This document shows, piece after piece, positions 1 to 64,000 of a DNA stretch of 64,000 bases; within the stretch, counting starts at the first letter, position 1; each line of letters starts with the position of its first letter. The position numbers and the translations under genes are program-made. The notes below the pieces were generated by a model. It saw nothing but the letters and a program-made list of their open reading frames with translations, was not told the DNA's origin and did not search any database. Origin of the DNA: Flavobacterium ovatum (GTDB taxonomy: Bacteria > Bacteroidota > Bacteroidia > Flavobacteriales > Flavobacteriaceae); the NCBI RefSeq assembly GCF_040703125.1, contig NZ_CP160035.1:2383001-2447000 (forward strand). The letters run 5' to 3'.

Positions 1-2815
1 AGTTTCCATTAAAATTGTTGATGGCTTGCTGTAACTCTTTGAATGTTTCAATTCCTTTATAATGTTTGTCGTTTATTTCCGAAATAATTGCAACAGCCGT
101 TTTTGTATCTTCAATTTTGTTTGTTGCATCAGAAAAATGAATTTGAATACTTGTGAAAGTTTCTGATTTTTTAAACTCTAGAAACTTGTTTTCATCAATC
201 TCAAATTCGTTTCTTTTTGATTGAATGTTCTCAACTATTTCTTTTTGATTGCTGTATTTTTCTTCTAATTTTTTAATTTCAATTTTATGTTCAGTTTCAA
301 AAGCATTTTGCTTTTTTTCTAAGCTTAATTTATTAGCTTTCAGTTCTGGTATTTTATCAAAAAGTTCTCTTTTATCTTTTTCAAATTCAATAACGATACG
401 TTCGTTAATAGTTATAAAATCTAGCGAATTTGATAGTTCACCTAATCTAACGTCAATTAAATAAAGCCTTTTTGTATCAGCCCCTTTGTCATCTAATTCC
501 GAAGTTTGTTGTTTTTTTAGTTCCAGAATTCTATAGTCACACTCTTTTTTATTTGCTAAAATTGCAGTTGAAATTACTTCAATTTTTGTGTTCTTTATCG
601 TATTTAGATTTGAAATTTCAGTATCTCGTTCTTTTTCTTTTAAAGTGACTTTTCGATCAATTCCTTTTTTAATAATCTTTATTTGCTCTTGTGCTTTAAT
701 TTTTTGAGAGGCTATTTTATCCAATTCACTTTCTAAACTACTTAGAATTATTCCTTTTTCCTTTTGGGATTTTTCAATCCACTCATTCCATTCAATTTTG
801 TTTTTCTTTAGTTTTTCTTCAACTTGAGTAATATTGTATTCATTTTCCGCTATACTATCTTTTAAGTCTTTTATAATTTTCTGAAATTTAGTTTTAAGTT
901 TAAGCAAATTACCATCTTTATCGATGGTGGTTTGCTTAATAGTTTTTTGAATATCCTTAATCTTATTTTGAAGTTCTTCAATTTCAAGATTATAATATTT
1001 TACCGTTTTAATTCTGCTTTTCAAAGCATTTAAATTCAGTTCTACGCCAAAAAAAGTATTCGCATTTTTATCAATTAATTGTGGGTTTAAGTCCGAAATA
1101 AATAAGACGTTGTCTTCATCAATAACTTTTCCAATTGTGTTTTCCCAGTTAGGAATTGTATCGTTTAGCCAACCATAAAGTGACGATTTACTTTGCTTGA
1201 TTTTATTTTGAATGACCTCAATTTCTTTTTCGAATTTTTGATTTTTTTCAATTTCTTTTTCAATGGAAACAGTATGATTTCTTTCGATATCTTTTGTTTC
1301 TAATTCCCATTCTTTTCGAATGTTTTGCGATTTGTTTTTTGAATTTGAAATGATAGAAGTAGCCGTATTCAGTTGACCATTCAGTGTTTCTTTTTCTCCT
1401 TTGCATTTTTCAATTTCTGCAACAAAAAAGCTCTGATGTTTCAGTTCTGATTTTTTGTTCTTAAAACGATTCTCTTCATTTTCTATACTTTTTAATTCAT
1501 TCGAAGCTTTTTCTTGTTCCGCTTTATGATCCCCTTTAATTTGTGAAATCAATAACTGATATCTATCGATTAATGAAGATTTTTCTTCACTAAATGAACT
1601 TTGAATATTATTCTTTTCCGCGTTTTGAGTATTGGTATATTCTTGATGTTGGTTTTGTACCTGAGCTAATAATGCTTCATATTTTTGAGTAATCAATCCG
1701 AATGAAGAGGTGAGAATATTTTTTTCTTCTACTAAGGTTTTTTGTTCATTCGTTAAAGTGCTTTTCTGTGCTACTTTTTCAATTAAATCAGTAATATTTT
1801 GATTGTTGTATTCGGTTTGTTTGTCGCCTGCTTTGGTTAATTCTTTCTTGATATAATCTATCTCTGAAATTATTTTCTGTTCTCTTTTTAAATGAAGGTC
1901 TTGTAAGTTTTCCTTCTTTTTAAAAATTGAAATAAGCGTATTGTTTTCATTCGAAAAGTTGGATAGCAATATAGGTTTATGGCTTTCAATATAAGACACT
2001 CTGGAATTCAAACTTGAAGCTAATTCTTTCTTTTCTCTATTCAAATAATTAAAAATCCTGTATTTTTCAATTACTCTTTCTGCTTGATTACGAACAATTA
2101 TTTGACCTTTTTTGTTTTTGTTAAACCATATTTTAATATCATTAATTTGTGTTTCAAAATCTCGTAAATGACTTTTATGATAGTTTTCAATATCGATTAT
2201 AAATTCGTCTTCATTTAAAGAATTTATAATGGTGTCTTTAATGAATTTAGCCTCTAAATTAGAGTTCAACAATACATTTTGGATGGTTCTAGGGATATTT
2301 TGGTATTGCTTGCTTTCAATTAAAGCATATTTCCTGAATTCAGCATTTAATCCTTTATTATCACCATAAATTATCCTGCGAAAATCTTCATAATTTGAAA
2401 TCAAGGGCGTATAGTGAATTTCTTTTCCAAACGAATTTCTAATCTTTTCCCAATTTTCAAATGCTCGATTATTGTCATCAACAAAACTTTCACTTTTGTA
2501 TTCCGAATCAAAAAATCGAAAAGCAACTTTACCGTTTACTTTGTAAGCTAAAACACAAAATGGTATACTATCTTTTACCACTTCATAGATAATGTAGGAG
2601 TTTTGATACTCAAAATAATAGTCATCAAAACCTTTTTTTTCTCTTGGAATACCCAATTTCGTTTTATTGGCATTGTAAAAAAACAAAATAGCTCGAAGCA
2701 AAGTGCTTTTTCCAACACCTTGTGTACCGATTAAATGGGTGTTTCCGTCTAATTCAATTTCAGCATATTTTATAGATGCGCTGTTGATAAAAACTATTTT
2801 ATTCAGGTATCTCAT
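1..2815 (-). CDS. SMC/MukB-like coiled-coil ATPase of a Wadjet/MksBEF-type system (JetC/MksB-like), 3' end missing
   Basis: The reading frame is open from an ATG at 2815 to the window edge (about 938 codons) and has no stop. Residues 30-38 are a Walker A motif, GTQGVGKST, directly after an N-terminal beta-strand region, as in SMC/MukB/Rad50 ATPases. About 200-540 and 600-930 are Lys/Glu-rich heptad-like coiled coils. Between them is a non-coiled block containing SLYGWL and ENTIGKVIDED, which I read as a hinge. The start overlaps the preceding gene by 17 bp, so translation is probably coupled. In Wadjet systems this subunit extrudes DNA loops and, with a nuclease subunit JetD, removes plasmids. 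The C-terminal ATPase half and any JetD gene would lie left of the window. Another SbcC/MukB-like ATPase cannot be excluded. Confidence 0.7.
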   Translation of the reverse strand, partial: MRYLNKIVFINSASIKYAEIELDGNTHLIGTQGVGKSTLLRAILFFYNANKTKLGIPREKKGFDDYYFEYQNSYIIYEVVKDSIPFCVLAYKVNGKVAFRFFDSEYKSESFVDDNNRAFENWEKIRNSFGKEIHYTPLISNYEDFRRIIYGDNKGLNAEFRKYALIESKQYQNIPRTIQNVLLNSNLEAKFIKDTIINSLNEDEFIIDIENYHKSHLRDFETQINDIKIWFNKNKKGQIIVRNQAERVIEKYRIFNYLNREKKELASSLNSRVSYIESHKPILLSNFSNENNTLISIFKKKENLQDLHLKREQKIISEIDYIKKELTKAGDKQTEYNNQNITDLIEKVAQKSTLTNEQKTLVEEKNILTSSFGLITQKYEALLAQVQNQHQEYTNTQNAEKNNIQSSFSEEKSSLIDRYQLLISQIKGDHKAEQEKASNELKSIENEENRFKNKKSELKHQSFFVAEIEKCKGEKETLNGQLNTATSIISNSKNKSQNIRKEWELETKDIERNHTVSIEKEIEKNQKFEKEIEVIQNKIKQSKSSLYGWLNDTIPNWENTIGKVIDEDNVLFISDLNPQLIDKNANTFFGVELNLNALKSRIKTVKYYNLEIEELQNKIKDIQKTIKQTTIDKDGNLLKLKTKFQKIIKDLKDSIAENEYNITQVEEKLKKNKIEWNEWIEKSQKEKGIILSSLESELDKIASQKIKAQEQIKIIKKGIDRKVTLKEKERDTEISNLNTIKNTKIEVISTAILANKKECDYRILELKKQQTSELDDKGADTKRLYLIDVRLGELSNSLDFITINERIVIEFEKDKRELFDKIPELKANKLSLEKKQNAFETEHKIEIKKLEEKYSNQKEIVENIQSKRNEFEIDENKFLEFKKSETFTSIQIHFSDATNKIEDTKTAVAIISEINDKHYKGIETFKELQQAINNFNGN

Positions 2816-3368
2816 TTTCTATTTCTTCAGGAATATTAATAGTCGTAATGATGTCTTTTAGGTAATTGAAAGAAGTTAAAACTTTGTAGGTTTCAGAAAT
2901 CTCATTTTCTAAAGAGATGAAATTATCCTTTTCTAATTTTTCAATTATTTTTTTAATTCGATCATAGTTCTTTTGCTCTCCACTTATTTTTTTAAGATTT
3001 TCTAATTTCGTCTTTAAATCTGCATTGTTTTTTAATTGGTTTACAATATCCGCAGGGGAAAACCGAAAACCAACATCAAAAGAGGAATCAAAAGTTTTGA
3101 AGAAATCTAGTATATCAATCCAATTAAATGCTTTTTCCAATTTTCTGTCTAAGTCGACATTATTTTCAACACGACTAAAATAAAAATATTCGTTTCCTTG
3201 TTCTAAAATATAATTTATTTGATAAAAATACTCGTGTAAATCTTCAAAGGTATCTTGTTCTTCGAGTACTTTATAAAGCGTTTGAATGTGTTCATTTGGA
3301 CTGTTAGAACAGATAAATTGTCCTCTGCGGAGCACATCAAATATTTCTGAAGTATATTTTGTAATCAT
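2799..3368 (-). CDS. Small accessory subunit of condensin-type system (JetB/MksE-like)
   Basis: This 189-residue soluble protein has no signal peptide and is acidic and helix-rich. I recognise no strong motif. The call rests on size and gene order: a kleisin-like protein of about 400 residues, then a small protein of about 190, then a large SMC-like ATPase, all overlapping or nearly so. This is the JetA-JetB-JetC (MksF-MksE-MksB) arrangement. MukE/JetB proteins are winged-helix subunits that bind the kleisin and the SMC heads. The gene starts 5 bp after the upstream gene ends and overlaps the ATPase gene by 17 bp. Function is inferred from context; a profile search against MukE/DUF4194 would decide. 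Confidence 0.55.
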   Translation of the reverse strand: MITKYTSEIFDVLRRGQFICSNSPNEHIQTLYKVLEEQDTFEDLHEYFYQINYILEQGNEYFYFSRVENNVDLDRKLEKAFNWIDILDFFKTFDSSFDVGFRFSPADIVNQLKNNADLKTKLENLKKISGEQKNYDRIKKIIEKLEKDNFISLENEISETYKVLTSFNYLKDIITTINIPEEIENEIPE

Positions 3369-3373
3369 AAGTA

Positions 3374-4570
3374 TTATTTGGAATATACGATGGCGTATTC
3401 TATATCGTTTGTTTTTTGAAAACCATCTTCAATAACTAATTCTTGTTCGTATTGAGAAATAATTTGGCAAAAAATAGTTACTCGCTCATCAAAATCAACT
3501 TCTTTCTGGAAGTCATAATGAAGAATAAAATTGAACAAATTATCGCTAGTTGCAACAAATTTGTTTCTAATTTCTTCCAAATTAATCATCACTTCACTTT
3601 CAATACTGTTTTCAAGGTATTCATCCGAAATTCTATCGGCAAGAGCGGGTTTGTTTTGTTTTCTGTTTTTATGATTTTTTGCAATTCTTTTAATTGCTTC
3701 AAAAGCTTTTTCGTTTTCTCTGAGAAAATCTAATGATAAGTTTAAAGGTTCAGTTAATCTCGTTTCAAAAATGACTTGATTTTTAGTGGCTATTATTTGC
3801 TTAGTATCTGTTTCTGCTTCAATTGTAAAATGATCTTTTAGATATTTTAGTTTTCGAAGCTTTTCTGAAAATTTCCCTTGATGTTTAATTTGATTTAGAT
3901 AATCAATAATTTGTTTTTCTATTTCAATCAAGTTATGTGAGCATTCTCCTAATTGATGTTTTAACTCAATAATAATCCTGTTTAACTCTTCATCTAATGC
4001 TCTGTTGAAAAACGTAATTTCATCTTCTTTAATCAGTTTTAAAGTATGATCAATAAGGTTTTCAACTACTTTTCTTTTTATATCTAGATTTTCAAGCTTT
4101 AATTGTTTGTTTTTATAATTTGTTTCATTTTTAAAAGTATTCTCGATATTTCGTCTCAAATCCACTACACTTCGAAGTGTAATAATTCCCATTTTTCTGA
4201 AAGTTTTTTTGATAAATCGAAGATAGCTGTACTTTTTGTTATCGTTATTTTCGTTTAAAAAGTAATCAATGTTTTCTCTAATATTTTTGATGTTTTCATC
4301 AATATAAGACAAGTTGATTTCTTCGTTAACATCCAAAATCTGTTCAAAGAATTCTAAAAATTGATCGTCAAGTTCTAAAAGCCCTCCGTTTTCTCTTATA
4401 ACTGATCTTTCTATCAAATACTGAATACGGTTTTCATCATAATCAACTAGCGAAACGGCATCACTGTATTTGTAATCAATAGATTTTCTTTTGCTAAACA
4501 TTTCAGAAATTAGTTTTTCCTCTCTTTTCAAAGCAGAAATTAATTCCTTAATGTCATTGAATGTATTCAT
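3374..4570 (-). CDS. Kleisin-like subunit of condensin-type system (JetA/MksF-like)
   Basis: The protein has 398 residues, is soluble, charged and mostly helical. The first 80 residues (ALKREEKLISEMF, then IQYLIERSVIRENGG) fit a winged-helix dimerisation domain. The middle, about 90-260, is a helical/coiled-coil region, and the C-terminus is again compact. This is the layout of MukF/MksF/JetA kleisins, which bridge the SMC heads. It is the first gene of the operon and lies about 65 bp downstream of a candidate promoter at 4637-4644. Sequence recognition is weak and the assignment depends on the three-gene order. Alternatives are an unrelated helical protein or the first gene of another SMC-like defence operon. 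Confidence 0.55.
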   Translation of the reverse strand: MNTFNDIKELISALKREEKLISEMFSKRKSIDYKYSDAVSLVDYDENRIQYLIERSVIRENGGLLELDDQFLEFFEQILDVNEEINLSYIDENIKNIRENIDYFLNENNDNKKYSYLRFIKKTFRKMGIITLRSVVDLRRNIENTFKNETNYKNKQLKLENLDIKRKVVENLIDHTLKLIKEDEITFFNRALDEELNRIIIELKHQLGECSHNLIEIEKQIIDYLNQIKHQGKFSEKLRKLKYLKDHFTIEAETDTKQIIATKNQVIFETRLTEPLNLSLDFLRENEKAFEAIKRIAKNHKNRKQNKPALADRISDEYLENSIESEVMINLEEIRNKFVATSDNLFNFILHYDFQKEVDFDERVTIFCQIISQYEQELVIEDGFQKTNDIEYAIVYSK

Positions 4571-4614
4571 CTATTTGATCTTTATTTTACTAATTTGAGA
4601 TATTTATGTAAGAG

Positions 4615-4663
4615 AATCACTTAAAATATATTAAATCAAATATAATATTTATTTTAAGTGATT
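4615..4663 (-). promoter_or_regulatory. Promoter of the condensin-type operon inside a 14-bp perfect inverted repeat
   Basis: The arms AATCACTTAAAATA (4615-4628) and its exact reverse complement (4650-4663) flank a minus-strand TATATTTG at 4637-4644, a match to the Bacteroidota -7 consensus TANNTTTG. Transcription would start near 4630, about 60 nt before the kleisin-like gene. The geometry suggests an operator for a dimeric regulator, or a cruciform. There is no T-run that would make it a terminator of the neighbouring kinase fragment. Confidence 0.5.
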
Positions 4664-4735
4664 GGTTAAGAATCTAATATTTTTGCCATAATTTATATTA
4701 AGTTAAATATTGAATTGATAGTTTCAATTTTTATT

Positions 4736-5080
4736 TCATGAATACTTTTGATTCATCATTAAGGTATGAAGATTAAACATTACATTAATTTTTGTTCCCT
4801 TTCCTTTAACTGATTCAATTTTAAATTCACCTTTGAGGGATTTTACCCTTTCATTCAAATTAATTAAACCAATTCCATTTTTTTTATGGTTAACGTCGAA
4901 ACCGTCACCGTCATCTATAATATTTAATTCTAAAAAATTATGCAGTATAATTGTAATAGTACAATTTTTGGCATGTGCATATTTACTAACATTTAAAATA
5001 GACTCTTGGATTATTCTATACATATTTATCTTGTAAATATTTGGTATTGATAACCATTCGATCTGTGGTGGTCTAACCCC
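4736..5080 (-). pseudogene. C-terminal fragment of a NarX/DesK-type sensor histidine kinase
   Basis: The frame is open from 5080 to 4736 and encodes the ATP-binding half of an HPK7-type kinase. PPQIEWLSIP is followed by MYRIIQES (the N-box region, with ILNVSKYAHA), then DDGDGFD (G1 box), NGIGLINLNERVKSL and KGKGTKI (G2). The sensor domain, membrane segments and phospho-accepting His are missing. The frame is interrupted by a stop at 5081-5083, at the border of transposase-derived DNA, and the upstream half is not found on the far side of the IS cluster. An internal ATG at 5023 could give 95 residues, but this is a truncated gene. No partner response regulator is present. Confidence 0.8.
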
Positions 5081-5665
5081 CTAATAATCGGACTTTAACA
5101 TTTTAGGTTTTACAAACATAGTAAATTATTAAATATCTTTGCCTAGCAAGGAACAAACGACGGCGAGTTTTATACCGATGTTTGTAGAAATGTTTCAGGC
5201 CTGACCATTTCGTTTTTATTAAAATTTAGTTCATCCGCCCAAAAAGGCGGAATCTCTAAATTTTGCAAGGAACTGCACTTCCAGCTCGTATTGCCCGATA
5301 TTTGGTTGTATGGAATTTTGAGTTTAAAGTTTATTTTTCGTTTTATTTCGTCTCTTTTTTGTTCTATTAGGTCTTTGTTCCAACATTCTAAAAAGATATT
5401 CGGAGGTAAATTACAAACAGACGAATGCAATCGTTGATTGTTGTATTTTTCATAAAAAAGAGTTAGAAGCTGCTCCAATTCGTCGATTGTCCAAAAATGA
5501 AATGGGCGTAGTTTTTTTGCTAAAATAGCGTGAAAACTTTCAATGTGTCCGTTTTCTTGTGGTGTGTATGGGTGTGTAAAGACTTGATTTAAATGGTTTT
5601 CTTTGAAAAAATCCTGAATCGTTTTTGCTGAAAACCTACTGTCATTGTGGAAATTCCAGCTATAT
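5081..5665 (-). pseudogene. Remnant of an IS3/IS481-type insertion sequence: C-terminal half of a DDE transposase
   Basis: The frame ending at 5170 encodes the end of an rve-type integrase core: NDSRFSAKTIQDFF, then the motif TPQENGHIESFHA, which carries the catalytic Glu, then YNNQRLHSS, typical of IS3/IS481 transposases. The first Asp and the N-terminal DNA-binding part are missing. The frame runs upstream into the terminal repeats of the IS21-type element, which artificially supplies the first 30 or so residues. The IS21 element therefore cut this gene. The missing half is not on the other side (8275 onward), so a deletion or a recombination between IS copies followed. Confidence 0.8.
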
Positions 5666-5745
5666 TGACCACCCAATTCCAATTTAAAGTGATCACCTGA
5701 TTCCAATTCAAAATGACCACCTAATTCCGGAGCAAAATGACCATC
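5666..5745. repeat. Left terminal multiple repeats of the IS21-type element
   Basis: Four octamers (TGACCACC, TGATCACC, TGACCACC, TGACCATC) lie exactly 24 bp apart, separated by AATTCCAATT-like spacers. The second and fourth copies each carry a one-base change. They are the inverted counterparts of the four copies at the right end. Confidence 0.85.
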
Positions 5746-5809
5746 TCCATTTTTCATTAAAAACTACTTTTTTTCATCTGTTAATTAGTATTCAAATATA
5801 CTTAAAATA

Positions 5810-6547
5810 TTATCCCTTGTTTATGCTTTTTTTCTTTCTCATAGATTCTCCATGGAGTTCGATTCGGTGAGATTGATGTATTAGCCTATCCAAAATTGCA
5901 TCAGCTATGGTTTTCTCTCCAATGATGTCATACCAACCTTGCACTGGGATCTGCGATGTTACAATAATAGAACCATTGTTATGCCTGTCTTCAATGATTT
6001 CTAAAAGGGTAATTCGATTGTGACTATCTAATGCCTGGAGTCCAAAATCATCCAAAATAATAACATCTTGCCTTTCAATTTTAGCCAATTCTCGCAGATA
6101 AGAACCATCTGCTTTGGCCATTTTTAATTTAGCGAACAACTTCGAAGTATTAAAATAGCTTACTTTATAGCCTTGTATACAGGCTTGATAACCTAATGCG
6201 GTGCCTAAATAACTTTTGCCCACACCAGTGCTTCCGGTGATTAAAATATTTTCATTTTTTTCTACAAATTCACATTCTGCCAGACGCAGTATGGTGTTTC
6301 GATCCAGATTACGAGTCTGGTCAAAATGGATACTTTCAATATTTGATTTGTAATGGAATCGGGCGTTGGTGATACTGCGAGCAATACGCTGATTGTGCCT
6401 TTCATCCCATTCGGCATCAATAAGCATTGATACAAACTGATCGAGTGTGTAATGGTCTGTTTTTCCGCTTTCAATGGCCGTTTTAAAAGCATTATGCATG
6501 CCATAAAGCTTCATTTGTTTCATTTTTGTTACTGTAGATTCATTCAT
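5810..6547 (-). CDS. istB: IS21-family transposition helper ATPase IstB
   Basis: The protein has 245 residues, the normal length for IstB. An N-terminal helical domain (NESTVTKMKQMKLYGM) is followed by a DnaC-like AAA+ core: Walker A GSTGVGKS at about 104-111, Walker B VIILDDFG at about 163-170, and IIVTSQIP as sensor region. IstB forms an ATP-dependent oligomer that bends target DNA and licenses the IstA transposase. It starts 16 bp after istA ends, so the two are co-transcribed. The gene looks intact. The KKKKSINKG-like basic tail is usual for the family. Confidence 0.96.
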   Translation of the reverse strand: MNESTVTKMKQMKLYGMHNAFKTAIESGKTDHYTLDQFVSMLIDAEWDERHNQRIARSITNARFHYKSNIESIHFDQTRNLDRNTILRLAECEFVEKNENILITGSTGVGKSYLGTALGYQACIQGYKVSYFNTSKLFAKLKMAKADGSYLRELAKIERQDVIILDDFGLQALDSHNRITLLEIIEDRHNNGSIIVTSQIPVQGWYDIIGEKTIADAILDRLIHQSHRIELHGESMRKKKSINKG

Positions 6548-6563
6548 GATTACTTGGTTTTAA

Positions 6564-8111
6564 TTAATTATAATATTGTTTTCCTCTTATGTTACCGTGG
6601 ATAGGGAGTTCTTGCTCGGGTTCTTGCTCAAAATCAATATGGTCTAAGTTGTTTTCTAAGATGTTTTGTATGGTCTTAAAATTGTAAATCTTAAAATCAA
6701 GTGCCCGTTTACAGGCATTTATTAATCGCTGCTTACCAACCTTTTTTTCGAAGTTTAGTATTCCTAAACAACTTTTATAAGCCTGTTCAGGGTGGTTTCT
6801 GCTTTCGATTATTTGCAAAATATATTCTCCAACGGACTCATCAATACTAATAGCCCAATCAATGAAGCGAGCAGCGCTCCACTGGGCTACAAATTGATGC
6901 GTACTGGCTAAATGCTCTGGGATTGTGGTATAAACATACGGTTTGTAATTCCTTTGATGAATGGCTATCCGATTGTATTTGTAATAGATCTCTACCGTTG
7001 ATTTAGTATACAATAGTTTGGCTTTTTTCTTTACATATTGATACGGAACACTGTAATAATTTTTGTCTTGACTTAATTGAACATGCCCATTTTGCATGAT
7101 AGTAGCAAAGGATTGGTATTTGATTTCAAAGCGTTCTTGTGGCAGTGGGCGCAGTTTTTCTTTTTCATCTTCTAAAAATACTTCCAAGCGAGAATATGGG
7201 CGTCCCGTGAGTTTTCGACTATTATGGGTGTCTAATAAATCCCATATCTGCTGATTTAATTCTTCCAGAGAAAAGAATTTGGTTTCTTTTAGATTGACAT
7301 AAATTCTTCTGTATAATATCTTAACAGCCCCTTCAACTAACGACTTATCCCTAGGTTTATAGGCTCTGGCAGGCAAGATTGTAGTTTGATAATGTTCGGC
7401 TAAATCAGCTAAGGTTTCATTAATTGTGGGTTCAAAACGACTGCTTTTTATCACTGCAGATTTTAAGTTATCGGGAACAATTGCCGCTGGAGTGCCTTCG
7501 AAAAAACGCATAGCATTTTCTACAGAAGTGACGAAATCTTCTTTTTGTTGGCTTATAGAAGCTTCAGCATAAGTATATTGACTGGCTCCCAATATGGCTA
7601 CAAAAAATTGTACTTCTTTGATTTCCCCAGTGTCGTTATCAATAATGGAGAGTGTTTTTCCGGCATAATCCACATACATTTTATCACCAGCTTTGTGATT
7701 CATATGCATTACTGGATTGACTCGTTTACTCCATACTTTATAATGATGGGCAAATTGCGAACTCCTGTAACCATCAGGGTTTATGGCAATATATTGTTCC
7801 CACATATGTTGTATGGTAACACCAACTTTTTTTAGTTCACGCTCCATTTTAGGGAAAAAATTATGGAGTGTCTGTAATTTGGGATTAATTGATTCAACAG
7901 TAGTCTGTGAAAACAAAAGTTCTAGTTCAGCATCTGTTTTTTTATCAATTAATTCAAAGCTTAATCCGAGAACTTCAAATAAAGAAATATATTTCTTTAC
8001 CGTATTCCTGGAAAGGGATAAGTAGCTACTTATGAATAACTTACTCTTTCCATCACAATAGAATTTAATTACTTTTCTAATTTTACTCATGTCTGTTATT
8101 TTGTTTGCCAT
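6564..8111 (-). CDS. istA: IS21-family transposase IstA
   Basis: This 515-residue DDE transposase starts with a helix-turn-helix region (FYCDGKSKLFISSYLSLSRN, residues about 18-37). The rve integrase core has candidate catalytic residues in VDYAGKTL (first Asp), VPDNLKSAV (second Asp) and PRDKSLVEGAV (Glu). The C-terminal region ends in ELPIHGNIRGKQYYN. Length and architecture match full-length IstA, and there is no internal stop or frameshift. It lies about 85 bp inside the right terminal repeats. IstA cuts and joins the element ends with IstB. Confidence 0.95.
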   Translation of the reverse strand: MANKITDMSKIRKVIKFYCDGKSKLFISSYLSLSRNTVKKYISLFEVLGLSFELIDKKTDAELELLFSQTTVESINPKLQTLHNFFPKMERELKKVGVTIQHMWEQYIAINPDGYRSSQFAHHYKVWSKRVNPVMHMNHKAGDKMYVDYAGKTLSIIDNDTGEIKEVQFFVAILGASQYTYAEASISQQKEDFVTSVENAMRFFEGTPAAIVPDNLKSAVIKSSRFEPTINETLADLAEHYQTTILPARAYKPRDKSLVEGAVKILYRRIYVNLKETKFFSLEELNQQIWDLLDTHNSRKLTGRPYSRLEVFLEDEKEKLRPLPQERFEIKYQSFATIMQNGHVQLSQDKNYYSVPYQYVKKKAKLLYTKSTVEIYYKYNRIAIHQRNYKPYVYTTIPEHLASTHQFVAQWSAARFIDWAISIDESVGEYILQIIESRNHPEQAYKSCLGILNFEKKVGKQRLINACKRALDFKIYNFKTIQNILENNLDHIDFEQEPEQELPIHGNIRGKQYYN

Positions 8112-8195
8112 AATCCGTGTTTTTTTAAACGAATGTATGGTTCTAACAACATGAAAAAGTCAGTAGTTTTTAATAATCAATTTAACCCGAAATCA

Positions 8196-8274
8196 GGTGG
8201 TCAATTTGAACTGGAAAGTGGTGGTCAGTTTGCTCCGGAACTGGTGGTCAATTTACACTGGAAAGTGGTGGTCA
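8196..8274. repeat. Right terminal multiple repeats of the IS21-type element
   Basis: Four exact copies of GGTGGTCA at 8196, 8220, 8243 and 8267 are separated by AATTTGAACTGGAAAGT-like spacers. They are inverted relative to the left-end copies and mark the transposase-binding end next to istA. Confidence 0.88.
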
Positions 8275-8363
8275 ATTTGACTGGTTTTTCCAGGTTGTGC
8301 CTTAAAATCTTTAAGATTTAGAAAAAAACTTTATTCTGAAAAATAATAGAAATTGTTAAAATA

Positions 8364-8389
8364 GGCGACTACTTTTGTGAGTAGTCGCC
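8364..8389 (-). terminator. Terminator downstream of the DUF932 gene
   Basis: A perfect 10-bp GC-rich stem (GGCGACTACT / AGTAGTCGCC) with a 6-nt loop is followed by T-rich sequence on both strands. It lies 19 bp past the end of the minus-strand DUF932 gene and separates it from the IS21 element. Confidence 0.85.
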
Positions 8390-8407
8390 TTTAATTTTAA
8401 AGCCTTT

Positions 8408-9481
8408 TTAATTGAAGTTGAAAACGTCAGTACCATTTTTTTGAAATGAGGTACAGATTTCAAAAGCCTTTTGCGATTTTGATTGTGCTGTACCTCCCAA
8501 AATAATAGATTGTAATTTTGCTTCATTGTTCTTATAGCTACGTACATTTTGGTAGTAGCCTGTAACTGCGTTATAAGCTCCAAACAAAGTGCCTTTTGTC
8601 GTTTCCATTTGTTGTGAGTCGCTCGTCATAGCATAGGCAAAGGCATCCTCAACCGTATTTTTAAAAACGGTTGATATTTCGTCCTCATTTCCGTTTTTAA
8701 TATGCTGTAAGGTTTCCTTGTTGGGACATAGTGCTAATTGTATCAATTTTTTAACCTCGTTGTCGTTTACTCTTACTTTTGACCATTCATTAAAAATTCC
8801 CTCTAGTTGATTACTAAATTCGTTTGCTAATCCCATTACTTTATGCGCATTCTCCAAACGTTGTTTTGCTCCCGAAGTATGGCGGATGCGTACCACGTTG
8901 CTCATATTTCGAAGTGAAGCGTTTAGTGTATTTTGGCATACAATTCTAACAGGTGTAAAAGCTGCCGTAATACTTCCGCTACCATCGTGTGAAGTAGTGA
9001 GGAAAATATATTTTTCTGTAACATCATCACCAGTACCCACACGAATATAGTCAGGTAATTTTGCTGTAATAAAAATGCGTTCTCCATTTCCTAAAGCGCC
9101 TGCAGTCTCGTACAAAATTCCATCAGTACCACCTACAATAGCATCAAAGAAACCAAATGCTTCACGATTTTGTACAATATGATACTCTTTACCGACTACA
9201 CCCAAAACAGTATTGGTATCGTTACGGGTAGTAGCAAAATAATTAGGCACTTTTAGTTCATTGTCCCTAATTTCTAAACTGTCAGTAGGATCAATTATGT
9301 TTGATACCTTGGAATAAAGAGGACTTTTTATAACTTCATAGTTAAGTCCTGCGTGGTTAATAGCTTCTGCACTTGTCGGATAGTCTGTTACTATTTGCCC
9401 TAAGCAGTGCCAAGCTTTTTGTTGTACGCTAAAAAATGAATAACGTCCCGTTCTTTCGTTGAAATTTAAATTGTGTGCCAT
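8408..9481 (-). CDS. DUF932 domain-containing plasmid/phage-like protein
   Basis: The protein has 357 residues and matches the DUF932 (phage/plasmid-like, TIGR03299) family: an N-terminal NERTGRYSFFSVQQKAWHCLG, YEVIKSPLYSK, then AFTPVRIVCQNTLNASL in the core and AYNAVTGYYQNVRSY near the end. These proteins occur on plasmids, phages and integrative elements, often with SSB genes as here (45 bp upstream). Their biochemical role is not established. There is no signal peptide or membrane segment. The gene seems intact and ends just before a strong terminator. It supports reading this region as mobile DNA. Confidence 0.88.
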   Translation of the reverse strand: MAHNLNFNERTGRYSFFSVQQKAWHCLGQIVTDYPTSAEAINHAGLNYEVIKSPLYSKVSNIIDPTDSLEIRDNELKVPNYFATTRNDTNTVLGVVGKEYHIVQNREAFGFFDAIVGGTDGILYETAGALGNGERIFITAKLPDYIRVGTGDDVTEKYIFLTTSHDGSGSITAAFTPVRIVCQNTLNASLRNMSNVVRIRHTSGAKQRLENAHKVMGLANEFSNQLEGIFNEWSKVRVNDNEVKKLIQLALCPNKETLQHIKNGNEDEISTVFKNTVEDAFAYAMTSDSQQMETTKGTLFGAYNAVTGYYQNVRSYKNNEAKLQSIILGGTAQSKSQKAFEICTSFQKNGTDVFNFN

Positions 9482-9525
9482 GATATTAAAATTTAAAAGG
9501 TTGAAAAATGAATAAATTAATGGTG

Positions 9526-9918
9526 TTAAAAAGGTAGATCATCGACCGTTTCATGTTCTTTAACTTTCCTCTTTTCTTGATTTGAGATGTCAAGTTTATT
9601 ATCTGTTTTCATACCGCCTCCATGCAATTTAATAGTAGCCGTGTGAAAATTTAAACTTGCTCTTAATTCCCCGTCATTAGCTGTCCACGCTCTAGTGCTT
9701 ACTCTGCCTGTAAGCTCTACCAAAGCGCCTTTGGTAAGTATCTTCGCTACATTTGGACTAATCCAATACGAGCAATCAAAATAGCTTGTTTGCTCTATGC
9801 GTTCGCCTTGTTTGTTGCGATAGCTGTCATTGATAGCTATCGAAAAGTTTACTACTTGTTTTTCCTGTGACGTTGTGCGTACTTCCGCATCCCTTGTCAG
9901 TCTTCCGATGATGTTCAT
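9526..9918 (-). CDS. ssb: Single-stranded DNA-binding protein (mobile-element copy)
   Basis: This 130-residue SSB has one OB-fold domain: MNIIGRLTRDAEVR at the start, VVNFSIAIN, then the aromatic DNA-binding segment SYFDCSYW and GALVELTGRVSTRAW. A linker of about 25 residues leads to the acidic tip DDLPF, the interaction peptide for replication and repair proteins. It is shorter than typical chromosomal SSBs and sits upstream of the DUF932 gene, an arrangement seen on plasmids and ICEs. It probably coats single-stranded DNA during transfer or replication of the island. It is presumably not the housekeeping SSB, which would be elsewhere. Confidence 0.93.
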   Translation of the reverse strand: MNIIGRLTRDAEVRTTSQEKQVVNFSIAINDSYRNKQGERIEQTSYFDCSYWISPNVAKILTKGALVELTGRVSTRAWTANDGELRASLNFHTATIKLHGGGMKTDNKLDISNQEKRKVKEHETVDDLPF

Positions 9919-10113
9919 AATTTTTAATTTTTAGAGTTATAATTTTTCAGTTAATTTATTCGGCAATGAGAGGAGGAGCTGTTTCGTTTCACTCTGTTTC
10001 CATTTCTAAAGCTGTTGTTTTCCATAATTGACATTTTTTTTATTCGTCCAAAGAGTCGGAGTATGCTATGTTTCGTTTCGAGAGCATAAAAGGTTAGTGT
10101 TTAGCAAAAACAA

Positions 10114-10163
10114 GGTTTTATCAAATAAATACTACCCGAATGGGTGGAGATTTTTTGATAAAC
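10114..10163. repeat. Nested hairpin in the island intergenic region
   Basis: The outer arms GGTTTTATCAAA and TTTGATAAACC pair with one bulge. An inner stem ACCC-GAAT-GGGT lies in the loop. The structure ends about 20 bp before a promoter-like sequence. Confidence 0.6.
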
Positions 10164-10183
10164 CCGCAGGGCTTGACCTTTTT

Positions 10184-10212
10184 TTTGCGTTAAAAACACT
10201 AGTATACCTTTG
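10184..10212 (+). promoter_or_regulatory. Candidate promoter, forward strand
   Basis: TTTG at 10184-10187 is followed after 17 bp by TACCTTTG at 10205-10212, matching the Bacteroidota TTTG/TANNTTTG pattern with slightly short spacing. Transcription would run toward the recombinase, but a terminator-like stem at 10392-10434 comes first, so the product may be an RNA of about 200 nt. Confidence 0.5.
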
Positions 10213-10391
10213 CTCTTGAAATGGGACAATTAGCATACTGGCTTTTGAATATAGATAGGATGGAAGCAAGGTTGTAAAGCGTATTATGTTTTATTGTAAA
10301 GAAAGAAGGTAATCACTAGAAATATTGTCTGATGGTTTTAATCGGCTTATAGTTTGAAGTAATGATATGGCTATTAAAGCCATGGAAAAGG

Positions 10392-10442
10392 ATCTTGAAA
10401 ATTATACGTAGGTAGCAACTTCAATTTTCAAGATTCTTTTAT
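10392..10442 (+). terminator. Terminator-like hairpin
   Basis: A perfect 12-bp stem, ATCTTGAAAATT (10392-10403) with AATTTTCAAGAT (10423-10434), has a 19-nt loop and is followed by TCTTTTATT. The stem is AT-rich, so strength is uncertain. It would end a transcript from the promoter at 10184-10212. Confidence 0.5.
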
Positions 10443-10964
10443 TGAGTATTCTTAAAGCTCTTTTATACTGTAGCATAGCGAAAGTATAAATGTGCTTTGC
10501 GGATTGTGCTGCGGACAAAAAGCCCAGGGTTCTTAAAGTCTGAGCTGAATTTTAAAATTATGCAAATAATGCATTGTCAAAGGATATTTATCCACAAGAA
10601 AGAGAAGTATATTCATTAGTACTAAGTACTGAACGGGACAATTTATATAGATTGTTTATTTATTGAGTTAATTTATTTAGTCCTCAAGTTTAGAAAAGGA
10701 AATAGTGAAATAGTAGGAGTGATAGAAATGTAATAAATTTAAATTTCCGATGGAAATAGATAATTTATTTAGACGAGTTACCAATTACAAACAAAATGAT
10801 ACATCGACTGATGTTAAATGCCACTAGTAGTCAAAAAGAGCCTTGACATGACATTCCCATTCGATTTACTGGCCTTGCTGTTAAATTTATTTATGTGTGC
10901 GTTCATATAAAATTCACAAAGTAAAAATAAAATTCATTTTCATAAAGAGTAAAGGAGGTAAATA

Positions 10965-11114
10965 ATGGAACAGGAAGACAAGAGCTTGATTGATGGAAAG
11001 ATAGAGGAGTTAAAGTTTGATATTGAGAAGCTAAATGAACAGAAATTCGTAAATTTACTGATTGAAATTATTGTTTCTATTACATTAAATGAATTAAATG
11101 AAAAGAGCGATTAG
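10965..11114 (+). CDS. Small 49-residue protein translationally coupled to the serine recombinase
   Basis: The ATG at 10965 is preceded by AAAGGAGGTAAATA (10951-10964), an almost perfect Shine-Dalgarno sequence at good spacing, which is exceptional in this Bacteroidota window. The product is acidic and helix-rich (starts MEQEDKSLIDGKIEELKF, ends LNELNEKSD), resembling a short coiled coil. It overlaps the recombinase start by 17 bp in another frame, a typical coupling arrangement. I do not recognise a family. It may be a recombinase accessory factor, or a leader ORF that delivers ribosomes to the recombinase gene, which has no ribosome binding site of its own. Confidence 0.6.
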   Translation: MEQEDKSLIDGKIEELKFDIEKLNEQKFVNLLIEIIVSITLNELNEKSD

Positions 11115-12654
11115 ATACTTAAGATTTAGTCAGTTGGGACAAAGTAATGGTTCCATTGAAAGACAGGAGCTTTATACGGATCAATGGTTGAAATTTAACA
11201 ATGTTGAATTAACAGATACTTTTATTGATCGAGGGAGAAGTGCTAAGACATTTGATAGACCAGACTTTATTAAACTTCAAGAGTTTATTAGTAAACATTT
11301 TAAAACTGTGGACTATCTTTTGGTAGATCAAATGGACAGATTTAGTAGGGATGCTGGAGAAGCAATGAGTATGGTAAAGATGCTTCAGCGAAAATACAAT
11401 ATTCAGGTCGTCAGTGTAACCGAAGGAATTACGTTCGACTATGATACTCCAGGAAGTTTTTTCAGAGCGGGATTACAACTATTGCTTGCTGAAGAGGATA
11501 ATATTAACAGGAGTATTAAAATTAGGGGAGGACTCTATACTGCTAGAGCAAAAGAAGGCCGTTACATCGGAATTAAACCACCTTATGGTTATATAAAGTT
11601 TGGCGAAGGAAAGGAACGAAAATTAATTATTGAAGAAACAGAAGCAAAGGTTGTCAAGTTTATGTATGATGCTTATTTACATGATACACCACTTTATATA
11701 ATTAAAGGACAAGTATTTAAATTAGGATTTAAAGCAAGAGGAAATACGGCTGTTGAAAGAGTATTGACTAATCCTGTGTATGCAGGTATGTTGCAGGTTC
11801 AGGGATATAAAGAGTATCCCGGGGGAATTTTTCCAGCTATACACGAAGCTATTATTGATAAAACTACTTGGCAATTGGTGCAAAATAAGATGAAAAAGCC
11901 TGAAAAAGTTAGAGCAATATTAGATGAAAATTTACCACTTCGCGGAATCTTAAAATGTCATTGCGGAAACCTACTCACAGGTGCTCCATCAAGAGGGAAA
12001 TCAGGCAAGTATTTTAATTATTATAAGTGTAAGACTTCAAAGCATAATAATATAAGTGCAATAAAAGCCCATACACAGCTTGCTGAAATATTAGAATTAA
12101 TGAGTCTCCCAGAAAATACTTTGTCTGAAATAAAAAAGTCTTCTAGTGTGGCAATAGAAGAAAATTTAAAATCTAACAAACTGATAATAGAACAAAAGAA
12201 ACTTTTGCTAGAAGAGACTCAAGAAAAGATGTTTTCTGTAGAAGAAAAGTGGATTAAAAATGAGATTTCAAAAGATACTTATGATAGATGGTATGCTACT
12301 TATAGCAGTACTATCCATTCCTGCAAAGATGCAATTGAGCGTTTAAGTAAAGTTGAAACACATGCATTCAAAATTTTACATAAAAAATTACACTTACTCG
12401 GAGATCTAAAATCTATATATGATAATGCAAATATTATCCAAAAAAGGGAATTTGTCAAATTGGTGTTCGACAGCAATTTATACTATCAGGAAGGTGTCTA
12501 TCGAACACCTACCATGATACCGATAATGTCTCGGAATCACCTGTTAATGCAGGAAAAAGGCTTGTTGATTTACCATAAAAAAAGGGATGATTTTCCAATC
12601 ATCCCATCCAGTGGAGTCGCCGAGAATCGAACTCGGGTCCAAACAAGCAATTAA
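11098..12654 (+). CDS. Large serine recombinase (site-specific integrase)
   Basis: The protein has 518 residues. The N-terminal resolvase catalytic domain carries the nucleophile context YLRFSQLGQ (Ser11) and DQMDRFSRD. The recombinase domain (about 150-260) includes KPPYGYI and LTNPVYAGML. Then come a zinc ribbon (LKCHCGNLLTGAPSRG ... YYKCKTS, about 285-318) and a long coiled coil (about 340-440). It should integrate and excise the island by strand exchange between att sites. The start at 11098 overlaps the upstream small ORF. The last 25 or so residues (from DDFPIIPSSG to the end) are encoded antisense to the ssrA terminator and the tmRNA 3' end, so the C-terminus is probably created by the integration junction. 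Confidence 0.93.
   Translation: MKRAIRYLRFSQLGQSNGSIERQELYTDQWLKFNNVELTDTFIDRGRSAKTFDRPDFIKLQEFISKHFKTVDYLLVDQMDRFSRDAGEAMSMVKMLQRKYNIQVVSVTEGITFDYDTPGSFFRAGLQLLLAEEDNINRSIKIRGGLYTARAKEGRYIGIKPPYGYIKFGEGKERKLIIEETEAKVVKFMYDAYLHDTPLYIIKGQVFKLGFKARGNTAVERVLTNPVYAGMLQVQGYKEYPGGIFPAIHEAIIDKTTWQLVQNKMKKPEKVRAILDENLPLRGILKCHCGNLLTGAPSRGKSGKYFNYYKCKTSKHNNISAIKAHTQLAEILELMSLPENTLSEIKKSSSVAIEENLKSNKLIIEQKKLLLEETQEKMFSVEEKWIKNEISKDTYDRWYATYSSTIHSCKDAIERLSKVETHAFKILHKKLHLLGDLKSIYDNANIIQKREFVKLVFDSNLYYQEGVYRTPTMIPIMSRNHLLMQEKGLLIYHKKRDDFPIIPSSGVAENRTRVQTSN
12576..12605 (-). terminator. Rho-independent terminator of ssrA
   Basis: On the minus strand, the stem GGGATGATT / AATCATCCC (9 bp, 4-nt loop, 12584-12605) is followed by seven T residues. 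It begins 6 nt past the tmRNA 3' end. It lies inside the recombinase reading frame on the other strand. Confidence 0.88.
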
Positions 12655-13005
12655 AAGGCTTTCTACAGGCTTATTTCCTGATTAGATTTTCGATAACAAG
12701 CTAGGCCAGAAACAGCCACTTATTACTTATCTTCTTAATTTTGAAATCCACCCGAAGCTCATGGAAATCTAGGTCTATTTTTACGGTTCTCCTGAATAGA
12801 ACGCCACAAACCAAGGCTTTCAAGGAGAATCCAGCTTTCCTATCTGATAGGAACGTGGCGTAATCGTACTATAATTCGGATTATGCAGCTAAAGCGTAGT
12901 TATTTTCGCCGTTTAAAATGGTGAGATCTTATATTAACGAGCAAGGTCTCAATGCTCGGCCTGCTTACTTTTCAATTCGACTTGCTGTCAAAACCAGTCG
13001 ACCCC
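12612..13005 (-). ncRNA. ssrA: Transfer-messenger RNA (tmRNA)
   Basis: The minus strand begins GGGGTCGACTGGTTTTGACAG at 13005 and ends with a T-arm containing GTTCGATTC and the acceptor strand CGACTCCA at 12612. The first seven bases pair with the last acceptor bases (GGGGTCG with CGACTCC, one G-U). The tag frame reads GENNYALAA then stop (12881-12910). With SmpB it rescues stalled ribosomes and tags the peptides for proteolysis, in which ClpC or FtsH of this window may take part. The CCA end is not encoded: after the discriminator A the DNA reads CTGG, so CCA must be added. That may reflect the island junction. A promoter lies at 13032-13060. Confidence 0.96.
12881..12910 (-). CDS. tmRNA proteolysis-tag reading frame
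   Basis: Ten codons, GGC GAA AAT AAC TAC GCT TTA GCT GCA TAA, encode GENNYALAA. The resume codon is GGC. The C-terminal ALAA is the degron recognised by Clp-type proteases in many bacteria, and GE.NYALAA tags are characteristic of Bacteroidota. Confidence 0.93.
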   Translation of the reverse strand, partial: GENNYALAA

Positions 13006-13031
13006 AGTATTTAATCATAAAATTGAGTTTG

Positions 13032-13060
13032 CAAAGATATTCTTTTTGTGCTAACTACAA
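13032..13060 (-). promoter_or_regulatory. Promoter of ssrA
   Basis: The minus strand has TTG (13058-13060), an 18-bp spacer and TATCTTTG (13032-13039), a good Bacteroidota promoter, about 27 bp upstream of the mature tmRNA 5' end. Confidence 0.8.
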
Positions 13061-13089
13061 TTTAGTTATTGTTATTTATTCATCAAAAA

Positions 13090-14283
13090 TCATTCCCCAT
13101 TTCCGTTGTCATCTAGTTTAAAGGGGTAATCACCAAATAAAGCGGCTAGATTACGCACTTTATAAGTCATGCGATTGAACTTGTTAGACAAGGCTATTAT
13201 AGTGACTTTCTCCTCTGGCAATGTAATGTAGGCAGAAGTATTTCCGTGCCACCATCCGTTATGGAAGTAGAAATTTTGTCCAGTCTCCCAGTTAATCATT
13301 CTCATTCCAAGTCCGTAGTTATTTAGACCTTTGCGCTCATTGCTGTAGCCGATAAATGCTTTTTTTAGTAACTCAGGTTTAAAGAAGTCTGGATCATTAC
13401 GTCCCATATCAAATTTCAATAAATCTCTAGGAGTGGAGTAGATATTTTTATCTCCATAAATAGCGTCTAAATAATCCCAATAGTAAAGTGAAAAATTACC
13501 TCTGTATGACGGATTTGCTGTTTGCCTGTCTTTATCATAATCAAATACATAAGTGTCATTCATGCCTAAAGGTTTGAAAATAATCGTTTTCATAGCCTCT
13601 TTATATTTTTGACCAGTAACTTTTTCGATGATTAATGCCAAAATAGCATAATTTGTATTGCAATAACTAAAACGACTGTCAGTTCTAAATTCTAAGTCTA
13701 TTTTTTTAGTAATCAACAAGTTTACAATGTCTTGATTTGTCAAAATCTTATGACGATCCCAAATTTCTTTTTTATCTGTAAAATAGGAATAGTTTCTAAT
13801 TCCACTTCGGTGACTCAATAGATTTTTAATTGTTACATTCGGATAAGGAAATCCTTTTAAAAGAGTAGTGACTTTTTGTTCTAAATCTAACTTATTTTGG
13901 TCAATTAATTTTAAAACTGCTGTAGCCGTCATTACTTTAGAAACTGAGGCAATATGAAGTGAACTAGAACTAGTCATTTCTGTTTTAGTTTTGTTATTCG
14001 CTAAACCTTCATATTTTTCGTAAATAATATGACCGTTTTTTGCCACCAAAAAACCTCCGTTTAAACTATTATGAGGCCAGTTTTTGTTATAAAAATGCTC
14101 AATTGCATTTTTCTTTGAATTGACATATTCATTTGTAAGATTAGGACCTTCTTTTAAAACAAATGTTTTTTTTGATTTATTATCTGATAAATCTTGTTCG
14201 GAATTATTATTTCCTTTACAAGACGTCAAAAGGAATAAGAGCAGTAGTAATTGTAGTATATTTGTATTTTTTATCGAAATCAT
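13090..14283 (-). CDS. Serine hydrolase lipoprotein, beta-lactamase/class C PBP-like
   Basis: This 397-residue exported lipoprotein has an N-terminal hydrophobic stretch followed by the lipobox LTSC. The class C beta-lactamase/D-alanyl-peptidase fold is indicated by SVSK (catalytic SxxK), YCN (YxN) and HNG near the C-terminus. Substrate is unknown; such proteins include esterases, DD-peptidases and D-amino-acid hydrolases. The frame could start 51 bp earlier at 14334, but a TATATTTG promoter at 14303-14310 lies inside that extension. ATG 14283 gives a proper signal peptide. The gene converges on ssrA without a clear terminator between them. Confidence 0.9.
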   Translation of the reverse strand: MISIKNTNILQLLLLLFLLTSCKGNNNSEQDLSDNKSKKTFVLKEGPNLTNEYVNSKKNAIEHFYNKNWPHNSLNGGFLVAKNGHIIYEKYEGLANNKTKTEMTSSSSLHIASVSKVMTATAVLKLIDQNKLDLEQKVTTLLKGFPYPNVTIKNLLSHRSGIRNYSYFTDKKEIWDRHKILTNQDIVNLLITKKIDLEFRTDSRFSYCNTNYAILALIIEKVTGQKYKEAMKTIIFKPLGMNDTYVFDYDKDRQTANPSYRGNFSLYYWDYLDAIYGDKNIYSTPRDLLKFDMGRNDPDFFKPELLKKAFIGYSNERKGLNNYGLGMRMINWETGQNFYFHNGWWHGNTSAYITLPEEKVTIIALSNKFNRMTYKVRNLAALFGDYPFKLDDNGNGE

Positions 14284-14302
14284 TATTTTGGTGCTTGAAA
14301 AA

Positions 14303-14310
14303 CAAATATA
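14303..14310 (-). promoter_or_regulatory. Promoter -7 element of the serine hydrolase gene
   Basis: TATATTTG on the minus strand lies 19 bp before the ATG at 14283. It excludes the upstream in-frame start at 14334. Confidence 0.65.
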
Positions 14311-14529
14311 TAGAATCATTCTCTTTTTTGACAATTATTTGGAAGTCATTTTAGATTATTTTTTGGAATTTAATTCTTGTTTTTCTATCGATTTGAGATT
14401 CAGAGGTTCAGCTATAAAAAACTTTTTCATTGTTGATGATGATGGTTTTGACGAACTTTTTTTTGTAAAAATAACCCGATGTAGGCTATTCTTTTTTATA
14501 AGTTTAGCCATTAAATATAGATAATAGTT

Positions 14530-15738
14530 TTGAAAATGAAATTTGGAATTTTAAAAGAAAGAAAAAACCCGCCAGACCGAAGAGTTGTTTTTTCACCTGA
14601 GGCTTTAGTTCAGTTGAAGCAACAATATCCTGATTTTTTAGTTACAGTTGAAAGTTCTAAGGATAGGATATTTACAGATGAAGAATATCAATTTGCAGGA
14701 ATAGAAGTGGCAAAAGATGTAAGTGATTGTGATGTACTCATTAGTGTCAAAGAAATTCCAGTAGATGAGTTGATCCCTAACAAATCCTATTTCTTTTTTT
14801 CGCATACGATAAAAAAACAACCACATAACCGTGCTTTACTTCAAGCTGTTTTAGAAAGAAATATTAATTTATACGATCATGAAACTATAGTGGATCAAAA
14901 CAATCGTAGATTGATTGGTTTTGGTAAATATGCTGGTTATGTTGGGGTATATAACAGTATTCGTGCTTTTGGATTGAAATTTGGATTGTTCAAATTGCCT
15001 AAGGCTTCTACATTAAACGGAAAGGAAGAGCTCGTTAGGCATTTAAAGCGTTTGGTATTACCACCGTTAAAATTTGTAATAACCGGCAAAGGAAAAGTAA
15101 GTAAGGGGGCCAAAGAAATCCTTGATACTTTAAAAATTAAGGAAGTTACAATTGAGAACTATTTGACTAAGAATTATACACAATCTGTTTATACTCAATT
15201 AGGAGTGTCTGATTATTATAAAAGAAAGGATAATAAGTCTTTTGATTTTGATGAATTTAAGTCTAGCCCTCAAGATTATGAATCTGATTTTGAAAAATTC
15301 ACTAAGGTTTCTGAAATTTATATTTCAGGACATTTTTATAGTGTAGGTTCTCCACTTATCTTAACTCGTGAAATGCTACAATCTAAAAATTGCAAGATTA
15401 AAGTTGTAGCTGATGTTTCCTGTGATATTAATGGTCCAATTGCTTGTACATTGCGTTCTTCGACTATTGAAGAACCTTTTTATGGTTATTTACCTTTAGA
15501 AGGCAAAGAAGTCGATGTTTTCCATCCAGCTGCTATCGTTGTGATGGCTGTGGATAATTTACCAAGTGAATTGCCTAGAGATGCTAGTGTCGGTTTTGGA
15601 GAAATGTTTACAGAACATGTAATTCCAGCTTTTTTTAATGGAGATAAAGATGGAATCTTAGAAAGAGCACAAATCTCTAAAGATGGTCAATTAACTGTTC
15701 GATTTAGTTATTTACAGGATTATGTCGTAGGAAAATAA
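14530..15738 (+). CDS. NAD(P)-dependent oxidoreductase, alanine dehydrogenase/saccharopine reductase-like
   Basis: The protein has 402 residues. The N-terminus, KFGILKERKNPPDRRVVFSP, is the opening of the AlaDH/PNT N-terminal domain, with its conserved KE and RR residues. FVITGKGKVSKGAKEIL (about 183-199) replaces the usual GxGxxG of the Rossmann domain. The C-terminal segment KIKVVADVSCDINGPI, with HPAAIVVMAVDNLPSELP, is typical of the lysine-ketoglutarate reductase/saccharopine dehydrogenase branch. It probably interconverts an amino acid and a keto acid with NAD(H), but the substrate cannot be read from sequence. ATG 14536 is an alternative start two codons downstream. The gene stands alone and ends at a bidirectional terminator. 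Confidence 0.82.
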   Translation: MKMKFGILKERKNPPDRRVVFSPEALVQLKQQYPDFLVTVESSKDRIFTDEEYQFAGIEVAKDVSDCDVLISVKEIPVDELIPNKSYFFFSHTIKKQPHNRALLQAVLERNINLYDHETIVDQNNRRLIGFGKYAGYVGVYNSIRAFGLKFGLFKLPKASTLNGKEELVRHLKRLVLPPLKFVITGKGKVSKGAKEILDTLKIKEVTIENYLTKNYTQSVYTQLGVSDYYKRKDNKSFDFDEFKSSPQDYESDFEKFTKVSEIYISGHFYSVGSPLILTREMLQSKNCKIKVVADVSCDINGPIACTLRSSTIEEPFYGYLPLEGKEVDVFHPAAIVVMAVDNLPSELPRDASVGFGEMFTEHVIPAFFNGDKDGILERAQISKDGQLTVRFSYLQDYVVGK

Positions 15739-15744
15739 TACTAT

Positions 15745-15782
15745 AAAAAAAAGGCTGCTCAAAATTGAAGTAGCCTTTTTTT
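15745..15782. terminator. Bidirectional terminator
   Basis: The hairpin AAAAAGGCTGCT / AGTAGCCTTTTT (one mismatch) has A- and T-runs on its two sides. It separates the convergent genes ending at 15738 (+) and 15786 (-). Confidence 0.85.
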
Positions 15783-15785
15783 AAA

Positions 15786-16574
15786 TTATTCTGTTAATTG
15801 ATAGAATTTTCCCGTCATTTCTTTTCCTTTTAAGACTTGACCAGTTTTAATTAAAGCATCTGCATATCTGTAATAATATACAGTATCTCTTGATTTGCTA
15901 GCTTCAAATAGTTTTTCATACCATTTTACTGCTTTTATCATTTGATTTCCAAAATAAAAATGATCACTTAATTTCCTGAATAGTACAATCGATTTGTATC
16001 CTTTTTCAGCTACTCTTTTGTAATTATCAAAAATTCGAACATATACATATTGTTGTCTTTTGCTAATTGGATTGTTAGCGATATCTTCAATTACAGCAAA
16101 TTTTTTAAAGTTTTCAATTTCTTTAGCAAGTAATACTTCATCTGCTTTTGAGTCTTCAACTATTTCGTTTTTGGGATTTAAAAAGGTGTATTCAAGGATG
16201 GTTTTTGTAATTGATATCTTTGAATTGGTTTCTTTAGTAGTATTATTATCTGTTTCTAATTCATTATTTTTTTTATCAATATTAGACTTATTGTTAATTA
16301 TATCAGGATTGTTTTTTATTTGATCAGTGGGAATAATTTTTTGTTGAATACTTTCGTTTTTGTAAACAGGAGTAATGATTCTTTGATTAGTGGAGCCTAG
16401 ATTAACTTTACTGATCAGTCTTAAATCTGAAACCATATAGGTTGTTTTTGATCCGCCAAAACGGTCATTTATAATTTCTTGTACCTTGTAACATTCTATT
16501 TTTCTTTCTTGACTTGAAACGTTTAAACAATATAACTGTAATAGGAGAATTAGAATTAAATAATTTATTTTCAT
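15786..16574 (-). CDS. Exported TPR-like protein, paralogue of the next gene
   Basis: The protein has 262 residues with a signal peptide (LILILLLQLYCLNVSSQ). The N-terminal part has a motif shared with the neighbour: FGGSKTTYMVSDLRLIS and ITPVYK. A low-complexity Asn/Lys/Ser linker follows (about 75-115), then a C-terminal TPR-like part (YKRVAEKGYKSIVLFRKLSDHF ... WYEKLFEAS ... YYRYADALIKTGQ). The C-terminal part resembles the TPR half of flavobacterial OmpA/PorE-type proteins, but the OmpA domain is absent. A periplasmic or outer-membrane role is likely. A TATATTTG element at 16647-16654 could be the promoter. The function is unknown. Confidence 0.72.
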   Translation of the reverse strand: MKINYLILILLLQLYCLNVSSQERKIECYKVQEIINDRFGGSKTTYMVSDLRLISKVNLGSTNQRIITPVYKNESIQQKIIPTDQIKNNPDIINNKSNIDKKNNELETDNNTTKETNSKISITKTILEYTFLNPKNEIVEDSKADEVLLAKEIENFKKFAVIEDIANNPISKRQQYVYVRIFDNYKRVAEKGYKSIVLFRKLSDHFYFGNQMIKAVKWYEKLFEASKSRDTVYYYRYADALIKTGQVLKGKEMTGKFYQLTE

Positions 16575-16769
16575 TGTAAGAGAATGCTTTTTTCGGGAAA
16601 GTTAGTAGAATATTTTTATAACTATATTCAGTATATTTTTTTTGTACAAATATATCTATGAAAGTAAAAAAAAAACATTTACTGGTATTTTGTCTTTTTA
16701 ACCTTCCAAAAAGAATATGTAATTTAAGGGTTTTTTATTAGCCGAAATAATTTTAATGAGAACTTTGAA

Positions 16770-17513
16770 TTATTCTGTTAAACGATTGAATTTTTCTATC
16801 ATTTCATTTCCTTTAATAGTTTGACCAGTTTTTATTAAAGCATCTCCATATCGGTAGTAATATTCTGGGTCTAAATGAGTAGTTATTTTAAATAACTCAT
16901 CATACCATCGTACTGCTTTTTCAGTTTGTTTACTGTAGTAAAAAGAGTCGGATAATAATTTAAATAAGTAAACAGATTTATATCCTTTGTCCGCAACTCT
17001 TTCATAAATGTCTATAATATTGATGTAAATATGGTCGGTTTTTTGTCTTGTTGGGACATTTTTTGCTATTTCAATAGCTTCAGTTTTTTTAAAATTTTCA
17101 ATAGCTAATTTTAAAGCTACTTTCTCAATTTCAGGATCTTCTATTACTGCTGTGTTTTTACCTTCTAATTGAATTTCGCTAACTTTCTCTGACCTTTTTT
17201 TTACAACTATTTCTCTAGTTTTATTTTGTGGAGAATTAGAATAATTTTTATCGGTGAAGTTTTCTTTTTTGTAAACGGGTGTTATTTTTCGGGTGTTATT
17301 AGGTCCCAAATCTTCGTCACTAATAAGACTCAAATCAGAAACAGTGTAACTTGTTTTGGTTCCACCAAAACTTAAATTTACCGTTTCTTCCACCTGATAA
17401 TAAAGTACTTTTCGAGTTTCGGTATTAATGGTAACTGTTGGTTTTTGGCAATAACCATTATGCGTATAGAAACCTGCTAATAATATAGTTACTATTTGGA
17501 TAATTTTTTTCAT
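16770..17513 (-). CDS. Exported TPR-like protein, paralogue of the preceding gene
   Basis: The protein has 247 residues with a signal peptide (IIQIVTILLAGFYTHNGYCQ). It has the same layout as the 262-residue neighbour 195 bp downstream: FGGTKTSYTVSDLSLIS and ITPVYK, a variable charged middle, then VADKGYKSVYLFKLLSDSF, WYDELF and YYRYGDALIKTGQ. The two differ mainly in the linker, so they look like an old tandem duplication. The TPR-like part resembles the N-terminal half of PorE-type OmpA-family proteins that work with the type IX secretion/gliding machinery. That link is inference only. No OmpA domain or lipobox is visible. Confidence 0.72.
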   Translation of the reverse strand: MKKIIQIVTILLAGFYTHNGYCQKPTVTINTETRKVLYYQVEETVNLSFGGTKTSYTVSDLSLISDEDLGPNNTRKITPVYKKENFTDKNYSNSPQNKTREIVVKKRSEKVSEIQLEGKNTAVIEDPEIEKVALKLAIENFKKTEAIEIAKNVPTRQKTDHIYINIIDIYERVADKGYKSVYLFKLLSDSFYYSKQTEKAVRWYDELFKITTHLDPEYYYRYGDALIKTGQTIKGNEMIEKFNRLTE

Positions 17514-17853
17514 GACGTGTAGTTTTAGAATCCATATGCAATTATTATAAAATTATATTTCAAAAAAAAAGTAAAACGAGAACCTTAATTAAAGTCTGTA
17601 TTGCAGATTAATAAAGTAAGTGTTGGAGTGTAAGTCTCTTGTTTGTCATACAACAAATAAAAAAATCTTTCAGTGCAGTTTTTATAGACAAAATAAGGTT
17701 TTCTGTCAATAATTCAGGTTTGCTTCGTGTATGTCGTTAATGTATTGACAATGAGGTGGTATTGTTTGTTTTTGGGCTTTGAATAATAAGCTAAGTTAGT
17801 AAAAAAAAGCCTCTAAAACAATTTTAGAGGCCTTTTTGTAGGTTTGTTTTACA
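17514..17853. other. Intergenic region with a terminator only
   Basis: The 340 bp between the exported TPR-like gene and the TonB-type receptor gene hold a strong terminator (17802-17837). I see no gene, and no recognisable TANNTTTG promoter for the gene starting at 17513. Confidence 0.6.
17802..17837. terminator. Terminator downstream of the TonB-type receptor gene
   Basis: The perfect stem GCCTCTAAAA / TTTTAGAGGC has a 3-4-nt loop, with an A-run before it and a T-run after it. It lies 17 bp past the receptor stop codon on the minus strand. Confidence 0.88.
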
Positions 17854-20262
17854 TTAAAACTTATAGTTGTATCCTAGACGAATAACTTGTGTTTCATAAT
17901 AATCATTACTAGTATAATGAAAACCATTTCCTTGAATTTCTTTTTTAGGAACCATACTATTTAATAAGTCAGTAGCATTAATGAAAAATTCTCCTTTGCC
18001 ATTTTGTACCGTTTTTTTGATTCCTAAATCTACAGAGTAACGCGACTTTATTTTTCCCTGCGCAATCACATCGGGTGCTAAATATATTGCGGTTAATTGT
18101 GCATCAATTTTCTTAGCAAAATGGAAGCTATTATTCCATTTAATATTGCCGGAATAAATAACTTGTTCATCAGCCGAAAATAAATGCGTAGTGGGATATT
18201 TATTTTCAACTGTAAAAGCATTAATTTGATTGCGATACGCATTCATATTGACATTAAAGGAGTATGATTTACTTATTTCTTGTGATAATACCATTTCAAT
18301 TCCGGTATTGTAACTTTTATTTACATTTTGAAAAGTAGCATAAATAATGTCACTTCCAGGAACTGTGCTCGAAATTCTAGTAATAGTGCCATCGGCAAAA
18401 CGATGATAAAGTGCATTGTATAAACTTCCTTTTTTCCATGATTTTTTGTATCCAAGTTCTAATGAATTAGTAAACTGTGGTTGCAACTGTGGGTTTCCAA
18501 CTTTTATGATTTCGGCATCATCATATTTGGGAAAGATACGAATGTCAACTTCATTGGGTCTATCGACTCTTCTGTTAAAAAATACCGACATCTTATTATC
18601 GTCATTAAATTTATAAGCTAATCTCATATTAGGGAAAGGCTGTGTATAATTATAGCCATCACTTTTGTAAGTATTGTGATTAGGATTCACTTCGTAATTC
18701 AAATCAACATACTCTAAACGTAAGCCTAGCTCCGCTTCCCATTTGATACTTTCAAAAACATAATTACCATATACTGCTGGAATCAATTCTTTGTAGGTCG
18801 CTGGTCCACCAGCATCAGCATCTATTACTGAGTTTTGCCCTGGTTTGAATTCCATATTAGTAGGAATATCTCTTTTTCTAAATTTGATTCCCGTTTCGAT
18901 TCTACCTTGTTTTAAGGGTTCAATATAGTCTAGATTAAAATCATATACCGTTTCATCAGAAAGTAATTTAAATGCGTCTGTTCCGGTAGATCCGACTAAA
19001 ATATTGTCATAAAAATATTTCTCATCCTCTCTATGGAAAGTGTAATTCAACCCAATGTTCAGTAGACGTCCCGCTTCTTTAAATTTGTGTTGGTAGGAAG
19101 CTGTTGCCATTACAGTCGTTTTTAATTCATCTTCTAAAAACTGCCATAACCTTCTTCTTTCTGAAAAATCGCCATTGAAAAACGGTTGATCACCTCTGTC
19201 GATAATTTTTTCGCTCCCAAACATTCCTGAAACGGTCAGGGTATTTTGGTCATTAATGTAATAATCAAATCCAGATTTTATAGTGGTAAAATGCGTGTTT
19301 CTATTTCGTTTTAATTGAGAATTGATAATATCACCATTGTCATACGTACGAGTCACAAACTCATTTTTGTTCAAGGTTTCTGTATAAAGATAATCTCCTT
19401 GAAAAAAGGCATTGATTTTGTTTTTACGATAATTTAGCGAAAGCGAAGGATTTATTTTTGGTGTCAAAGTATATTGTGGACGAATAGTAGGTAAGTTTTC
19501 TTTACGAACCCATAAGGAACCCAAGCCTGAAGTGAGTCCCACTTTTCCATTAAATCCTTCTTTTTTATTTTTTTTGTAAATGATATTAATGATTCCAGCA
19601 TTTCCGTTTGCATCATATTTGGCCGAAGGATTGTTGATGATTTCGATTTTTTCAATTGCTGAAGCTGGAATATTGTCTAAACCACTTTGACTTCCAAAAC
19701 CAGTTAATGCCGTTTGTTTGCCGTCAATCAAAACCATGACTTTGTCGCTTCCTCTCAGTTGGACTTTACCATCTTGCACGGTAACACTAGGTAAATTTTG
19801 CATGGCTTGTAAAACAGAACTTCCTGATTGCGTAATATTATCCGCTACTGAAAATGTCTTTTTGTCCATTTTATTACTAATCGCTTCTGCTTTGGAAGTA
19901 ATAATTACTTCATTCAATGAATTGATGTTTTCGTTTAGTATAATGGTTTTTAGATCCAAGAAATCAGAGAGTGTTCCAATGAACAAGTCCTGTTGAGATG
20001 TAGTATAGCCTAAGGATGAAATTTCCAGAATATAATTTCCGTTTTTTATATTTGTCAAAGTGAAGCGACCAGATTCATTACTGATGGTACCAGCAACAAA
20101 AGTTTGTTTGGTAGTTTTTAGAAGCACATTTGCAAAAGGTAAACTGTTATTTGTTTTTCCTTCTTTTACAAGGCCTGAGACAGTTACTTGCTTGCTCTGA
20201 GCCCTAGAAATATTTGTAATCAAACATAAAATGAAGAGCGTTTTTAAAAATATATTTTTCAT
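17854..20262 (-). CDS. Outer-membrane TonB-dependent receptor-type beta-barrel protein
   Basis: The protein has 802 residues with a signal peptide (FLKTLFILCLITNISRAQS). A carboxypeptidase-regulatory-like domain follows (VTVSGLVKEGKTNNSLPFANV, about 26-110). The plug domain (about 125-235) contains SVTVQDGKVQLRGSDKVMVL and IEIINNPSAKYDANG. The long C-terminal barrel ends in Phe (VIRLGYNYKF), as expected for outer-membrane assembly. It belongs to the OMP_b-brl_3 type, whose members do not all import substrates. There is no SusD partner, so a polysaccharide locus is unlikely. It starts 10 bp after the PAP2 phosphatase gene and is probably co-transcribed with it. The substrate is unknown. Confidence 0.9.
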   Translation of the reverse strand: MKNIFLKTLFILCLITNISRAQSKQVTVSGLVKEGKTNNSLPFANVLLKTTKQTFVAGTISNESGRFTLTNIKNGNYILEISSLGYTTSQQDLFIGTLSDFLDLKTIILNENINSLNEVIITSKAEAISNKMDKKTFSVADNITQSGSSVLQAMQNLPSVTVQDGKVQLRGSDKVMVLIDGKQTALTGFGSQSGLDNIPASAIEKIEIINNPSAKYDANGNAGIINIIYKKNKKEGFNGKVGLTSGLGSLWVRKENLPTIRPQYTLTPKINPSLSLNYRKNKINAFFQGDYLYTETLNKNEFVTRTYDNGDIINSQLKRNRNTHFTTIKSGFDYYINDQNTLTVSGMFGSEKIIDRGDQPFFNGDFSERRRLWQFLEDELKTTVMATASYQHKFKEAGRLLNIGLNYTFHREDEKYFYDNILVGSTGTDAFKLLSDETVYDFNLDYIEPLKQGRIETGIKFRKRDIPTNMEFKPGQNSVIDADAGGPATYKELIPAVYGNYVFESIKWEAELGLRLEYVDLNYEVNPNHNTYKSDGYNYTQPFPNMRLAYKFNDDNKMSVFFNRRVDRPNEVDIRIFPKYDDAEIIKVGNPQLQPQFTNSLELGYKKSWKKGSLYNALYHRFADGTITRISSTVPGSDIIYATFQNVNKSYNTGIEMVLSQEISKSYSFNVNMNAYRNQINAFTVENKYPTTHLFSADEQVIYSGNIKWNNSFHFAKKIDAQLTAIYLAPDVIAQGKIKSRYSVDLGIKKTVQNGKGEFFINATDLLNSMVPKKEIQGNGFHYTSNDYYETQVIRLGYNYKF

Positions 20263-20272
20263 AGATGTGTAT

Positions 20273-21040
20273 TTATTTTGTGTTTAAAATGATTCCTACT
20301 CCTAGTTGTTTTCCGTTATAGAAAGGAGATATTATTCCTGTATTTGTATTATTTTTCTTTTTGAATATTCGATTGATGTAAGGGAAGGTCCAATAGGCAA
20401 TTTTTGTTGATAAAATACCAATTCCAGCTCCCATCGTAACATCAGTCAACCAATGACGGTTGTTGTAAATACGAAAAGCACCTGTTCCTGCTGCAACCAA
20501 ATAGCCCGATATTCCATACCAAACTGACACGTCTTTGTATTCCTGCCATAAAAATTCAGCGCCTGCAAATGCAGTTGCCGTATGACCAGAAGGAAAAGAA
20601 TTATTAGCTGTGCCATCAGGACGTTCGATATTTGAAATCTTCTTCAAAGGCAATACGATGGAAGACATGAGTAAATACGATGTTGCCAAAATTATCGAAC
20701 GGTCTCTTAAATTATTTTTCCCTTTAATTCCCATATTATTTAATGCGTAAACCGTTACGGCAGGTGCGTACTGGGAGAAATCATCTACTGTTATTCTTTT
20801 GTCAATGTGCTCGTTGACTTCCTCTTTGATTTCTGAATTGATAGATTTTATAGCATCGCTTTCCAAGCCAATTATGCTATAAGACATTAAAGTGACTGGA
20901 AGGATTAATTGTTTATAATTAAAATGTATGTTTTCCTGTTTTGTTGAATAAATGCTATCCTGTTTTATTAATTGTTGTGCTTGACTATTTACATTTAACG
21001 TAATAAGCATGTAAGCTACATAATAAAGGTGTTTTTTCAT
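20273..21040 (-). CDS. PAP2-family membrane phosphatase
   Basis: The protein has 255 residues with a signal peptide (LYYVAYMLITLNVNSQAQ). All three phosphatase motifs are present: KKISNIERP (KxxxxxxRP), PSGH (with SFPSGHTATAFAG) and RHWLTDV preceded by RIYNN, the last with the catalytic His and Asp. Such enzymes remove phosphate from undecaprenyl pyrophosphate, phosphatidate or lipid A on the periplasmic face. Direct linkage to an outer-membrane receptor suggests an envelope role, but the substrate is not evident. The start is plausible but no promoter was recognised. Confidence 0.9.
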   Translation of the reverse strand: MKKHLYYVAYMLITLNVNSQAQQLIKQDSIYSTKQENIHFNYKQLILPVTLMSYSIIGLESDAIKSINSEIKEEVNEHIDKRITVDDFSQYAPAVTVYALNNMGIKGKNNLRDRSIILATSYLLMSSIVLPLKKISNIERPDGTANNSFPSGHTATAFAGAEFLWQEYKDVSVWYGISGYLVAAGTGAFRIYNNRHWLTDVTMGAGIGILSTKIAYWTFPYINRIFKKKNNTNTGIISPFYNGKQLGVGIILNTK

Positions 21041-21093
21041 TGTATATTTTTTTCAATATTGTTTAAATATTATCTAAAAACGAATAATTAATA

Positions 21094-21499
21094 TTAGAGT
21101 ATTGGGGGACGAAAAATAGAGTAATCAGGATTATAGGAGTAAAACTTATTTTTAAAAATAGAAGTCGATTTTTGCTCAAAGGAATACGGTACAGTAGTAT
21201 TTTTAAATTCAAAAATAACTATCTTTTCTTTTAAAGGGATAACTGGATTAATTTGGAAAAAATTCCACCATTTGATGTGGTTTGTCATCATCTTCCGTTT
21301 CATCATCTTCAAAAACCCCATCTAAATTCATTAAATATTCTACAATAAAATCACCTAAATTTAAATCAGGGTCTTCGGTAACTTTACAATAATCATACAT
21401 TTCAGGCAAGTGAATCAAATTCGAGAAATTACCCAAAGGAAGACAAATCACTCCTAGAGTATAGTAAACAAACAGAAATATGTAGAATGTTTTTCTCAA
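21094..21499 (-). pseudogene. Small hypothetical exported protein split by a frameshift
   Basis: The first frame (21499 to 21248) encodes a signal-like N-terminus (FYIFLFVYYTLGVICLP) and continues to DDKPHQMVEFFPN then stop. The overlapping -1/+1 frame continues without a stop from the same place: NPVIPLKEKIVIFEF to IFRPPIL at 21094. The change of frame falls in a run of six T (minus strand, about 21255-21262). With five T the two halves join as VEFFQINPVIPL into one 134-residue protein. A real mutation or a sequencing error in the homopolymer are the obvious causes. A promoter match TACATTTG lies at 21517-21524. I recall similar small proteins in Flavobacteriia, but no function is known to me. 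Confidence 0.72.
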
Positions 21500-21573
21500 A
21501 TTTTTTAAAAATGCTCCAAATGTAAATTATTTATATGCAATAGACGTTAATGAGTGAATAAGGTTTAAAATAA

Positions 21574-21606
21574 AAATCGGCTAAAAGTTTTATTTTTAGC
21601 CGATTT
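21574..21606 (-). terminator. Terminator of the thr operon
   Basis: The perfect 13-bp stem AAATCGGCTAAAA / TTTTAGCCGATTT has a 7-nt loop. It lies 20 bp past the thrC stop on the minus strand. The T-tract is short and comes from the stem itself. Confidence 0.8.
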
Positions 21607-21625
21607 AAATATTTTGAAAAGAGTC

Positions 21626-22915
21626 TTAATCTAAAAATGATTTTAGCTCTTCATATGTTTTTATTTTAGTACTTACTTTATCTTCGTGCATAACTGCTTC
21701 AATTTGAGCAGGAATTGAAAGTGTAATATTCAAAGCTGGTTCTACAACATCTAAAAACTTAATTGGATGCGCTGTTTCTAAGAAAATACCAATTGCATTT
21801 TCGTGTAACGGTAATTCTTTCTTTAAACCTAAATAACCCACTGCACCATGAGGTTCTGCAACATAACCATTTGTTTTGTATATGTTTTGCATGGCAACCG
21901 TAGTTTCTGCATCGGTAAAGCTATAGGAAGAGAAATCTTTTTTGAATTGCTCCAAATCGTTTTGATACATTTCTTGAATACGAATAAAGTTACTAGGATT
22001 TCCTACGTCCATCGCATTAGATATCGTCGCAATCGAAGCTTTAGGGTCGTATTCTCCGTTTACTAAGAATCTTGGAACGGTGTCATTCACATTCGTAGAA
22101 GCTACAAAATGGTGTACAGGTAATCCCATTTTTTTAGCAATAATTCCTGCACAAATATTCCCAAAATTCCCACTTGGACAAGAGAAAATTAATTTTTTAT
22201 TTTGACTTTTCAAGGTTTTGTATGCAAAGAAAAAGTAGAACATTTGAGGTAGCCAACGTGCAATGTTGATAGAATTGGCAGATGTCAATCCTTTGTGTTT
22301 TAGACTTTCGTCCAAAAAAGCTTTTTTGACCATGTCTTGACAATCGTCAAAAACGCCATCTACTTCTAGCGCTTTGATGTTTTGTCCTAAAGTTGTTAAT
22401 TGTTTTTCTTGAATGTCACTTACTTTTCCTGAAGGATATAAGATGATAACTTCAACTCCTTTTACGCCCAAGAAACCACTGGCAACAGCGCCTCCTGTGT
22501 CTCCAGATGTAGCTACAAGAACCGTATTTTTACTATCTTTTTTATCTCGGTTAAAATAACCCAAGCAACGGGACATGAAACGTGCTCCCACATCCTTGAA
22601 AGCCATTGTTGGTCCATGAAACAATTCTAAAGAGTAGATTCCGTTTTCAAGAGGAACTACCGGGAAATCAAAGCACAAAGTATCGGCAATGATTTCTTTT
22701 AATTTAGTTTCTGGAATTTCATCTCCAACAAATTGTTGAATTGCAGCAAATGCAATTTCTTCATTACTTAAATTTTCAATGTTGTCAAAAAAGTCTTGTG
22801 ATAATGGTGTGATACTTTCAGGAAAGTACAACCCTTTGTCAGATGCTAATCCTTTAATAACCGCTTCTTCAAAAGAAACGTTCGGTGCATTATGATTTAA
22901 ACTGTAATATTTCAT
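21626..22915 (-). CDS. thrC: Threonine synthase
   Basis: The protein has 429 residues, normal for the bacterial class. It converts O-phosphohomoserine to threonine with pyridoxal phosphate. FHGPTMAFKDVGARF carries the cofactor Lys. ATSGDTGGAVASGF is the substrate-phosphate/PLP loop, and SANSINIARWLPQ and CPSGNFGNICAG are further family motifs. It is last in thrA-thrB-thrC on the minus strand, 111 bp after thrB. The spacer contains an inverted-repeat word (22940-22951 with 22991-23002). A strong terminator follows. It is presumably regulated with thrA by the leader at 26616-26708. Confidence 0.97.
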   Translation of the reverse strand: MKYYSLNHNAPNVSFEEAVIKGLASDKGLYFPESITPLSQDFFDNIENLSNEEIAFAAIQQFVGDEIPETKLKEIIADTLCFDFPVVPLENGIYSLELFHGPTMAFKDVGARFMSRCLGYFNRDKKDSKNTVLVATSGDTGGAVASGFLGVKGVEVIILYPSGKVSDIQEKQLTTLGQNIKALEVDGVFDDCQDMVKKAFLDESLKHKGLTSANSINIARWLPQMFYFFFAYKTLKSQNKKLIFSCPSGNFGNICAGIIAKKMGLPVHHFVASTNVNDTVPRFLVNGEYDPKASIATISNAMDVGNPSNFIRIQEMYQNDLEQFKKDFSSYSFTDAETTVAMQNIYKTNGYVAEPHGAVGYLGLKKELPLHENAIGIFLETAHPIKFLDVVEPALNITLSIPAQIEAVMHEDKVSTKIKTYEELKSFLD

Positions 22916-23026
22916 TGTGATTTTTGATTTTTGATTGAAGATTAACGATTTTTGATTTTTTCTAGTAACAACTGTTACATCTTAAGTCAGAAATCGTTAA
23001 TCAAAAATCTTAAATATTTTTAATAC
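22916..23026. repeat. Inverted-repeat spacer between thrB and thrC
   Basis: GATTAACGATTT (22940-22951) is the reverse complement of AAATCGTTAATC (22991-23002), with copies of GATTTTTGATT around both arms. The arms could fold into a hairpin in the polycistronic mRNA. Confidence 0.6.
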
Positions 23027-23950
23027 TTATTTTATAACTCTCATTCCTTCGTCATTCACTTTACAAACATGAATTTCGTAAGGTAAATTGATACTATCGT
23101 AAACGGCACACATGGCTTTTGCAGCTTTTTCAGCAGTCTCTTTTCCTTTGCTTAACGCAAAAATAGAAGGACCAGAACCTGAAATACCTGAGCCCAAGGC
23201 ACCTTGTTCGTATGCGGCTTGCTTAATTAAATCAAAACCAGGAATCAAAACAGATCGTAAAGGCTCTATAATTTCATCATGCAATGAACGACCGATTAAT
23301 TCATAATCTTGGGTGTATAAACCAGCAATCAATCCACCAACATTTCCCCATTGTGTGATAGCACTTTTTAGAGAAACGGTTTGTTTTAATACCGAACGTG
23401 CGTCCGATGTTTTCAACTCTATTTGAGGATGAATAACTGTAGCATATAACAATGAAGGGCTTTCAATTTTTATTATATCCAAAGGATTTGCACTTCTTAC
23501 CAAAGTAAAACCACCCAAAAGGGCAGGAGCAACGTTGTCTGCATGGGCATTACCAGAAGCTAGTTTTTCTCCTTGCATGGCAAATTTCACCAATTCTGTT
23601 CTGGTAAAAGGATTACCTAGTAATTCATTCGCACCAAAAACAGCCCCAGCTGAACTAGCAGCACTACTACCAATTCCGCTTCCTGCTTTGATGTGTTTGT
23701 ATATTTCAATTTCAAAACCAAAATCGGTTTCCACCTCTTCAAGCATAGCTAACAAAGCGACACCTGCAACGTTATTTTCGGTTTCAAGAGGTAAATTGGC
23801 ACCTTCAATTTTTGTGATTCGAACCCCTTTTTCTTTTGATTTTCGAATAATCATTTCGTCCCCAACATTGTCTAGGCATAATCCTAAAACATCAAAACCA
23901 CAAGATAGATTGGCAATTGTAGCAGGACAAAAAACTTTTATTTCATTCAT
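23027..23950 (-). CDS. thrB: Homoserine kinase
   Basis: This 307-residue GHMP-family kinase makes O-phosphohomoserine from homoserine and ATP. MNEIKVFCPATIANLSCGFDVLG is the family N-terminus. AGSGIGSSAASSAGAV (about 92-107) is the glycine-rich ATP loop, and GSGISGSGPSIFAL is the C-terminal GHMP motif. It lies between thrA (109 bp upstream) and thrC. The thrA-thrB spacer is an inverted array of CTTAG/CTAAG words. The gene is intact and of normal length. Confidence 0.97.
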   Translation of the reverse strand: MNEIKVFCPATIANLSCGFDVLGLCLDNVGDEMIIRKSKEKGVRITKIEGANLPLETENNVAGVALLAMLEEVETDFGFEIEIYKHIKAGSGIGSSAASSAGAVFGANELLGNPFTRTELVKFAMQGEKLASGNAHADNVAPALLGGFTLVRSANPLDIIKIESPSLLYATVIHPQIELKTSDARSVLKQTVSLKSAITQWGNVGGLIAGLYTQDYELIGRSLHDEIIEPLRSVLIPGFDLIKQAAYEQGALGSGISGSGPSIFALSKGKETAEKAAKAMCAVYDSINLPYEIHVCKVNDEGMRVIK

Positions 23951-24059
23951 TTTTTTTGTAGTTTCTAAGCTTCTTAGATCCTAAGTTTCTAAGTTCCCCA
24001 GTTTTATATTCATTTTACAATCTTAGTAACTTAGAATCTTAGTCACTTAGTATCTTTTC
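23951..24059. repeat. CTTAG-word inverted repeat between thrA and thrB
   Basis: The left half has repeated CTAAG/CTTAG words (CTAAGCTTCTTAG, CCTAAGTTTCTAAGTT). The right half has the complement (AGTAACTTAGAATCTTAG, CACTTAG). The arms are long imperfect inverted repeats made of one short word. Confidence 0.6.
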
Positions 24060-26510
24060 TTAAACGTTACCTATTCTAATTACATCAGCAAATATTCCGG
24101 ACGCAGTAACTGCCGCACCTGCACCTGCACCTTTGATTAATAAAGGCTGGTCCACGTAACGGTCAGTGAAAAACAATACGATATTGTCTTTTCCTTCCAA
24201 GTTATAGAATGGATGATCCTTTGGGATAAATTGCAATCCTACACTAGCTTTGCCATCTTCGAATTTTGCAACATATTTTAATCTTGATTCTTTACTTATA
24301 GCTTCTTGATAAATTGCATCAAAATGAGCTGCGTGCTCAATTAATGAAGCAAAGAAAGCTTCGTTAGAATTAGTTTGCAAACAAGCTGCAGGCATAAAAG
24401 GATCGTTAGTAATTTCTTCAATATCCATTTTATATCCACTTTCGCGAATCAAAATTAATATTTTTCTAGCCACATCAATTCCGCTCAAATCAATAGTTGG
24501 GTCAGGTTCTGTAAAACCTTGTACACCTGCTTCTTTTACGACATCGTGGAAAGAGTTTTTATCATCAAAATTATTGAAGATAAAATTTAAACTTCCTGAT
24601 AATACGGCTTGTATTTTGTGGACTTTATCACCAGAAGCAATTAAGTTTTTAACGGTGTCTATAATAGGTAATCCCGCTCCAACATTCGTTTCAAATAAGA
24701 AAGGAGCATTGTATTGACGGGATAGATTTTTTAATTTTATATAGTTGCTGTACTCAGATGCACATGCAATTTTATTACAAGTAACAACTCCAACACTTTG
24801 TTCTAAGAACCTTTCGTATAATTTTGAAACCCCTTCGTTGGCAGTGATGTCTACAAAAATACTGTTACGTAAATTAAGTTCTTTTACTTTAGAAACAAAA
24901 CAATCTTGGTCGGCAGTTTCTCCTTTTTCGTCAAGAAGGTCTTTCCATTTTTTCAAGTCCATACCATCTTCGTCAAAATACATTTTTCTAGAATTAGATA
25001 CAGCAATGACACGAAGGTTTATTTTTAAATTTTCTTTTAAAAATTTCTTTTGTTGTGCAATTTGAGAGATGAAAATTTCCCCTACGTTACCAACACCCAT
25101 TACAAATAAATTCAATTGTTTGGTGTTGTCTTCAAAGAAACGTTCGTGAAGTGTATTCAATGCTTTCTTGACATCTCTTTCGTTAATAACCACTGAAATA
25201 TTTCTTTCAGAAGCACCTTGAGCGATGGCACGAATATTTACATTGTTTTTCCCTAAAGTACTGAACATTTTTCCGCTCAATCCTTGGTGGTTTTTCATTT
25301 TCTCGCCTACAAGTGCAATGATACAAAGGTTTTTTTCAACGATGCAAGGTTCAACTTTATTTTGTACGATTTCAATTTCAAATGCCTTATTGATTGCGCC
25401 TTCTGCTTCTTCAGCATCTTCATTTAAGATCCCGATGCATATAGAATGCTCAGAGGATGCTTGTGTGATGAAAATAACATTAATATGTACTTGAGAAAGT
25501 ACTTCGAAAAGCCTTTTTGAAGAACCAGTTACTCCGATCATTCCTGGGCCTTCAAGTGTGATTAAAGTAATGTTTTCAATATGACTTATACCTTTTACAG
25601 GATTAGTACTAGCTATTGGGTTATTTGAAATATAAGTTCCTTCTACTTCTGGAGCAAAAGTATTCTTAATATAGATTGGAATGTTTTTTTGTAAAACAGG
25701 TTGAATCGTTGGTGGATACAATACTTTGGCACCAAAATGTGACAATTCCATTGCTTCTTGATACGAAATAGTAGCGATTGGCTGTGCTTGTTTTACAATT
25801 TTTGGATTGGCAGTAAACATTCCGTTTACATCAGTCCAAATTTCTAAATCGTCTGCATGTAATGCTGCGGCAATGATGGAAGCGGTAAAATCGGAACCAC
25901 CACGACCTAAAGTAGTACTTATCCCTTCTGTCGAAGAAGAAATAAATCCTGGCATAACCACAACTTGATTTTCATTCGAATCAAAATAATTCTTGATTAA
26001 TAAATTAGTAACGTCAAAATTAACGTTGGCTTTTCCAAAATTATTATTGGTTTTAATTAATTCGCGACTGTCTTTGTAACTAGTGTTTTTTAAATTTTGT
26101 TTTAAAGCTTCAGCGATAATATAAGAAGAAAGTAATTCTCCAAAACTTAAAATTGTATCCAAAGTTCTAGCGGAAAGTTCTCCCAAAAGAAAGCATCCAT
26201 CCAGTAAAGTTTCAAGGTGGTTGATGATTCTTTTAATATGACTTAATAGACCGCTTTGTTCGCTAACTGGAATTAGTTGCTTTAGAGTATCTAAATGTGT
26301 CTTTTCAATTTCAGCAATGATTTCTTTGAAACTTTCATCATTAGCGGCGGCTTTTGCTGCCGCAAGATGTAGTGTGTCAGTGATTTTACTAAGCGCAGAG
26401 ACAACTACTATTATTTTATCTTCTTTGGCTTTATTAGCGACGATGTCTAAAACTAATTTTATATTTTGTGCATTGGCAACTGAAGTTCCGCCAAATTTTA
26501 ATACTTTCAT
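24060..26510 (-). CDS. thrA: Bifunctional aspartokinase I/homoserine dehydrogenase I
   Basis: The protein has 816 residues, the standard length of the fusion. The N-terminal aspartokinase begins MKVLKFGGTSVANAQN, with TTLGRGGSDFTA as nucleotide/aspartate site. Two ACT domains (about 310-460; LITLEGPGMIGVTGSS, CIIALVGEKMKNHQG) are the threonine-binding regulatory part. The homoserine dehydrogenase (from about 465) has the NAD(P) motif VMGVGNVGE and the catalytic region NVGAGLPIIDTV. It catalyses the first and third steps from aspartate to threonine and methionine. It is first in the thr operon. It is likely controlled by feedback through the ACT domains and by the Thr-rich leader upstream. Confidence 0.97.
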   Translation of the reverse strand: MKVLKFGGTSVANAQNIKLVLDIVANKAKEDKIIVVVSALSKITDTLHLAAAKAAANDESFKEIIAEIEKTHLDTLKQLIPVSEQSGLLSHIKRIINHLETLLDGCFLLGELSARTLDTILSFGELLSSYIIAEALKQNLKNTSYKDSRELIKTNNNFGKANVNFDVTNLLIKNYFDSNENQVVVMPGFISSSTEGISTTLGRGGSDFTASIIAAALHADDLEIWTDVNGMFTANPKIVKQAQPIATISYQEAMELSHFGAKVLYPPTIQPVLQKNIPIYIKNTFAPEVEGTYISNNPIASTNPVKGISHIENITLITLEGPGMIGVTGSSKRLFEVLSQVHINVIFITQASSEHSICIGILNEDAEEAEGAINKAFEIEIVQNKVEPCIVEKNLCIIALVGEKMKNHQGLSGKMFSTLGKNNVNIRAIAQGASERNISVVINERDVKKALNTLHERFFEDNTKQLNLFVMGVGNVGEIFISQIAQQKKFLKENLKINLRVIAVSNSRKMYFDEDGMDLKKWKDLLDEKGETADQDCFVSKVKELNLRNSIFVDITANEGVSKLYERFLEQSVGVVTCNKIACASEYSNYIKLKNLSRQYNAPFLFETNVGAGLPIIDTVKNLIASGDKVHKIQAVLSGSLNFIFNNFDDKNSFHDVVKEAGVQGFTEPDPTIDLSGIDVARKILILIRESGYKMDIEEITNDPFMPAACLQTNSNEAFFASLIEHAAHFDAIYQEAISKESRLKYVAKFEDGKASVGLQFIPKDHPFYNLEGKDNIVLFFTDRYVDQPLLIKGAGAGAAVTASGIFADVIRIGNV

Positions 26511-26583
26511 TTCGTTTGTTTTATTTAAAAAAAAATGTACTATTTTTTATATATCCAAGACCTTCCTTTAAATAAGGAAAATG

Positions 26584-26591
26584 CAAATATA
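26584..26591 (-). promoter_or_regulatory. Possible internal promoter before thrA
   Basis: TATATTTG on the minus strand lies downstream of the leader peptide and 74 bp before the thrA ATG. It has no clear -33 partner. If real, it would give leader-independent thrA expression. Confidence 0.35.
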
Positions 26592-26615
26592 AGATTATAT
26601 GTGAATTGTTTACCC

Positions 26616-26708
26616 CTAAGGGGTAGTAGTTGTTGTAAAAGTAACAGAAAGTACAACTTCATTAGAAGTTGTTAGGGAAGTAAAATATGTGTTTCTGTAA
26701 TTGTTCAT
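26616..26708 (-). CDS. thrL: Threonine-rich leader peptide of the thr operon (attenuator)
   Basis: This 30-residue ORF starts at ATG 26708 and stops at TAG 26616-26618. It contains ten Thr codons, five of them consecutive just before the stop (SVTFTTTTTP). It lies 106 bp upstream of thrA, right after a good promoter. Within it, ACAACTTC-TAAT-GAAGTTGT forms a perfect 8-bp hairpin. The second arm can instead pair as GTTGTA with the downstream TACAAC next to the Thr codons, so the two structures exclude each other. After the stop comes ACCCC-TTA-GGGGT. This is the logic of thrL attenuation: ribosome stalling at Thr codons selects the mRNA fold. I see no classical U-tract terminator before thrA, so the off-state may use another mechanism. 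Confidence 0.82.
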   Translation of the reverse strand: MNNYRNTYFTSLTTSNEVVLSVTFTTTTTP

Positions 26709-26719
26709 ATTAAGAAGCC

Positions 26720-26750
26720 CAAATGTACATATTTTTTACAAAAAAGCAAA
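26720..26750 (-). promoter_or_regulatory. Promoter of the thr operon
   Basis: The minus strand has TTTG (26747-26750), a 19-bp spacer and TACATTTG (26720-26727), an exact Bacteroidota promoter. The predicted start of transcription is about 5-10 nt before the leader-peptide ATG, so the leader is almost leaderless. Confidence 0.78.
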
Positions 26751-26840
26751 ATGCTTACTCTTTAATTTGTTTTTGATTAGCTAATGTTATAGTTAGTCAG
26801 TGGTTTAAGTTTAATATGGATTTGTTCTTATAGATGCGTA

Positions 26841-26867
26841 TTGATAAAAAAAAATAATTTAAATTTG
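26841..26867 (+). promoter_or_regulatory. Promoter of the DUF47-phosphate transporter operon
   Basis: TTG (26841-26843) is followed after 16 bp by TAAATTTG (26860-26867), 24 bp before the start codon at 26892. It is divergent from the thr promoter. Confidence 0.65.
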
Positions 26868-26891
26868 CGCACAACAATAAAATAGATAAAA

Positions 26892-27536
26892 ATGTCAATA
26901 AATAGTATTTTTCAGTTTTTAGTTCCAAAAGATAAAAAGTTTTTTCCTCTATTTGAAGAAGCTTCAAGTAATTTAATTGAATTAGCGTCAGATCTTCATG
27001 AAGCAGTTAATTTACCATTAAAAGAAAGAGAAGCTCTTTTTCAAAAGATTGATGTTTTGGAACAAAGAGGAGAAGATATTACGCGCCAAACAAATTTAGA
27101 GTTAAGTAGAAACTTTATTACTCCTTTTGATAGAGAGGATATTCATTCATTGATTACTTCAATAGATAATGTTGCTGATAAATTACACGGAGCTGCTAGT
27201 ATCATGCGTTTATATCAAGTAGATAAAATCACTAAATCTATAAGGAAATTAACGGAAATTAATCTTGAGGCTTGTCAAAATATTGACTCAGCTGTAAAAG
27301 AGTTAAGAAACTTGAAGAATCTTAGAAGTATTACTGAAGCTTGTGCTAGAATTAGCAAATTGGAAAACAAATCAGATAATGTTTATAATAAGGCAGTTTT
27401 TGAGATTTTTGAAAATGAAACAGACGTTAAAAATATTATTAAATATAAAGAAGTATTATCTGTTTTAGAAACGGCTACGGATAAGTGTAAGAGTGTTGCT
27501 AGTGTATTAGAATCAATTGCAGTAAAACACTCTTAA
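26892..27536 (+). CDS. DUF47/PhoU-like phosphate transport accessory protein
   Basis: The protein has 214 residues, is all-helical, and is a member of the DUF47 (TIGR00153) family, structurally related to PhoU. The start MSINSIFQFLVPKDKKFFPLFEEAS is characteristic. PhoU-like E/D-rich helices (DVLEQRGEDITRQTN and ISKLENKSDNVYNKAVFEIF) probably bind metal. Such proteins sit next to Pit-type transporters and are thought to modulate them. That is the arrangement here, 30 bp before the pit gene. It is cytoplasmic and the gene is intact. Confidence 0.9.
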   Translation: MSINSIFQFLVPKDKKFFPLFEEASSNLIELASDLHEAVNLPLKEREALFQKIDVLEQRGEDITRQTNLELSRNFITPFDREDIHSLITSIDNVADKLHGAASIMRLYQVDKITKSIRKLTEINLEACQNIDSAVKELRNLKNLRSITEACARISKLENKSDNVYNKAVFEIFENETDVKNIIKYKEVLSVLETATDKCKSVASVLESIAVKHS

Positions 27537-27566
27537 TTTAATCGTTACATTTCTGAAACTACATTT

Positions 27567-28850
27567 ATGGATTTTACATTACTTATAGTTATAATAATTT
27601 TAGCCTTGATTTTTGACTACATCAATGGTTTTCATGATGCTGCTAATGCAATTGCTACTGTAGTTGCTACAAAGGTACTGTCGCCTTTTCAGGCGGTACT
27701 TTGGGCTGCTTTTTTTAATTTTTTAGCCTACTGGGTTTTTGGTTTTGGAGTGGCAGATACTGTTGCAAAAACTGCACACACTATGGATATTAATCTAGTC
27801 GTGATTCTCGCAGGTGTGATTGCGGCTATTTGCTGGAACTTACTCACTTGGTGGTTGGGAATTCCTTCTAGTTCTTCTCATACTTTGATTGGAGGTTTTG
27901 CTGGTGCAGCTATTGCACACGCAGGTTTTGAAGTGGTTTCATGGTATAAAGAAGGAAAAGATGGAGGAATGCCATCGGGAGTTTTAATCATCATTGCGTT
28001 TATTGTACTTGCACCTTTGGTAGGAGCGTTGATGTCCTATTTAATCTCTCTTTGGTTATTACATTCGTCGAAAAAAAGTATTTATCCTAAACTATTTACA
28101 TTGGCTTTGATGGCTTTTACTATTTGGTTTATCGAAGGGCAAATGGTATATTATGAAGCTATAGAAAAACCACGTTTTGATTCTCATTTTCTGAGTGTTG
28201 CGTTTGAAGCTCATAATTTAAAATGGTTTTTGGTTGCTTTTATTGTATTGTCGGTAAGCATGTTTTGTTTGATTTTTAGTTATTTAAACTTAAATCAAGC
28301 ATCATATTGGTTGAAAAAGATGCAATTATTGTCATCTGCAGCCTTTAGTTTAGGTCATGGTGGGAATGATTCTCAAAAAGTAATGGGAGTTATTGCTGCT
28401 GCTGTTGCAGTATATATTCATACAACTGGTGCGGCTCAAGAGAGTTTACCTGAATGGTTGAATGTGGTGCTACCAAATGATAAAGGAGATTTTCATATGC
28501 CAGGTTGGATTCCATTAGCTTGTTATACGGCAATTGCGGCAGGAACTTTAAGCGGTGGATGGAAAATTGTGAAAACAATGGGTTCTAAAATCACAAAAGT
28601 AACTTCGTTTGAAGGTGTGGCCGCGGAAACAGCTGGAGCTTTAACTTTATATTTTACAGAACATTTGAAGATTCCGGTGAGTACAACGCATACTATTACC
28701 GGTTCTATCATTGGAGTTGGATTGACTAAGCGTGTTTCTGCAGTTAGATGGGGTGTTACTGTGAGTTTGTTATGGGCTTGGGTATTAACGATTCCAATCT
28801 CGGCTTTGTTAGCAGCTTTGTTTTATTATATATTAAGTGCTTTTATTTAG
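27567..28850 (+). CDS. pit: Inorganic phosphate transporter, PiT family
   Basis: This 427-residue membrane protein has about ten hydrophobic segments. The two signature repeats of the PiT family are present: FDYINGFHDAANAIATVVAT near the N-terminus and the inverted counterpart FSLGHGGNDSQKVMGVIAAA in the middle. IPSSSSHTLIGG and IPVSTTHTITGSIIG are the paired substrate loops. It is expected to take up phosphate with H+ or Na+. It is the second gene of the DUF47-pit operon and ends at a strong bidirectional terminator. Confidence 0.95.
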   Translation: MDFTLLIVIIILALIFDYINGFHDAANAIATVVATKVLSPFQAVLWAAFFNFLAYWVFGFGVADTVAKTAHTMDINLVVILAGVIAAICWNLLTWWLGIPSSSSHTLIGGFAGAAIAHAGFEVVSWYKEGKDGGMPSGVLIIIAFIVLAPLVGALMSYLISLWLLHSSKKSIYPKLFTLALMAFTIWFIEGQMVYYEAIEKPRFDSHFLSVAFEAHNLKWFLVAFIVLSVSMFCLIFSYLNLNQASYWLKKMQLLSSAAFSLGHGGNDSQKVMGVIAAAVAVYIHTTGAAQESLPEWLNVVLPNDKGDFHMPGWIPLACYTAIAAGTLSGGWKIVKTMGSKITKVTSFEGVAAETAGALTLYFTEHLKIPVSTTHTITGSIIGVGLTKRVSAVRWGVTVSLLWAWVLTIPISALLAALFYYILSAFI

Positions 28851-28874
28851 AAAGTGTTACTACATAAATTGATT

Positions 28875-28917
28875 AAAAAAAACATCCTAATTACTATAAA
28901 TTAGGATGTTTTTTTTG
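28875..28917. terminator. Bidirectional terminator between pit and the RimB-RimK gene
   Basis: The perfect 12-bp stem AACATCCTAATT / AATTAGGATGTT has a 6-nt loop, a preceding A-run and a following T-run. It serves the convergent genes ending at 28850 (+) and 28944 (-). Confidence 0.92.
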
Positions 28918-28943
28918 CCTTATATAAATTTCTTTAAGTGGAC

Positions 28944-30317
28944 TTACTTTGATTTGATGAAGTTCTTTTCAATTGCTTTAATCATTTCTCCAGCGATATC
29001 TTTATTAGTCGCTCCCTCGATACCTTCAAGTCCAGGGGATGAATTTACTTCCAGTAATAACGGACCTTTAGAGGAACGAATGATATCTACACCTGCTACT
29101 TTTAAATCCATCGCTTTTGCTGCTTTAATTGCAATGCGTTTTTCTTCAGCTGTTGCTTTGATTACTGAGGCGGTTCCTCCTAAGTGGATATTTGCTCTAA
29201 ATTCACCTGGCATAGCTTCTCGTTGAATAGTTGCTACAACTTTTCCATCGATTACAAATAAGCGTAAGTCTTTTCCGTTAGCCTCTTTGATGAATTCTTG
29301 TACAAGAATATTTGCATTTAAGCTTTTGAAAGCATTGATAACACTTTCTGCTGCTTTTTTTGTTTCTGCTAATACAACTCCTTTTCCTTGTGTTCCTTCC
29401 AGTAATTTTACAATTAATGGTGGTCCGCCTACCATTTTTATCAAATCATTAGTATCCAAAGGGGAATTTGCAAATCCAGTTGTAGGAATACCAATACCAC
29501 TATGTAGTAATAACTGTAGGGAGTATAATTTATCTCGTGACTGCGTAATAGCCATTGAGGAATTTAAACAATATACATTTAAGGCTTCAAATTGACGGGT
29601 TAAAGTACAACCATAAAACGTAGCACTAGGACGTATTCTAGGGATAATAGCGTCAAATTTATTTAATATTTTTCCGCCTCGATAATGAATCTCTGGTTTT
29701 TCGGCATCGAGTTTCATGTAACATTCTTTAATGTTTAAAAAATGCATTTCATGTCCGCGCATTTCACCAGCTTCCATGATCCTTTTATTACTGTACAATT
29801 CAGGATTACTAGCTAATAGCCCAATACGTAAGCCTGTAGTTTGTTTTTCAGCATCTTTGTAAAGGCTTTTAAGGTTTTCTGGAGTTGGTTGTCCTAATAA
29901 GTATTGTTGTTCGGGATCGACTAATACACGTCCGCTCATTGCTTCCCGACCTAAAAGCATACGGTAGCCCATTGAATCTCGGTTTGTTAACGTCATTTCA
30001 ATAGTCCATTTTTCTTCTCCAATATCTATGGTAGTTTGGATGACATACCTCTGTTCTCTGAATCCACTTGAACTTTTAACAATTCGCTTATCAATAAGTG
30101 GGGCTTCACAGTGGATAACTGTTTTTTGATTGTTTTGAATTGGATTGATATCGAATTTCACCCAATTTGCTTCATTTTTTATAAAAGGAGCAATATTTAT
30201 GGCATGTAAAGCGGAAGTTTTAGCGCCTGAATCAACACGTGCTTTGATGGTTGGGATTCCTAATTCTGGAAGCGAACACCATTCTTCACTACCAAGTATG
30301 ACTTTATTTTGAGACAT
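28944..30317 (-). CDS. rimK: RimB-RimK fusion: retropepsin-like protease domain plus ATP-grasp glutamate ligase
   Basis: The protein has 457 residues. The first 150 or so form the RimB-like 'ATP-dependent zinc protease' domain: [13 protein letters not shown] (Asp29-Ser-Gly, the retropepsin-type active-site motif) and [13 protein letters not shown]. From about 165 onward is Rim[15 protein letters not shown], then the ATP-grasp core with [14 protein letters not shown] and [23 protein letters not shown]. RimK adds glutamates to the C-terminus of ribosomal protein S6; RimB is a separate protease gene in Pseudomonas. Here both activities appear in one chain. The promoter is probably TACTTTTG at 30353-30360. 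Whether S6 is the substrate here is unknown. Confidence 0.88.
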
Positions 30318-30352
30318 AATGTATCGTTTGTTTGGTCTAATTTATGTAGGGG

Positions 30353-30360
30353 CAAAAGTA
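30353..30360 (-). promoter_or_regulatory. Promoter -7 element of the RimB-RimK gene
   Basis: TACTTTTG on the minus strand lies 35 bp before the ATG at 30317 and matches TANNTTTG. Confidence 0.5.
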
Positions 30361-30400
30361 GATATAGTTTTTTGAATTCGTTAAGAAAAAAGTTTAAAAA

Positions 30401-30437
30401 ATAAACCCGTTATGTTAATAAAACGTAACGGGTTTAT
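30401..30437 (-). terminator. Terminator of clpC
   Basis: The perfect 12-bp stem ATAAACCCGTTA / TAACGGGTTTAT has a 13-nt loop and lies 20 bp past the clpC stop codon. On the minus strand it is followed by TTTTTTAAA. Confidence 0.85.
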
Positions 30438-30456
30438 AGAATAGTTATAATTGTAA

Positions 30457-33006
30457 TTATGGGTTTGTAGCTTCGCCTGCTTTATGAATTACAACAGACA
30501 GTTCTTGTGCTCCATCTTCAATATCCATAAATATTTCATCGCCTGAATGTATTTTAGAGGTGATGATTTCTTCTGCAAGAGTATCTTCAACATATTTTTG
30601 AATAGCTCTTTTTAGAGGTCTAGCACCAAATTGCTTGTCAAAACCTTTGTCTGCGATGAAACTTTTTGCTTTGTCTGAAAGATTTAATGTGTAGCCTAAT
30701 TCGGCAACTCTAGCAAATAATTTTTTTAATTCAATTTCTATAATTAAATCGATATCTTCTTTTTCTAAAGCATTAAATACAATTACATCATCAACACGGT
30801 TTAAGAACTCTGGAGCAAAAGTTTTCTTTAAAGCGTTTTCAATAATGCTTTTTGAATTATCATCGGCTTGGGCTACTTTGGCAGCAGTTCCAAAACCAAC
30901 ACCTTGACCAAAATCTTTTAATTGTCTAGCTCCAACGTTTGAAGTCATGATAATTATAGTGTTTTTGAAGTCTATTTTACGACCTAAACTATCTGTTAAG
31001 AAACCGTCATCGAGTACTTGTAAAAGCATATTAAATACATCTGGATGTGCTTTTTCAATCTCATCTAAAAGAACAACTGCATATGGTTTTCTTCGTACTT
31101 TTTCAGTCAATTGCCCCCCTTCTTCGTATCCAACGTATCCTGGAGGTGCTCCTACTAATCTTGAAATAGCAAATTTCTCCATGTATTCACTCATGTCAAT
31201 ACGTACTAGGGCATCTTCAGAATCGAATAATTCTCTTGCAAGAACTTTTGCTAATTGTGTTTTACCAACACCTGTTTGACCAAGAAAAATAAACGAACCA
31301 ATAGGTCGGTTAGGGTCTTTTAGGCCTGCTCTATTTCTTTGAATAGAACGCGAAATTTTCAAGACAGCTTCTTTTTGACCAATAACTTTACTTTCAATTA
31401 ATTCGGGCAGTTTTGCTAATTTATTACTTTCAGTTTGGGCAATACGATTTACAGGGATTCCAGTCATCATTGAAACTACATCAGCTACATTGTCTTCGGT
31501 AACTTCAATTCGGTTATTTTTAGCATCTTCTTCCCATTGTTCTTGTGCGATGGCTAAATCTTTTTCAAGACGTTTTTCATCGTCACGAAGTTTGGCTGCT
31601 TCTTCGTATTTCTGTTTTTTAACTACAACATTTTTAAGCTCTCTAATGTCTTCTAATTGGCGTTCTAGGTCAAGAATTTGCTTAGGGACTTCAATATTAG
31701 TGATATGAACACGAGAACCAGCTTCGTCCAAAGCATCAATTGCCTTGTCAGGTAAGAACCGCTCAGACATATAACGATTGGTTAATTTTACACAAGCTTC
31801 AATTGCTTCTTGTGAATAAGTAACATTATGGTGGTCTTCGTACTTGTTTTTTATATTGTTTAAAATAATTATTGTTTCGTCAACAGATGTAGGTTCTACA
31901 ATAATTTTTTGAAAACGTCTTTCTAAAGCACCATCTTTCTCAATATATTGCCTGTATTCGTCAAGCGTTGTTGCTCCGATACATTGAATTTCTCCTCTTG
32001 CTAATGCGGGTTTAAACATATTGGATGCATCCAAAGACCCAGTTGCTCCACCTGCACCTACAATCGTGTGAATTTCATCAATGAAAAGAATGATATCGTC
32101 ATTTTTTTCTAATTCATTCATAACGGCTTTCATACGTTCTTCAAATTGACCACGATATTTGGTACCTGCAACAAGACTAGCTAAGTCAAGAGTAACAACG
32201 CGCTTATTGAATAATATACGAGATACTTTCTTTTGGATAATACGTAGAGCAAGTCCCTCTGCAATAGCAGATTTACCCACACCTGGTTCTCCAATTAAAA
32301 GAGGGTTGTTTTTTTTGCGTCGACTCAAAATTTGACTTACACGCTCAATTTCTTTTTCACGCCCTACAACAGGATCTAATTTTCCTTCTTCGGCCATTTC
32401 GGTTAAATCTCTACCAAAGTTGTCAAGGACTGGAGTTTTAGATTTTTTATTCGATTTGTTAGATGGAGTGTTGAAGTTGCCCTCTTTTAGGCTGTCATCT
32501 TGTCCTGGATCGTCATTATAGGAATCAGTAGCTCTAGGTAGGTTTTCTAAGAATTCTTCTTCGTTTGGTGTCATATTTAAATATTGTTCTTTAGCTATAT
32601 CATAATCTATTTTTAGTTTATTTAGTAGCTTTGTTGTTGGGTCGTTTTCGTTTCTTAATATGCAAAGTAATAAATGTGCTGTACTGATTGAAGTGCTTTG
32701 AAAAACTTTAGCTTCTAAGAAGGTTGTTTTTAAAGCTCTCTCCGCTTGACGAGTCAAATGCAGGTTTTTCTTTTCTATATTGGTCTCAGTGGTAGGGTTT
32801 GCGGGGCTTAGTATTTCTACTTTTCTGCGTAAGTGTTCTAGGTCAACAGAAAGGTTGTTTAATATCTTTATTGCTTTTCCATTACCGTCCCTTAAGATAC
32901 CAAGCATTAAGTGTTCTGTTCCTATAAAGTCATGGCCCAGTCGCAGGGCTTCTTCCTTGCTGTAGGTTATAACGTCTTTTACTCTTGGTGAAAAATTATC
33001 ATCCAT
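30457..33006 (-). CDS. clpC: ATP-dependent Clp protease ATP-binding subunit ClpC
   Basis: This 849-residue class I Hsp100 has the double Clp N domain (1-145; [20 protein letters not shown]). The first AAA+ module has Walker [10 protein letters not shown] at about 240. The UVR-type middle domain ([18 protein letters not shown]) marks ClpC rather than ClpA or ClpB. The second AAA+ module has Walker [10 protein letters not shown], followed by a VGF tripeptide (GQGVGFGTA), which fits the ClpP-docking loop. It unfolds proteins for ClpP and is a candidate reader of the ssrA tag. The gene is monocistronic with its own terminator. No CtsR-type operator is visible upstream. Confidence 0.95.
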
Positions 33007-33262
33007 AATATTTGTATTGGTATCAGTAAATTTAGTGAATTAGTATTTTAAAAACAAAAATCATTCCTTTCTAGGGTCTTGACAGCTAATTGACAAAAAA
33101 AATAGATAATACATCTATAAATAAAGGTTAATTTATTAAATAAATACAACCTGCGTTTGTTAATAAATCATTGAAATTAGTGTGTTAAAAAGCTTTTAAA
33201 AATTTCAAAAAGCTGTATATTGGCACGTTTTGAAACTAATATAATATTTAATATAACAACTT
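33007..33262. other. Divergent intergenic region between clpC and gyrA
   Basis: These 256 AT-rich bp must hold both promoters, but I find no exact TANNTTTG element. TATATTGG at about 33215 is the nearest candidate for gyrA. No repeat or ORF is evident. Confidence 0.4.
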
Positions 33263-35905
33263 ATGTCTGAAGGAGAAAAGGTAATTCCTATTAACATAGA
33301 AGATGAAATGAAATCAGCTTACATTGATTATTCAATGTCAGTTATTGTATCTAGAGCACTTCCAGATGTTAGAGATGGTTTGAAACCAGTACATCGAAGA
33401 GTCCTTTATGGAATGTATGATTTAGGAGTTTTTTCAAATAAAGCCCATAAAAAATCCGCTAGAATTGTTGGGGAAGTTCTAGGAAAGTATCACCCACACG
33501 GAGATACTTCAGTATATGATGCTATGGTTCGTATGGCCCAGGAGTGGAGTATGCGTTATTTATTAGTTGACGGTCAAGGTAACTTTGGTTCTGTGGATGG
33601 CGATAGTCCTGCAGCGATGCGTTATACTGAGGCTAGAATGCGCAAGATTTCTGAAGAAATAATGGCCGATATCGAAAAAGAAACTGTTGATTTTCAATTG
33701 AACTTTGATGATACTTTATATGAGCCGAAAGTAATGCCAACTCGTGTTCCTACCTTATTGATTAATGGAGCAACGGGTATTGCAGTAGGTATGGCAACTA
33801 ATATGCCTCCTCATAACCTTACTGAGGTTATCAATGGAACATTGGCCTATATGGACAATAATGACATTGAGATCGATGAATTGATGAATCATATAAAAGC
33901 GCCAGATTTTCCTACTGGGGGAGTTATTTATGGTTATGAAGGTGTTCGTGAAGCTTTCAAAACAGGTAGAGGTAGAGTAGTAATGCGTGCCAAAGTTGGT
34001 TTTGAAGAAGTAGATGGTAGAGAGTGTATCATTGTAACGGAGATTCCTTACCAAGTAAATAAGGCAGATATGATTAAACGTACTGCTGACTTAGTAAATG
34101 ACAAAAAAATAGACGGAATTGCGAATATTCGTGACGAATCGGATAGAAATGGTATGCGTATCGTTTATATCTTGAAACGTGATGCAACTCCAAACGTTGT
34201 TTTGAATACCTTATATAAGTATACACAATTACAATCTTCTTTCAGTGTAAATAACATTGCATTGGTAAAAGGGCGTCCGCAAATGTTGAATCTGAAAGAT
34301 ATGATTCATTATTTTGTAGAACACCGTCACGATGTTGTTACACGTAGAACACAATTTGAACTGAAAAAAGCCGAAGCAAGAGCGCATATTTTAGAAGGTT
34401 TAATTATTGCTTCAGATAATATAGACGAAGTTATTGCTTTAATAAAAGCTTCGAAGAGTACTGAAGAAGCAAGGGAAAAATTAATCGAAAGATTCAAACT
34501 ATCTGATATTCAATCTCGTGCAATTGTAGAAATGCGTTTGCGTCAATTAACAGGTCTAGAACAAGACAAGTTAAGAACAGAGTACGATGAAATCATGAAG
34601 TTAATAGAGCATTTAAGAGCTTTATTAGCAGATGTAAACTTGAGAATCGCTTTGATTAAAGAAGAACTAGAAGAAATTCGTGAAAAATACGGAGATGAAC
34701 GTCGTTCTGTTATTGAGTATTCTGGTGGAGATGTAAGTATTGAAGATTTGATTGCAGATGAGAATGTGGTAATTACAATTTCGCATGCAGGATATATCAA
34801 ACGTACAAACTTGACAGAATATAAAACTCAAAATAGAGGTGGAGTAGGACAAAAAAGTGCTGGAACAAGAGATCAAGATTTCTTGGAGCACATGTTTGTT
34901 GCTACTAATCACCAATACATGATGTTCTTTACTCAAAAAGGAAAATGTTTCTGGATGCGTGTTTACGAAATTCCAGAAGGAAGCAAAACAGCCAAAGGTA
35001 GAGCAATCCAAAACTTGGTAAACATAGAGAGTGATGATAAAGTGAAAGCTTTTATTTGTACTCAAGATCTTAAAGATAAAGACTATATTACTTCTCATAA
35101 CTTAGTTATGGTAACTAAAAAAGGGCAGGTTAAGAAAACTTCTTTAGAGAAATATTCTAAACCTAGAGTTAATGGAGTTGCTGCAATTACTATTAAGGAA
35201 GGGGATGAGTTGTTAGAAGCTAAATTAACAAATGGGGATAGCCAAATTATACTTGCTGTTAAGTCTGGAAAATTAGTTCGTTTTGAAGAAACTAAAACAC
35301 GACCAATGGGAAGAACAGCTTCTGGAGTACGTGGAATCTCTCTTAAAGATGATAATGATGAAGTGATTGGCATGGTTACTGTTGCTAAGGATGCAGTAAA
35401 CGATACTCAAGTTTTAGTGGTTACTGAAAATGGATACGGAAAACGTACTAAATTAGTAGATGATGATGGAGAGGATGTTTATCGTATTACCAACCGTGGT
35501 GGAAAAGGGGTAAAAACACTTAATATCACCGAAAAAACTGGGCCGCTAATTTCTATTAATGCCGTGACTGATGCTGATGATTTAATGATTATTAATAAAT
35601 CAGGATTAACAATCAGAATGGCTATTGAGGATTTACGCGTTATGGGACGTGCTACTCAAGGTGTGAAATTAATTAACTTAAAAGGTAAAGATTCTATTGC
35701 TGCAGTTACTAAAGTAATGAAAGACGATGCCGAAGAAGTTGTTGTTGATGAAGATGGTAATGTTATTGAAGTAGAAACAATCGAAAGGGTTAAGCCTGTT
35801 TTAGAGGTTTTAGAAGACGAAGGTTCTGATGACGATGATGATTCTGATGATGACGAAGTTGAAGATGAAGAAATTGACGATGATTCAGAAGATGATGAGT
35901 CTTAA
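33263..35905 (+). CDS. gyrA: DNA gyrase subunit A
   Basis: The protein has 880 residues. The N-terminal breakage-reunion domain contains the catalytic Tyr121 in [10 protein letters not shown]. The quinolone region [17 protein letters not shown] has Thr82 and Asp86 at the positions equivalent to E. coli Ser83 and Asp87. The C-terminal beta-pinwheel has a GyrA-box-like NRGGVGQ at about 524, which supports gyrase rather than topoisomerase IV. The last 30 or so residues are almost all Asp/Glu/Ser, an acidic tail that in other GyrA proteins tunes DNA wrapping. With GyrB (not here) it introduces negative supercoils. A TPR gene follows 43 bp downstream and may be co-transcribed. Confidence 0.97.
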
Positions 35906-35948
35906 TAACCAACTGAAAACAAACTAACTAATTTTAAAATAATTTATT

Positions 35949-37223
35949 ATGAAAGCTAATAATGTATTACTGACATCAGCTTTATTGATATCGGTAGCTG
36001 CTTTTGCTCAAAAAGATCAATTAAAAGCAGTAGAAAAAGCGATTAAAAAAGGAAATATGCAAGAAGTTCCTAATTTGTTAAATCAAGTAGAGCCTCTGCT
36101 GTCTAATGCTTCTGATGCTGAAAAAGCACAGTATTATTATTTGAGAGAAACTGTGTATATGGACGCAGCTGATAAAAATGTTGATGTAGATAACAATTTA
36201 TCTTTGGCAGTAAAAGCAGCTCAGGAAGTAATTGCAATTGAAAAGAAGTCTGGAAAGATGGAGTACACAAATGAAGTACTAAAGACAATTTCAAAAGTAA
36301 AAGATAAATTAATAAACGGAGCAATTGAAGATTCTAAGATTGAAAAGTATAAAGAGGGAGCGGCTAAGTTATCTGAGGCATACCAATTAGATAAAAAAGA
36401 TACTCTGAATTTGTATTATGCTTCAAGTTTTCAGTTAAATGGTAAAGATTTCGATGGTGCTCTTGTGAGCCTGCAAGAGTTAAGAAGATTAAACTTTACC
36501 GGTAAGTCTAAAAGCTTTGTTGCTACCAGTTTGATTTCTAATAAAGAAGAAGCGTTTCCTTCTAAAGAAGAAAGAGATAGAATGGTGAAATTGAAGACAC
36601 ATTCGAAGCCAAGAGTTGAAGTAGTAGCTTCAAAACAAGGTGAAATTGTTAAAAATATCGCCTTAATTTTAGTACAACAAAAGAATATTGAAGAAGCTAA
36701 AAAAGTTATTGTGGAGGCTAGAACTTTAAATCCAGAGGACACTTCTTTGGCTATGACGGAAGCTAATTTATATTTAGAAACTAAGGATTTTGTTTCCTAT
36801 AAAAAATTGGTTACTGAAATTTTAGCAAAAAAACCAAACGATGCTGATTTGTTATTTAACTTAGGAGTTGTAAGTGCAAATGCAAAGAATAAGGAAGAGG
36901 CTGAAATGTATTACAAGAAAGCTATTGAGGTAGATCCTAAATACATGAATGCTTATATCAATCTGGTAGGTGTAAAGTTAGAAGCTGAAACACCACTTAA
37001 TACGGAGATGAATAAATTAGGTACTTCTGATAAGGACAATAAAAGATACGAAGTGTTGAAGGGAGAAAAGAAAAAGATTTATCAAGGTGTAATTCCGTTT
37101 TTGGTAAAAGCTTTGGAAATTGACCCTGCAAATAAAGATATTGCGACCACACTTATTAGTGTTTATGGTGCTTTAGAAATGTCTGCTGAGAAAAAAGCAT
37201 TGAAACAAAAAATGGGTATGTAA
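35949..37223 (+). CDS. Exported tetratricopeptide-repeat protein
   Basis: The protein has 424 residues with a signal peptide (VLLTSALLISVAAFAQ). TPR-like helical pairs cover most of the length, clearest at KPNDADLLFNLGVVSANAKN followed by EEAEMYYKKAIEVDPKYMNAYINL (about 295-340). It is probably periplasmic or attached to the outer membrane. TPR proteins mediate protein-protein contacts, and no enzymatic motif is visible. Position after gyrA is common in Flavobacteriia as I recall it, but a functional link is not evident. It ends at a bidirectional terminator. Confidence 0.82.
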   Translation: MKANNVLLTSALLISVAAFAQKDQLKAVEKAIKKGNMQEVPNLLNQVEPLLSNASDAEKAQYYYLRETVYMDAADKNVDVDNNLSLAVKAAQEVIAIEKKSGKMEYTNEVLKTISKVKDKLINGAIEDSKIEKYKEGAAKLSEAYQLDKKDTLNLYYASSFQLNGKDFDGALVSLQELRRLNFTGKSKSFVATSLISNKEEAFPSKEERDRMVKLKTHSKPRVEVVASKQGEIVKNIALILVQQKNIEEAKKVIVEARTLNPEDTSLAMTEANLYLETKDFVSYKKLVTEILAKKPNDADLLFNLGVVSANAKNKEEAEMYYKKAIEVDPKYMNAYINLVGVKLEAETPLNTEMNKLGTSDKDNKRYEVLKGEKKKIYQGVIPFLVKALEIDPANKDIATTLISVYGALEMSAEKKALKQKMGM

Positions 37224-37237
37224 TTTTTTTTTATACT

Positions 37238-37273
37238 AAAAAACCGCTTAGATTATTTTCTAAGCGGTTTTTT
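37238..37273. terminator. Bidirectional terminator
   Basis: The stem AAAAAACCGCTTAGA / TCTAAGCGGTTTTTT (15 bp, loop of about 6 nt) lies between the convergent TPR gene (+) and aroE (-). Confidence 0.92.
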
Positions 37274-37289
37274 GTTGTTGTTTAGCGAA

Positions 37290-38042
37290 TTATTTATTCC
37301 AGATTTCCCAAGATTTTTCAGCTTGTAATTCAAGCATTCTTAATCCATTTTTAATTTTAGCTCCTTTTGCCTTCGCGTTTTGAAGAAATTTAGTTTCAGC
37401 TGGATTATAAATTAAGTCGTAAGCGATATGTTTATCTGTGAAATAATCATAAGGAATCGCAGGGCTAGCATCAATGTCAGGACTCGTTCCTACGGGTGTG
37501 CTGTTGATGATAATGTGGTATTGATTAAATGTCTCTTCGTTTATTTGACTATAGTCAATAGTGTTCTCTTTATTGCCACGAGATACAAAAGTATATTCAA
37601 TGCCTAGTTCTTCTAATGCGAAAGCTACACCTTTAGATGCCCCGCCAGTTCCTAGAATTAACGCTTTTTTGTGATGTGGCTGCAATAGTGGTTGTAATGA
37701 CTTTTTAAATCCATAATAATCAGTGTTGTAGCCTTTTAATTTTCCGTTTTTGGTTATTTTAATGGTATTTACAGCGCCAATTAAAGCCGCTTTTTTTGAT
37801 AATTTGTCCATATATTGTATGACAACTTCTTTGTAAGGTATGGTTACATTGATACCTCTTAATCCAGAGTGATTGTTCTCAATGATACTCGGGAATTCAG
37901 TAATTTCAGGAATATCAAAATTTTCATAGCTACATCCTTCGTAATTACCAGATTCAAATTTTTCTTTGAAATATCCTCTAGAAAAGGAGTAACTAATGTT
38001 TTTTCCTAATAAACCAAAACGTTTTTTTTGAATCGTAATCAT
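37290..38042 (-). CDS. aroE: Shikimate dehydrogenase
   Basis: The protein has 250 residues, slightly short for the family. It catalyses the NADPH-dependent reduction of 3-dehydroshikimate in aromatic amino-acid synthesis. The shikimate site is SYSFSRGYF (SxS), NVTIPYKE (catalytic Lys) and NTD in GYNTDYYGF. The nucleotide loop is LGTGGASKGVAFAL, and YDLIYNPAET is the C-terminal motif. Its ATG overlaps the stop of the upstream TPR gene (TAATG), so the two genes are translationally coupled. The gene appears complete. Confidence 0.95.
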   Translation of the reverse strand: MITIQKKRFGLLGKNISYSFSRGYFKEKFESGNYEGCSYENFDIPEITEFPSIIENNHSGLRGINVTIPYKEVVIQYMDKLSKKAALIGAVNTIKITKNGKLKGYNTDYYGFKKSLQPLLQPHHKKALILGTGGASKGVAFALEELGIEYTFVSRGNKENTIDYSQINEETFNQYHIIINSTPVGTSPDIDASPAIPYDYFTDKHIAYDLIYNPAETKFLQNAKAKGAKIKNGLRMLELQAEKSWEIWNK

Positions 38043-39439
38043 TATTCTTTTTTATGTTTGTCAATATAGTTTCGCACACTTTTTTTAGTCCAAACGACAG
38101 GGAATAGATCTTCTAAAATTATATAATTATCAAAATTAAGACGCAAAGCATTACTTAAGTGAAATTTTGCTTTGGTAGTATCTTGAATCATAAAATACAA
38201 TCCGGCTAATCGATATTCAATTTCGTTTGATTCAGGGTAAAATTCGGTCGCTTGTAAAAGTGTTACTATAGCTCCATCAAATTCGCCTAAAAACTGCAAT
38301 AAATCTACCCAAAACAACCAAGTGTCAAGTTCAGTGTCACCAAATTCCACTGCTTTTCTGTAGCCAAATTCAGCTTCTTCAAAAAAGTTCATTTGTTTAT
38401 TGATAGTAGCATATCGTTTCCAATAGAGTTTGTTTTGGTTGTCAATGGCCAAAGCTTTGTTGGCATAAAATAGTGCCTTTTGGAAATTATTTTGACGAAC
38501 GTAAAAATCAGTAATGGCAATCCATCCTTTGTCTAAAAGGGGATCTTCATGTACGGTTTCATTATAAAATTTTAAAGCTAGTGCTGTATTTCCAAGTTTT
38601 TCATGGCATTTTCCTGTTCTCAACAAGGCATATGAAGTGGCATCGTCTAATTCTAATGTACGATTGTAGCTTTCTATGGCTTTTTCATATTGGTTTAAGC
38701 GTTCATAAGCTTTAGCCTTCTCCATATGTGCACCTAAGAAGTCTTCGTCAATTAAGGTAGCGTATTCAAAAGCGCGGATAGCTTCGTCGTATTGTCTTAA
38801 TCCATAATGTAAGCGTCCTTTTTGATGCCAAGCAATTTCGCTATATGGATTTTTTTCAATATATTGGTTGAGATATTCAATGGCTTGAGTATGTTGGTCT
38901 AAAAATTCAAAACAATAAACCACGTTATATAAAGCTGTTTGATCTTCAATATCTTCCTCCAAACATTTTATAAAGCTATTTTTAGCGTCTTCTAGATTAT
39001 CCATAAAAAGATACTCCATACCCATTAAATTATATACATCAGCATAATCATCAGTATGTTCTAAAGCCATTTTGAGATAGTCTACAGCTTTTTCATGTTG
39101 GTCTCTTTTAGAGCATATATTAGCTTTTTGGATATAAATTTCCTCGTTGTTAGGCTCTATTGCATAGAGTTCGTTTAGTAATTTTTCGGCAATATCAAGC
39201 TTGTCCTCAAAAATAAGCATTTCGACTTGCACCAATTTCAAACCAGTTGATTTAGGGTGTTGGTCTAAGGCCAATTTAAGGGCTTTTTTAGCTAATGCTG
39301 GCTTACCCATATCCAAATAGTGAAGGATAATTTCCTCAAATTCTTCAGAGTCAAAAAAAAGAACTTTATTAGTTTTTAACATGGACTCGAATTTGGAAAG
39401 CGATAAGTTATAGTTTTCTTCTTCGTCACTTAGTTGCAT
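38042..39439 (-). CDS. Cytoplasmic tetratricopeptide-repeat protein
   Basis: The protein has 465 residues and no signal peptide. It is built almost entirely of about eleven TPR units: for example EEIYIQKANICSKRDQHEKA, DYADVYNLMGMEYLFMDN, EIAWHQKGRLHYGLRQYDEA and YALLRTGKCHEKLGNTALA. It is coupled to aroE by a one-base overlap (TAATG). This pair is, to my memory, common in Flavobacteriia, but the reason is unknown. No catalytic domain is seen; it is probably a scaffold. Confidence 0.85.
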   Translation of the reverse strand: MQLSDEEENYNLSLSKFESMLKTNKVLFFDSEEFEEIILHYLDMGKPALAKKALKLALDQHPKSTGLKLVQVEMLIFEDKLDIAEKLLNELYAIEPNNEEIYIQKANICSKRDQHEKAVDYLKMALEHTDDYADVYNLMGMEYLFMDNLEDAKNSFIKCLEEDIEDQTALYNVVYCFEFLDQHTQAIEYLNQYIEKNPYSEIAWHQKGRLHYGLRQYDEAIRAFEYATLIDEDFLGAHMEKAKAYERLNQYEKAIESYNRTLELDDATSYALLRTGKCHEKLGNTALALKFYNETVHEDPLLDKGWIAITDFYVRQNNFQKALFYANKALAIDNQNKLYWKRYATINKQMNFFEEAEFGYRKAVEFGDTELDTWLFWVDLLQFLGEFDGAIVTLLQATEFYPESNEIEYRLAGLYFMIQDTTKAKFHLSNALRLNFDNYIILEDLFPVVWTKKSVRNYIDKHKKE

Positions 39440-39566
39440 ACTGTTGTTGTTTAGAATTTAGCCTATTTAAAGTTAGGTATCATTACTTTTATGAGGAAGA
39501 AAATCTTGAATTGTTGTCAACAATTTAATTAACAATTTGAAGTGTAATAAATTAGTAATAATGTTA

Positions 39567-40772
39567 TTATTTTTTAGTAATTTTTTCCTGTTGTAAAGCC
39601 ACTTCGTTCATCACGTCTATCAATATCGAACAACCCTCACGAATTTCTTCTTCAGAAATAGTCAAAGGAGGAGTGATTCGTATAGCGCAACTTTCAAAGA
39701 GTAACCAAAATAAAATTAGCCCTCTGTCTTGACATCTTAAAATCACTTCATTTGTAATGTCTTCGCTTTTTGTCATAGCAGCAAGCATTAACCCTTTTCC
39801 TCTTATTTCTTGTATCAAAGGATGTACCAAAAGTGTTCTGAAAAGCTTTTCTTTTTCTAAAGCCACTTCCATGAGATTGGTTTCTGTTAATTCTTGCAAA
39901 GTCGCTAAACAGGCTGACGCAATGACAGGATGACCGCCAAAGGTAGTGATATGGCCTAGTTTCGGATTATGAGTCAATAAATCCATCATTGCTGTAGAGG
40001 CAGTAAAAGCACCTACGGGCATTCCGCCCCCCATGCCTTTGCCCATTACTACTATATCAGGTACAATATCATAGTTTTGAAATCCAAATAATTTCCCAGT
40101 TCTACCAAAACCAGGTTGTATTTCGTCTAAAATTAATAATGCCCCTACTTCGGTACAGCGTTGACGTACTTTTGTTAGAAAATTATTCTCAGGTTGGATA
40201 AAACCGGCACCACCTTGAATGGTTTCTAATAAAATCCCAGCTGTTTTAGTCGTTATTTTTTCTAGATCTGCTTCATTGTTAAAGGTAATGAAATTAATAT
40301 CAGGAAGTAAAGGGCGAAAGGCTTGCTTGCGTTCCTCGCATCCCATTACACTCATAGAACCCATTGTGTTTCCATGGTAAGCGTTGTGACACGAGATTAA
40401 CTGACTTCGACCAGTAACACGCTTGGCTAGTTTTAAAGCACCTTCTATGGCTTCGGTTCCTGAATTGACTAAATAGGTTTTATCTAAAGGAGCGGGTAGG
40501 AGAGATGCCAATAGCTTACAGTATTCTACCGCTGGACTTTGTGAATATTCACCGTACACCATAACGTGAGAATATTTGTCTAATTGGTCCTTAATGGCTT
40601 GATTTACTCTAGGATGTTGATGTCCTAATGTACAAGCCGAAACTCCCGCAACAAAATCTAAATACCTCTTGTTATTAGTGTCGTAAATATAAGAGCCTTT
40701 TGCATATGAAACTTCCATCCCTAAAGGATAGGGTGATGTTTGAGCTTGATATTTTATAAAATCTGAATTCAA
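39567..40772 (-). CDS. Class III PLP-dependent aminotransferase (acetylornithine/ornithine type)
   Basis: The protein has about 401 residues. The fold-type I class III features are clear: VNSGTEAIEGALKLAKR (cofactor phosphate), CHNAYHGNTMGSMSVMG, LILDEIQPGFGRTG (Asp binding the pyridine N) and VVMGKGMGGGMPVGAF (Schiff-base Lys). The N-terminus SDFIKYQAQTSPYPLGMEV resembles the flavobacterial 'aspartate aminotransferase family'. The exact substrate is unknown. There is no ATG at the start. TTG 40772 (in frame, before NSDFIKY) is preferred over TTG 40793, because the latter lies in CACAAAG repeat words. It is probably downstream of the OstA-like gene. Confidence 0.87.
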   Translation of the reverse strand: MNSDFIKYQAQTSPYPLGMEVSYAKGSYIYDTNNKRYLDFVAGVSACTLGHQHPRVNQAIKDQLDKYSHVMVYGEYSQSPAVEYCKLLASLLPAPLDKTYLVNSGTEAIEGALKLAKRVTGRSQLISCHNAYHGNTMGSMSVMGCEERKQAFRPLLPDINFITFNNEADLEKITTKTAGILLETIQGGAGFIQPENNFLTKVRQRCTEVGALLILDEIQPGFGRTGKLFGFQNYDIVPDIVVMGKGMGGGMPVGAFTASTAMMDLLTHNPKLGHITTFGGHPVIASACLATLQELTETNLMEVALEKEKLFRTLLVHPLIQEIRGKGLMLAAMTKSEDITNEVILRCQDRGLILFWLLFESCAIRITPPLTISEEEIREGCSILIDVMNEVALQQEKITKK

Positions 40773-40872
40773 TATTTTTTTATTTAACCACAAAGATCAC
40801 AAAGTATATTACTAAGATCACAAAGTTTTTTATTTTAATATGCACTAAGAACTAAATTATAATCACTAATTC
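40773..40872. repeat. CACAAAG-word repeats between the OstA-like and aminotransferase genes
   Basis: The copies ACCACAAAGATCACAAAG (40788-40805) and AAGATCACAAAG (40814-40825) form a short direct repeat of one word, in a spacer that is otherwise AT-rich and featureless. Confidence 0.5.
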
Positions 40873-42564
40873 TTATTTTTTCTTTTTCTTCTTGTCGTAA
40901 TCCAAAGTTTCCTTTCTGATTTTCATCGGGACGCTTATTTTTGCTTTGTCAATTTCGCCTTCTTTGACTAACTGATTATTCATTTCGTTGTCTTCTTCTG
41001 AGAAGATATCATCTTTGGATTTAATACGTTCTTCTCCTCTCCAGTTGAGACCTCTAAGTTTTCTTGCATTTTCTGGTAATTCTTCCTCGGGATAAATATT
41101 TCCATCGACTTGGTTGTAGAAAGTAATAGTCTCAGTGGTATTGTTCTCCATAATCATGTTGATTTTACTGCTTACATTTTTATTAATACCAATTAATTCC
41201 TGAGCATCATTTCGCATGTAATAAATTACTTCGGCATTTTTGACAATATCGACTTCATGAAGCTTTCCTTCTCTAAATTTTCCGTATAAATTCAGTCCTT
41301 TGACCTGATTGTATCCTGTTCCTAAAGTATCTTTGGAAACTAAAAAAGTATTGTTCAGTACTTTTAAAGAATCTAGTTTTTGGGTTTGATTATCTCCAAT
41401 AAGATGCATGATGTCACCGGTAATTTGGTTTTCTCCATTCCATAAAATAGGATTTCCAATCAATTTAGTCAGAGCCTCTTTAGAACTGGAATGTAACGAA
41501 TCACATTTTCCGCTCATATCCGTTTTGTAAAACCGAACGTTATTAAAAGCACGAATAACTCGGTTGCCTTCAGGACCTGTAACCATTAGTCTTTTTCCAT
41601 GAATGTAAACAGAATCATTATCAACCAGATTAATAGCTACTGCTCTTTTGGTTACAAAAAGAGAATCTTTTTTCTTGTACATTTCAGCATAATGTCCTTT
41701 TATGATCCCTTTATTTATGGTGTCTGTGATTTTTACATTCCGTGTCGCTGATGCAAATTCCTTATTTCGGTCATAATATAAACTATCCCCTTCAATAAGT
41801 CGGTCATCGTATCGGATGTAAGACTTCCTTAAAAAATGGGCTAGATTTTTCTTCGTATCATAAAAACCTTTTTCCGTATAAATATAATTGGCTTTACTCG
41901 TAATTGTTGAAGGCCCAAATAGATACGAGTGCCCAGAATTACTAAAATAATCCAAATGATTCGATTTGATTACATAAGTTGGATTGGTAATGGTTACTGC
42001 TGTCAAAAACTGAAATTTCTTTTGTGCCACATAGTAGCGACCTGATTTAGATTTCAATGTGTTTTCACGATTTATAATTGTTCCTTGTGTATTGTAATAG
42101 ACTTCTTGTGTGTTACGGTTAAAGTTAATTGTATCTGTTGCCAAAGTCGCATCTGGAGAACTCATCACGGCATTTCCAGTAGCAAATGCTTGTTTCATGT
42201 TTCCGTTATATTCCGCATATTTACTATTTAGGTAAAGGGTATCACCTTGTACAATTTGTACGTTTCCAAAGGCTTTGATGTAATTTTCTTTTTGAAAATA
42301 GTACGCTTTATTACACGTTAAAACAATTCCGTCGTGATTGACACTTACATTACCCGTTAATAAAAAAGCATCCGGTATCTCGGTTTCATTTACATCAGCA
42401 AAATCCGAATGTTCAATGATTATTTTTTTTGGAGTTTGTGCCACAAGTGAGTGAATACTTAGTACAAACAAGAAACAACTAATAAAAAAATGAAATGGCT
42501 TCAATGGAAATATTTTTGTCAAATTTATGAAAAAGGAAGCAATCATAGAGGGAATTGCTTTCAA
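40873..42564 (-). CDS. OstA/LptA-like protein, probable lipopolysaccharide transport factor
   Basis: The protein has 563 residues with an N-terminal signal or anchor (FHFFISCFLFVLSIHSLVAQ). The first 270 or so residues are repeated short beta-strand units typical of the OstA/LptA fold: FLLTGNVSVNHDGIVLTCNK, YIKAFGNVQIVQGDTLYLNS, QAFATGNAVMSSPDATLATD. More such units follow, and the C-terminus is basic (DYDKKKKKK). LptA-like proteins bridge LPS across the periplasm. The length is greater than LptA and less than LptD, and a barrel domain is not evident. Starts 21 bp downstream (second Met) are possible. It follows the DUF808 gene by 29 bp. Confidence 0.82.
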   Translation of the reverse strand: MKAIPSMIASFFINLTKIFPLKPFHFFISCFLFVLSIHSLVAQTPKKIIIEHSDFADVNETEIPDAFLLTGNVSVNHDGIVLTCNKAYYFQKENYIKAFGNVQIVQGDTLYLNSKYAEYNGNMKQAFATGNAVMSSPDATLATDTINFNRNTQEVYYNTQGTIINRENTLKSKSGRYYVAQKKFQFLTAVTITNPTYVIKSNHLDYFSNSGHSYLFGPSTITSKANYIYTEKGFYDTKKNLAHFLRKSYIRYDDRLIEGDSLYYDRNKEFASATRNVKITDTINKGIIKGHYAEMYKKKDSLFVTKRAVAINLVDNDSVYIHGKRLMVTGPEGNRVIRAFNNVRFYKTDMSGKCDSLHSSSKEALTKLIGNPILWNGENQITGDIMHLIGDNQTQKLDSLKVLNNTFLVSKDTLGTGYNQVKGLNLYGKFREGKLHEVDIVKNAEVIYYMRNDAQELIGINKNVSSKINMIMENNTTETITFYNQVDGNIYPEEELPENARKLRGLNWRGEERIKSKDDIFSEEDNEMNNQLVKEGEIDKAKISVPMKIRKETLDYDKKKKKK

Positions 42565-42593
42565 GTTTTTAAAAGATGTGTATGTGTATGTGA

Positions 42594-43469
42594 TTATTTT
42601 ATTTTTTTTGCAAAAAACTTAAAACTACTCACACCAATTAGTGCAATTACTCCAAAAATTAGTCCTAAAACAAACTCGCTTGCAACAGATGGTAAATTAT
42701 CTAGAAAGTGATGTAAATAAGGAATATTATGTTTGAAAATACCTCCCGATACAAGCAATAAAGCGATAGTTCCAATAAAAGCAAGGGATTGAATTACTTT
42801 AGGTAAAGCCTGTATTAATAGGTTTCCAATGAATTTGCTAGTACTGTTTTGTTTTTTACTCAAAATAAAACCAAAATCATCCATTCTAACTATGATTGCT
42901 ACAATGCCATAAACACCCACCGTGGCAAGTATTGCAATGAATGAAACGACTATGACTTGAATCTCAAGTGATGGCAGCTTTTTTTGATCTTGTACAGTTC
43001 CTAAAGCAATGATTATGATTTCTATTGAAAGAATAAAATCAGTGATGACGGCAGATTTTATTTTGTTTTTTTCTTCTGCCAAAATTTCGATTTCTGTTAA
43101 GTTTTGAATAACAGGTTTTTCGGCAGAATGATGGTGGGGTACAAAGTATTCATATATTTTTTCGACACCTTCGTATGCTAAATAAACCGCTCCTAAGAAA
43201 AGGATAATTGTAATGGATACAGGGACAAAATAACTTAATACAAATGCAAGAGGTAGAATAATCAATTTGTTAAGGAAAGAACCCTTGGTGATTGCCCAAA
43301 GAACAGGAATTTCCCTAGAGGACACAAATCCAGAAGCTTTTTCGGCATTTACAGCTAAATCGTCGCCTAAAATCCCTGCTGTTTTTTTGGTAGCAATTTT
43401 ACTCATTACAACCACATCGTCCATCAATGCAGCTATATCATCTAATATTAAAAAAATTCCCGAAGCCAT
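42594..43469 (-). CDS. DUF808 family membrane protein (YedI-like)
   Basis: The 291-residue protein opens with the family hallmark MASGIFLILDDIAALMDDVV, and KKTAGILGDDLAVNAEKASG follows. At least six hydrophobic membrane segments are present (for example LIILPLAFVLSYFVPVSI and FVLGLIFGVIALIGVSSF). The family is inner-membrane and of unknown function. The gene precedes the OstA-like gene by 29 bp on the same strand, so co-transcription is likely; a shared envelope function is only a guess. Confidence 0.9.
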   Translation of the reverse strand: MASGIFLILDDIAALMDDVVVMSKIATKKTAGILGDDLAVNAEKASGFVSSREIPVLWAITKGSFLNKLIILPLAFVLSYFVPVSITIILFLGAVYLAYEGVEKIYEYFVPHHHSAEKPVIQNLTEIEILAEEKNKIKSAVITDFILSIEIIIIALGTVQDQKKLPSLEIQVIVVSFIAILATVGVYGIVAIIVRMDDFGFILSKKQNSTSKFIGNLLIQALPKVIQSLAFIGTIALLLVSGGIFKHNIPYLHHFLDNLPSVASEFVLGLIFGVIALIGVSSFKFFAKKIK

Positions 43470-43767
43470 ACGTTTTCTGTTGTATTATTTTGAGTCTAAA
43501 TAAGTTTTGAGTCTAAAACTGCATCAAATTTAGTACAACAAAAGGAGTAATGAAAACATATTTTAAGTTTTAATAATTTGAAAAAATAATTCAAGTCAAA
43601 ATTGAGTTTTTATATTTTTAATGGAACAGTATAGTTTTAGAAAAAAAAAGTAAATCCATAGAAAGATAGTTTTTAGAAAATAGTATATTTAGAAAATTGA
43701 AATAAATACTGTTATTCATTGGTAACAAAAAATACCAAATAATAAAGCAGAGCGCAATTAACTAAAT

Positions 43768-45558
43768 ATGAAAAAAGGAGAAGAAAACACAACGGAAACC
43801 AAAAAAGTAGTTTATCACGTTTTTACAAGACTTTTTGGGAATACTAATACAACTAATAAGCCTTGGGGAACCATTGAAGAAAATGGAGTAGGGAAGTTCA
43901 ACGATTTTACACCAAAAGCATTACGAGAAATTAAAAAATTGGGAGTGACTCATATTTGGTACACAGGAGTGCCACATCATGCATTGATTAATAACTATAC
44001 AAATATTGGAATTTCTAATGATCATCCCACAGTTGTAAAAGGAAGAGCGGGGTCGCCTTATGCTGTTAAGGATTATTATAATGTAAATCCTGATTTAGCC
44101 GTGAATCCCGAAAAGCGCTTAGCCGAATTTGAAGCTTTGATTACACGTACACATAAAGCAGGAATGAAAGTAATTATTGATATTGTTCCCAATCATGTGG
44201 CTCGTAGATATGAAGGAAAGACAAATCCAAAAGGGGTAAAAGATTTTGGTGCCAATGATGATACTTCAGTAGAATACAGTCGTGATAATAACTTTTATTA
44301 TATCCCTAATTCACAGTTTGAGTTGCCTGATATTGAAAAGCCTTTGGGTGGAGAATCCAATCCTTTACTGGATGAACCATTTGTAGAAATCCCTGCCAAA
44401 TGGACGGGAAATGGCTCTAGAATGGCACGTCCAGATAAAAATGACTGGTACGAGACAGCCAAAATAAATTATGGTGTTCGTCCTGATGGTGGATTGGATT
44501 TTCCTAATTTACCATGGGGTTATGATACTGAATCTTATGAAAAACATCACGAATTTTGGAAAGATAAAGTAGTGCCTGATTCCTGGTACAAGTTCAGAGA
44601 CATTGCTTTGTATTGGACTAAAAAAGGTGTGGATGGATTTCGTTATGATATGGCAGAATTGGTTCCATTTGAGTTTTGGAGTTTTATGAATTCGTCTATA
44701 AAAATGAAAAATCCAGATGCTTTTTTGTTAGCGGAAGTTTATAATCCGGATGCTTATTATAACTATATCAAAATGGGTAAAATGGATTATCTATATGATA
44801 AAGTGGGGACTTATGATAAGTTGAAAGATGTGATTCAAGGGCGTTCATGGCCAGATGAATTGACTCAAATCCAATATGATTTATGGGATGTTAGCCACCA
44901 TATGTTAAAGTTTTTAGACAATCATGATGAGCAACGGGTAGCAAGTCCTGAATTTGCAGGTTGTGGAGAAAAAGGAAAACCCATGATGGTTATTTCGGCA
45001 ACGATAAGTTCTGCGCCAGTAATGATTTATTTTGGTCAAGAAGTAGGAGAAGCAGCTAATGAAAATGCCGGTTTTGGAACTCATTCTCGAACTTCAATTT
45101 TTGATTATGTAGGTGTTCCGTCTCACCAACGTTGGGTAAATAATGGAGAATTTGATGGAGGACAACTTACTTCTGAAGAAACTTCGCTTCGTGATTTTTA
45201 CAAACGTTTGTTAAATTTCACTTTGAAAAGTCCAGCATTGATGGGAGATTTTCAAGAAATTCAATTTGCTAACCGTTATCATACACAGGGTTATGATACC
45301 GGTATTTATAGTTATACACGTTGGTCTGATACTCAAAAGTTAATTATTGTAGCTAATTTTTCAGCAGATACAACCAGTACATTTGAATTGAAAGTTCCTA
45401 ATCTTGTAATTGAAAAATGGGGATTAAAGGATGGTAAATACAAATTAACCGATCAGTTATACAAGAAAACAAAATTAATCATGCAGGTTGTAAATGGAGA
45501 TGGCTTAATTTCAATCCAGTTAGCTCCTTTGGAATCATTTGTGTTAGAGTTACAATAG
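43768..45558 (+). CDS. Alpha-amylase family glycoside hydrolase (GH13)
   Basis: The protein has 596 residues and no signal peptide, so it is probably cytoplasmic. The GH13 regions are visible: VIIDIVPNHVARR (region I), DGFRYDMAEL with the nucleophile Asp (region II), FLLAEVYNP with the acid/base Glu (region III) and FLDNHDEQR with the transition-state Asp (region IV). The N-terminus YHVFTRLFGNTNTTNKPWGT matches a Bacteroidota branch of the family. It likely hydrolyses intracellular alpha-glucans or maltodextrins. No sus genes are near. It ends before a perfect palindromic terminator. Confidence 0.93.
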   Translation: MKKGEENTTETKKVVYHVFTRLFGNTNTTNKPWGTIEENGVGKFNDFTPKALREIKKLGVTHIWYTGVPHHALINNYTNIGISNDHPTVVKGRAGSPYAVKDYYNVNPDLAVNPEKRLAEFEALITRTHKAGMKVIIDIVPNHVARRYEGKTNPKGVKDFGANDDTSVEYSRDNNFYYIPNSQFELPDIEKPLGGESNPLLDEPFVEIPAKWTGNGSRMARPDKNDWYETAKINYGVRPDGGLDFPNLPWGYDTESYEKHHEFWKDKVVPDSWYKFRDIALYWTKKGVDGFRYDMAELVPFEFWSFMNSSIKMKNPDAFLLAEVYNPDAYYNYIKMGKMDYLYDKVGTYDKLKDVIQGRSWPDELTQIQYDLWDVSHHMLKFLDNHDEQRVASPEFAGCGEKGKPMMVISATISSAPVMIYFGQEVGEAANENAGFGTHSRTSIFDYVGVPSHQRWVNNGEFDGGQLTSEETSLRDFYKRLLNFTLKSPALMGDFQEIQFANRYHTQGYDTGIYSYTRWSDTQKLIIVANFSADTTSTFELKVPNLVIEKWGLKDGKYKLTDQLYKKTKLIMQVVNGDGLISIQLAPLESFVLELQ

Positions 45559-45580
45559 AGAATTGATTTTACAGATAATA

Positions 45581-45618
45581 AAAAAAGCTGATGTGTAAAT
45601 TTACACATCAGCTTTTTT
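45581..45618. terminator. Palindromic bidirectional terminator
   Basis: The 38-bp stretch is a perfect inverted repeat (A6, GCTGATGTGTAAA and its complement, T6). It lies between the convergent amylase (+) and superoxide dismutase (-) genes. Confidence 0.93.
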
Positions 45619-45619
45619 A

Positions 45620-46399
45620 TTATCTGTATTTTCTTCGGGTGGTTGCTAAGTAAGCTTCGTTTATTTTTTTCCAGTTTAGGACGTTATAAAAGGATTCAAT
45701 GTAGCTTCTACGTCTGTATTGGTAGCCCAAATAGTAAGCATGTTCCCATAAATCTAAAGCAATAATTGGTGTTCCTTGTATTACTGCATTTCGCATCAAG
45801 GGGTTGTCTTGGTTTTGAGTGCTTGTTATTTGAAGTTTTCCTGCTTTATCCACAACAAGCCACACCCAAGAGGAAGCAAACTGTTTGCTGGCTTCAGCTG
45901 AAAAGTTTATTTTAAAATTTTCATAAGATCCAAAATCTCTATTAATAAGAGAGGCTATTGTGTCAGTAGGTTTCCCGCCAGCATTAGGAGCCATTGATTT
46001 CCAATATAAGTTGTGGTTATAATATCCGCCAGCATTATTTCTTAATTCGGAATTATTTAGATCTAGTTTTGCTAAAACTTCCTCAATAGATAAATTTTCT
46101 AAACCTGTTCCAGCAATGGCTTTATTAAAGTTGTTGGTATAGGTAAGATAATGTTTAGAGTAATGAGTTTCTAAAGTTAATGGGGAAACTGTTGGCGCAA
46201 GGGCATCATATGCATATGGTAATTTATCCATTAAGAAAGAACCTGGTTCAGCTCTAACGTCTTCAGGGAAACCTATGGTAATCTTTTCTTGGGCAGTAGG
46301 CAAAGGAACCTCGACTACTTCGGTATATTTTTTTTTGTTACAGGAAATAAAGAAAAGGACTGATAATGTACTTACTATAAAGAAATTATTCGTTTTCAT
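45620..46399 (-). CDS. Lipoprotein superoxide dismutase (Fe/Mn family)
   Basis: The protein has 259 residues. The N-terminus carries a lipoprotein signal (IVSTLSVLFFISC, Cys20) and a 40-residue linker, then a complete Fe/Mn SOD domain. The metal ligands are in LETHYSKHY (His), YYNHNLYWKSM (His) and DLWEHAYYLGYQ (Asp and His). It converts superoxide to hydrogen peroxide and oxygen. The lipobox implies location at the envelope, unlike usual cytoplasmic SodA/SodB. It overlaps the acyl-CoA-binding protein gene by 14 bp at its start and is the last gene of the membrane-lipid cluster. Confidence 0.93.
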   Translation of the reverse strand: MKTNNFFIVSTLSVLFFISCNKKKYTEVVEVPLPTAQEKITIGFPEDVRAEPGSFLMDKLPYAYDALAPTVSPLTLETHYSKHYLTYTNNFNKAIAGTGLENLSIEEVLAKLDLNNSELRNNAGGYYNHNLYWKSMAPNAGGKPTDTIASLINRDFGSYENFKINFSAEASKQFASSWVWLVVDKAGKLQITSTQNQDNPLMRNAVIQGTPIIALDLWEHAYYLGYQYRRRSYIESFYNVLNWKKINEAYLATTRRKYR

Positions 46400-46679
46400 T
46401 GGAATTAGGGTTTTCTAAAAGTGAGTTGATGATTTCGATATATCTTTTCTTGGCTTCTGATGTAGAGATATGACTAATTTGCATCCAAGCATTTGTTTTA
46501 AATGCGTCTCTTAGATGGAATGTTGCGTTTGCTTGTTTTGATTCAATTGTCCCAAAAGTTGCTTGTTTGTAATAGGCATATAGGCGCAATTGAACGTCTT
46601 GTGGTAAAGAGGCTTGACTCATTTCCGAAGCCTTTTGTAATGCCTCTTGGAACTGTATTTCTAGATCTTTTTTACCCAT
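46386..46679 (-). CDS. Acyl-CoA-binding protein
   Basis: The 97-residue protein matches the four-helix ACBP fold: FQEALQKASEMSQAS, QLRLYAYYKQATFG (conserved YxxYKQAT) and DAFKTNAWMQI (conserved AWxxW-like position), then KKRYIEIINSL. ACBP binds long-chain acyl-CoA esters and is typical of eukaryotes but found in some bacteria. It lies directly after psd (one-base overlap, 46679) and overlaps the SOD gene, within a cdsA-psd phospholipid cluster. That suggests a role in delivering acyl-CoA or buffering its level. Confidence 0.9.
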   Translation of the reverse strand: MGKKDLEIQFQEALQKASEMSQASLPQDVQLRLYAYYKQATFGTIESKQANATFHLRDAFKTNAWMQISHISTSEAKKRYIEIINSLLENPNSNENE

Positions 46680-47332
46680 TATTCTTTAGTTGCAATAATT
46701 GTTTTTCCTCCTATGGCTTTTTGGTTTAGAACCACATTTAATTTAGTTCCGATAGGTAAAAATAAATCTACTCTTGACCCAAACTTAATAAAACCAGCAT
46801 CAGTTCCTTGAACGACTTGCATTCCTTCTTGTGCGTAATTTACAATTCTACGTGCTAATGCACCAGCAATTTGGCGATACAAAATAGAACCAAAAGTTTT
46901 ATTGTCAATAACAATCGTTGTTCTTTCATTTTCTTCACTAGCTTTAGGATGCCAAGCAACTAAAAATTTACCTGGATGGTATTTACTAAATTTGATCAAT
47001 CCAGTCATCGCGTAACGGGTAACGTGTACGTTGATTGGCGACATAAAAATAGATACTTGTAGGCGTTTGTCTTTGAAATACTCACCTTCGTATACTTCTT
47101 CGATAACCACTACTTTACCATCTACAGGAGCCAGAATATGGTTCTCATTGATAATGGCAGATCTTTTAGGGTTTCTGAAAAATTGTAAAATAATGATCAA
47201 AATTAAAAGGGCACTAATTTGCATTAGTTTTTTTACCCATTCGATATCAACAATTTGATCCGATACTAATAGTACAGTTACAGTGAAAATAATTCCTAAT
47301 AAAATGGTCTTGATTCCTTCTTTATGAAACAT
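46679..47332 (-). CDS. psd: Phosphatidylserine decarboxylase
   Basis: This 217-residue protein is the short PSD form. Two membrane segments lie at the N-terminus (ILLGIIFTVTVLLVSDQIV and ISALLILIIILQFF), followed by NHILAPVDGKVVVIEEV. FIKFGSRVDLFLP contains the Gly-Ser self-cleavage site that generates the pyruvoyl alpha chain. It makes phosphatidylethanolamine from phosphatidylserine. It overlaps cdsA upstream by 11 bp and the ACBP gene by one base, so the operon is tightly coupled. Confidence 0.95.
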   Translation of the reverse strand: MFHKEGIKTILLGIIFTVTVLLVSDQIVDIEWVKKLMQISALLILIIILQFFRNPKRSAIINENHILAPVDGKVVVIEEVYEGEYFKDKRLQVSIFMSPINVHVTRYAMTGLIKFSKYHPGKFLVAWHPKASEENERTTIVIDNKTFGSILYRQIAGALARRIVNYAQEGMQVVQGTDAGFIKFGSRVDLFLPIGTKLNVVLNQKAIGGKTIIATKE

Positions 47333-48167
47333 AATTTAAAATTTGATAAAATAAAAATACAATTGGTGCTACAAATATAACACTATCTAGTCGATCTAGT
47401 ACGCCTCCATGTCCTGGCATTATTTTTCCGCTGTCTTTAACTTCAGCTACTCGTTTGAATTTGGATTCAATTAAATCACCAATGGTGCCAAAAACGCCAA
47501 CAATTACGGCAATCACAATCCAAATATACAAATTTGACTCGGCAATTTGAATATAATATTTAGCAATAATATAACTAGCTAATACGGTGAAAAAAACTCC
47601 TCCAAAAAAACCTTCGAATGTTTTTTTAGGTGAAATTCGTTCAAATAGTTTAGTTTTTCCTATAGATTTCCCCACGATATAAGCAAAGGAATCGTTAGTC
47701 CAAATCAAAATAAAAATACTAATAAGAATTTTAGGGTTGTACCCTGTTTTTCCAAATGGAATTTTAGTAATAATTATAAATGGAAGTATAATGTATCCAA
47801 TAAGATAAATGTATTTTGATAATGAGTTTATTGTTAATGCTTTACTGTCAAATAAGAAATGAATGCATTTTGCGGATACAAATAATGTTGTGCCTAATAC
47901 GATTAAATCAAACGTTTTGTTGAATTTAAGAGAAAGTAAAATGCCATTTGTTGCGAAAGTTATACTATAGAAAAAAGCATAACATAGTGTCGCTATCAAA
48001 AATGGAGCTATTTTGTTAATTTTTACCAACGAGCAAAATTCAACCGTAGCAGTTAATAGGAATGCACCAAAAAGTATAAAAAAACTTTCTGTAGAATATA
48101 AGATGCTAAATATTAATAAAAATACATATACAGCGCCTGACAAAGATCTCTTGAGGGTTTCATTCAT
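47322..48167 (-). CDS. cdsA: Phosphatidate cytidylyltransferase
   Basis: This 281-residue membrane protein has about eight hydrophobic segments. The family signature is near the C-terminus: VAEVKDSGKIMPGHGGVLDR followed by LDS. It forms CDP-diacylglycerol from phosphatidate and CTP, upstream of Psd in phospholipid synthesis. The start lies 1 bp after the stop of the LUD-domain gene, and the end overlaps psd. The length is normal and the gene is intact. Confidence 0.95.
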   Translation of the reverse strand: MNETLKRSLSGAVYVFLLIFSILYSTESFFILFGAFLLTATVEFCSLVKINKIAPFLIATLCYAFFYSITFATNGILLSLKFNKTFDLIVLGTTLFVSAKCIHFLFDSKALTINSLSKYIYLIGYIILPFIIITKIPFGKTGYNPKILISIFILIWTNDSFAYIVGKSIGKTKLFERISPKKTFEGFFGGVFFTVLASYIIAKYYIQIAESNLYIWIVIAVIVGVFGTIGDLIESKFKRVAEVKDSGKIMPGHGGVLDRLDSVIFVAPIVFLFYQILNYVS

Positions 48168-48168
48168 T

Positions 48169-48771
48169 TTAAAGATCTTCTAGAAGCAATAGATAAAGGT
48201 TTTTTGCAGAACTTCCATATTGTGTAAAATCTTCTTCTTTTGCTTTTTCAAAATATTTTATGGCTGTAATATTCGTTGGGTAATTCCCTTCGTATTTCTT
48301 TTTTATAGCACTAAGACCATCAGTTTTAAAAGCAAGTATTTGACTTGTTTTTGCGAAAATGATGATGTTAGCAGGTAGCTCATGTGGTTTGTGTTGTTTG
48401 ATTTGTCGAGATGAAAACAAGACAGAACCTTCTTCCGCAATAAGATTTTCACAACCTGAAAATAAAAATTTAGGAACACTAGCTTTTGCGTATGTTAGTT
48501 TATTTTCATCCAAGATGTTAAATAGATTGGACTCATAACAGAGGACTTCACTTTCGTACCAATCATTTTCTTCTAATATGTTTTCAAATTGGTCTTTAAC
48601 TTCTTCTTGGTTTTCGCAATATAAAAATTTACCACCATTTTTTTTAAAATTATACATGAACTGCTCATCTATAGTCATGTTTTTTTCAGAAAAAGAATTT
48701 TCATTTTCTTTGTCATTATCTTCTTCTGAAGCCGGACTACTAGAACCAAAAAGTTTACTGAAAATACTCAT
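48169..48771 (-). CDS. LUD (lactate utilisation LutC/DUF162) domain protein
   Basis: The protein has about 200 residues. Its N-terminus MSIFSKLFGSSS is followed by an acidic linker. The core EEDNDKENENSFSEKNMTID, KYNFKKNGGKFLYCENQEEV-like region and EEGSVLFSSRQIK fit the LUD fold (NAGB/RpiA-like). The frame extends to 48813, but a TATCTTTG promoter at 48811-48818 overlaps that extension, so ATG 48771 is chosen. The LutAB partners are absent and the gene leads a phospholipid operon, so a role in lactate oxidation is doubtful. It is 1 bp from cdsA. Confidence 0.75.
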   Translation of the reverse strand: MSIFSKLFGSSSPASEEDNDKENENSFSEKNMTIDEQFMYNFKKNGGKFLYCENQEEVKDQFENILEENDWYESEVLCYESNLFNILDENKLTYAKASVPKFLFSGCENLIAEEGSVLFSSRQIKQHKPHELPANIIIFAKTSQILAFKTDGLSAIKKKYEGNYPTNITAIKYFEKAKEEDFTQYGSSAKNLYLLLLEDL

Positions 48772-48810
48772 ATTATAAAAAGGGGCTTTATTTGTTATCT
48801 GAAAAACGTT

Positions 48811-48818
48811 CAAAGATA
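48811..48818 (-). promoter_or_regulatory. Promoter -7 element of the LUD-cdsA-psd operon
   Basis: TATCTTTG on the minus strand lies 39 bp before the chosen ATG at 48771. It directly follows, and slightly overlaps, the terminator of ftsH. Confidence 0.65.
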
Positions 48819-48820
48819 AA

Positions 48821-48859
48821 AAAATCTTAATTCAAAAGTGTTTTTTGAATTAAGATTTT
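48821..48859 (-). terminator. Terminator of ftsH
   Basis: The 17-bp perfect stem AAAATCTTAATTCAAAA / TTTTGAATTAAGATTTT lies 27 bp past the ftsH stop on the minus strand and insulates it from the next promoter. Confidence 0.85.
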
Positions 48860-48885
48860 AAAATTATTTATAAATAAAGTCTTTA

Positions 48886-50814
48886 TTAAGACACTACTTC
48901 CCCTAGATTTTTGTCAAAAGTTCTTTTTCCAAATATTGTTTCTAAGTCATCTTTGAAAATCACTTCTTTTTCAATCAAGATAGCAGCAAGGTCATTCAGT
49001 TTATCTTTGTTTTCTTCTAAAATAGCAATAGCCCTTTGGTATTGACTTTCAATAAGTAAGGATATTTCGCTGTCAATGATCTTAGCAGTTTCTTCAGAAT
49101 ACGGTTTTGCGAAATTGTATTCGTTTTGGCCTGTTGAATCATAATAAGTAACATTTCCTATTTTGTCATTCAAGCCATATATAGTAACCATAGCACGAGC
49201 TTGTTTGGTTACTTTCTCTAAGTCACTTAAAGCTCCTGTAGAAATTCGGTTAAAAATCACTTTTTCTGCCGCTCTACCACCCATTGTAGCACACATTTCG
49301 TCTAGCATTTGATCTGGACGAACAATTTGGCGCTCTTCGGGTAAGTACCAAGCCGCTCCTAAACTTTGACCTCTAGGAACAATAGTTACTTTGATTAGTG
49401 GGGCAGCATGTTCTAGCATCCAACTTACTGTGGCGTGTCCTGCTTCGTGAATAGCAATTGCTTTCTTTTCTTCAGGAGTTACAATTTTGTTTTTCTTTTC
49501 TAGACCTCCCACGATACGATCTACAGCATCTAAGAAATCTTGTTTGTCAACTGCTGTTTTGTTGTAACGTGCAGCAATCAAAGCTGCTTCATTACATACG
49601 TTAGCGATATCTGCTCCAGAAAAACCAGGTGTTTGTTTGGCTAAAAAGTCTAAATCAAGACCTTCTACTTTTTTCAATGGTGCTAAATGCACTTTGAAAA
49701 TTTCGGCACGCTCGCGAATGTCTGGTAAGTCAACAAAAATTTGTCTGTCAAAACGTCCGGCACGCATTAAAGCTTTATCCAGAACGTCCGCTCTGTTAGT
49801 TGCTGCTAATACAATTACATTTGTATTGCTGCCAAAACCATCCATTTCTGTTAGTAATTGGTTTAATGTGTTTTCACGTTCGTCATTACCACCTGACATA
49901 TTATTTTTCCCTCTCGCTCTACCAACAGCATCAATTTCATCAATAAAAATGATAGAAGGCGATTTTTCTTTAGCTTGTTTAAATAGGTCACGTACTCTAG
50001 AAGCACCAACACCTACAAACATTTCCACAAAGTCAGAACCGGATAAAGAGAAAAACGGTACTTGAGCTTCACCAGCGACAGCTTTCGCTAATAAAGTTTT
50101 ACCTGTTCCAGGTGAACCTACTAGTAAGGCTCCTTTAGGGATTTTACCTCCCAAATTGGTGTATTTTTCAGGATTTTTCAAGAATTCTACAATTTCTTGT
50201 ATTTCTTCTTTAGCTCCTTCAAGACCAGCAACATCTTTAAAAGTTGTTTTTACATCTGTTTTTTCGTCAAAAAGTTTGGCTTTTGATTTGCCAATGTTGA
50301 AGATTTGACCTCCGCCACCTCCGCCACCACCTGACATTTTACGCATGATAAACAACCATACTCCAATGATGATGATGATAGGTAATAAACTGATGATGAT
50401 ATCAGACCAATTGCTTTTAGCTAAAAAGTTAAAATCTTTTAGTTTTCCTTCTTCAACAGCTTTTTCTAACTTGGTTTGAAAAATTTGATCGTTTCCAATC
50501 TCAAAAGTATATTGAGGACCTTTGGTATTTGGTCTGTCAAATAGGTCTTTTGATACTTTTTTATGTTCAGCAAGTTTTAAAGCATCTGCTTTTAAGAAAA
50601 CTTCTGCTTCTGATTTGTTGTAAACAATTACTTTGTCAATTTGCCCTTTATCTAAAAAAACATTGAATTTAGATGAAGTCAATTGAGCAGGTTCTTGAAT
50701 ATTTGAACCACCAGTTACGAAACTAATAAATAAGAAAATAAGTAATATGGCCGTATAAACTAACCAAGGGCTTACTTTAAATTTATTTGGAGTTGGATTA
50801 TTATTTTTTGCCAT
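48886..50814 (-). CDS. ftsH: ATP-dependent zinc metalloprotease FtsH
   Basis: The protein has 642 residues. Two membrane segments (AILLIFLFISFVTGG and IIISLLPIIIIIGVWLFIM) flank a periplasmic domain of about 110 residues. A Gly-rich linker follows, then the AAA+ core with Walker A GSPGTGKT at about 230, SIIFIDEIDAVG (Walker B) and the SRH. The zinc protease motif is HEAGH at about 452. It degrades misfolded membrane proteins and regulatory substrates, and can process ssrA-tagged proteins in other bacteria. It follows rsfS by 16 bp. Confidence 0.97.
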   Translation of the reverse strand: MAKNNNPTPNKFKVSPWLVYTAILLIFLFISFVTGGSNIQEPAQLTSSKFNVFLDKGQIDKVIVYNKSEAEVFLKADALKLAEHKKVSKDLFDRPNTKGPQYTFEIGNDQIFQTKLEKAVEEGKLKDFNFLAKSNWSDIIISLLPIIIIIGVWLFIMRKMSGGGGGGGGQIFNIGKSKAKLFDEKTDVKTTFKDVAGLEGAKEEIQEIVEFLKNPEKYTNLGGKIPKGALLVGSPGTGKTLLAKAVAGEAQVPFFSLSGSDFVEMFVGVGASRVRDLFKQAKEKSPSIIFIDEIDAVGRARGKNNMSGGNDERENTLNQLLTEMDGFGSNTNVIVLAATNRADVLDKALMRAGRFDRQIFVDLPDIRERAEIFKVHLAPLKKVEGLDLDFLAKQTPGFSGADIANVCNEAALIAARYNKTAVDKQDFLDAVDRIVGGLEKKNKIVTPEEKKAIAIHEAGHATVSWMLEHAAPLIKVTIVPRGQSLGAAWYLPEERQIVRPDQMLDEMCATMGGRAAEKVIFNRISTGALSDLEKVTKQARAMVTIYGLNDKIGNVTYYDSTGQNEYNFAKPYSEETAKIIDSEISLLIESQYQRAIAILEENKDKLNDLAAILIEKEVIFKDDLETIFGKRTFDKNLGEVVS

Positions 50815-50830
50815 TCTATATTTTTGTCTT

Positions 50831-51202
50831 TTAGTATTTGTTTTCTATAGTAGTGATTTTAGCATCGCCCCATAGACTTTCAATATTATAATATTCTCTG
50901 ATATGTTTTTGGAAAACATGTACTACAATATTAACATAATCCATAAGAACCCACTCAGCGTTATCTGTTCCCTCGATATGCCATGGCTTATCTTTTAGTT
51001 CCTTAGATACTGTTTTTTGGATGGAGTTTACAATGGCGTTAACCTGAGTATTTGAATTTCCGTTACAAATAATAAAATAATCACAAACGGAAGTATCTAT
51101 ATCTCTTAAATCAAGAATATCTATGTCATTACCTTTTACTTCTTCTATTCCTTTTATGATGTTCGCTAAGAGATCATCATTATTTACTGTTTTTTTTGCC
51201 AT
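50831..51202 (-). CDS. rsfS: Ribosome silencing factor RsfS
   Basis: The 123-residue protein of the RsfS/Iojap family binds ribosomal protein L14 (uL14) and blocks joining of the subunits under starvation. Family features are DIDILDLRDIDTSVCDYFII, NTQVNAIVNSI, PWHIEGTDNAEWVLMDY and VVHVFQKHIREYYNIESLW. It is the first gene of rsfS-ftsH, with a TAACTTTG promoter element at 51228-51235, 26 bp upstream of the ATG. It is divergent from birA. Confidence 0.95.
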   Translation of the reverse strand: MAKKTVNNDDLLANIIKGIEEVKGNDIDILDLRDIDTSVCDYFIICNGNSNTQVNAIVNSIQKTVSKELKDKPWHIEGTDNAEWVLMDYVNIVVHVFQKHIREYYNIESLWGDAKITTIENKY

Positions 51203-51227
51203 GAATTATTTTATGTGTGTAAGTTCG

Positions 51228-51235
51228 CAAAGTTA
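51228..51235 (-). promoter_or_regulatory. Promoter -7 element of rsfS-ftsH
   Basis: TAACTTTG on the minus strand matches TANNTTTG, 26 bp before the rsfS start. No clear -33 element is seen. Confidence 0.55.
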
Positions 51236-51300
51236 TCATTTTTTGTCATTATTTTTGAACCTTAACATAATATTAAATTACGTCTGTCAAATAATAACTA

Positions 51301-52032
51301 ATGAAACTAATCAAACTCAATGCCATAGATTCTACAAATGATTTTCTCAAAGCCTTAATAATAAAGGAAAAGGTTGAAAACTTCACCGTTGTTACAACCG
51401 AAAGACAGACAAATGGAAAAGGACAAATGGGGTCTATTTGGGAAACAGAAGAGGGTAAGAATCTCATAATGAGTGTTTTTGTTAAGGATTCTATTTCAGG
51501 TGTTGATGAGATATTTAATTTAAATGTAACCGTTGCAGTTTCCATAATTCAAGCCCTAGAAACTTTTAAGATCCCTCAATTGAGTATTAAATGGCCTAAC
51601 GACATTATGTCATATCAATTTAAAATAGGTGGCATTTTAATAGAAAATAGCCTAAAGCCAGATGGAAACGTTCATTCTGTTATCGGTTTGGGGTTGAATG
51701 TTAATCAAATTAAATTTGATCATTTACCCAAAGCTTCCTCTTTATCGGTAATTTGTAAAAAGGAATTTGATAAAGTGGCCATTTTACAAGCGATTATTGA
51801 AAAAATAAAAGAAAACGTAATACTCCTTTCTGAAAATCCACTAACAATTTGGAAGACCTATTCGGGTTTACTATTCAAAGTAGGAATTCCAATGGCTTTT
51901 AAAAATAGTAGAACTCACCAAAATTTTATGGGTATTATCCAAGGTGTTGATTCAAATGGTCAACTTCAAGTACAATTAGTAGATGACAGTATTGCAAACT
52001 ACGGAGTTAAAGAAATTCAAATGCTATATTAG
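51301..52032 (+). CDS. birA: Biotin-[acetyl-CoA-carboxylase] ligase
   Basis: The protein has 243 residues and is the short (group I) form without the N-terminal DNA-binding domain of E. coli BirA, so it is an enzyme but not a repressor. The N-terminus MKLIKLNAIDSTNDFLK contains the conserved STN. TTERQTNGKGQMGSIWE is the biotin/ATP loop (GRGRxGR-like, here NGKGQMGS), and SIKWPNDIM is the KWPND motif. It attaches biotin to carboxyl-carrier proteins. It is divergent from rsfS and ends before a very strong terminator. Confidence 0.95.
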   Translation: MKLIKLNAIDSTNDFLKALIIKEKVENFTVVTTERQTNGKGQMGSIWETEEGKNLIMSVFVKDSISGVDEIFNLNVTVAVSIIQALETFKIPQLSIKWPNDIMSYQFKIGGILIENSLKPDGNVHSVIGLGLNVNQIKFDHLPKASSLSVICKKEFDKVAILQAIIEKIKENVILLSENPLTIWKTYSGLLFKVGIPMAFKNSRTHQNFMGIIQGVDSNGQLQVQLVDDSIANYGVKEIQMLY

Positions 52033-52050
52033 GAAATTTAAATTATCTTA

Positions 52051-52098
52051 TAAACAACAATTCCCTTTTAGTCAAAACTAAAAGGGAATTGTTGTTTA
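52051..52098. terminator. Bidirectional terminator between birA and the SRPBCC gene
   Basis: The perfect 22-bp stem (arms 52051-52072 and 52077-52098) has a 4-nt CAAA loop. It is the longest stem of the window. Confidence 0.9.
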
Positions 52099-52112
52099 TA
52101 ATGTATGGTTGT

Positions 52113-52505
52113 TTATAGTTTACCCATATTACCAGCCAATGTTTCAATTAATTTACTAATAGGACCTTTAACCATCATTGCCATCATGGCGTTAAATTCG
52201 CCTTCAAAATCAAATTTAATAGCACTTGAGTTATCAGAAATACTATCAATGTTAGCTACTAAAGTAAACGGTAGTTTTCCTGATGCAGCCACTAATACAA
52301 TTTTATTTGGAGCAGTTTTTTCTTTTATTTTAAGATGGATTTCAGGCATACCTTTCAGGCCAAAAATAAAAGATTCATTTTCAACTACTTCAAATTTAGC
52401 GATGTTTTCAGGCATTAATTTTTTAAAATTGTGGACATCTGTCAACAAATTAAATAATTCTTGAGCTGATTTTTCAACAGTTACTTTTGGGCTTTTTAGA
52501 TTCAT
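52113..52505 (-). CDS. SRPBCC (START-like) family protein
   Basis: The 130-residue protein has a helix-grip fold layout: an N-terminal strand (SPKVTVEKSAQELFNLLTDV) with a first helix, then LMPENIAKFEV, beta strands and a C-terminal helix (KGPISKLIETLAGNMGKL). Such small proteins bind hydrophobic ligands; no specific ligand can be proposed. It starts 6 bp after the pyrE stop and is probably co-transcribed with pyrE. It has no signal peptide. Confidence 0.8.
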   Translation of the reverse strand: MNLKSPKVTVEKSAQELFNLLTDVHNFKKLMPENIAKFEVVENESFIFGLKGMPEIHLKIKEKTAPNKIVLVAASGKLPFTLVANIDSISDNSSAIKFDFEGEFNAMMAMMVKGPISKLIETLAGNMGKL

Positions 52506-52511
52506 CTTAAA

Positions 52512-53165
52512 TTATTTTTCTATGACTACATTCCATGTTGATGGGGTAACGCTCCATTCTCTCAAAGTGGTCTCTTCTTTCTCTGTAATATAACTTTTAG
52601 CTACCGCAAGATTTAATAAATTTTGGTAGTTACTCAGTGTATATAAATCAATATTTGCCGATTTAAAGTTTTGTTCCGCAACATCAAAACCATAAGTAAA
52701 AATTGCTGCCATCCCTTTAATGTTTGCGCCAGCAGCTCTTAAGGCTTCTACTGCCATCAAACTACTGTTTCCAGTACTGATTAAATCTTCTACAACAACA
52801 ACATTTTGTCCTTTTTGTAAAAAACCTTCCACTTGGTTTTGACGACCATGCTTTTTAGCTTCTGGTCGCACATATACAAATGGTAACCCCAAGCTTTCGG
52901 CAACGAGCATACCAATTCCTATGGCTCCAGTTGCAACACCAGCAATAACATCAGGTTTTCCAAATTGTTTTTCAATGTTCTTAGAAAATTCATCTCTTAC
53001 ATAATTTCTTATGGCTGGAAAGGATAGAATTAATCTATTATCGCAATAAATTGGCGATTTCCATCCTGAAGCCCATGTAAAAGGATTTCCTGGATTCAAT
53101 TTAATTGCATTTATTTGTAAAAGCAATTCGGCTGTCTTTTCGGCTGTTTCTTTATTAAAAATCAT
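52512..53165 (-). CDS. pyrE: Orotate phosphoribosyltransferase
   Basis: The 217-residue type I phosphoribosyltransferase makes orotidine 5'-phosphate from orotate and PRPP in pyrimidine synthesis. NPFTWASGWKSPIYCDNR is the N-terminal substrate loop, GKPDVIAGVATGAIGIGM follows, and VVVVEDLISTGNSS is the PRPP-binding signature. The frame extends to 53198, but a TACATTTG promoter element at 53170-53177 overlaps that part. ATG 53165 is therefore the start, with a very short or absent leader. The promoter overlaps the start codon of the divergent Nudix gene. Confidence 0.95.
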   Translation of the reverse strand: MIFNKETAEKTAELLLQINAIKLNPGNPFTWASGWKSPIYCDNRLILSFPAIRNYVRDEFSKNIEKQFGKPDVIAGVATGAIGIGMLVAESLGLPFVYVRPEAKKHGRQNQVEGFLQKGQNVVVVEDLISTGNSSLMAVEALRAAGANIKGMAAIFTYGFDVAEQNFKSANIDLYTLSNYQNLLNLAVAKSYITEKEETTLREWSVTPSTWNVVIEK

Positions 53166-53169
53166 ATTA

Positions 53170-53177
53170 CAAATGTA
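53170..53177 (-). promoter_or_regulatory. Promoter -7 element of pyrE, overlapping the Nudix start codon
   Basis: TACATTTG on the minus strand ends 5 bp before the pyrE ATG, implying a nearly leaderless mRNA. On the plus strand the same bases contain the ATG of the Nudix gene (53173). Confidence 0.6.
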
Positions 53178-53778
53178 TAAAGTTTTTGTGAACGACAAAC
53201 CACTTTTTTTGACAAATAAAATATCAAAAGAAACCGATTTTCAATTATTTCTCCTTGAAAGTATTGATATTAAGCAACTTATTGTCAAAATTTTTCAAAA
53301 TAAAATTCAAAAAGCCTATCTCTATCATCCTGATGAGAGCGAAATTTTGAAAACTTTAAAGACGAAAATTCCTGTAAATAAAGCAGGTGGAGGCTTGGTC
53401 TACAATAAAAAAGGGGAAGTTCTTTTTATTTTTAGGAACGGAAAATGGGATTTACCCAAAGGTGGTACAGAAAAAGGAGAAGATATTGAGCAAACTGCCA
53501 TGCGTGAGGTCGAGGAGGAGACTGGAGTCAATCAATTAAGAGTAACTAATAAGCTTCAAAAGACCTATCACGTTTTTAAACGTAATGGTATTTATAAGTT
53601 AAAGATTACGCATTGGTTCGAAATGCAATCCGACTTTGAAGGGGTTCCAGTAGGACAATTAGACGAAGGAATCGAAAAAGTAGCTTGGATTAACCCAAAT
53701 GACATTCCAGACGTGTTGAAAAATTCCTACGAAAATATTAAATTATTGTTTGAAGAAGAAAAAAAGATAAATATTTAA
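53173..53778 (+). CDS. Nudix hydrolase
   Basis: The protein has 201 residues. The Nudix box GGTEKGEDIEQTAMREVEEE, continuing TGV (about 97-119), fits Gx5Ex7REUxEExGU completely. A 60-residue N-terminal extension (MYKVFVNDKPLFLTN to about 65) precedes the domain; KWDLPKGG is the strand before the box. It hydrolyses a nucleoside-diphosphate-linked compound, substrate unknown. Its start is 7 bp from that of divergent pyrE. Confidence 0.92.
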   Translation: MYKVFVNDKPLFLTNKISKETDFQLFLLESIDIKQLIVKIFQNKIQKAYLYHPDESEILKTLKTKIPVNKAGGGLVYNKKGEVLFIFRNGKWDLPKGGTEKGEDIEQTAMREVEEETGVNQLRVTNKLQKTYHVFKRNGIYKLKITHWFEMQSDFEGVPVGQLDEGIEKVAWINPNDIPDVLKNSYENIKLLFEEEKKINI

Positions 53779-53810
53779 AATTTTTTTGGGCGTACCACCA
53801 GTCAGAAAAA

Positions 53811-53848
53811 AGGGCTAATTAATTTTGCAATTAGGAGCCCTTTTCTCT
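53811..53848 (+). terminator. Terminator of the Nudix gene
   Basis: The hairpin AAAAAGGGCT ... AGCCCTTTTC with inner pairing AATT/AATT is imperfect. It is followed by TTTTCTCT, 33 bp past the stop codon. Confidence 0.7.
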
Positions 53849-53905
53849 GGTTGCTGTCGTGCTATGCGCTCCGCCGTGGCGGATTGCTTCTATCACTCAC
53901 GTGGA
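53849..53905. repeat. GC-rich short intergenic element
   Basis: A GC-rich island contains CCGCCGTGGCGG (perfect palindromic arms of 5 bp, about 53870-53881) in TGCTATGCGCTCCGCC. It is followed by TTGCTTCTATCACTCACG. The base composition stands out from the AT-rich surroundings. I believe similar words recur in other flavobacterial intergenic regions, but cannot show it here. Confidence 0.5.
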
Positions 53906-53930
53906 AAATGCCTAGACCAATTTTGTGTCC

Positions 53931-54884
53931 TTAATTCCATTCTAATTGTTTTCGTTCTGACCAATAATCAGTGGATTTAACACCAAAAAATTGAAGTTGC
54001 TTTAATTCTTCATCAGATAATTTAAAATCATTTACTTTCCAGTTTTCTTGCAGTTGATGCGTATCTCCTGCACCACTTAATATCATAAAAGGTTCAGTTG
54101 TTTGCATACAAAAACGCAATGCAACGGCATCAATACCAACCCTGTATTTAGTGGCAAGTTGTTCCAATAATCCATACATTTTTTGATAATGCGGAAAATT
54201 TGTATTAGGTAAAAGTCTGCCATTAGCCAACCCTTCTTTAATGATAATTCGGCTGCCTTTCTCTTTTAGAATATCCAAAATACTTGATAAACTTTGTTCT
54301 AATATGTTATACGTAACTTGAAATACATCAAAAAGAGGTTGATTGTCTATATTGATTTCCATCGCTTTTTTCAAAACATCCACTTGATTATCGCCTGAAG
54401 TCGTTATTCCAATTCGGATATCATAGTCTGATTTTATTTGGGCTAATTTTTGTAAAACAGCTTCGTTTTCTAAAACTCCTGTGTCAAAAGTGGCGGAATG
54501 AATTTGTAAAGTGGTGAGGTTTGGTAACAATTCCTTCGAAACTTCCCATTGTTTGATCAGTTGTTCTAAGCTGTGATCTTTCACTTCATGAATAGTTGCG
54601 CTAGGATCAAAATTAGCGGTATAAACATAGCCCCACTTGGTCGCTACTTCTATCATTGGATCATTCTTAGTTTTTACCCAATCCAGCAATAATTGTTCTG
54701 CCAGTCCATACCCAGGAGCGGTGTCGTAATAGCGAATCCCTTTTTTATAAGCGATTTCCAAAACGGCAATTCCTTTGGATTTGAAGTTTTCTAAGTCAAA
54801 AGGTTCTCTTTCTTTATTTTGGATATTTATATATAAAGGGCGACCTATGGCTGCCGTTCCTAATCCTAATTGAAGTGTATTCAT
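53931..54884 (-). CDS. Aldo/keto reductase
   Basis: The 317-residue TIM-barrel oxidoreductase has the AKR active-site motif GIRYYDTAPGYGLAEQLL (catalytic Asp and Tyr). EVATKWGY carries the Lys and LTTLQIHSATF the His region, and MILSGAGDTHQLQENW is near the NADP site. It reduces an aldehyde or ketone (or acts on a sugar such as fucose in related enzymes); the substrate is unknown. The frame could begin at TTG 54899, but that codon lies in a TATATTTG promoter (54897-54904). ATG 54884 (MNTLQLGLG) is chosen. It is monocistronic. Confidence 0.9.
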   Translation of the reverse strand: MNTLQLGLGTAAIGRPLYINIQNKEREPFDLENFKSKGIAVLEIAYKKGIRYYDTAPGYGLAEQLLLDWVKTKNDPMIEVATKWGYVYTANFDPSATIHEVKDHSLEQLIKQWEVSKELLPNLTTLQIHSATFDTGVLENEAVLQKLAQIKSDYDIRIGITTSGDNQVDVLKKAMEINIDNQPLFDVFQVTYNILEQSLSSILDILKEKGSRIIIKEGLANGRLLPNTNFPHYQKMYGLLEQLATKYRVGIDAVALRFCMQTTEPFMILSGAGDTHQLQENWKVNDFKLSDEELKQLQFFGVKSTDYWSERKQLEWN

Positions 54885-54896
54885 TTCTTTTTTTTT

Positions 54897-54904
54897 CAAA
54901 TATA
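54897..54904 (-). promoter_or_regulatory. Promoter -7 element of the aldo/keto reductase gene
   Basis: TATATTTG on the minus strand lies 12 bp before the ATG at 54884, consistent with a very short leader. Confidence 0.6.
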
Positions 54905-55141
54905 TTTAAAATAAAGCCTTTAATAAAGGATTCTAAACAGTTTGATACGATTTTGTGTTTCAAATTCGCTAATTATAATTTCAGAACGAAAAAATTCGTG
55001 GAATTATTCTTTTCTACGTTTTAAAATTAGTGCAAATTGGTGTAATTCGTGTCCAAAAAATAATGCTGTGTTTGCGCTGAGATTCTACAAAGTACTCAAT
55101 CTCTGCCAATATTTTTAACTACCTTTGCCTAAATTATAAAA
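54905..55141. other. Divergent intergenic region with ATTCGTG-type words
   Basis: These 237 bp contain related words (AATTCGTGGAATTATTC, AATTAGTGCAAATTGGTGT, AATTCGTGTC at 54986-55057). They resemble repeated intergenic phrases of Flavobacterium. A TACCTTTG promoter element lies at 55120-55127 for the helicase gene. Confidence 0.5.
55120..55127 (+). promoter_or_regulatory. Promoter -7 element of the DbpA-like helicase gene
   Basis: TACCTTTG lies 14 bp before the ATG at 55142 and matches TANNTTTG. Confidence 0.6.
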
Positions 55142-56497
55142 ATGAATCCAAAGCACCTTCCACAAAATATTCTTAAAAATTTAGGAATAGAACAACTAAA
55201 CGAAATGCAAGAAATGGCACAAGATGCTATTTTACATGATAATAATATATTGTTATTGTCACCTACGGGTTCTGGAAAAACATTAGCTTTTTTGTTGCCT
55301 GTTTTGGAGTTGTTGCAACCTGAGATTTTGTCTGTTCAATGTCTGATACTTGTTCCTTCACGTGAGTTAGGATTACAAATAGAACAGGTTTGGAAAAAAA
55401 TGGGAACGGATTATAAAGTGAATGTATGCTACGGTGGACATTCTATAGATACTGAAATTAAAAACTTAAGCAATCCACCAGCTGTTTTAATTGGAACTCC
55501 TGGGCGTATTGCAGATCATATAGAAAGAGGAACTTTTCGTTTGGATAAAATCCAAACCATGATTTTGGATGAATTTGACAAGTCGTTGCAATTGGGCTTC
55601 CATGAGCAAATGTCTTTTATCATTGGGAAATTACCAAAGTTGAATAAACGCGTTTTAGTATCCGCAACTTCTGATATTGAGATTCCAAAATATACAAGAG
55701 TTGTCAATCCTACTATTTTAGACTTTATTCCTGAAGAGGAAGAAAATGATAGCAATCTTGCCATGCGATTAGTGGTTTCTAAGGAAAAAGATAAAATTGG
55801 GACTTTGTTCAATTTGATTTGTTCGTTAAAATCCGAGTCGGCGATTGTTTTTTGCAACCATCGTGATGCAGCAGAACGCATTAGTGATACACTAAACGAA
55901 AAAGGAATTTATGCTACATATTATCATGGTGGGATGGATCAAGATGAGCGTGAGCGTGCTTTGATTCAGTTTCGTAATGGTAGTATGAGTTATTTAATCA
56001 CTACTGATTTAGCCGCCCGTGGTTTGGATATTCCAGAGATGAACCACGTAATTCATTATCATTTGCCTTCTAAAGGGGATGAATTTACACATCGTAATGG
56101 ACGTACTGCACGTATGTTAGCCTCAGGGACAGCCTATATTTTGACACATGACAGTGAGAAAAAAGCAGATTATTTAGATTATTCGATTCCGGTTTTGGAA
56201 GTAGAAATTGCTAAAAACATCCCAAAACCGCCACAATTTCAAACGATTTACATCAGTGGTGGAAAGAAAAATAAATTAAATAAAATTGACATCGTAGGTT
56301 TCTTTTCTCAAAAAGGAAAACTAGAAAAAGGTGATTTAGGTTTAATCGAGGTGAAAGATTTTATTTCATTCGCAGCAGTAAAATTCGGAAAAGTACAGGA
56401 ACTTTTGAAAAATATTCGAGACGAAAAAATGAAAGGTAAAAAATTCAAAATTGAAGTCGCTAGAAAAGTGATTAAGAAAGTAGAGGAGGAGAAGTAG
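55142..56497 (+). CDS. DbpA-like DEAD-box RNA helicase with DEFD motif II
   Basis: The protein has 451 residues. The helicase motifs are Q-motif region (LGIEQLNEMQEMAQ), motif I SPTGSGKT, Ia PSRELGLQ, Ib TPGRI, II LDEFDKSLQ, III SAT, V TTDLAARGLD and VI HRNGRTAR. Motif II is DEFD instead of DEAD. The C-terminal 75 or so residues (FQTIYISGGKKNKLNKIDIV onward) form a DbpA-type RNA-binding domain, which in E. coli DbpA recognises 23S rRNA hairpin 92 during large-subunit assembly. The same role is plausible. The basic Lys-rich end fits RNA binding. Confidence 0.9.
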   Translation: MNPKHLPQNILKNLGIEQLNEMQEMAQDAILHDNNILLLSPTGSGKTLAFLLPVLELLQPEILSVQCLILVPSRELGLQIEQVWKKMGTDYKVNVCYGGHSIDTEIKNLSNPPAVLIGTPGRIADHIERGTFRLDKIQTMILDEFDKSLQLGFHEQMSFIIGKLPKLNKRVLVSATSDIEIPKYTRVVNPTILDFIPEEEENDSNLAMRLVVSKEKDKIGTLFNLICSLKSESAIVFCNHRDAAERISDTLNEKGIYATYYHGGMDQDERERALIQFRNGSMSYLITTDLAARGLDIPEMNHVIHYHLPSKGDEFTHRNGRTARMLASGTAYILTHDSEKKADYLDYSIPVLEVEIAKNIPKPPQFQTIYISGGKKNKLNKIDIVGFFSQKGKLEKGDLGLIEVKDFISFAAVKFGKVQELLKNIRDEKMKGKKFKIEVARKVIKKVEEEK

Positions 56498-56684
56498 GTT
56501 TCAGTGTTCAGCTTACAGTGATTGTGGTGAGAAAGTATTCAGTCTCAGTTTAAAGTAAATAAAAAACGTTAGTAGAAATTTTCTGCTAACGTTTTTATGA
56601 TTTTTCATGTAATATCATTCTGAGTCAGAAAACTGATCACTAAAATATCCACAATTTAAATAAACTGAACACTGAATACTGGAA
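56498..56684. repeat. Inverted-repeat spacer with terminator between the helicase and PhnA-like genes
   Basis: CAGTGTTCAG near 56504 pairs with CTGAACACTG near 56664. The spacer also has repeated TCAGT/TTCAG words. The terminator at 56561-56596 lies in the middle, so the whole spacer is one large imperfect stem. Confidence 0.55.
56561..56596. terminator. Bidirectional terminator
   Basis: The stem AAAAAACGTTAGTAGAAA / TTTCTGCTAACGTTTTT (one mismatch) lies between convergent genes ending at 56497 and 56685. Confidence 0.88.
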
Positions 56685-57263
56685 CTAAGTTTTCTTTACG
56701 TATTGCGTTATAATCACAATCGTTTGGCCATCTACTTTTCCTTCAATGTATTCGGCGTTTTCGTGGTCTAAGCGGATGTTCCTTACTGCTGTTCCTTGTT
56801 TGGCAACCATGCTAGAACCTTTTACTTTTAAATCCTTGATCAAAACTACAGAATCTCCGTGTTCTAGGATCACTCCGTTACTGTCACGGTGAATGATTTT
56901 GTTTTCGTCTTCTTCGCCTTCACCTGTAGCTTGTGCCCAAGCCAAAGTATCTTCGTCAAAATACATTTGTTCCAATAATTCCTGTGGCCATCCTGTTGAA
57001 CGCAAACGGCTCAACATTCTCCATGCTACAACCTGAACGGGAATGTGCTCGCTCCACATGCTGTCATTAAGACATCTCCAGTGGTTTAGGTCTTCGTTTC
57101 CTGGGGTTTCAATTTGGTCAATACAGGTTGAACAAGCAAAAATACTTTCGTCTAGTCCTCCTTTTTGAGTTGGTAATACGGCGTATACTTTAAGGTTTTC
57201 TGTTGCGGCGCAAAGTTCGCATTGGGATCCACTGCGTTTGTTTAATTCTCTATCTATGCTCAT
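56685..57263 (-). CDS. PhnA/YjdM-type zinc-ribbon protein
   Basis: The protein has 192 residues. An N-terminal zinc ribbon is formed by CELCAA and CSTCID (two CxxC pairs, about 15-45). The C-terminal PhnA domain (about 125-190) reads DSNGVILEHGDSVVLIKDLK, then VKGSSMVAKQGT and EGKVDGQTIVIITQYVKK. Despite its name the family is not required for phosphonate use, and its role is unknown. It is encoded 59 bp downstream of coaD on the same strand. Confidence 0.87.
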   Translation of the reverse strand: MSIDRELNKRSGSQCELCAATENLKVYAVLPTQKGGLDESIFACSTCIDQIETPGNEDLNHWRCLNDSMWSEHIPVQVVAWRMLSRLRSTGWPQELLEQMYFDEDTLAWAQATGEGEEDENKIIHRDSNGVILEHGDSVVLIKDLKVKGSSMVAKQGTAVRNIRLDHENAEYIEGKVDGQTIVIITQYVKKT

Positions 57264-57321
57264 TGTTTTGTTTTAAGGTAGCTAAGGTACTACCATTTTT
57301 AGCCTAATTGATTTTTTGGTG

Positions 57322-57783
57322 TTATTTTTTGCTTACTATAACTGCTTTCGGAACTAGTTTTTGATACTCTCCGCCATGTCTAATTACGTCACGCACAATG
57401 CTCGAACTAATATAAGAAGTGCTGGCAGCGGTCAATAAAAAGACTGTTTCTATTTTTGATAAATCCCTATTGGTATGTGCGATGGCTTTTTCGAATTCAA
57501 AGTCGGCGGGATTGCGTAAACCACGAAGAATAAAATCGGCATTTATTTTTTGACATAATTCTATGGTCAATCCTTCGTAGGAAATCACAGAGATTTTAGG
57601 TTCGTCTTTGAAGGTTTCCTCAATGAAACGGATTCTTTCTTTGAGTGAGAACATGTATTTTTTTTCGGCATTGACACCAATGGCAATCACGATTTCGTCA
57701 AAAAGTGGAATGGCTCTTTTAATGATGTCTTCATGACCGAGGGTTATGGGGTCAAAGGAACCGGGGAATATGGCTTTTCTCAT
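57322..57783 (-). CDS. coaD: Phosphopantetheine adenylyltransferase
   Basis: The 153-residue protein is the usual length. KAIFPGSFDPITLGHEDIIKR contains the nucleotidyltransferase TxGH motif. LRGLRNPADFEFEKAIAHTN is the pantetheine loop and SSSIVRDV the C-terminal ATP motif (ISSTxVR-like). It adds AMP to 4'-phosphopantetheine, the penultimate step of coenzyme A synthesis. The frame is open 30 bp upstream to 57813, but ATG 57783 (MRKAIFPGSF) fits all homologues. It lies in ddl-coaD-PhnA order on the minus strand. Confidence 0.96.
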   Translation of the reverse strand: MRKAIFPGSFDPITLGHEDIIKRAIPLFDEIVIAIGVNAEKKYMFSLKERIRFIEETFKDEPKISVISYEGLTIELCQKINADFILRGLRNPADFEFEKAIAHTNRDLSKIETVFLLTAASTSYISSSIVRDVIRHGGEYQKLVPKAVIVSKK

Positions 57784-57926
57784 GTTTTTTTTTATATAAA
57801 CACATAGGTTCATAGGTTTTGTAGCTTAAAAAAAAGACGTTTTACTTAATTTAAGGAAACATTGCTATGAGTTATTATTGTGTTTGTTTTACTATTTGAA
57901 TATAAAGTTAATCAAATAATGATCAA

Positions 57927-58898
57927 TTAGTTTATCGCCAATTCAATCGCATTACCAAACAAATCTTGTAATGAAATCCCCGCTACTGCGGCTTGTTGCG
58001 GTAGTAAACTTTCGTTTGTCATTCCAGGAATGGTGTTCATTTCTAGCATGTGTGGTTCGTCGTTTACGATGATGAATTCTGAACGGGAGAATCCTTTCAT
58101 TTTTAAAACTTCATAAGCACGTTTGGCGATGGCTCCTACTTTTTCGGTCATTTCATCTGAAATTCTGGCTGGAGTGATTTCTTGCGATTTCCCCAGGTAT
58201 TTGGCTTCGTAGTCAAAGAAATCATTTTCGGACACGATTTCGGTCATTGGAAGCACGGTTACCGTTCCTTTGTAGTTGATTACACCTACAGAAACTTCGG
58301 TTCCGTCAAGGAAGCTTTCGATGATGATTTCGTTATCTTCTTTGTAAGCTGTTTCGATTGCTGTTGGCAGTTCTTCAATCGTTTTTACTTTTGAAATTCC
58401 AAAGCTAGAGCCCGCTTTGTTTGGTTTTACGAAACAAGGTAAGCCAACTTTTTTGATGATTTCGTCAATATTGATTTCATCACCCAAATTTAGGTAATAA
58501 GAAATAGCTGTTTTGATTCCGTATGGTTTTAGAACCGACAATAAATCTCTTTTGTTGAAAGTCAGTGCAGCTTGGTAATAATCGCATGCAGTTTGTGGCA
58601 TGTTGATTAATTCAAAATAGGCTTGCATCAATCCATCCTCGCCTGGTGTGCCGTGGATGGCATTGAAAACACAGTCGAAAGTGATTTTGGTCCCATCTAC
58701 GGTTGTTGAGAAATCGTTTTTGTCGATTGAGTATTCATTATCGTCTGCATCGACATAGACCCATTTTTCTTTGAAGATGTGTATGCGAAATGGATTGTAT
58801 TTGGTTTTATCTAAATTTTGATAAACTACGTTTCCGCTAATCAAGGAGATTTTGTATTCGCTTGAATAACCGCCCATGATGATGGCAATATTTTTCAT
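57927..58898 (-). CDS. ddl: D-alanine-D-alanine ligase
   Basis: The 323-residue ATP-grasp enzyme makes the D-Ala-D-Ala terminus of peptidoglycan. KNIAIIMGGYSSEYKISLISG is the N-terminal signature, HGTPGEDGLMQ (GxxGEDG) the substrate loop, PCFVKPNKAGSSFGISKV the ATP-grasp core, and LEMNTIPGMT with the following NESLLPQQ the metal and product site. Length and motifs are normal. It is divergent from the PASTA-domain gene, with which it shares the repeat-bearing intergenic region. Confidence 0.96.
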   Translation of the reverse strand: MKNIAIIMGGYSSEYKISLISGNVVYQNLDKTKYNPFRIHIFKEKWVYVDADDNEYSIDKNDFSTTVDGTKITFDCVFNAIHGTPGEDGLMQAYFELINMPQTACDYYQAALTFNKRDLLSVLKPYGIKTAISYYLNLGDEINIDEIIKKVGLPCFVKPNKAGSSFGISKVKTIEELPTAIETAYKEDNEIIIESFLDGTEVSVGVINYKGTVTVLPMTEIVSENDFFDYEAKYLGKSQEITPARISDEMTEKVGAIAKRAYEVLKMKGFSRSEFIIVNDEPHMLEMNTIPGMTNESLLPQQAAVAGISLQDLFGNAIELAIN

Positions 58899-58977
58899 TT
58901 AGTGCTATTTTTACTTTTGTTGTATGTTCTATTCCAGTTCTAGTTTAAAAAATGAGTTTGTTTTGGAACGAGTATTT

Positions 58978-59062
58978 TAGCCCCGATAGTAGCGAAAATC
59001 CTTGTGGGGGCGGGCTTTATGCCCCCATAAGATTGAAGCGGATAGCGGGAAATAGCTCCTAA
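58978..59062. repeat. Flavobacterial-type intergenic repeat with a GC-rich central hairpin
   Basis: The element reads TAGCCCCGATAGTAGCGAAA at its left end and GGATAGCGGGAAATAGCTCC at its right end. Between them is the hairpin TGGGGGC / GCCCCCA (59005-59011 with 59021-59027). From memory, near-identical left and right blocks with variable hairpins recur between genes in many Bacteroidota genomes, but I cannot verify this here. It sits between divergent ddl and the PASTA gene. Confidence 0.65.
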
Positions 59063-59121
59063 ATAAAGCAGTCATCCTTTTGTTAAACAAAATTATCATT
59101 TTTTTTGGAACGAAATAGCTA

Positions 59122-59129
59122 TATCTTTG
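59122..59129 (+). promoter_or_regulatory. Promoter -7 element of the PASTA-rluD operon
   Basis: TATCTTTG lies 21 bp before the ATG at 59151. A TTTG at 59104-59107 is close for a -33 element (14-bp spacer). Confidence 0.6.
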
Positions 59130-59150
59130 CCGTATTATAAAAATTAATTT

Positions 59151-59768
59151 ATGAGTTTACCTAAATACCTTACTAGCCGAGTATTTTTTGTACAAGCTTT
59201 TTTGGCACTTTTGATTATTGTAGTTTTGGGATATTTGTTGATGCATTGGCTGACTTTTACCACGGATCATGGGAATGAGATCACGGTTCCTAATTTGAGT
59301 AAGTTGACTGAGGAGCAGGTTGAGGAAAAATTGGACGAATTGGATTTGGCCTATATACTTTTGGATAGTATGGATTATAGAAGTGATTATCCAAAATACA
59401 GTGTGGTGCAACAAGATCCATTGCCTGGTGCAAAGGTGAAAGTGGGAAGAAAAGTATATATTAAAATCAATTCTTCAGGGTTTTCATCAGTGAAAATTCC
59501 AGATTTAATTGAGAAAACGTATAGAGAAGCGGTACCGACATTGAGAGCTTTGGGTCTTGAGGAAGGAACGATTACCTATATACCGAATTTAGGAAAAGAT
59601 ATGGTGCTGGAAATGCGTTGTAAAGGACGCAATATAAGCCCAGGAGATAAAGTATTGAAGGGTTCTAAGATTGATTTAGTTTTAGGAGACGGAAAAGCGA
59701 GTTACGAAGAGAGTATACCAACGGATAGCATAGCTAATCCAACAAGTGAAATGCCAAATGAACAATAA
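59151..59768 (+). CDS. Membrane-anchored PASTA domain protein
   Basis: The protein has 205 residues. A short cytoplasmic start is followed by one membrane helix (FFVQAFLALLIIVVLGYLLM), then at least two PASTA domains (VPNLSKLTEEQVEEKLDELD with VVQQDPLPGAKVKVGRKVYI; IPDLIEKTYREAVPTLRALG with GDKVLKGSKIDLVLG). PASTA domains bind muropeptides or PBPs in kinases and PBP2x. Here no kinase or transpeptidase domain is attached. Divergence from ddl suggests a role in the cell wall. It overlaps or abuts the rluD-like gene downstream. Confidence 0.88.
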   Translation: MSLPKYLTSRVFFVQAFLALLIIVVLGYLLMHWLTFTTDHGNEITVPNLSKLTEEQVEEKLDELDLAYILLDSMDYRSDYPKYSVVQQDPLPGAKVKVGRKVYIKINSSGFSSVKIPDLIEKTYREAVPTLRALGLEEGTITYIPNLGKDMVLEMRCKGRNISPGDKVLKGSKIDLVLGDGKASYEESIPTDSIANPTSEMPNEQ

Positions 59769-60798
59769 TATAGAGTCGGTTGATTTAGAAGAAGAATTAT
59801 TTGAACACCATCGATTTGAGGTGACTAAAGGTCAGACACCGTTGAGAATTGATAAATATTTGATGGGATTAATCCAAAATGCAACTCGAAATAAAATTCA
59901 GATTGCCGCTACGGAAGGAAACATTTTTGCGAATGATATTCCAGTAAAATCCAATTACAAAGTAAAACCATTTGATGTTGTGACGGTGATGTTGACACAT
60001 CCGCCGTATGAAAATCATGTTTTACCAGAAAATATTCCTTTGAATATTGAATATGAGGATGATGTTTTATTGCTTGTAAACAAAGAACCAGGATTGGTAG
60101 TACACCCTGGTCACGGAAATTATACGGGGACTCTTGTGAATGCTTTGGCTTTTCATTTTGAGAATTTGCCGATGAATAGCAGCGAGCGTCCAGGATTAGT
60201 ACATCGTATTGATAAGGATACTTCTGGTTTGCTTGTTATTGCTAAAACAGAGGCTGCAATGACGCATTTGGCGAAACAATTTGAGGCTAAAACTACCGAA
60301 AGAGAATATGTAGCCCTTGTTTGGGGAAATATAGATGAAGAAAGTGGAACAATAGAAGGAAACTTGGCTCGACACTTGAAAGACCGTATGCAAATGGCAG
60401 TTTTTGCTGATCCAGAAATAGGTAAACCAGCGATTACACATTACAAAGTGTTGGAACGTTTTGGTTATGTGACTTTGGTTTCTTGTGTTTTGGAAACGGG
60501 ACGTACGCACCAGATTCGTGCTCATATGAAACACATTGGTCATCCTATTTTTAATGATGAGCGCTATGGTGGTCATTTGATTCTAAAAGGGACTACGTTT
60601 ACCAAATACAAACAGTTTATTGATAATTGCTTTAAGATATTACCAAGACAAGCCTTACACGCTAAAACCTTAGGGTTTGTTCATCCTACGACGAAAGAAC
60701 ATATGCGTTTTGATACCGAATTACCACAAGATTTTCATGATTGTATTGAAAAGTGGAGAGGGTACTCTAAGTCGCATTCTGTTGATGAGGAAGAATAA
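59758..60798 (+). CDS. rluD: RluD-type 23S rRNA pseudouridine synthase
   Basis: The protein has 346 residues. The N-terminal S4 domain (about 20-85; PLRIDKYLMGLIQNATRNKI) is followed by the RluA-family catalytic core: GLVHRIDKDTSGLLVIAKT with the catalytic Asp (HRxDxxTSG), EYVALVWG, and ETGRTHQIRAHMKHIGHPI. It makes pseudouridines in 23S rRNA helix 69 in the best-known homologue; the exact sites are not predictable. GTG 59746 is an alternative start, but ATG 59758, overlapping the end of the PASTA gene, fits better. It is the second gene of the operon. Confidence 0.93.
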   Translation: MNNNIESVDLEEELFEHHRFEVTKGQTPLRIDKYLMGLIQNATRNKIQIAATEGNIFANDIPVKSNYKVKPFDVVTVMLTHPPYENHVLPENIPLNIEYEDDVLLLVNKEPGLVVHPGHGNYTGTLVNALAFHFENLPMNSSERPGLVHRIDKDTSGLLVIAKTEAAMTHLAKQFEAKTTEREYVALVWGNIDEESGTIEGNLARHLKDRMQMAVFADPEIGKPAITHYKVLERFGYVTLVSCVLETGRTHQIRAHMKHIGHPIFNDERYGGHLILKGTTFTKYKQFIDNCFKILPRQALHAKTLGFVHPTTKEHMRFDTELPQDFHDCIEKWRGYSKSHSVDEEE

Positions 60799-60807
60799 AT
60801 AAAAGAG

Positions 60808-60845
60808 TTTAATTGTTTAACTGATTAATCGGTTAAACAATTAAA
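60808..60845. terminator. AT-rich bidirectional hairpin between rluD and the T9SS cargo gene
   Basis: The perfect 14-bp stem TTTAATTGTTTAAC / GTTAAACAATTAAA has a 10-nt loop. It contains repeated TTTAA/TTAAAC words and no long T-tract. It lies between convergent genes, so termination is plausible. Confidence 0.6.
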
Positions 60846-60861
60846 CAATTAATCATAAGAA

Positions 60862-63800
60862 TTACCTTTTTAAACTAAAATGTCCTTTGGCTTCTCTGCC
60901 GTCTTCTAGTTTTACAGTATACCAATAATCAGAAGTTGGAAGTTGTCTTCCTGTGTAAGTTCCATCCCAACCTTGGTCTAAAGGTTTTAATTGTTTAATG
61001 AATTTCCCGTAACGATCATAGATGTATATTATTGAATTGGTATTGAATGTGTTGTCAATTCCTTTAATGTTCCAATAATCATTAAAGCCATCTCCGTTTG
61101 GAGTAAAAAACTGAGGAGCACCAATTACATATATTGTTTTAGCGTCAAAGCCGCAATTATTGATGTCTTTTACATATACATTGTATATGCCAGATTCAAT
61201 GTTATTAAAGGTGTTTTTATCTTGGAATGGACCACTACTTCCGTTTAGGCTGTATTCATATTTTCCTAAGTTGTCGGTTAAGATGATTGTAGCTGAATTT
61301 GTTGGACTTAAATCTATAATGTTTATGGACGCTATAGTTGGTGCCTTGGATGGAATAACTTTAAGGGTTCTTGTACTGCTGCATTTAGTAGCTTTTGAAA
61401 TGACTTCTACAGTGTAATTGCCTTCGATGTTTACATTATTTAGAACAGACGACGTTTCCCCATTTATGATAGTTCCGTCTTTTGACCAAATAAAATCATA
61501 GTCTGAATCAGGTGTGCCATCTTGGATTGCTGCATCTAATTGTACCAAAAAACCAGGGTTATCTGAACAAATTAATACATCTTCATTGCCATTTGCATTG
61601 GTGTTAATTTTTGGTAATGGTTTTACGGTAAACTGAATACTTCCTGTACTGAAACAAGAAGGATTTATGGTGTTTTCTACTCTTACTGTAATGTTTTGTG
61701 TAGTTGTGAGAAATGAAGTTGGCAATGGAGTAGGTATCACGTCTCCATTTTGAGCTAAATATTTGATTGTCATTCCTATTTGTCCACCTAAGATTGTTGA
61801 TTCAAAAGTAGCTGTGTTAAATGGAAATTGACCATCTTGAGTAAGGGGGCTAATATCATCGTCACAAGCTGTTGTTAAACTTGGATTGATTGGGAATACT
61901 TGTGGAATTGAAGTTACAATTATTTTTATAGTTCTTGTTGCGATACAATTTGTTGTTTTTGAGGTTACTTGAACGGAGTAATTTCCAGCTGAAGAAGCAT
62001 TTAAAGTAGCGTTTGTTTCACCAGAAATTACGGTTCCACCTTTTGACCAAATATAGGTGTAATCCGTAGTTGGTGATCCATCATTTATACCCGCATCAAG
62101 TGTGCTAGTGATAACTGTAGAATTTGAGCAAATATAAATATCTTCACTGCCATTACTGTTGGTCTTTATTTTAGGCAAAGGCTTTACAATCAAAGGAAAT
62201 GTTGTAGTCACAAAACAAGAAGCATTCGAATTACGCTCAATTCTAACAGTGATGTTTTGAGTGTTAGTAATAAAAGGATTGGGTAATGGACTAGTTAGAG
62301 AGGCTCCCGCTTGGTCAGTATATTTAATTGTCATTCCTGTTTGTGATCCCAAGAGAGTAGCTTCAAAAGTTGAAGTATCAAAGCTAGCTTTTCCATCTTG
62401 AAGTATCGGATCAGTTTCATCGTCACAGGTAGAAGTCAGGTTAGCTGGTATTGGGTTAATTTGAGGAGGAACTCCAATTGTTATTATAATGTTTCTTATT
62501 GAAGAACAATTTGTCGTTTTTGAAGTTACTTGAACCGAATAGCTTCCTGCCGATGTTGCATTTAAAGTTGCATTTGTTTCCCCAGTAATAACGGTACTAC
62601 CTTTTGACCATATATAGGTGTAATCCGTAGTTGGTGTACCATCATTTATTCCTGCATCTAGTGTTGTAGAAAAAACTGTAGAATTAGAACATATTTGAAT
62701 ATCTTCACTACCACCATTATTGGTTTTTATTCTAGGTAATGGTTTTACAATCAAAGGAATTATGGCAGAAGTAAAACATGCTGGATTTGAGGTTTGTTCA
62801 ATTCTAGCGGTAATGTTTTGGGTTAAGCTTCCAAAAGGATTAGGTAATGGACTAGATAAAGTAGCTCCTGATTGACTAAAGTATTTTATGACCATTCCTG
62901 TTTGCGATCCTATAAGAGTAGCATCAAAAGTTGAAGTATCAAAATTAGCTTTTCCATCTTGATTTAACGGATTGGTTTCATCATCACAGATAGTTGTAAG
63001 ACTAGTAGGGATTGAATAAATTTGTGGCTGAGTTTTTAGGACTTCATAAAATATGGAATAAGTTGTTCCGTTTAACAATAAATTCAATCGGTATTTTTGA
63101 ATACCCGCGGTGGCAGTTACGGTAAGTTCTCCTGCGGTTGCTCCAGAAATAGGGTCATAATTATTAGTTACTGTATTTAATTGAAACCATTGCAAACTTG
63201 AAGTAGCGGTAAATTCAAAAATTGGATAGGAATTCCGGTTTGGAGTATCATTTGGAGCATCATTCCATTTAATTCCACGGTTTTGAAATTCAAATTGGGC
63301 ATAATCTTCATCGTTAGAACCTCCTATTTCATACAGTTGGAAAGGCGGTGAGTTTCCTGGTGCATCCCGGTAATCATTGGGTTCACCATCACTCCAATTA
63401 GCATAAGTCATTGGTGTTCCATCTATCCAATACCATCCTCCTTGGACTGCACTATCGCTAAAATTGCTTGCATTGCCATATTGTTTTAATCCTAGCCAAA
63501 AAGCAATACCATCGTCGCCAATAGTACCATTTGTTAGACCTAAACTAGTCAATGCATTATAAACTGCTGTTTCTTCAGTTGTACTATTAATGATGTACAT
63601 CGATGCTCCCGGAATGGCGTTAATGAGATTGTTGGCGTTTTCCCAAGACATTGTTTCTTTTTTTACATAGTAAGTTGAATTGCCTATTTGGGTGACTTTA
63701 GTAAGCTTAAGACCTAAACCGTTAGTGTTTTCAGTACTAAATTGTTCGCTTGATAATAAGTTGTTCCCTGAAAGTTTTACCGTTTCACCAGTGCATATAT

Positions 63801-64000
63801 TACTTGTTTTATCAGCGGTTATTGTGGGGGTTATTTGATAAACAATAGTTTGTAATCGTGAGCCAATAGCAGCAGTAGGAATGGTTTCCAAAAAATATTT
63901 TTTACCGCTAATTAATGGAGTTGTGGGAAGAACGATATTGCCGCCTGTAAGTGCATCATACCAAAAAGGAGTTGCGCCAGTGGGTAAACTGATTACTTTT
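60862..64000 (-). CDS. Large T9SS cargo protein with C-type lectin domain and three repeats, N-terminus missing
   Basis: The frame is open from the right edge to 60862, at least 1,045 residues. An in-frame TTG at 63891 is internal, because LTGGNIVLPTTPLISG-like coding continues upstream. From N to C: a beta-rich region; a C-type lectin-like domain (about 63665-63200; TMSWENANNLIN, GGWYWIDGTPMTYANWSDGE, GIKWNDAP); three repeats of about 187 residues beginning with CDDE/CDDD at about 62985, 62425 and 61865; and a gliding-motility/type B T9SS C-terminal domain (FFTPNGDGFNDYW ... YDRYGKFIKQL ... GWDGTY). It is probably secreted and kept at the surface as an adhesin. Confidence 0.9.
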   Translation of the reverse strand, partial: KVISLPTGATPFWYDALTGGNIVLPTTPLISGKKYFLETIPTAAIGSRLQTIVYQITPTITADKTSNICTGETVKLSGNNLLSSEQFSTENTNGLGLKLTKVTQIGNSTYYVKKETMSWENANNLINAIPGASMYIINSTTEETAVYNALTSLGLTNGTIGDDGIAFWLGLKQYGNASNFSDSAVQGGWYWIDGTPMTYANWSDGEPNDYRDAPGNSPPFQLYEIGGSNDEDYAQFEFQNRGIKWNDAPNDTPNRNSYPIFEFTATSSLQWFQLNTVTNNYDPISGATAGELTVTATAGIQKYRLNLLLNGTTYSIFYEVLKTQPQIYSIPTSLTTICDDETNPLNQDGKANFDTSTFDATLIGSQTGMVIKYFSQSGATLSSPLPNPFGSLTQNITARIEQTSNPACFTSAIIPLIVKPLPRIKTNNGGSEDIQICSNSTVFSTTLDAGINDGTPTTDYTYIWSKGSTVITGETNATLNATSAGSYSVQVTSKTTNCSSIRNIIITIGVPPQINPIPANLTSTCDDETDPILQDGKASFDTSTFEATLLGSQTGMTIKYTDQAGASLTSPLPNPFITNTQNITVRIERNSNASCFVTTTFPLIVKPLPKIKTNSNGSEDIYICSNSTVITSTLDAGINDGSPTTDYTYIWSKGGTVISGETNATLNASSAGNYSVQVTSKTTNCIATRTIKIIVTSIPQVFPINPSLTTACDDDISPLTQDGQFPFNTATFESTILGGQIGMTIKYLAQNGDVIPTPLPTSFLTTTQNITVRVENTINPSCFSTGSIQFTVKPLPKINTNANGNEDVLICSDNPGFLVQLDAAIQDGTPDSDYDFIWSKDGTIINGETSSVLNNVNIEGNYTVEVISKATKCSSTRTLKVIPSKAPTIASINIIDLSPTNSATIILTDNLGKYEYSLNGSSGPFQDKNTFNNIESGIYNVYVKDINNCGFDAKTIYVIGAPQFFTPNGDGFNDYWNIKGIDNTFNTNSIIYIYDRYGKFIKQLKPLDQGWDGTYTGRQLPTSDYWYTVKLEDGREAKGHFSLKR

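Follow-up and report, generated by a model that had tools for sequence, protein, structure and literature searches.

Among the described systems closest to the locus reported here is Wadjet type I (JetABCD, named MksBEFG in Corynebacterium glutamicum). The order of kleisin, KITE subunit, SMC-like ATPase and Toprim nuclease is expected of a Wadjet system of any type, and the same order, with a kleisin that is predicted, is found in four genes on the minus strand of the Flavobacterium ovatum chromosome, here called jetA, jetB, jetC and jetD. The condensins MukBEF and MksBEF have a KITE subunit of the MukE/MksE family as the locus does, whereas a dedicated nuclease gene is present only in the set described here. 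Ten type I loci were fetched as a reference, of which 8 contributed a row for JetA, 9 each for JetB and JetC and 7 for JetD; the remaining ones were truncated, did not contain that gene or were left unused.

Arrangement of the four genes

Three of the genes lie in the window, the stretch of 64,000 nucleotides that was analysed (G000:C1:2383001-2447000), and the set is completed by the contig sequence to the left of it (L002). The jetA-like gene (3374..4570, minus strand) encodes 398 aa and is separated by a gap of 5 bases from the jetB-like gene (2799..3368, minus strand, 189 aa), which in turn overlaps jetC by 17 bases. The jetC-like gene occupies positions 1..2815 of the minus strand with 938 aa and is open at the left edge of the window; completed from the flank (L002:14117-17815), it encodes an SMC/MukB-like ATPase of 1232 aa. 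The open reading frames thus agree with the initial annotation, which had reported three minus-strand genes of 398, 189 and more than 938 codons and had expected a JetD-like gene to the left. Such a gene is indeed present after extension of the contig, wholly left of the window (L002:13257-14117, corresponding to G000:C1:2381257-2382117, minus strand, 286 aa), and the open reading frames of the flank show that it overlaps jetC by one base. The earlier reading as a divergent JetA-JetB-JetC set is therefore supported.

The four proteins and their known counterparts

JetA matches no Pfam family over the cut-off and no solved structure in a sequence search. With its AlphaFold2 (AF2) model (pLDDT 76.6, pTM 0.41) Foldseek finds four entries below 0.001, three of them MukBEF or MukEF and the fourth E. 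coli JetABCD, with MukF ranked first, so that JetA can be predicted to be a kleisin of the MukF/MksF/JetA kind. The JetA identity that had been assumed for this gene from the sequence is in line with these matches to MukF chains and to the E. coli JetABCD chain. Different from Wadjet type I, JetA is not a DUF3375 or JetA1 protein, and its hhalign comparison with type I JetA stays at chance level (P 0.42). JetB is a KITE subunit of the MksE family (Pfam MksE, 1.8e-44, 152.4 bits against a cut-off of 27). With the same model type I JetB reaches 75 bits and E. coli MukE 173 bits, compared to 152 bits for JetB here. Unlike in type I, JetB is not of the DUF4194 or JetB1 kind: the DUF4194 score is 10.8 bits, below the cut-off of 32.7, and the JetB1 models of PADLOC match 2, 1 and 1 of 29 JetB members, with 5.1e-4 as the best value. 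Among solved structures, a sequence search with JetB yielded just coiled coils and a PsaD stretch. None of the three Pfam families MukF, MukE and MukB, which would be expected of MukBEF, has a match here.

JetC belongs to DUF3584 (1e-50). The Walker A motif GTQGVGKST at residues 30-38 and the hinge-like block SLYGWL...ENTIGKVIDED at about residues 545-567, both noticed in the initial annotation, are present and kept across the family, as they fall into conserved columns of the 29-row JetC alignment and are conserved in the 8 rows that were inspected. Signature-like and Walker B motifs are present as well. JetC measures 1214-1237 aa in the surveyed loci, compared to 1132-1171 aa in the type I reference loci, and the ATPase of 1232 aa is shorter than E. 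coli MukB with 1486 aa. An ATPase of the SbcC/Rad50 or RecN type, whose C-terminus the initial annotation had set against its own reading, can be rejected for JetC, since the CXXC motif of the hook is absent from all 29 rows and SbcC_Walker_B is not among the Pfam matches at E up to 1. A sequence search against solved structures returned coiled-coil matches, but nothing meaningful. The models Smc and SMC_N do not list JetC when searched against its own genome, which shows that such models can miss divergent SMC proteins.

JetD carries DUF7281 (3.6e-11) as the sole Pfam family over the cut-off in the protein of this locus, and it has no solved-structure match by sequence search. According to structural matches, its AF2 model (pLDDT 88.6) shares the fold of MksG/JetD and topoisomerase VI-A. 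Moreover, the acidic residues E152, D202, D204 and E278 of the Toprim domain do not vary in any of the 32 rows, and JetD is therefore predicted to be a Toprim nuclease. The Toprim-like fold that had been expected of a JetD thus holds as a prediction, whereas the expected families DUF3322 and DUF2220 do not: in contrast to type I, JetD has a short winged-helix front in place of DUF3322, lacks the DUF2220 (JetD_C) end and is about 100 aa shorter (278-302 aa in the surveyed loci, 380-403 aa in the type I reference loci). PF09983 is also carried by 2 of the 120 JetD relatives listed, and the hhalign pairing with type I JetD reaches a probability of just 29%. In contrast to topoisomerase VI-A and Spo11, the helix predicted first (residues 5-15), which we take to be the place of their catalytic motif, lacks a tyrosine; the invariant Y73 follows the predicted wing.

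Spread of the family

A survey of 90 loci found the order A-B-C-D on one strand in 69 distinct contigs, and it can thus be concluded that the four genes are associated more than by chance. Eleven further loci are cut by contig ends, 5 end within 600 bases, 1 is a duplicate and one (L053) has a split JetA; three loci (L133, L134 and L135) contain a complete A-B-C without D. L107, which agrees with L044 in length and coordinates and is the same contig, was dropped from the tree and from the 69, and L105, which is the contig of the Flavobacterium xanthum locus L004, was excluded before the count. L133 is doubtful as a true plasmid, since its record carries rplU and rpmA. The set occurs in 5 of the 299 genus genomes and in 1 of 296 of the phylum, where a wider JetA profile found the F. 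ovatum genome and, at chance level, a 905-aa frame with 18.6 bits. A single genus is found at four places in the family tree, which suggests horizontal spread. A conserved fifth gene was not seen, the commonest Pfam family being present in 3 of 124 adjacent proteins (among the best 25 of 146 Pfam and the best 25 of 373 PADLOC families). In viral contigs the JetD alignment had 47 pattern matches but no relative, and JetA had no match in a phage collection. The family is large, with 1764 protein clusters for the nuclease and 1321 for the kleisin at E 1e-3, yet among the 120 entries listed per protein the names do not go beyond hypothetical, uncharacterized or DUF7281, and the PADLOC match is weak. 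In the open-licence PMC literature neither DUF7281 nor a further Wadjet type was found, one paper on obstacle bypass came up, and the DUF3584 papers, judging by their listing, include none on Wadjet.

Proposed function and alternative explanations

It is probable that the four genes constitute a further, so far unclassified type of Wadjet/MksBEFG plasmid defence, the products of which work together, and the operon is likely to serve as protection from invading plasmids, which it would locate and cleave. Gene order, translational overlap, conservation, ATPase motifs, Toprim acidic residues and patchy spread can be read from the sequences. By analogy with the type I system, the proteins would form a complex in which JetA and JetB close dimers of JetC, and this motor would extrude loops of DNA. 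A small circle would soon leave it with no more DNA to extrude, so that it would stall, and the circle would be sensed in this way; the stalled motor would then activate JetD for cleavage of the plasmid. That the set is instead a divergent member of type I, II or III as defined, overlooked by narrow models, appears rather unlikely. The PADLOC Wadjet models recognise the operon weakly, the type I models being reached weakly by JetC and JetD members and the JetD3 model by 9 of 32 JetD members. However, none of the 34 JetA members matches any Jet model, in addition to the chance-level alignment with type I JetA, and the PADLOC control, a type I operon from this phylum, scores 448.7, 214.5, 1213.5 and 405.3 bits, whereby the direct comparison is one with type I. 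Given this control and the hhalign results, an ordinary type I Wadjet is unsupported. No type II or III model is matched by JetA, JetB or JetC members (JetD2 and JetD3 are known to be included in PADLOC), and comparison with type II (Neobacillus vireti JetABC, 9qe1) gave a Z not clearly different from that of unrelated helical proteins.

A second explanation, which we regard as decidedly unlikely, is a condensin similar to MukBEF/MksBEF that chiefly organises the chromosome in a lineage without Smc-ScpAB, with the Toprim protein as topoisomerase-like helper. It stays a rival because neither Smc nor ScpA was found in the F. ovatum genome: the seven Smc matches are all below the cut-off (best 24.8 bits against 567), ScpA has no match, and a 1244-aa protein found with SMC_N, among the matches listed, has an SbcC-like CAVCG hook. 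The loci without D and the closeness of JetB to the MukE/MksE profile, with about twice the bits of type I JetB, also fit such a role. The argument from a missing Smc is weakened as the Smc and SMC_N models overlook JetC, too, and the SMC_N count refers to matches listed. Furthermore, 294 of the 299 genus genomes have no JetA-profile match and, of the 72 complete loci that are distinct (L053 aside), 69 contain the nuclease gene, both of which argue against a chromosome organiser. An anti-phage defence of another kind, with SMC-like sensor and Toprim effector similar to Lamassu or Gabija, is very improbable: a Toprim effector occurs in Gabija as well (PMC13040014), and AriA is matched by 5 of 29 JetC members and LmuB by one, but weakly (1.8e-5 and 3.1e-4 at best, respectively), and the MksE-family KITE, the predicted kleisin and the gene order fit MksBEFG/Wadjet.

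Going further than an unclassified plasmid defence, we tentatively consider a fourth Wadjet type, MukBEF-like and centred on Bacteroidota, that might have acquired its own small topoisomerase-VI-like nuclease and spread horizontally, the nuclease being lost or never gained in some hosts, which would leave a bare condensin. If true, this would show a transition between organising the chromosome and killing plasmids, and the set may be the sole Smc-/Muk-type condensin in hosts without Smc. The loci that lack D but keep A-B-C allow use as a condensin and use in defence to be compared in nature. If plasmids are cut, this could help to explain the poor transformability of some Bacteroidota, and a compact nuclease with a MukF-like motor would be available for studying the coupling between loop extrusion and cleavage. 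The initial annotation had also placed the operon inside a mobile island, together with a serine recombinase and IS elements, both of which are real according to Pfam and structure-database matches. Upstream of jetA lies an IS21-type insertion sequence (5810..8111, minus strand; istB 5810-6547, istA 6564-8111), the proteins of which match IstB (1.5e-31) and IstA (3.6e-14) of IS5376 among solved structures. The serine recombinase gene (11098..12654, plus strand; Pfam Resolvase 3.4e-19, Recombinase 4.7e-10) overlaps with its 3' end the tmRNA gene detected by ARAGORN (12611..13005, minus strand). For an integrated island there is support at the right side alone, and no left edge was found. In comparison with four relatives, similarity begins at 12610-12611 and there is no match left of it, so that the 3' end of the tmRNA gene is the right edge of a variable region, of which the serine recombinase is a possible mover.

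The operon and its relation to Wadjet

The window starts within a minus-strand operon of four genes. The three genes at its left end are present in the ORF listing as the initial annotation had described them, namely jetA (3374-4570), jetB (2799-3368) and jetC (2-2815, running off the left end), which code for a predicted kleisin, an MksE-type KITE protein and an SMC-like ATPase, respectively. When the contig is followed to the left of the window (flank L002), JetC has a full length of 1232 aa (L002:14117-17815), and this leftward extension, which the initial annotation had asked for, reveals a fourth gene of 286 aa, jetD (L002:13257-14117). It encodes a predicted Toprim nuclease, and its start shares a single base with the stop of jetC. 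In Pfam, JetB belongs to MksE (152.4 bits), JetC to DUF3584 (172.8 bits) and JetD to DUF7281 (43.4 bits vs. a cut-off of 27), and JetA of the window has no Pfam family above cut-off.

In PADLOC, JetA, JetB and JetC of the window match none of the Jet models at E up to 1, and JetD has two weak JetD1 matches (5.9e-5 and 0.0011). As positive control we used a type I operon of the same phylum (L121), located via DUF3375, of which all four genes match PADLOC type I models (best 448.7, 214.5, 1213.5, and 405.3 bits). PADLOC was then run on the family members and not on the single window protein. Any Jet model is matched by 0/34 JetA members, three JetB1 models by 2/29, 1/29, and 1/29 JetB members (best 5.1e-4), and one JetC1 model by 28/29 JetC members (best 3.1e-9), five of the 29 also having AriA matches that are weaker than JetC1. 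For JetD, one JetD1 model is matched by 31/32 members (best 1.1e-6), a second by 26/32 (best 1.2e-9) and a JetD3 model by 9/32; PF09983 (JetD_C) and DUF7281 are both present in two of the best 120 JetD relatives. Aligned with hhalign to Bacteroidota type I Wadjet alignments of 7-9 rows each, JetD reaches a probability of 29%, JetC 30% (72 columns), JetB 11%, and JetA 0.1%. Taken together, the PADLOC, Pfam and hhalign results identify the set as a distant relative of Wadjet that can be recognised by its predicted ATPase, KITE protein and nuclease. The predicted kleisin is connected to Wadjet by none of these sequence methods, and the Jet models of the single defense library tested fit the set at best weakly.

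In JetD, E152, D202, D204, and E278 are unchanged across 32 rows, and hhalign pairs E152-N153 with E253-N254 of type I JetD and D202/D204 with D297/D299. For MksG, E236A and D279A are reported to severely reduce nuclease activity, and MksG E349 and E351 to correspond to the proposed JetD nucleophiles (PMC10123090). The C-terminal motif of the JetD rows is mostly GLDQE or GLEQE, and JetD E278 would, by motif only, be placed opposite MksG E351. The Walker A motif, a Walker B motif containing DE and a signature-like motif are all retained in JetC, which also has a short conserved block at ~545-603, the position expected for the hinge; CXXC is absent from every JetC row examined. Y73 of JetD, a tyrosine that follows the predicted winged helix, is likewise the same in 32/32 rows.

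Gene order and distribution

A scan with the JetA alignment over one-genome-per-species contigs gave 103 encoding stretches, of which 80 were kept and combined with three same-genus and seven plasmid-collection loci to a survey of 90 rows. The order A-B-C-D on a single strand is present in 70/90 rows, corresponding to 69 distinct contigs (L107 = L044). Among these complete rows, jetB and jetC overlap in 69/70 and jetC and jetD in 54/70, and four have a gap of >200 bases between two operon genes. Eleven rows are cut by a contig end, five have a contig ending <600 bases past the last gene found, and in one (L053) JetA is split over two frames. In L133, L134, and L135, jetA-jetB-jetC is complete and jetD is absent although >4.7 kb lies beyond, a form that may be under-sampled since the survey was seeded by JetA relatives of JetD-bearing loci. 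L134 and L135 are Persicobacter plasmids; L133 is a Parabacteroides distasonis record that may be a piece of chromosome, because it carries rplU and rpmA.

In a quick tree from JetA, JetB and JetC (74 rows, rooted at the midpoint only), the window groups with Flavobacterium xanthum (L004), and the same-genus loci L044, L106, and L108 stand at three other positions, the genus of L004 and L044 being inferred. Bins labelled Nitrospirota, Ignavibacteriota and Fibrobacterota fall among Bacteroidota; the former two (L036, L042) are near-identical, so that mis-binning is possible. L133 is sister of the nuclease-bearing L137, and the longest branch holds L134 and L135. The tool marks both placements as long-branch joins and therefore, with the midpoint root, the tree does not separate gain from loss of the nuclease.

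The JetA profile is matched in 5/299 genomes of the genus, F. ovatum among them, and in 1/296 genomes of the phylum, which is F. ovatum itself; DUF7281 is likewise found in 1/296. DUF3375, the type I kleisin, is above cut-off in 40/296, 31 of the 40 being from one genus. The plasmid collection contains eight records with JetA and four with JetD.

Proposed mechanism and a possible chromosomal role

By analogy with type I Wadjet (PMC10586767, PMC10512200), the JetABC motor would extrude DNA loops and stall on a small circle, and the stalled motor would activate JetD; we infer this entire scheme for the present set. The main rival is that the operon serves a chromosomal role, because the F. ovatum genome has no Smc above cut-off and no ScpA. 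However, the JetA profile is unmatched in 294/299 genomes of the genus, which argues against such a role. The best SMC_N matches listed for 21 genomes, including F. ovatum, are frames of ~360-570 aa, the sizes of RecF and RecN. The order comprising F. ovatum and its relatives may be devoid of Smc-ScpAB.

Genomic setting and inserts

A tmRNA gene is located at 12611-13005 on the minus strand, and a serine recombinase gene ends within it. The neighborhood to its right is common to relatives, with matches in 38/40 genomes, F. ovatum included. In the four relatives compared, similarity begins at 12610-12611, and the ~12 kb to the left have no matches. Each of the four has different DNA next to the tmRNA 3' end (12611), which makes this position an apparent hot spot for integration in the genus. 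On the left side, four relatives match an operon, which we take to be molybdopterin-oxidoreductase and Rieske-like, up to L002:12784-12798 and none further; as this operon sits away from the tmRNA in the relatives, the stop of the match does not fix the left edge. The interval from jetA to the tmRNA contains a histidine-kinase-like fragment, an IS21 pair and, between this pair and the recombinase, a DUF932 gene (8408-9481, 1.2e-69). DUF932 genes are frequently phage- or plasmid-borne.

Among 124 proteins adjoining 69 operons, no neighbor family occurs more than three times; GajB-, AbiEii- and methylase-like neighbors accompany a few operons, as raw counts. Some related operons carry inserts. 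In two Bacteroidia contigs (L040:3744-12053, L041:11905-19756), eight to ten cargo ORFs separate jetB from jetC, several of which are common to both and which presumably include RhuM-like, nucleotidyltransferase-like and TPR proteins. Two-gene inserts are found at the jetA-jetB junction of L048 (11254-13349) and the jetB-jetC junction of L049 (11947-13841), the latter presumably resembling a HicB/GNAT toxin-antitoxin pair, and an IS66-like set is located at the jetA-jetB junction of L039 (11386-13615).
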